Virus record (IMG/VR): IMGVR_UViG_3300025133_000699
Location: 1 to 21,328 of that record
Length of the DNA: 21,328 nt
Origin: a virus
Direction: 5' to 3' (one strand)
Below, piece by piece: positions 1 through 21,328 of this stretch. A program made the translations under genes and the position numbers. Positions within the stretch are counted from its first letter, which is position 1. Every line of letters begins with the position of its first letter. Under the pieces are notes generated by a model. It made no database searches, had not been told where the DNA came from, and saw only the letters and a list, made by a program, of their open reading frames with translations.

Positions 1-131
1 GTTTTAATGATACTCAAACTATAGTATTAACCAAACCAACAGCAGGTGGAGCTTCTAAAAAAATATACACAACAAATAAAGGTAACGTTTTAATAAACCC
101 AAATGATACAATATTAATCGAATTAGATTAA
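1..131 (+). CDS. 3' end of an unknown upstream gene
   Basis: An open frame runs from the window edge (first full codon at 3) to a TAA at 129-131, giving the last 43 residues of a protein. The tail is rich in Thr, Asn, Ile and Val and ends in TILIELD, which suggests a beta-rich C-terminus. It lies directly upstream of tail genes, so a virion protein is plausible, but I do not recognise it and cannot assign a function. No terminator-like hairpin follows it. Confidence 0.65.
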   Translation, partial: FNDTQTIVLTKPTAGGASKKIYTTNKGNVLINPNDTILIELD

Positions 132-181
132 TTTTTTCCCAACATTTTTTTATTATATTGTACTTTAACAAAAATTTTTAA

Positions 182-189
182 TATTTATA
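182..189 (+). promoter_or_regulatory. Candidate late promoter element TATTTATA
   Basis: The sequence is ATATTTATAACC directly before the ATG at 193, leaving only three bases between the octamer and the start codon. If this is a -10 type element, the 82-aa gene would be leaderless or nearly so. The same octamer precedes several other structural genes in the window. The promoter role is inferred from position and recurrence. Confidence 0.5.
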
Positions 190-192
190 ACC

Positions 193-441
193 ATGGAAAA
201 AACAGTTTTAACACAAGAAGAAATTAATGAATTAAAAGATGCTAAGGATTTACAAACTAATTTATTATTAGCATTAGGAGAAATAGAATACCAAATTCAA
301 GAATTAGAGTTACAAAAGAATGAATTTAGAGAAAAAATGAAAAATTTTAAAAACCATAACCACAAAATGGGGGAAACTTTGCAAAAAAAATACGGACAGG
401 GTTCAATTAATTTAGAAACTGGGGAATTTCAAAAAGTATAG
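193..441 (+). CDS. Small coiled-coil protein, function unknown
   Basis: This is an 82-aa, highly charged protein. Residues 6-66 are dominated by Glu, Lys, Gln and Leu in a heptad-like pattern, consistent with one or two long helices. The C-terminus carries KKYGQGSINLETGEF, a short Gly-containing segment that looks like a separate conserved tip. It sits just upstream of the tail sheath gene and has its own candidate late promoter, so a small virion or assembly role is reasonable. I do not recognise a named family with confidence. The ATG at 193 is the first in the frame. Confidence 0.75.
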   Translation: MEKTVLTQEEINELKDAKDLQTNLLLALGEIEYQIQELELQKNEFREKMKNFKNHNHKMGETLQKKYGQGSINLETGEFQKV

Positions 442-460
442 TTTTTGAGGAATTTTATCA

Positions 461-468
461 TATTTATA
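461..468 (+). promoter_or_regulatory. Candidate late promoter element TATTTATA (sheath gene)
   Basis: ATATTTATAACC occurs 24 nt upstream of the sheath ATG at 493. The intervening leader is A-rich with no Shine-Dalgarno sequence. It matches the element seen upstream of the tube, tape measure and other structural genes. Confidence 0.55.
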
Positions 469-492
469 ACCAAAATAACAAATTATTAAAAA

Positions 493-2235
493 ATGGCGGA
501 ACAAATAGTATCACCTGGTGTTTTTCAAAGAGAAAACGATCAATCTTTTTTACAAACTAAATTACCAACAGCTGGGGCAGCAATTGTAGGACCAACCCCA
601 TTAGGGCAAGTTGGGATCCCTACAATAGTTACTACCTACAGTGATTATTTAAATAGGTTTGGAAGTACTTTTTTAAGTGCTAGTAATCAATATACTTATT
701 TTACATCAATAGCAGCATATAATTATTTCCAAAACGGTGGGGATACATTATTAGTAACAAGAGTTGTACCTGGAACATTTACAAGTGCAACAAGTTCCCA
801 AATAAATGATAGTGCATCATCTGCTGAATCTTTTGCTTTAGAAACATTAACTGAAGGGGAACTAGCAAATAGTACTAGTTCTGAAGATTCCGATGGGGCA
901 TTAGCGAGCGGTTCTAAGGATAATTTAAGATGGGAAATTTCAACAAGAGATGAATCCAAAGGTACCTTTACACTTTTAGTTAGAAGAGGTAATGACACAA
1001 CAAACGAAAAAGCAATTCTTGAAACATGGACTAACTTAACATTGGACCCACAAACACCTAATTTTGTTACTAAGGTTATTGGGGACATATCAGAAACAGT
1101 CACAACGGATGGTGATGATGCAACCTATCTATCAGTAACAGGAAACTATCCAAACCAATCAAGATATATTAGAGTTAAATCTGTTACATCATTAACCCCA
1201 AATTATTTTGATAATGCGGGAAATGCTAAAACAGAATATACAGGGTCAATTCCAAGCCTAGGAAGTGGTTCATTTGGAAGTGCTGTAGGAGATATGCTTT
1301 CTATAGGAGATTGTCTTTTCTATGAAAATATTTCTGATGGAGCAGTTACTGCAGACAACACCCAAGGACTAATTCCCGATAATTATACTCAATCATTAGC
1401 TTTATTAGCAAATAAAGATGAATATAAATATAATTCAATTGCAGTCCCAGGATTATGTTATTCCTCAACTGCTAATGGTCATGTAACAGTCCTTTCAACT
1501 TTAATGAATAATTCTCAAACACGAGGAGACAATTTAGCAATAATTGACACAGCTTTTTATGGTTCAGAAGTATCACCAGTAGTAACAAGCGCAGCAGCTA
1601 TAAACTCTAGTTATGCATCTACCTACTGGCCTTGGTTACAAACACCAGATCCTGACTCAGGACAATTGGTATGGGTTCCATCTTCAACTTTAATCCCTTC
1701 AGTTTTTGCCTTTAATGATTCAGTAAGTGAACCATGGTTTGCACCTGCAGGGTTAAATAGAGGAGCCTTAAATACTGTAGTTAGAGCAGAAAGAAAATTA
1801 CCTCAATCTTCAAGAGATACATTATATGATGGAAATGTCAACCCAATAGCTACTTTCCCAAATACGGGTGTTGTAGTTTATGGACAAAAGACATTACAAG
1901 TAAAATCAAGTGCTTTAGATAGGGTTAATGTTAGACGATTATTAATAGCACTTAAAAACTTTATAGGAGATATTTCACAATTTATAGTATTTGAACAAAA
2001 TACAATATCAACAAGAAATCAATTCCTAAGTCAAGTTAACCCTTATTTAGAAAGTGTACAACAAAGACAGGGATTATATGCCTTTAAAGTAGTAATGGAT
2101 GAATCTAATAATACACCAGATGTTATAGATAGAAACCAATTAGTAGGACAAATATTTATACAACCTACTAAAACAGCTGAATTTATTATTTTAGATTACA
2201 ACATATTACCAACAGGAGCTACTTTCCCATCATAA
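493..2235 (+). CDS. gp18: Contractile tail sheath protein (gp18-like)
   Basis: This 580-aa protein forms the contractile outer cylinder of a myovirus tail. The N-terminus (VSPGVFQRENDQS, then AAIVGPTPLGQVGIPTIVTTY around residues 30-50) and the SIAAYNYFQNGG...LLVTRV segment near residues 75-95 are typical of T4-type sheath proteins. So is the C-terminal domain (roughly 430-575: FPNTGVVVYGQKTL, LDRVNVRRLLIALK, QIFIQPTKTAEFIILDYNI), which forms the interlocking core around the tube. The variable middle (about 100-330) would form the surface-exposed domains. The tail tube gene follows after 44 nt. The start is the first ATG after an A-rich leader. Length is close to the usual range for T4-like sheaths (T4 gp18 is about 660 aa). 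Confidence 0.95.
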   Translation: MAEQIVSPGVFQRENDQSFLQTKLPTAGAAIVGPTPLGQVGIPTIVTTYSDYLNRFGSTFLSASNQYTYFTSIAAYNYFQNGGDTLLVTRVVPGTFTSATSSQINDSASSAESFALETLTEGELANSTSSEDSDGALASGSKDNLRWEISTRDESKGTFTLLVRRGNDTTNEKAILETWTNLTLDPQTPNFVTKVIGDISETVTTDGDDATYLSVTGNYPNQSRYIRVKSVTSLTPNYFDNAGNAKTEYTGSIPSLGSGSFGSAVGDMLSIGDCLFYENISDGAVTADNTQGLIPDNYTQSLALLANKDEYKYNSIAVPGLCYSSTANGHVTVLSTLMNNSQTRGDNLAIIDTAFYGSEVSPVVTSAAAINSSYASTYWPWLQTPDPDSGQLVWVPSSTLIPSVFAFNDSVSEPWFAPAGLNRGALNTVVRAERKLPQSSRDTLYDGNVNPIATFPNTGVVVYGQKTLQVKSSALDRVNVRRLLIALKNFIGDISQFIVFEQNTISTRNQFLSQVNPYLESVQQRQGLYAFKVVMDESNNTPDVIDRNQLVGQIFIQPTKTAEFIILDYNILPTGATFPS

Positions 2236-2251
2236 AAAAATAAAAAATAGA

Positions 2252-2259
2252 TATTTATA
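2252..2259 (+). promoter_or_regulatory. Candidate late promoter element TATTTATA (tube gene)
   Basis: ATATTTATAATAAA lies 20 nt upstream of the tube ATG at 2280, in the short gap after the sheath gene. This would let the highly used tube protein be transcribed separately from the sheath, as with T4 late genes. The role is inferred. Confidence 0.5.
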
Positions 2260-2279
2260 ATAAACAATAATTAAATAAA

Positions 2280-2768
2280 ATGGCAGTATTAGATCCCAAT
2301 GAAATATTTTTCACAGCGTTTGAACCTAAACAACAAAACAGATTTATCCTTTATGTTGATGGAATCCCAAGTTATATAATCAAAAAGGTAAGCGGTATAA
2401 AAGTTACCCAAGAGGAAGTAGTCCTTAATCACATTAATGTGCAAAGAAAAGTTAAAGGTAGATCTAAATGGGATGATGTAACTTTATCACTTTATGATCC
2501 AATTACTCCTTCAGGAGCTCAAGCTGTAATGGAATGGGTAAGATTACACCATGAATCAGTAACAGGTAGAGATGGTTATTCTGATTTTTATAAGAAAGAT
2601 CTTACTTTAGATGTTCTAGGACCTGTAGGTGATATAGTATCAGAATGGGTATTAAAAGGAGCATGGATTAAAGATGCAAATTTTGGTGATTATGATTGGG
2701 ACCAAGCAGCTACTGCACAAAGTATAGAATTAACATTAGGTATTGATTACGCTGTATTAAATTTCTAA
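2280..2768 (+). CDS. gp19: Tail tube protein (gp19-like)
   Basis: This 162-aa protein belongs to the T4 gp19 / contractile tail tube family, whose hexamers stack to form the inner tube. Matching features are the NRFILYVDGIPSYIIKKVSG segment near residues 20-40, the following VLNHINVQRKVKGRSKWDDVTLSLYDP strand pair, a central helix (PSGAQAVMEWVRLHHE), and the terminal strands DVLGPVGDIVSEWVLKGAWI and QSIELTLGIDYAVL. Length is that of the family (T4 gp19 is 163 aa). It directly follows the sheath gene, the standard order, and is followed by an intrinsic terminator. Confidence 0.95.
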   Translation: MAVLDPNEIFFTAFEPKQQNRFILYVDGIPSYIIKKVSGIKVTQEEVVLNHINVQRKVKGRSKWDDVTLSLYDPITPSGAQAVMEWVRLHHESVTGRDGYSDFYKKDLTLDVLGPVGDIVSEWVLKGAWIKDANFGDYDWDQAATAQSIELTLGIDYAVLNF

Positions 2769-2791
2769 AAAATAACTTCCCACCCCCCCTT

Positions 2792-2824
2792 AAAGAGAGT
2801 TTGGCTATGTCAAACTCTTTTTTT
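2792..2824 (+). terminator. Intrinsic terminator after the tail tube gene
   Basis: A hairpin is formed by GAGTTTG (2797-2803) and CAAACTC (2811-2817) around a 7-nt loop. The stem can extend through flanking AAAG/CTTT with a small bulge, and a T run follows (2818-2824). It lies 24 nt after the tube stop codon. It would separate abundant sheath/tube transcription from the chaperone cassette downstream. The upstream stem also contains TTTGGCT, a motif seen in the replication promoters, but no convincing -7 element follows at the right distance. Confidence 0.8.
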
Positions 2825-2831
2825 ATCTTAA

Positions 2832-2839
2832 TATGTATA
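2832..2839 (+). promoter_or_regulatory. Weak late-promoter-like element TATGTATA
   Basis: AATATGTATAATA differs by one base from the TATTTATA element and sits 31 nt before the chaperone ATG at 2871, directly after the terminator. A weaker match is consistent with lower expression of an assembly factor, but the assignment is tentative. Confidence 0.3.
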
Positions 2840-2870
2840 ATATGAAATAAAGTTTTAACTAATAAAAATT

Positions 2871-3614
2871 ATGGAACAAAAACAATTAAAATTCCCCTCA
2901 GAAGAAGTGGAATTACCATCAAAGGGTTTATTATACCCTAAAGAAAATCCCTTATCCAGTGGTAAAATAGAAATGAAATATATGACCGCCAGAGAAGAGG
3001 ATATTCTAACAAATCAAAATTACATCAAAAATGGAACAGTAATAGATAAGTTATTACAATCCCTCATTTTGTCTAAAATCAATTTTGCAGATTTACTCAT
3101 AGGTGATAAAAATGCCATAATGATAGCTGCTAGGGTTTTGGGATATGGTAAGGATTACACATTTGACTATAAAGGTGAAGAAGTTAATATTGATTTGTCT
3201 ACTTTAGAACCTGTTGATTTTGATGATGATGAGATTAAAGATGGGAAAAATGAATTTTTCTATACCTTACCTAAAACAGGAGCACAAATAAGTTATAAAT
3301 ATTTAACCCATAGGGATGAGGTTAAAATAACCAATGAATTGAAAGGTCTTAAAAAGATTAACAAACATGCAAACCCCGAACTAACTACAAGATTAAAATT
3401 TATGATATTATCAGTAAATGGTAGTTATGAACAAAAAGACATAAGGGATTTTGTTGATAATTATTTCCTAGCTATGGATTCTAGATCATTTAGGGAGCAT
3501 GTAAGTAGAAAACAACCAGATGTTCGATTAGAATTTAATCATGATGGAGAAGATGGCTTTGAGGAGGGAGTTAGAATCCCTATAGGGGTAAACTTTTTTT
3601 GGCCTGACGCCTAA
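2871..3614 (+). CDS. gp26: gp26-like baseplate/tail assembly chaperone
   Basis: This 247-aa protein resembles the T4 gp26 baseplate-hub assembly family. The N-terminal signature VELPSKGLLYPKENPLSSGKIEMKYMTAREEDILTNQNYIKNGTVIDKLL is spread over residues 13-62 and is followed by ALIxRxxGYGxxY-like helices (residues 84-98). The C-terminus reads IPIGVNFFWPDA. The gene lies immediately upstream of the tape measure gene, the position occupied by lambda G-type tail assembly chaperones. A second frame without any start codon overlaps its 3' end, and a run of seven T's (3594-3600) lies at the overlap. A fraction of ribosomes may therefore extend this protein into a product of about 324 aa. Family recognition is firm; the exact role (hub assembly versus tube assembly chaperone) is inferred. 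Confidence 0.85.
   Translation: MEQKQLKFPSEEVELPSKGLLYPKENPLSSGKIEMKYMTAREEDILTNQNYIKNGTVIDKLLQSLILSKINFADLLIGDKNAIMIAARVLGYGKDYTFDYKGEEVNIDLSTLEPVDFDDDEIKDGKNEFFYTLPKTGAQISYKYLTHRDEVKITNELKGLKKINKHANPELTTRLKFMILSVNGSYEQKDIRDFVDNYFLAMDSRSFREHVSRKQPDVRLEFNHDGEDGFEEGVRIPIGVNFFWPDA
3591..3602 (+). other. Candidate programmed frameshift site, T7 run
   Basis: The gp26 frame reads AAC TTT TTT TGG and then ends four codons later (CCT GAC GCC TAA). Slipping +1 (or -2) on the T7 run moves the ribosome into the open frame that continues to 3846. This frame relation is the one needed to join the two ORFs. A one-base homopolymer sequencing error would give the same picture and cannot be excluded from the sequence alone. 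Confidence 0.6.
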
Positions 3615-3846
3615 ATATAGGGTTGCGTTATTTACCCAAATCCATGAAATAATATTTTATGGTAAGGGGGGTTATAATTATGATACTATTTATAATTTCC
3701 CAATATGGTTAAGAAATTTCACCTATAAAAAAATTAATGACCATTATGAAAAAGAAAATGAAGAGGTAAACAGATCAAGGGGGATATCTAACAGTAAAGA
3801 TATTAATATTCCTTCATTTGCCAAAAAAACTACAAGGGCATCCTAA
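3592..3846 (+). CDS. ATG-less gp51-like ORF, expressed by frameshift from gp26
   Basis: An 84-codon open frame starts after a stop at 3589-3591 and ends at TAA 3844-3846. It contains no ATG, GTG or TTG codon in frame, so ordinary initiation is unlikely. The translation is clearly protein-like: LFTQIHEIIFYGKGGYNYDT, then IYNFPIWLRNFTYKKINDHY, then a charged helix EKENEEVNRSRG and a basic tail. The IHEI...GGY...xxPIWLRNF pattern is what I associate with the small protein next to gp26 in T4-like phages (gp51, hub assembly catalyst), and with the T half of G/GT tail chaperones. Joined to gp26 at the T7 run it gives about 324 residues. It ends inside the loop of an intrinsic terminator and is followed by the tape measure gene. 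The frameshift mechanism and gp51 homology are inference; the coding character is seen directly. Confidence 0.7.
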   Translation, partial: TFFGLTPKYRVALFTQIHEIIFYGKGGYNYDTIYNFPIWLRNFTYKKINDHYEKENEEVNRSRGISNSKDINIPSFAKKTTRAS

Positions 3847-3868
3847 TGGGTGCTCTTTATTATTTTTT
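3834..3868 (+). terminator. Intrinsic terminator after the chaperone cassette
   Basis: The stem AAGGGCATCC (3834-3843) pairs with GGGTGCTCTT (3848-3857), including two G-U pairs, around a TAAT loop, and a T-rich run follows to 3868. The stop codon of the frameshifted ORF (3844-3846) lies exactly in the loop, so the cassette's coding end and transcription end coincide. This supports the ORF being a real gene end. Confidence 0.75.
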
Positions 3869-3870
3869 AA

Positions 3871-3878
3871 TATTTATC
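3871..3878 (+). promoter_or_regulatory. Candidate late promoter element TATTTATC (tape measure gene)
   Basis: AATATTTATCACC sits 22 nt before the tape measure ATG at 3901, right after the terminator. It differs from TATTTATA in the last base only. The role is inferred from its recurrence at other structural genes. Confidence 0.45.
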
Positions 3879-3900
3879 ACCACACAATACTTTCAATTAA

Positions 3901-6900
3901 ATGCCTTTATTTGATAATTTAGACGACGCAAAAAAACACATTCAAAAACTGAACAAGGAAATTAAAGACCTTGGGAGTGTGGGTTTTAGGGATGTTGATA
4001 AAGCCATCAAAAATATGGGTGAGGGTCTTGAGGGAGCAAATGAAGTTATAGCAACCCTTAATGCTAGAATCGAAACCCAAAAAAATGATTGGAAAAGTGT
4101 TAATTCTATAGTAGCGAATATTCAAGAAGAATTAGGCAAATCAAATCAAATCCTTAATAAATCTAGAGGGGCTTTTAAATCAATCCAATCTCTATCCCAA
4201 GATTTACTTTCAGATGAAGAAGGTATCGTAAAGTTATCAGAAAAAGATTTAACTAAAAAAATAGCAAAAGCAGAACAGGCAAAACTTATTGTTAAAGAAC
4301 AAGCAAGATTAATAAGACTTCAGGGGAAAACAAAAAAACAACTTACAGAAGAAGAAAAAGAAATATTAGGGCAAGTTGATGCAATGGAAAATAAAAAATC
4401 CGTAATGGATGATGCCATTAAAGCAATGAAAAAAAGACTTGATCAGGAAAAAAACATAAACAAATCTTTAGGGGTAGGGGGTAATTTATTAAAAGCATCG
4501 GGAGAACTTTTGGATAAAATGGGTCTGGGGGCCCTTAAAAGTGTTGTTAATTTTGATAAGATTAATGATGAGTTAAGGACCATGACTGAAGAAGCAACTA
4601 AAAATGGTGATGAGATATTGGGTTGGGGAGGAAAACTTAAAATAGCTGCAAAGGGGGCTAAAATGATGGGGGGAGATCTTCTTAAAGCCTTCACAGACCC
4701 CTCAGTTATGATAGGTAAAATTATTGAAGGAATGTTTGCTGTCAATAAGGCCCAAACTGAATTTGGTAAAGAAACAGGAAGAAATATAAATACTTGGGAT
4801 ACCCTTAATTTTAGAATGGGTGTAGATTCTGTGGACTATATAAAAGCTGCTACAGAACTTACAAAGGAATTAGGGGTAGCAGCAGATGCAGTATTTGAAC
4901 CTGAGGATATAGCAGAAGCAGCAGAATTTACAAACCATATTGGTCTAGCATCTAAAGAAACAGCTAATTTAGCTAAATTTTCCAAACTTAATAGTCAATC
5001 ACTTGAGCAGACTGGGGATAATGTTGTAAACATGACCAATGAATATATTAAGGGCAATAAGGCAGCTATAAATCAGAAGAAAGTTTTAAGTGATGTAGGT
5101 AATGTATCTGATTCATTAGCCGCCTCTTTAGGGGCTTCTCCTGAAAAAATAGCAGAAGCGGCAATAGCAGCTCAAGCTTTGGGTCTTAGTTTACAAGAAG
5201 TAGATGGCATAGCAAGTAGTCTCTTAAATATTGAAAGCTCCATTGAAAAAGAAATGGAAGCTGAGGTTCTTTTGGGTAAAGAATTAAACTTAGAAAAAGC
5301 TAGAACAGCAGCACTAAATAATGATCATGCAACTTTATCCGAAGAAATTAAAAACCAAGTAGGGGGACTTCATGAGTTCTCCCAAATGAATAGGTTAGAA
5401 CAGGAGGCTATGGCAGAAGCTATGGGAATGAATAGAGACCAATTAGCCAAAACTATAATGCAACAAGAAATATCAGCAGGAATGTCTGAGGAACAAGCAG
5501 CCAAATTAGCAGGGGTAAATTTAGAAGATTTTAAAAGACAAGAAACTCAAGAAAAAATAGCTAAGGCATTAGATAAAATAGCTCAAGCCTTTGCTCCTAT
5601 AATACAATTAGCAGGTTGGTTATTAAGTAAAACTTGGGTAATTTATACAACACTGATTTTAATAGCGGGTGTTAAATTATGGCAAAATGCCGAAAGATTG
5701 GGGGCCGCTTGGAAATCAATCTCAAAAGGAGTATTGGGGGCAGGTAAAGGAATAAGTTCGTTTTTCACTTCTGCAGAAGGGGGTTTTAAGAAAATTACAG
5801 GTGCCGCTAAATCTTTTTCAGATAGATTTAAAAAGGGAATGATTGGTGGAGGTAAGGGAGGTAACGTGGCAAAAAAAGTACTTACAAAAGATAGTTCTAA
5901 AGCATTAGGGGAAACAGCAAAAAATACTAAGGGAATGTCTGCAAAAAAAGGAGCGGGAATTGGTGGTTTTTTAAAGGGTTTAGGTGAAGGTCTATCATCA
6001 GTGGGGAGAAAGTTTGTTGATGTTATAAAAGGGGGCCTTGCATTAGGAATTGTTGGTGTTTTATTAGGGGGTTCTTTTGCTCTATCTATGATGATGTTAA
6101 AAGATGTTGATCCTGTACAAATGATCGCTTTTGCAGGTTCCTTAGCTATATTAGGTATCACAATGGCCCTATTAGGTAATTTTGGTGGAAATATCATTAT
6201 GGGGGCAATAGCAATGGGAATATTAGCTTTAGCCTTAATACCCGCAGCCTATGCCTTTAGTTTATTATCTGAAGTAGATCCTGGTCAAATGTTTTCTTTC
6301 GCCATAGCTTTACCTTTATTAGCTTTAGCGGCTGCAGGTTTGGGTTTTTTATTCCCTTTCATAGCGGCAGGAGCTGCTGCCCTAGCAATATTAGGTATGG
6401 GTTTAATGGCTTTTGCTGTTGGAGCAGCAATTGCCATGTCTTTAACCCCCAATTTAGAAACTTTTGTAAGTCAACTCCAATTATTTGCTGACGCCTCTTT
6501 AATAGCTTCATTATATGCAATTGGCCCTGCTTTATTAGTGGCAGGAGCAGGAATATTAGCATTTCAAACCCTGTTAGCTGTGGGGAGTGTGGCAGGAGCA
6601 GTTGGTGGTTTCTTTTCAAGTTTATTTGGAGGAGAATCTGATCCTTTAGCTCCTATTAAAACTTTGGCAGCATTAGCCCCAGCTCTACAAATAGCTGGAG
6701 ACGCCATAAGTAGTATATCCTCTAATATAGTAGGTTTAAGTAGTGCAATAGAGACCTTAGATTTAGAAAAATTAAGTGAATTAAAAAACTTAGCATTTTG
6801 GGCAGCCATAGGGGGACCAATGATGATGATGGGAGCTTTAATGGCAGCACCCCTTCTAACATTAGGAGAACAAATGTCTTTAGGTTCAAGTGAAGGGGAT

Positions 6901-7029
6901 GGAACAGCCAAAAAATTAGATAAAATAACAGAGGTACTTGAAGAAATTTTAAATAAAGAAGGAGTAGTTATGTTAGACAGTGATAAAGTGGGGATAGCTA
7001 TGACTAAAGGAGAATATAAGCTTCAATAA
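3901..7029 (+). CDS. Tail tape measure protein
   Basis: This 1042-aa protein would set tail length and lie inside the tube before ejection. Residues 1-200 are mostly long charged helices (coiled-coil-like, rich in Lys, Glu, Gln). The middle (about 205-560) is helical and Ala/Glu-rich. A hydrophobic segment occurs at about 563-595, and a long stretch at about 710-895 contains several membrane-type helices. Within it the pattern VDPxQMxxFAxxLxxL recurs (Asp at 737 and 793, 56 residues apart), with a weaker third copy (LTPNLETFVSQLQLF). The C-terminus returns to a soluble helix ending in VVMLDSDKVGIAMTKGEYKLQ. Size, hydrophobic core and position directly after the chaperone cassette identify it. 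T4 gp29 is shorter (about 590 aa), so a longer tail is expected. Confidence 0.93.
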   Translation: MPLFDNLDDAKKHIQKLNKEIKDLGSVGFRDVDKAIKNMGEGLEGANEVIATLNARIETQKNDWKSVNSIVANIQEELGKSNQILNKSRGAFKSIQSLSQDLLSDEEGIVKLSEKDLTKKIAKAEQAKLIVKEQARLIRLQGKTKKQLTEEEKEILGQVDAMENKKSVMDDAIKAMKKRLDQEKNINKSLGVGGNLLKASGELLDKMGLGALKSVVNFDKINDELRTMTEEATKNGDEILGWGGKLKIAAKGAKMMGGDLLKAFTDPSVMIGKIIEGMFAVNKAQTEFGKETGRNINTWDTLNFRMGVDSVDYIKAATELTKELGVAADAVFEPEDIAEAAEFTNHIGLASKETANLAKFSKLNSQSLEQTGDNVVNMTNEYIKGNKAAINQKKVLSDVGNVSDSLAASLGASPEKIAEAAIAAQALGLSLQEVDGIASSLLNIESSIEKEMEAEVLLGKELNLEKARTAALNNDHATLSEEIKNQVGGLHEFSQMNRLEQEAMAEAMGMNRDQLAKTIMQQEISAGMSEEQAAKLAGVNLEDFKRQETQEKIAKALDKIAQAFAPIIQLAGWLLSKTWVIYTTLILIAGVKLWQNAERLGAAWKSISKGVLGAGKGISSFFTSAEGGFKKITGAAKSFSDRFKKGMIGGGKGGNVAKKVLTKDSSKALGETAKNTKGMSAKKGAGIGGFLKGLGEGLSSVGRKFVDVIKGGLALGIVGVLLGGSFALSMMMLKDVDPVQMIAFAGSLAILGITMALLGNFGGNIIMGAIAMGILALALIPAAYAFSLLSEVDPGQMFSFAIALPLLALAAAGLGFLFPFIAAGAAALAILGMGLMAFAVGAAIAMSLTPNLETFVSQLQLFADASLIASLYAIGPALLVAGAGILAFQTLLAVGSVAGAVGGFFSSLFGGESDPLAPIKTLAALAPALQIAGDAISSISSNIVGLSSAIETLDLEKLSELKNLAFWAAIGGPMMMMGALMAAPLLTLGEQMSLGSSEGDGTAKKLDKITEVLEEILNKEGVVMLDSDKVGIAMTKGEYKLQ

Positions 7030-7044
7030 AATAAAAAAATTAAA

Positions 7045-7052
7045 TATTTATA
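7045..7052 (+). promoter_or_regulatory. Candidate late promoter element TATTTATA (baseplate operon)
   Basis: AAATATTTATAATAAA occurs 16 nt before the ATG at 7069. The next four genes (7069, 7342, 9529, 9824) follow with gaps of 9 nt or less, or overlap, and lack this element. It may therefore drive the whole baseplate operon. Confidence 0.5.
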
Positions 7053-7068
7053 ATAAAAACCAACAATT

Positions 7069-7332
7069 ATGAGTTCACTATTAGATAAATTAAAAGATTC
7101 AACTTTAAGCCTCCAAGGAAAATCCCCAAAACTTAAAGATTTAACAATTTCAAAAATCGAAGAAGAAGTATTTGATAATTCAGTTTTAGATAAAACAACA
7201 GATACCAAATATATTGATACCGCTCAAAATTCCAAAATTGAAAAAGAAGTATTTAACAATTCAGTTTTAGATTTAGGGGGTTTAAAACCACCTACATATA
7301 GAGATACCCCACCTGAGGGGAGAACCTTTTAA
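7069..7332 (+). CDS. Small repeat-containing protein in baseplate operon
   Basis: This 87-aa protein has no family I recognise. It carries two copies of a 14-residue motif, SKIExEVFxNSVLD, at residues 28-41 and 55-68. They are separated by 27 residues (81 nt), and the DNA is also similar, so this is a recent or conserved duplication. The C-terminus is Pro-rich (LKPPTYRDTPPEGRTF). It is the first gene of the baseplate operon and ends in tandem TAA TAA, in the same frame as the next gene. A short linear repeat protein between tape measure and baseplate genes could bind a symmetric partner, but this is speculation. Confidence 0.75.
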   Translation: MSSLLDKLKDSTLSLQGKSPKLKDLTISKIEEEVFDNSVLDKTTDTKYIDTAQNSKIEKEVFNNSVLDLGGLKPPTYRDTPPEGRTF

Positions 7333-7341
7333 TAATATAAT

Positions 7342-9522
7342 TTGGCGTTAATAAATCAAATATCAAATTTAAAACTTTTAAAATACGCTACAGCACCTAG
7401 AGGTAAATACTCAGGACATAATCCAAACCCCTTAACAAGGGAGTATGTCCCCTTTAGGTTTGAAGGTATTGATCCTAACTCTATTGATTTTTTTTATAGG
7501 GGGGGTGATAAAACTGATGATATTATTAAGAGAGATGAAAAAAGGTTTAGTAGATTCTTAAAAACTATTAATGGGGAATTATTTGTAATTAAACAACATA
7601 CTCTTAGTAGACAAGAAACACCACCAGCTGCGGGAACTATAAAATCTGAACCTATAAGGGAATTTTCAATTAATAATCTTGAGAAGGCAATAAGTGTTGG
7701 TGGGAAAGGAAAGTTTTACGATGGTAAGGGAGATAACTCAGACATTCCCTTTGAATCCAAATATGCCTATATTTATAAAAATGTAGAAACAGATAAAAAT
7801 GTTTTAGTTAATTTATATAGCAAAAAACAAATCATAGATACTAGTGGGAATAATGAGATTTTATCTTACACATCAGGCCCAGGTTCGAATTTTGGTGAAG
7901 GAAAAACAATTATACAATTCATTAATCAAAGAACAGGAATTAACAATCCTCTAAATTATTCATATCCTACTTACTATAATAAGGGAGGGGTTAAATTACA
8001 CGAAAGTGATGAAATAAATATAAATACCTCTTTAACGGGGGTTTCAAAGAAAGAGGATTTAGCATCTAATAAAACAGGATTTACTAAGGATGGGGGTCAA
8101 TCAAAACTCTTTGGTCCTAAAGATAAAAACCACACTCCTTCAAGAGATGAAGATTTAAAATCACAACTAAAAAATCAAAGTAATACCTTAGGGTTAAAAA
8201 TGTATGAAACATCTCCTACTAATTTAACTTCATCTTTGGGTGTAACTAATTTAATACAATCTCAAGTAGATTCTGGGTTCCCTTTAGATAGTAATTTAGG
8301 TACGGGTTTAAGTGATCAAGGAACAACCACTACAAATTTTGGTTTTAATAGTCTTCAAAAAGATTCAAGAAGGGATATAGTAAAATTAGGGGTAAATTAT
8401 TTAGCATATAGGGGTAATTCTCCAACAGAACACCAAACCTATGTAGGGGAAATGACAACAAAAGAATCCCCAATTATAAAAATGTATGTAAACTTAACGG
8501 GGGACAGTAGTTTATATTTTCCTTTTGTTATTAACACAAACCATAGTGTTTATGGTAACGATATAGTTAGTGTTGTTTCATTAGAAAATAATGGAAGAAT
8601 GAATTTTTATAATGGTGAATTTATCCCCCCTCATTTAAATAGTGATAAAACCTTTACGGTATTTAACCAAGAATTAATAAGTGAATTTAGTCCTTTTAGT
8701 CACGGTTCTATATACCAATTAGAGGATTTTAGGAAAATAATAATTGAGAAAAATCAAAAATTAATTAGTGGTAAAAATAACACAGTTCTTTCTAATTCAC
8801 CCAGTTATAAAGAATTTAATATTGAAACAAGAACCAAATTAGGAGATCCCGGAAGAAGATCATTAAGAAATGTAGCTGATTATACAATAAAGGATGTTTT
8901 AGATAAAATAACAGCATCTCCTGTAGAGTTGGATGGTAAATTAATTGAAGACATGATTCAGTTTTCATTTTATGCTGTTGATACTGATAACCCTAGGAAG
9001 AATGGAAGCACAGATAATAAAATTCAATTTAGAGCTTTTATAGATTCATTTGATGATTCTTATTCATCAGAGTGGGGTGGACAAACCTATATAGGTAGAG
9101 GTGATGAGTTTTATACTTATAAAAATACAAAAAGGTCCTTATCCTTATCTTTCACTATGGTTGCCCAATCCTATGGGGAATTAAAACCTATGTATGACAA
9201 ATTAAATTATTTCATTTCTACCTTATACCCTGATTATAGTTATAATGGTATTAAAAGAGGGAGTTTGTTAAGATTAACTGTTGGGGGGTATATTATACGA
9301 CAATTAGGTTTCTTAAAAGGTATAAAAGTTGGAATTCCCGAAGTTAGTCCTTGGGAAATAGGATTACAACCCGATGGTATTGTTAAACATGAAGAACAAT
9401 TACCTCATATCCTAAAAATATCAGGTTTAGATTTCCAACCCATCCCCGAATTTTTACCTCAGAAATGGAAAGATGTAAACTCCAAATCAAACCCTAAATG
9501 GATTGCACCTCAAATAAAATAA
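7342..9522 (+). CDS. Large baseplate protein, possible tube initiator
   Basis: This 726-aa protein has a TTG start. There is no early ATG in frame and stops (TAA TAA) lie just upstream, so TTG at 7342 is the best choice. Residues 1-500 are polar, Asn/Ser/Gly-rich and of low recognisability. The C-terminal part, about 535-715, is better ordered and looks conserved (FRAFIDSFDDSYSSEWGGQ, YIGRGDEFYTYKNTKRSLS, ELKPMYDKLNYFISTLYPDY, then RGSLLRLTVGGYI). That pattern, and the place between the tape measure and LysM/hub genes, fit a tube-initiator or tube-cap baseplate protein analogous to T4 gp48/gp54. The function is inferred mainly from context. Confidence 0.7.
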   Translation: MALINQISNLKLLKYATAPRGKYSGHNPNPLTREYVPFRFEGIDPNSIDFFYRGGDKTDDIIKRDEKRFSRFLKTINGELFVIKQHTLSRQETPPAAGTIKSEPIREFSINNLEKAISVGGKGKFYDGKGDNSDIPFESKYAYIYKNVETDKNVLVNLYSKKQIIDTSGNNEILSYTSGPGSNFGEGKTIIQFINQRTGINNPLNYSYPTYYNKGGVKLHESDEININTSLTGVSKKEDLASNKTGFTKDGGQSKLFGPKDKNHTPSRDEDLKSQLKNQSNTLGLKMYETSPTNLTSSLGVTNLIQSQVDSGFPLDSNLGTGLSDQGTTTTNFGFNSLQKDSRRDIVKLGVNYLAYRGNSPTEHQTYVGEMTTKESPIIKMYVNLTGDSSLYFPFVINTNHSVYGNDIVSVVSLENNGRMNFYNGEFIPPHLNSDKTFTVFNQELISEFSPFSHGSIYQLEDFRKIIIEKNQKLISGKNNTVLSNSPSYKEFNIETRTKLGDPGRRSLRNVADYTIKDVLDKITASPVELDGKLIEDMIQFSFYAVDTDNPRKNGSTDNKIQFRAFIDSFDDSYSSEWGGQTYIGRGDEFYTYKNTKRSLSLSFTMVAQSYGELKPMYDKLNYFISTLYPDYSYNGIKRGSLLRLTVGGYIIRQLGFLKGIKVGIPEVSPWEIGLQPDGIVKHEEQLPHILKISGLDFQPIPEFLPQKWKDVNSKSNPKWIAPQIK

Positions 9523-9528
9523 AGTTAA

Positions 9529-9831
9529 ATGGGAAGATATTCAAATAATAAATTTTTATTCACTAAAAATAAAAACAGGTATTATAGTACTACAAGATAT
9601 CCTGAAGTCCCCAGAAGGAATGATGATATTTACATTATATCTACTGATGGGGATAGATATGATACTTTAGCTCTACAATATTATTCAAATCCTGATTTAT
9701 GGTGGATAATATCTATATGTAACGCTTCACATACTCAAAATTCACTAATTCCCCCATTAGGGGTTCAAATTAGAATCCCCTCAAACCCACAAATAGTTAT
9801 AGACCAATTTAATACTTTAAATAATGAGTAG
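9529..9831 (+). CDS. gp53-like LysM-type baseplate protein
   Basis: This 100-aa protein has a LysM-like core at about residues 31-85: DGDRYDTLALQYYSNPDLWW, IISICNAS, then PPLGVQIRIPSN. The order (time/turn, Leu-Ala-Tyr helix, xNPDLWWxIxxxN, then PPGxxxxIP) is that of the small LysM-fold proteins of contractile tails such as T4 gp53 (wedge) and gpX types, which bind baseplate partners rather than peptidoglycan. It starts 6 nt after the preceding gene and its last 8 nt overlap the start of the hub gene, suggesting translational coupling. Whether it corresponds to gp53 or to a tube/hub adaptor is not decidable from sequence alone. Confidence 0.8.
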   Translation: MGRYSNNKFLFTKNKNRYYSTTRYPEVPRRNDDIYIISTDGDRYDTLALQYYSNPDLWWIISICNASHTQNSLIPPLGVQIRIPSNPQIVIDQFNTLNNE

Positions 9832-12800
9832 TAATTTAACAGGGGAAAATTTCCCCGAGTATGTACAAAAACAAATATCAAAGAGGCAAGAATTAATGGC
9901 TGAGGGGTTTGTTAATGACCAACATAATATTTTAGAAAATTCCAAATCAAAAGAAAAACAAAAATTTTTTGATAACAACCAGGGATTTATAAATGTTGTG
10001 TCATGTATAAATTTAGATATTCAAAAAATAAAAGATAAGAATAAAGAAGCTGGTTTAGAAAGTATTTTTGATAGTTATGAATTAGGTGGAAATACTTTAG
10101 CTAAAAATTTCATTTTAAAAGGGGGGGTTTCAAGTGACAAAAAAGGCACATCTAGCTTTAGAAGAGGGATTAGAGATGGGGCGGATACAGGCCTTATTAA
10201 TGATTCTGCTTATGGGATAGGAAATCTTCAAAAATATGGGCAAAAACCAATGCCCTCTTTAGAGAATATGGAAGTAAAAAGCAAAAATAGAGGTTCATTA
10301 AGAGAAGCAACTTTAAAAATAAAAGCCTTTAGTACTGAAGATTTTAAAGTTATTGATGCTCTTTACATGAGATTGGGTTATAATATTTTTGTTGAATGGG
10401 GTCATGCTTTTTTATTAAATAATGAAGGGAAAGTTGAGGGAAATGGGAACTCTTTAATGGATTTAATATTAAAAGAAGATAACAAAACCACAGATCTTTA
10501 TAAAGAAATAGAAGAAAAAAGATTAAAAAGTGATGGTAATTATGATGCTTTTTTAGGTAAAATAAAAAACTATAGTTGGTCAATGTCGTCAGATGGGGTT
10601 TATGATATTGATTTAAATATTATAAGCGCTGGAGATGTAATTGAATCATTAAAAATTAATACACAAGAACTTCAAACCAAAGGCCTCTCATCTGCGGAAA
10701 AAGAGGAAATCCAGGATTACAAAAAGACATTAAAAGATACAAAAGAAAAGGCAAAAGAGAAAGGTTATGTAGCGGCAGAAGCAGAAGATTCTGATGTATC
10801 TATATGGTCTAAAAGGGCAGAAAGTGATATAAATTGGTTTCTTTATAGAGTAGCTACTCTCAAAGGAGGAGACGATGCCTGGTTTTCAGATGTAAGATCC
10901 CCCGATACATGGAGGGCAACCGAACCTGGGGACGGAGCAAGACAGCCCCCTGTAGTAATAAGCAAAAAACCAATATTTGCTTGGCCATCAGTAACAAAAC
11001 CTATAAGGTATAGAGAAACATCGGATGTTGTATATTTAGATTTTGAAGATGTAGGTTCTACTACTAATAATTACTATATAAGATTAGGGGCATTTTTGGA
11101 ATTTATTGAACAAGTTTGTATGTTATATGAAGCTGATGAAAATGGTAAAATTTTAGAAGAACTTAGAATTTGTAGTGATGGGAAAGTAAGGATGAGAAAG
11201 AAACCTATAGTTAGAATATCTTACAATCCCCATTCAAATTTTTGTTTCACAACCCCCTTCCATATATCAGCAGATCCTAGAGTGTGTGTTTTATCCAAAA
11301 TGGTTAAAGTTGGCCAGTTTACTGCCCCCCCTGGTATGGAAGAAGTTTGGGAGGATTTAGAGAATGATAATGGTACAGTTGGGGGTTATTGGAAAAAACT
11401 TTACCCTAATTTAAATTCCTTTGACTACCCACAGATAATTAGACCAGAGGCAGTGGGGGATGAAATATCAAAAACCCAAGAGAAAGATACATCAATACCT
11501 CATGGAAAAATAATGAATATTTATGTAAGTTTTATAGAAATAATGAAATCCCTAGATAGTGCTACCACCAAAAATGAGGATGATACTAGTACAACCAACT
11601 TATATGATTTTTTAGCAATGATTTTAAAAGATATCTCCCATGCCACAGGAAATATTAATGATTTCCAATTGGTTTTAGACCCTGACACCAATTTTTTAAA
11701 AATAATTGACGCCACTAGAATTGAGGGTTATGGTACAATTGCAAAGGAATTGAATGAAGCTATGGGGAATAAAGAAATCTCAGTTGCTAAGTTTGCAATT
11801 AAAGATAATATTTTAAATAATAACAAAAAATTCGAATCTCCTATAATAACTGATTTTTCAATAAAAACAGAAATGTCAAGTAAAATGGCTACCACAATTA
11901 CAGTGGGAGCCCAAGACCCTGAAGGTGCAACTGGAAAAGGTATGGGGATTGCTAACTTAAATCATGGGTTTAAAAACAGAATAGTAAAAAATATACTTAA
12001 ATCAAGTGGAAAAACAACCACAGGAACAACCCCCGAAGAAAAATTTTCAAGTAATTTAACCGACTATAATACTTTTTTAGAATCCCAAATAGATACTGAG
12101 GGAAGTACAATGTGGAGTTGGTTTTGGGATGATGATAGTTATTGGGATGAATCTTTATTTGATTCAACACGTTCTCTTCTAAATGGTTTTTTATCCTTTG
12201 CCATAGCCCAAGAAGCAAAGAAAAGTAAAACTGATAACCCCCAAATAGGGTTTATTCCTATAAACCTTTCATTAACATTCCCAGGAATATCTGGTATTAA
12301 AATATATAATAAATTTACAATAGATTCAAAATTCTTACCTACTAATTATGGTTCTTCTTTAACTTTTCTAGTAAGAGGGGTTTCTCATTCTTTTAGTGGT
12401 GATAAATGGGAAACTAAAATTGAAAGTTTATCAATACCCTCAAAAGTAGCAAAAGGGAATAAAATCCTCCCAACAAAAGTATTAGAACCTGGCCCAATTT
12501 CAAAACAAAAACAAAATATCACACCCCCTACTGAGGATATAGCTCTTGCCCAAAATCTAAAACTAGGGGAAGGAATAGGTGATGGAGAACTATTAACTAT
12601 TACCTCAGGTTTACCTATGACATCAACAAAAGATGGTAAATCTTATGAAATAGATAAAATAAAAAGAGGTAATAGTCCTATAAACAGAATATGGTTACAC
12701 CACACAGCAGGATGGGATAAAAGAAAGGGAACAATCTCTAGTTGGACACGAAGGGTATGTTCTGACGCCACAGGTAAAGTCCATACTCCTTTTATTATAG

Positions 12801-14002
12801 GTAGATCACTCCCTGAGGGTTTTAGTGGGGGGAGTACTAAATATTCAACTCTTATTGAACAATTATATGATGAAGAGGAATATACGGGGTGGGCCAGTAG
12901 TACAGGAACATCAGGGGATAAAGGAACTGTAAATATTGAACTAGCAGGGTTAGGGTATATAAAAGGGGGACCTAGAAAAAACAAAAAAGTAGCCGAAATG
13001 AAGGGGTTGGACCCCGATACGGATTTATATTATTCATGGGCATCAAGATCAAAAGATGGGGAGGGGATATTCCAAGAAAATGAAATTGCAAAACCTGTAG
13101 ACAAGGACCTTAAAGAACTTCCATCATGGCAAGGCCATGAGTATTGGGTAAAATATCCACCAGAACAAATAAAGGCCACAGAAGAATTATTAATTGCACT
13201 AATAAGAAAATATAATGGTGATGCCCCTAGTAAAAAGGGTATAAAACATAATGTTATTCCTGATGATAATGTGTTTTTTAAATGGGATAATGTTTTTGGA
13301 CCCCCCATACCCTCTTCAAAAATAAGATCATCAAGAGGAGTTTTTGGTCATAGATTAAGTTCCAATAAAAGCGATATATGGCCTCAAAAAGAAATGGTAG
13401 AGATGTTAATGAATGTTCAAGCAAAAGCAGAAGGTAAGCACACACCCCCAAGCACATTCCCCTCAACACCTCCTACTCCCCAGGAAGCTTCGGGTAAGGA
13501 TGTCAGGTTAGGTGTAAAAATTTGGAGGGAATTCCAAAAGGTATTAATTCAAGAGGATAGTTATGGGGATAAAGGTAGTCCTTTATTGTCCCCTCAAGGT
13601 CAGGGGGGTGTTAATAAAAACACAACAATTAAATTATTAGAGGATTTCATTAGATATCGTCCCTACGATAAGAATAGAGATGAGAAACTGTCTCCAACCT
13701 CTGAGGCTTTTGATAAATGGGGGGATGTTACAGATAACAATGGAATATGGAAAGGAACGGGGAAAAAAATTCTCAATACCCTCCCTTTTTCTTCATTACA
13801 GTTAGAAAACATAGAGATCCAACCCATTAAGGAGGGTCCAATATATACTAGATATAGTCCCTCACATGAAAAATTTAACAAAATATTTGAGGGTATTGTT
13901 AAGGCTATAGATGAGGGTAAATCAACATACTTGGTAGATTGGTACCAACAAGAGGGTTTAAGTGGGGGGGCTGATATATCCCTAAACCTTCCATCCTTTT
14001 AA
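9824..14002 (+). CDS. Giant baseplate hub protein with C-terminal zinc amidase
   Basis: This is a 1392-aa multidomain protein. The N-terminal part (about 130-560), including LREATLKIKAFSTEDFKVID, ALYMRLGYNIFVEWGH and FITDFSIKTEMSSKMATT-like strands further on, resembles hub proteins of large marine/Bacteroidota myophages, analogous to T4 gp27. Residues about 950-1190 form an N-acetylmuramoyl-L-alanine amidase (amidase_2/T7 lysozyme/PGRP fold). It starts with WLHHTAG (zinc ligand H959) and contains NIELAGLGY. It ends with VFGHRLSSNKSDIWP, giving H1176 and D1184 as the other ligands and K1182 at the catalytic Lys position of T7 lysozyme. A Pro/Thr-rich linker (about 1203-1225) leads to a C-terminal 165 residues I do not recognise. 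The enzyme would cut peptidoglycan during injection, replacing the gp5 lysozyme of T4. The two-His spacing (217 residues) is long, implying inserts. Confidence 0.85.
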   Translation: MSSNLTGENFPEYVQKQISKRQELMAEGFVNDQHNILENSKSKEKQKFFDNNQGFINVVSCINLDIQKIKDKNKEAGLESIFDSYELGGNTLAKNFILKGGVSSDKKGTSSFRRGIRDGADTGLINDSAYGIGNLQKYGQKPMPSLENMEVKSKNRGSLREATLKIKAFSTEDFKVIDALYMRLGYNIFVEWGHAFLLNNEGKVEGNGNSLMDLILKEDNKTTDLYKEIEEKRLKSDGNYDAFLGKIKNYSWSMSSDGVYDIDLNIISAGDVIESLKINTQELQTKGLSSAEKEEIQDYKKTLKDTKEKAKEKGYVAAEAEDSDVSIWSKRAESDINWFLYRVATLKGGDDAWFSDVRSPDTWRATEPGDGARQPPVVISKKPIFAWPSVTKPIRYRETSDVVYLDFEDVGSTTNNYYIRLGAFLEFIEQVCMLYEADENGKILEELRICSDGKVRMRKKPIVRISYNPHSNFCFTTPFHISADPRVCVLSKMVKVGQFTAPPGMEEVWEDLENDNGTVGGYWKKLYPNLNSFDYPQIIRPEAVGDEISKTQEKDTSIPHGKIMNIYVSFIEIMKSLDSATTKNEDDTSTTNLYDFLAMILKDISHATGNINDFQLVLDPDTNFLKIIDATRIEGYGTIAKELNEAMGNKEISVAKFAIKDNILNNNKKFESPIITDFSIKTEMSSKMATTITVGAQDPEGATGKGMGIANLNHGFKNRIVKNILKSSGKTTTGTTPEEKFSSNLTDYNTFLESQIDTEGSTMWSWFWDDDSYWDESLFDSTRSLLNGFLSFAIAQEAKKSKTDNPQIGFIPINLSLTFPGISGIKIYNKFTIDSKFLPTNYGSSLTFLVRGVSHSFSGDKWETKIESLSIPSKVAKGNKILPTKVLEPGPISKQKQNITPPTEDIALAQNLKLGEGIGDGELLTITSGLPMTSTKDGKSYEIDKIKRGNSPINRIWLHHTAGWDKRKGTISSWTRRVCSDATGKVHTPFIIGRSLPEGFSGGSTKYSTLIEQLYDEEEYTGWASSTGTSGDKGTVNIELAGLGYIKGGPRKNKKVAEMKGLDPDTDLYYSWASRSKDGEGIFQENEIAKPVDKDLKELPSWQGHEYWVKYPPEQIKATEELLIALIRKYNGDAPSKKGIKHNVIPDDNVFFKWDNVFGPPIPSSKIRSSRGVFGHRLSSNKSDIWPQKEMVEMLMNVQAKAEGKHTPPSTFPSTPPTPQEASGKDVRLGVKIWREFQKVLIQEDSYGDKGSPLLSPQGQGGVNKNTTIKLLEDFIRYRPYDKNRDEKLSPTSEAFDKWGDVTDNNGIWKGTGKKILNTLPFSSLQLENIEIQPIKEGPIYTRYSPSHEKFNKIFEGIVKAIDEGKSTYLVDWYQQEGLSGGADISLNLPSF

Positions 14003-14003
14003 A

Positions 14004-14011
14004 TATTTATT
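14004..14011 (+). promoter_or_regulatory. Candidate late promoter element TATTTATT
   Basis: AAATATTTATTATC immediately follows the hub stop codon and leaves only three bases before the ATG at 14015, the same geometry as at 182-193. It differs from TATTTATA in the last base. The mRNA would be leaderless or nearly so if this is a -10 element. Confidence 0.4.
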
Positions 14012-14014
14012 ATC

Positions 14015-14833
14015 ATGAGTATTTATATTCCATTATCTCAATGTACTACAAATTTATTTGCTAACCCTGGAGAATTTATTTTTGCCAGTAACGCCCGAGA
14101 ATATGTAGGTCCCTATTGGAAATATATAACAGGTGCAACTTTTGCAGGGGCAACACCTCAATCCACACCAAAACCTTTAAGAATAATCCCCCCTAATTTT
14201 GATTACCCTGATGCTAGTAGAGCATATCAATTTAAAAATAAATTTTCCCAAGTGGCTTTAAACCCCCCTTTTGATGCCGATCCCAATTTTTCAATGGGAG
14301 AAAATGGGGAGGAAAATTGGGACCCTATATCTAATAGAAACTATAATTTACTAAAATCCCCACCCTTTCCTGATTTAGGTTTCAACCCCGAAATAAAAAC
14401 AATCCCTGGGAGATTATCTCCCCAACCAACTGAAAAAGATTTTGAAAACTTTGAATTTACTAGGTTTTTTGTTAAAAAAAGAAATGAAATTCTCTATTAT
14501 GAAACTTCAAAAGAGTATTATAATCCTATGAAGGCTGAAAAAAAGAACTATTATTGGGAATTATATCAAGTCTTCCCAGTAACATGGAGAATATTAGGTG
14601 AAATTTCCAACGTAAAAGCTATTAATGTAAACATTGTTCATTTAACAGAAAATAAATTAAACCTCCCCTATTTCCACCTTTATATCAAGGACTATCTAAA
14701 ATATTATGGGGGGGATAATGTACCTGGGGTGAATATTACTTCAGAAGACGGGGAAATCCCCACCCCTCCACAAATTCCAGTTAATGTAAAAATAAATAGA
14801 AAACCTCCTTCTACAGGAGGATTAGGATATTAA
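14015..14833 (+). CDS. Probable virion protein, unknown
   Basis: This 272-aa protein is not assigned to a family. The N-terminal 40 residues (GEFIFASNAREYVGPYWKYI, then TGATFAGATPQSTPK) resemble a short Tyr/Gly module, YxGxYxxxxxGxxxxGxxP, that I associate with structural proteins of large T4-like marine phages. The rest is Pro/Asn/Tyr-rich, with an ordered section near 150-235 (FFVKKRNEILYYETSKEYY, YYWELYQVFPVTWRI). No signal peptide or membrane segment is visible. It closes the structural block and is followed directly by a promoter of the replication class, so it is the last late gene before the module boundary. Confidence 0.7.
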   Translation: MSIYIPLSQCTTNLFANPGEFIFASNAREYVGPYWKYITGATFAGATPQSTPKPLRIIPPNFDYPDASRAYQFKNKFSQVALNPPFDADPNFSMGENGEENWDPISNRNYNLLKSPPFPDLGFNPEIKTIPGRLSPQPTEKDFENFEFTRFFVKKRNEILYYETSKEYYNPMKAEKKNYYWELYQVFPVTWRILGEISNVKAINVNIVHLTENKLNLPYFHLYIKDYLKYYGGDNVPGVNITSEDGEIPTPPQIPVNVKINRKPPSTGGLGY

Positions 14834-14865
14834 TTTGGCTTCTTGAAATGTTTTTATTATATTTA
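14834..14865 (+). promoter_or_regulatory. Bacteroidota-type promoter for polymerase gene
   Basis: TTTG (14834-14837) and TATATTTA (14858-14865) are separated by 20 nt, matching the Bacteroidota consensus of a -33 TTTG and a -7 TAnnTTTG element. The block is nearly the same as that at 16584-16615: TAATTTGGCTT, nine or so variable bases, then TTTTTATTATATTTA at identical spacing. Expected transcription start is around 14869-14872, essentially at the polymerase ATG (14870). Confidence 0.7.
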
Positions 14866-14869
14866 CTAT

Positions 14870-16135
14870 ATGTTTTATATAGTAGAGACAAAAACACAAT
14901 TAAATGAATTTAACAAAAAGGGTTATAAGGAAGCTTATATAGAGGTTATACCCTATTCTGATAAAACTCACCCTACAATAACAGACGTTAGTTTAGTTTA
15001 CATTAGACCATTTGAAGCAACTAAAGGATATATTTTAACTATAGACCATAGCGAAGCTATGCCGTTAAACAACGAGTACATTGAAGAATCAATTAATAAA
15101 TTCGATAAGTTATATGTTTGGGGTAGAAAAGAATTTAGGCATTTTTACTGGTGGACTAATGAGGTAATTGATTTATCTCTAGCAGCCCCTAATTATGAAA
15201 AAGAAACAACTCAAACACATAAACTATTTAACCATTATAAAAGATACAAAAATAAAACAGATATTAACAGAATTATTCCTATCGTTAAACATTATGAAGC
15301 TTGTGAAAAAAATTATAATAATTTAAAACAATATAAAGATGAACCCGTCAACAAATTTTACAACCAATCAATACCAATGGTATTCCAATTTATCGAACAA
15401 AGTGGTATACGAGTGGATTCCCAACTCTTCGAAGACTACTTCGACTGTGGTGGCACAGATAAAGTGTACACACAATACAATTTCAATACAACCACCACAA
15501 GACCCTCTAACAGATTTGGAGGAATCAATTTTGCAGCCTTAAATAAGGAAAATGGATGTCGTAAATCTTTTATACCTGAAAATTCAAGATTTGTTGAAAT
15601 TGATATTTCTGCTTACCATCCTACCCTTGCTGCCCATCTTGTGGATTATAAGTTCGATACGGATGATATTCATGCTTCCTTTGCAAAAATGTATAAGGTG
15701 GATTATAAAAAAGCTAAAGAGTTAACATTCAAACAACTTTATGGGGGTGTATTTAAACAGTACAAGGATTTAGAATTTTTCCAAAAGATACAAAAATATG
15801 TAGATGAATTATGGGAAAAATTCAATAATGATGGTTATATTGAATGCATGATTTCAAAATATAGGTTTGAAAAAGATAAATTAGATAACATGAATCCACA
15901 AAAATTATTTAATTATCTACTACAAAATTTGGAGACGTCACTTAATGTTCGTATATTAAAACATATAATAAAAAGAATAATAGCTAAAAAATCTAAATTA
16001 GTATTATACACGTATGATGCGTTTTTATTTGATTTAGCAGATGATGAAGAATATTTAATAGAAGATATAAAAAACATATTTAAAAGATATGGATTAAAAG
16101 TAAAACTTAAACATGGAACAAACTACGATTTTTAA
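14870..16135 (+). CDS. Family A DNA polymerase, short form
   Basis: From the ATG at 14870 this is 421 aa; an upstream TTG (14843) is in frame, but its codons run through the -7 promoter element, so I prefer the ATG. Klenow-type motifs are clear: TTTTRPSNRFGGINFAALN before RKSFIP; motif A EIDISAYHPTLAAH with catalytic D245; DIHASFA; motif B KELTFKQLYGG (K283, F287, Y291, G292); Q352 in NYLLQNLETSLN; and motif C YTYDAFLFD with catalytic D383. Differences from Pol I: the steric-gate Glu is His (H250), the R754 position is Tyr, and HDE is YDA. Residues 1-150 look like a 3'-5' exonuclease fold without its acids (YIEVIP for DxE, WGRKEFRHF for the NxxFD region). It starts the replication operon. The polymerase call is strong; the dead exonuclease is inference. 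Confidence 0.87.
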   Translation: MFYIVETKTQLNEFNKKGYKEAYIEVIPYSDKTHPTITDVSLVYIRPFEATKGYILTIDHSEAMPLNNEYIEESINKFDKLYVWGRKEFRHFYWWTNEVIDLSLAAPNYEKETTQTHKLFNHYKRYKNKTDINRIIPIVKHYEACEKNYNNLKQYKDEPVNKFYNQSIPMVFQFIEQSGIRVDSQLFEDYFDCGGTDKVYTQYNFNTTTTRPSNRFGGINFAALNKENGCRKSFIPENSRFVEIDISAYHPTLAAHLVDYKFDTDDIHASFAKMYKVDYKKAKELTFKQLYGGVFKQYKDLEFFQKIQKYVDELWEKFNNDGYIECMISKYRFEKDKLDNMNPQKLFNYLLQNLETSLNVRILKHIIKRIIAKKSKLVLYTYDAFLFDLADDEEYLIEDIKNIFKRYGLKVKLKHGTNYDF

Positions 16136-16583
16136 TAACATAGATAGTATTTATAGGGAGAAATACGATTTTGAAAACCCAAAAAATATAGGAGATTTGA
16201 ATAATAAATTATTTTGCACCTTCACAACATTAGAAGGGGTTGATGGGTTAGTAAATAATTTATCCTCCCAATATTCTATAATGTACAACAAAATGTTTGT
16301 TCTTTATATTAAGAGCAATGAAGAATATGTTATAACTTATAATGTGGATCAGGGCAATGTACAAGCTATCCCAGACAATACTATTTTAGTTCATAGAAAA
16401 AAAGAAACAAATACTTTATATACAATAAATGCTTTGAATGAACTTATAAAAAGTTTAAATGGAGGGGTTGTAGATACTAAATTCCCCATAGACTGGCAAC
16501 ATTATAAAAACTGTGTTCTATTAACTCAACATAATGAGTTAAAACAGCTAAATACAAAAATTCATAAAATAATTGAATTATAA
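16113..16583 (+). CDS. Unknown protein between polymerase and gp32
   Basis: This 156-aa protein's ATG lies inside the last 23 nt of the polymerase gene (different frame), implying translational coupling and a linked role. It has no Cys pairs, signal or membrane segment. The first two thirds appear beta/alpha mixed (LFCTFTTLEGVDGLVNN, KMFVLYIKSNEEYVITYN), followed by a helical end (INALNELIKSLNGG, then LTQHNELKQLNTKIHKII). I do not recognise the family. Its place between DNA polymerase and the ssDNA-binding protein suggests a replication accessory or regulator, which is inference from context only. Confidence 0.75.
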   Translation: MEQTTIFNNIDSIYREKYDFENPKNIGDLNNKLFCTFTTLEGVDGLVNNLSSQYSIMYNKMFVLYIKSNEEYVITYNVDQGNVQAIPDNTILVHRKKETNTLYTINALNELIKSLNGGVVDTKFPIDWQHYKNCVLLTQHNELKQLNTKIHKIIEL

Positions 16584-16615
16584 TTTGGCTTACTCATCAA
16601 TTTTTATTATATTTA
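16584..16615 (+). promoter_or_regulatory. Bacteroidota-type promoter for gp32 operon
   Basis: TTTG (16584-16587), 20 nt, TATATTTA (16608-16615), with the same flanks as the promoter at 14834. Transcription should start near 16620, giving a leader of about 20 nt that is almost only A and T (AATTAAAAAACAAAATAA) without a Shine-Dalgarno sequence. An unstructured A-rich leader could also be the site where gp32 represses its own translation, as T4 gp32 does; that is speculation. Confidence 0.72.
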
Positions 16616-16639
16616 AGTAATAATTAAAAAACAAAATAA

Positions 16640-17491
16640 ATGGATTTAAACGCTATTAAGTCGAGATTGAGCACCTTAAATAAGCAATCAAACTCGCAAA
16701 ACAAAGAAAAAAAGGATTACACCTTGATTTATTGGAAACCTAAACAAGAGGGAAAATATCAAATTAGATTTGTTCCTTCGGCACATGAAGTTACTAATGA
16801 TCCTTTTCACGAGGTTATGGTACACTATGGAGTAGGAAAATTTCCTATTATGGCATTAACTAATTGGGGAGAAGATGATCCCATTGTTGATTTTACTGCT
16901 AAGTTAAGAAAAACATCAGAACCAGAAAACTGGAGATTAGCTAAAAAACTTTACCCCAAAATGAGGGTATTTGCTCCTGTAATTGTTAGGGGTGAAGAAG
17001 ATAAAGGAGTTAGATTATTTGAATTTAGCAAAACACTTTACATGGAATTATTATCAATTGCTGATGATGAGGATTATGGTGATTTTACTGATGTTGCTGA
17101 AGGGCATGACTTTGTAGTTAATGCTACTAAAGTACAAGATAGGTTAGGTTTTAACTTAAATTTACGACCAAAACCAAAAACATCCCCCTTAAGTAAAGAT
17201 GCTGAAGAAGTAAAAAATTGGTTAGCTAATCAACCTTCATTATTAGAAGAAAGATTTAAGTACACCTACGATAAATTGAAAGAAGAACTACAAAAGTTCA
17301 TTTCTGAAGAAGAAGGTGGAGAAGAAGATGAAATTACATCTGATCCTGTAAGTGAATTTGATGGTGATACCAAAGAAGTAAAGGAAAATAAAAATAATTT
17401 TAATCTTGAAAATCAAGGGAAAAAAGCAATTTCTAAAGCCACCGAATTTGATAAAATGTTTGAAGGTGACGATGATGGTTTACCATTTTAA
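16640..17491 (+). CDS. gp32: Single-stranded DNA-binding protein (gp32-like)
   Basis: This 283-aa protein coats ssDNA in replication and recombination. The N-terminal basic region (KSRLSTLNKQ, residues 8-17) resembles the LAST motif used for cooperative binding in T4 gp32. The OB-fold core (about 28-220) has YWKPKQEGKYQIRFVP, then FHEVMVHYGVGKFPI, RLAKKLYPKMRVFAPVIV, LFEFSKTLYMELLSI and GHDFVVNATK, the gp32 pattern. There is no cysteine in the whole protein, so the Zn site of T4 gp32 (three Cys, one His) is missing. The C-terminus is acidic and ends in EFDKMFEGDDDGLPF, very like the last residues of bacterial SSB proteins rather than T4 gp32. It is preceded by its own promoter; UvsX follows 10 nt after. 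Confidence 0.92.
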   Translation: MDLNAIKSRLSTLNKQSNSQNKEKKDYTLIYWKPKQEGKYQIRFVPSAHEVTNDPFHEVMVHYGVGKFPIMALTNWGEDDPIVDFTAKLRKTSEPENWRLAKKLYPKMRVFAPVIVRGEEDKGVRLFEFSKTLYMELLSIADDEDYGDFTDVAEGHDFVVNATKVQDRLGFNLNLRPKPKTSPLSKDAEEVKNWLANQPSLLEERFKYTYDKLKEELQKFISEEEGGEEDEITSDPVSEFDGDTKEVKENKNNFNLENQGKKAISKATEFDKMFEGDDDGLPF

Positions 17492-17501
17492 ATAAGGTTA
17501 T

Positions 17502-18575
17502 ATGGCAAAAAGAAAATCGCTACAGGAAGCAGTCTCCAAAGAAATAAAATCCAAATTTGATTTAAGTTCCTTCAAAGAAAAGAAGGGACTTAAACAAAAT
17601 ATCAAATTTAAAGACCAAGAATGGATCCCCCTTTCAAAAGCATTCCAAGATGTAACATCAGTCCCAGGAATACCAATGGGACACATTGTTCTACTTAGAG
17701 GCCACTCAGATACAGGTAAAACAACTGCTCTTTTAGAAGCGGCGGTTGCTGCCCAAAAGCGACAGATTCTTCCAGTTTTCATCATTACTGAAATGAAATG
17801 GTCTTGGGATCATGCTAAGATGATGGGAATGGAAGTTAATGAAATTGTTGATAAGGAAACAGGTGAAATAGTAAATTACGATGGTAATTTTATATATGTT
17901 GATAGAGAAACAATCAATACTATTGAAGATGTAGCTGTGTTTATCTTAGACTTAATTGATGAACAGAAAAAAGGCAACTTGCCTTATGATTTACTATTTT
18001 TATGGGATAGTATAGGATCAATACCCTGTGAAATGTCCGTTAAATCAAATAAAAATAATAATGAATGGAATGCGGGTGCAATGTCAACCCAATTTGGAAA
18101 TAATGTTAATCAAAGAATTACATTATCAAGAAAAGAATCATCTAAACATACTAACACGTTAGTTTGTATTAATAAAGTATGGACGGCAAAAGCAGAATCA
18201 CCAATGGGTAAACCAAAATTAATGAATAAAGGTGGATTCGCAATGTGGTTTGATTCTACATTTGTAGTTACCTTTGGTAACATTTCAAATGCAGGAACAT
18301 CTAAAATTAAAGCAATTAAAGATGGTAAACAGGTTGAATTTGCGAAAAGGGTTAATCTTCAAATTGATAAAAACCATATTAATGGTGTTACTACAAGGGG
18401 TAGAATAGTTATGACTCCCCATGGATTTATTAATGATAATGATAAGGAACTTAAAGATTATAAAACTGAAAACGCGGGTGCTTGGAAAAGGATTTTAGGT
18501 GGAGGAGATTTTCAAATCGTAGAAGAGGATCATGAATATAATGATATTTCTACTTACACAGAAGAACCAGAATAA
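17502..18575 (+). CDS. uvsX: UvsX/RecA-type recombinase
   Basis: This 357-aa RecA-fold ATPase would drive strand exchange and recombination-dependent replication. Walker A is GHSDTGKT (67-74), the catalytic Glu is in IITEMKW (E97) and Walker B is LLFLWDSIG (D169). Loop regions follow: WNAGAMSTQFGNNVNQ, then TLVCINKVW and MNKGGFAMWFDSTFVVTF. The overall pattern is closer to T4 UvsX than to bacterial RecA (no LexA-type C-terminal domain, UvsX-like length; T4 UvsX is about 390 aa). Its Walker A is more canonical than that of T4 UvsX. The C-terminus is acidic. It sits between gp32 and the 5'-3' exonuclease, its functional partners. Confidence 0.93.
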   Translation: MAKRKSLQEAVSKEIKSKFDLSSFKEKKGLKQNIKFKDQEWIPLSKAFQDVTSVPGIPMGHIVLLRGHSDTGKTTALLEAAVAAQKRQILPVFIITEMKWSWDHAKMMGMEVNEIVDKETGEIVNYDGNFIYVDRETINTIEDVAVFILDLIDEQKKGNLPYDLLFLWDSIGSIPCEMSVKSNKNNNEWNAGAMSTQFGNNVNQRITLSRKESSKHTNTLVCINKVWTAKAESPMGKPKLMNKGGFAMWFDSTFVVTFGNISNAGTSKIKAIKDGKQVEFAKRVNLQIDKNHINGVTTRGRIVMTPHGFINDNDKELKDYKTENAGAWKRILGGGDFQIVEEDHEYNDISTYTEEPE

Positions 18576-18578
18576 AAT

Positions 18579-19610
18579 ATGAGAAAAAAAGAATTATTAG
18601 ACCTCTTGAACGATGATCAAGGGGATGGTACAAATATGCCTAAAGGAGATAGAATCTTATTAATAGATGGGTTAAATCTGTTTTTTAGAAATTTCGCCAT
18701 GTTACAAATGGTTAATCCAAAAGGGGTACATATAGGGGGGTTAGGTGGTTTTTTTAGATCCTTAGGAGCATTAATTAGACAAATTCAACCCCATCAAGTT
18801 TATGTAGTATTTGATGGGGCTGGTTCTTCAATGAATAGAAAAAACATCCTCCCTGAGTATAAATCAGGTAGAGAAACCCAAAGAATTACCAATTGGGGGG
18901 TATTTGATAATTTGGACGAAGAACATGATTCTAAAATAGACCAAATAATAAGAATTATACAATATTTAAAAACCCTACCAGTTAAAACAGTATCAATAGA
19001 TAAGGTAGAAGCGGATGATATCATCGCGTATTTAAGTCATAAAGCGCTAAAACAGCGGGGTGATAAAGCATTCATAGTCTCCAGCGATAAGGATTTTCTC
19101 CAATTAGTAAGCGAACAAGTTGTTGTTTATAGACCCATAGAAAAGAAATTTTATACTAAGGAAAATTTTAGGGAAAAATATAATATGCCTCCTGAAAACT
19201 TCATTATTTATAAAACACTTATGGGGGATAATTCGGATAAAATAAAGGGGGTAAAAGGGTTAGGAGAGAAAAAACTGCATAAGTTATTCCCTGAGTTAAG
19301 TAAGTGGGAGGTTTCTTGGAAGGATATTTTGGATATCTGTGAGAAAAAATTTAAAGACCATATTATATATGCCAGGATAATTCAAGAAGTAGACCAATTG
19401 GAGAAAAATTACAAAATAATGAATTTAAGTAAACCTATGATGGGTGAAAATGAAAAAAAATACATAAATGAATGTGTAGAATCCAAAGATTTACCGTATA
19501 TTCCTAAAATGTTCACAGACTTGTACAATGAAGATGAGTTAGGTGGAATGATTAGAAATTTAGATTTCTGGTTAAGGGAAAATTTTTTAAAATTAGTTTC
19601 AAATAAATAA
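18579..19610 (+). CDS. rnh: 5'-3' exonuclease / flap nuclease (T4 RNase H-like)
   Basis: This 343-aa enzyme of the FEN/PIN superfamily would remove RNA primers and flaps from lagging-strand fragments. Acidic metal ligands are seen in order: ILLIDGLNLFFR (D30), VVFDG (D79), VEADD (E144, D146, D147), SSDKDFLQL (D170, D172) and GDNSDKI (D217, D220). A helix-three-turn-helix follows (KGVKGLGEKKLHKLFPEL, about 223-240). Arg/Lys residues of the helical gateway are present (EYKSGRETQR). Length is slightly above T4 RNase H (305 aa). The gene is 3 nt from both neighbours' coding ends, in a tight replication operon. An N-terminal extension of about 22 residues precedes the first strand. Confidence 0.92.
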   Translation: MRKKELLDLLNDDQGDGTNMPKGDRILLIDGLNLFFRNFAMLQMVNPKGVHIGGLGGFFRSLGALIRQIQPHQVYVVFDGAGSSMNRKNILPEYKSGRETQRITNWGVFDNLDEEHDSKIDQIIRIIQYLKTLPVKTVSIDKVEADDIIAYLSHKALKQRGDKAFIVSSDKDFLQLVSEQVVVYRPIEKKFYTKENFREKYNMPPENFIIYKTLMGDNSDKIKGVKGLGEKKLHKLFPELSKWEVSWKDILDICEKKFKDHIIYARIIQEVDQLEKNYKIMNLSKPMMGENEKKYINECVESKDLPYIPKMFTDLYNEDELGGMIRNLDFWLRENFLKLVSNK

Positions 19611-19613
19611 GTT

Positions 19614-20984
19614 ATGACATTACAAAAATTAGATGAGTACGGACAGGGGTTTCAAATTAAAGTGTTGTCTTCACTTTTAACTCATAAGGACTTTTTAATA
19701 AATATTTATGATATCCTTAACGAAGATGACTTTAATAACCAATCCCACCGATGGATTATAAAAGAAATATTAAGGTATTATGATAAGTACCACACAACAC
19801 CCTCATTAGATATTTTAAAAGTTGAAGTAAAGAAAGTAGAAAATGAAGTACTACAATTATCAATTAAAGAACAATTAAGGGAAGCCTATATTGCTAGTGA
19901 CGATGATTTAGAATACATTCAAGAAGAATTCTCTACATTTTGTAAAAACCAACAATTAAAACAAGCATTATTATCATCCGTAGATTTACTTAAAGCTGGG
20001 GATTATGATTCTATAAAAATAATGATTGAAAATGCTCTAAAATCAGGCCAAGATAAGAATTTAGGACATGAATATAATTTAGATATTGAAACTAGATATA
20101 GAGAAAATAATAGAAAATGTATTCCAACACCTTGGAACAGAATAAATGATTTATTACAAGGAGGACTTGGTGGTGGAGATTTTGGACTAATATTCGGCAA
20201 CCCAGGAGGAGGTAAATCTTGGACATTAGTTGCCTTAGGTGGACATGCTGTTAGATTAGGTTATAATGTTTTACACTACACATTAGAATTGGGGGAAGAT
20301 TATGTTGGATTAAGATATGATGCATTTTTCACTCAAATCCCAGTAGACCATTTATCCAAACATAAAGAAAGAGTTGAGGATGTAGTTCCTCAAATCCCAG
20401 GTAAATTAGTTATAAAAGAATTTCCAACTGGGAGAGCTAGTATCCATACAATAGAATCTCATATTAGAAAATGTGTAGACCATGATATTCAACCTGATTT
20501 AATTTTAATAGACTATGTTGATTTGCTTTCTTCCAAAAGAAAGAATGTTGATCGTAAGTATGAAATTGATGATATTTATACAAGTACTAAAGGATTAGCT
20601 AAAGAATTAAACCTGCCAATTTGGTCGGTTTCTCAAGTTAATCGTGCAGGTGCAAAAGATGATATCATCGAAGGTGATAAAGCAGCTGGTTCTTATGATA
20701 AAATTATGATTACAGATTTTTGTTTATCATTATCAAGAAAAGCAAAAGATAAGGTAAATGGAACCGGAAGGTTCCACGTTATGAAAAATAGATATGGAAT
20801 GGATGGATTAACATTTGGGGTAAAAGCAGACACATCAACAGGTCATTTTGAAGTTCATGATTATAATGAAGATGATGAATTAGTCACAAACCAACCTCCA
20901 TCTCCCCCAGGAGAAATTGATAATTGGGATAGAGACCATTTATCTAATCAACCAGTTACAAAAAATTTTTTTATTAATTCCTAA
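19614..20984 (+). CDS. gp41: Replicative DNA helicase (gp41/DnaB-type)
   Basis: This 456-aa hexameric 5'-3' helicase unwinds the fork. Residues 1-150 are the helical DnaB-like N-terminal domain (KVLSSLLTHKDFLINIYDIL, then HRWIIKEILRYYDKYHTTPS). The RecA-like domain starts with PTPWNRINDLLQGGLGGGD and has Walker A GNPGGGKS (195-202), the catalytic Glu in YTLELG (E225), Walker B LILIDYVDLLS (D300), WSVSQVNR as motif H3, and a KNRYG segment near 385 for the arginine-finger region. It is close to T4 gp41 in length (475 aa). The associated primase (gp61) and loader (gp59) are not in this window and should lie elsewhere. It starts 3 nt after the exonuclease gene. Confidence 0.94.
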   Translation: MTLQKLDEYGQGFQIKVLSSLLTHKDFLINIYDILNEDDFNNQSHRWIIKEILRYYDKYHTTPSLDILKVEVKKVENEVLQLSIKEQLREAYIASDDDLEYIQEEFSTFCKNQQLKQALLSSVDLLKAGDYDSIKIMIENALKSGQDKNLGHEYNLDIETRYRENNRKCIPTPWNRINDLLQGGLGGGDFGLIFGNPGGGKSWTLVALGGHAVRLGYNVLHYTLELGEDYVGLRYDAFFTQIPVDHLSKHKERVEDVVPQIPGKLVIKEFPTGRASIHTIESHIRKCVDHDIQPDLILIDYVDLLSSKRKNVDRKYEIDDIYTSTKGLAKELNLPIWSVSQVNRAGAKDDIIEGDKAAGSYDKIMITDFCLSLSRKAKDKVNGTGRFHVMKNRYGMDGLTFGVKADTSTGHFEVHDYNEDDELVTNQPPSPPGEIDNWDRDHLSNQPVTKNFFINS

Positions 20985-20998
20985 AACCAATTAAAGAT

Positions 20999-21328
20999 AT
21001 GACAAAACTAAACCTCCCTCAAGAAATTTACTCTAAAATAGTTGTTTATAACAAGTATGCAAAATATAATAGAAATAAAAAAAGGAGAGAAACTTGGGAA
21101 GAAATAACTACTCGAAATAAGGAAATGCATCAAGAAAAATTTCCAGAATTAAAGGAGGATATTGAAGAGGTTTATAAGTTTGTTTATGATAAAAAAGTTT
21201 TACCATCAATGAGGAGCTTACAATTTGCAGGTAAACCTATTGAAATAAATAATTCACGAATATTTAATTGTTCTTACTTACCTATTGAGGATTGGAGGGC
21301 TTTTAGTGAAACTATGTTTTTATTACTT
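20999..21328 (+). CDS. nrdJ: Class II ribonucleotide reductase, N-terminal part (cut by window)
   Basis: The first 110 residues are present; the gene runs off the end. The ATG at 20999 follows the helicase gene by 14 nt. The signature YNRNKKRRETWEEITTRN, then KKVLPSMRSLQFAGKPIE and NNSRIFNCSYLPIEDW, RAFSETMFLLL is that of monomeric adenosylcobalamin-dependent ribonucleoside-triphosphate reductase (NrdJ). C91 in FNCSY would be the first of the active-site redox cysteine pair. It makes deoxynucleotides for phage synthesis. T4 uses class I NrdAB instead. The ATP cone seen in some reductases is absent, as the catalytic region starts directly. The radical-site Cys and the B12-binding region would lie beyond the window, so the class is judged from N-terminal resemblance. 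Confidence 0.85.
   Translation, partial: MTKLNLPQEIYSKIVVYNKYAKYNRNKKRRETWEEITTRNKEMHQEKFPELKEDIEEVYKFVYDKKVLPSMRSLQFAGKPIEINNSRIFNCSYLPIEDWRAFSETMFLLL

Follow-up and report, generated by a model that had tools for sequence, protein, structure and literature searches.

A conserved candidate +1 frameshift site in gp26/gp51-type tail assembly chaperone genes of related phages

Known chaperone frameshifts and the layout of the locus

One comparable arrangement is that of phage lambda, in which a short tail assembly chaperone (gpG, 140 residues) and its frameshift-extended form (gpGT) are encoded upstream of the tape measure gene; lambda slips by −1, whereas the family described here has a +1 extension, and the two differ in site, direction and G size (247 against 140 residues). 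In long-tailed phages with such a pair, the G and GT products arise in a fixed ratio and do not enter the virion, G binding the tape measure protein and T the tube. In bacterial prfB (RF2), a +1 shift takes place at CUU UGA, where the P-site CUU slips onto UUU and the A-site codon begins with UG. The G/GT shift is regarded as conserved among long-tailed phages 'except T4' and exists in −1, −2 and +1 versions (PMC5009743, a 2016 review). No general motif is known for forward shifts, according to a 2024 tool paper (PMC10885494), and a 2025 paper (PMC12846349) refers to Vladimirov, Gautam and Davidson 2022 for −1 slippage at poly-T in the TAC-N genes of T4-like phages. Listeria phage PSA (+1), HSTV-2 (probable +1) and Mu (−2) reach the same frame as the locus studied here; going by their descriptions they are single cases, in contrast to the invariant, family-wide motif reported below.

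We analysed a window of 21,328 nt, positions 1 to 21,328 of virus record IMGVR_UViG_3300025133_000699 from IMG/VR, in which the following features were located:

2280..2768, + strand: tail tube gene (gp19-like; PHROG 4542 tail tube, E = 6.5e-27)
2792..2822, + strand: terminator-like hairpin, then a T run, 5' of the chaperone gene (RNA fold, −15 kcal/mol, z = −5.5)
2871..3614, + strand: gp26-like gene, unshifted product of 247 aa (G or TAC-N; PHROG 150 match)
2871..3846, + strand: predicted shifted product of 324 aa (GT or TAC-NC; translation with a one-base step)
3592..3846, + strand: +1-frame ORF without a start codon; T domain read from 3601, stop at 3844-3846
3594..3608, + strand: conserved slip cassette TTT TTT TGG CCT GAC (alignment of 35 representatives; 177 of 180 loci)
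3597..3599, + strand: proposed P-site codon within the cassette, with 3600 as the skipped base
3834..3857, + strand: terminator-like hairpin with the T-domain stop in its loop (RNA fold, z = −3.3)
3901..7029, + strand: tape measure protein gene (28% identity, E = 1e-64, to the immuto tape measure)

The chaperone gene thus lies between the tail tube and tape measure genes, the position of a G/GT pair; the tape measure protein has 1042 residues and is 28% identical to the annotated one of Flavobacterium phage immuto. The gp26-like ORF ends with the codons AAC TTT TTT TGG CCT GAC GCC TAA (stop at 3612-3614), and the T7 run (TTTTTTT, 3594-3600) is within its overlap with the second frame. A first-pass annotation of this DNA had described an 84-codon frame devoid of ATG, GTG and TTG that overlaps the end of gp26 at the T run, and this was borne out: no stop interrupts the +1 frame between 3592 and 3843, and it closes at TAA 3844-3846; the −1 frame closes immediately at GCC TGA. 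Translation with a one-base forward step yields 324 residues, the length anticipated for the fusion, and the stop falls, as had also been noted, exactly in the 4-nt loop (3844-3847) of the downstream hairpin. Since the gene is flanked by two terminator-like hairpins, it may be transcribed apart from the tube and tape measure genes. Elsewhere in the window, 9824-14002 encodes a 1392-residue protein with a weak amidase stretch (PF01510, E = 0.0036) near residues 950-1142.

Judged from the sequences, this single gp26/gp51-type gene most probably yields two proteins that share a start codon. Gene order, the conserved site, a coding T frame in +1, the lack of a conserved start and homology to cyanophage and T4 chaperones can be read from the sequences directly; that the ribosome slips, how often, by +1 and not by −2, and what the products bind, we infer as follows. 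Most ribosomes would translate 247 codons and stop, giving the gp26-like product, while some, with YUU in the P site and UGG awaited in the A site, would slip by +1 onto UUU and read on as GGC-CUG-ACG, giving a 324-residue protein with an added helical, gp51-like T domain. If the roles match those of lambda gpG and gpGT, the tape measure protein, whose gene follows directly, would be coated by the G part, and tube subunits would be brought in by the T part.

Conservation of the slip site and the second frame

In the 80 nearest IMG/VR loci, whose gp26-like proteins are 61-69% identical to that of the window, the second frame is in +1 and the site TTTYTTTGGCCTGA is present in 80/80, with TGG replaced by TAC in one. 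Among 35 representatives (<85% identical), nearly every base of the 15-nt block TTTYTTTGGCCTGAC is fixed regardless of codon position, and wobble variation follows frame 0 before the block and the +1 frame after it. We then considered a wider set of 180 loci with a +1 T frame, extending down to ~40% identity to the nearest query, and found the junction YTT / TGG or TAC / CCT in 177. The A-site codon after YTT is TGG in 174 of these and TAC in 3, followed by CCT in every case (177/177), and the codon preceding the P-site codon is TTT (160 loci), TTC (14) or CTT (3). Across these genes, proline is encoded by CCT in only ~36% of cases and phenylalanine by TTT in 76%; the constancy of these codons at the site is partly accounted for by dual coding. 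At 60% identity the set still separates into 17 clusters, and the motif is present in all but one of them (16), the exception being the split-gene locus L179. Such a site is also carried by four cultured Flavobacterium phage records and by Microcystis phage Mel-JY01, the same core (TTTTTTTGG) is found in Rhodothermus phage RM378, and the same site turned up in one MAG contig when genome contigs were scanned with the protein of the window. Retention of the slip run and frame relation in relatives had been proposed as a check on the first reading, and in these alignments it is far above chance.

The second frame also behaves as coding sequence. Across 136 distinct windows, no downstream stop occurs in the +1 frame, compared with 120 and 391 in the other two frames. 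Median dN/dS is 0.067 in the +1 T frame and 0.169 in the adjoining gp26 stretch, and the low value for the T frame indicates purifying selection on it. By these sequence criteria, the programmed frameshift is real and conserved.

Direction of the shift and other routes to the second frame

The −1 heptamer class (X XXY YYZ) of lambda and cyanophage gp26 does not describe this site: the extension is in +1, and the −1 frame ends after 2 codons in 141/177 loci. The first-pass annotation had left +1 and −2 side by side, correctly in that both lead to the same frame, but the two differ in how well the site allows them. In 177/177 loci a single tRNA could re-pair one base forward, from UUU or CUU onto UUU. 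A −2 slip, the accepted route in phage Mu (PMC5009743), would produce an identical fusion one residue longer, and TTT-TTT in most loci permits re-pairing two bases back. In the 14 loci with TTC-TTT-TGG, however, it would set Phe-tRNA on UCU with a middle-base mismatch, so that the variant TTCTTTTGG favours +1 over −2. Tandem re-pairing is not favoured either, since C or G stands four bases ahead of the P-site codon in 165/177. We consider a −2 slip unlikely; because forward re-pairing fits all 177 loci and −2 is poorly paired in the TTC-TTT class, the direction is very probably +1.

Less probable still is that the T domain is a separate protein, initiated at a non-standard codon or by ribosomes that reinitiate past the gp26 stop. 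Two loci (L179 and L184) show that a T gene with a start of its own can occur, and an in-frame ATG, GTG or TTG lies between the slip and the conserved block in 32/177 loci. Such a start is absent there in the other 145, 56 loci have none anywhere in the open stretch ahead of the conserved block, and no start for the T frame is conserved among the 177. We rejected the CTG two codons past the slip as a start, as it is CTA, CTT or CTC in 45 loci. Independent translation would also leave unexplained the invariant YTT-TGG-CCT extending back into gp26 and the FGL conserved directly at the slip. L179 and L184 serve as natural controls: past the gp26 stop, the T domain begins at an ATG as a gene apart, and the slip site is altered (TTTCTTGTATCC and TTCCTTTGGCCAGAT), as the frameshift model predicts.

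Homopolymers of seven are prone to error, but it is hardly credible that the T run was misread or misassembled, or that RNA polymerase slips on it; for the family, these explanations are ruled out by the variants TTTCTTTGG and TTCTTTTGG, which break the run: the 33 loci with TTTCTTT (19) or TTCTTTT (14) have a longest T run of 3 or 4 and keep the frame relation, and the 177 loci agree across many assemblies and cultured isolates, which likewise excludes for the family a true run of six or eight T's.

We found no general stimulator of the +1 shift. RNAalifold of 16 relatives gave −3.3 kcal/mol with almost no covariation for downstream RNA structure, the downstream 90 nt of the window fold no better than shuffles (z = −0.8), and a Shine-Dalgarno-like stimulator is absent in 144/177 loci. 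In contrast to prfB, the A-site codon here is a sense codon, UGG, a Shine-Dalgarno sequence is not conserved, and the extension would set a product ratio rather than serve autoregulation.

Relationship to gp26 and gp51 and diversity of the route

The reading as a G/GT chaperone, already put forward in the first-pass annotation, is supported by its place between tube and tape measure genes, by conservation and by homology. The gp26-like protein of the window matches PHROG 150 (baseplate hub, E = 6.5e-11) and scores 23.1 bits against Pfam T4_baseplate (PF12322), just under the cut-off of 24.5; relatives score above it (L149, 28.5 bits; L084, 57.5; L085, 100). Direct hhalign comparison of the G domain with T4 gp26 is weak. 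In T4, the PF12322 match spans the first ~200 residues of gp26 and likewise of gp51, which continues into a C-terminal extension. For the T domain, the present family aligns with the cyanophage T domain (hhalign 86%, E = 5e-6), which in turn aligns with the T4 gp51 C-terminus (97.8%, E = 9e-13), and 0/100 column-shuffled controls reached either score; the direct profile match of the present T domain to T4 gp51 is weak (3%). PHROG 634, named for gp51, is matched by the cyanophage T domain (E = 1.9e-27), by residues 147-246 of T4 gp51 (E = 1.2e-23) and, weakly, by 10/55 T domains of this family (best E = 0.003). The second ORF of the window, searched alone, has no Pfam or PHROGs match, and the T-domain profile has no PDB sequence match.

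Structure prediction was carried out on the G and T parts separately rather than on the 324-aa fusion. The T domain is predicted as three helices, and no fold match was found for the second ORF. The AF2 model of the gp26-like protein (pLDDT 92) has the HK97 tail assembly chaperone (2OB9) as its top PDB match (Foldseek probability 0.57), a likeness that is suggestive only, with Z only 5.1 and an rmsd of 5.5 over 82 residues. The T-domain alignment also showed that 13/55 T domains touch Pfam DUF6760 (best E = 0.0012), and we guess that this may connect them with the T domains of contractile injection systems.

Profile homology identifies the second frame as the C-terminal (T) domain of a tail assembly chaperone and relates it, through the cyanophage intermediate, to the extension that T4 gp51 carries at its C-terminus; gp51 being a gp26 paralogue, the unshifted product corresponds to gp26 and the shifted 324-residue product to gp51, and the T frame is the part that turns a gp26 into a gp51. 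The earlier label 'gp51-like' for the second ORF consequently holds for the extension and not for the whole of gp51, the first ~200 residues of which are gp26-like. In T4, gp26 and gp51 are indeed separate genes, as had been stated, and they are paralogous; only the gp51 extension is represented by the second frame here. An arrangement of T4 gp26 and gp51 as adjoining co-linear genes was ruled out, the two being divergent.

T4-like phages and cyanophages thus share with this family a homologous G domain (PF12322/PHROG 150 in gp26/gp51, TAC-N/TAC-NC) and a T domain (PHROG 634) just after gp26, and differ in how the long form is obtained. T4 has two paralogous genes in place of one gene and a shift. 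In the cyanophage-type set (81 loci: DSL-LC02 and 80 relatives, one running off its contig), the extension is in −1 in 80/80 and a canonical in-phase U UUU UUC is present in 79/80, as opposed to +1 at YUU-UGG-CCU. The combination of U UUU UUC and a −1 extension was also found in Agrobacterium Atu_ph07, Pseudomonas PA5oct, a 595-kb huge phage and L189, and +1 extensions in Bacillus SP-15, Listeria LIS04, Streptococcus GXN1 and Rhodothermus RM378. The T frame being −1 in L191, L193, L087, L189 and L195-L275, the predicted direction of the shift varies within one homologous family. In Streptococcus phage GXN1 (L086, about 4200), the proposed +1 site is UUC UUU CGU C, which resembles the influenza PA-X +1 site.

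Existing annotations of Flavobacterium phage immuto (L082, 3642-3752), Listeria LIS04 (L190) and SP-15 (L085, 4309-4428) miss the long form, the T frame being omitted or shortened to an ORF from an internal start. In S-PM2 (L282, 4191-4364), a 57-aa CDS called gp51 matches the T domain after gp26 (PHROG 634), not a whole gp51.

We do not claim the gp26/gp51 chaperone identity as new, because Vladimirov, Gautam and Davidson reportedly named the T4-like chaperone genes in 2022 (in Virology). What seems new is a class of +1 sites that share a fixed motif, with split-gene relatives as natural controls; neither this motif class, nor the Gram-positive +1 forms, nor the split-gene relatives were found in the literature searched, most subscription journals being outside its scope. 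On balance we lean towards YUU-UGG-CCU being a self-contained +1 cassette that works without Shine-Dalgarno or RNA structure in phages of Bacteroidota, Microcystis and Rhodothermus, with the route to the long form having switched between +1, −1, split genes and duplication (T4) within one homologous chaperone family.

Together with the 2022 chaperone paper, our data close the gap left by T4 as the exception to the G/GT frameshift. About 175 related phages keep the proposed forward-slip site, and with this family comes a class predicted to shift forward at a fixed motif, where no general one is known (PMC10885494). It also corrects the annotations of published phages (immuto, SP-15 and LIS04 among them) from which the long chaperone is missing, and allows +1, −1, split and duplicated solutions to be compared among homologues.
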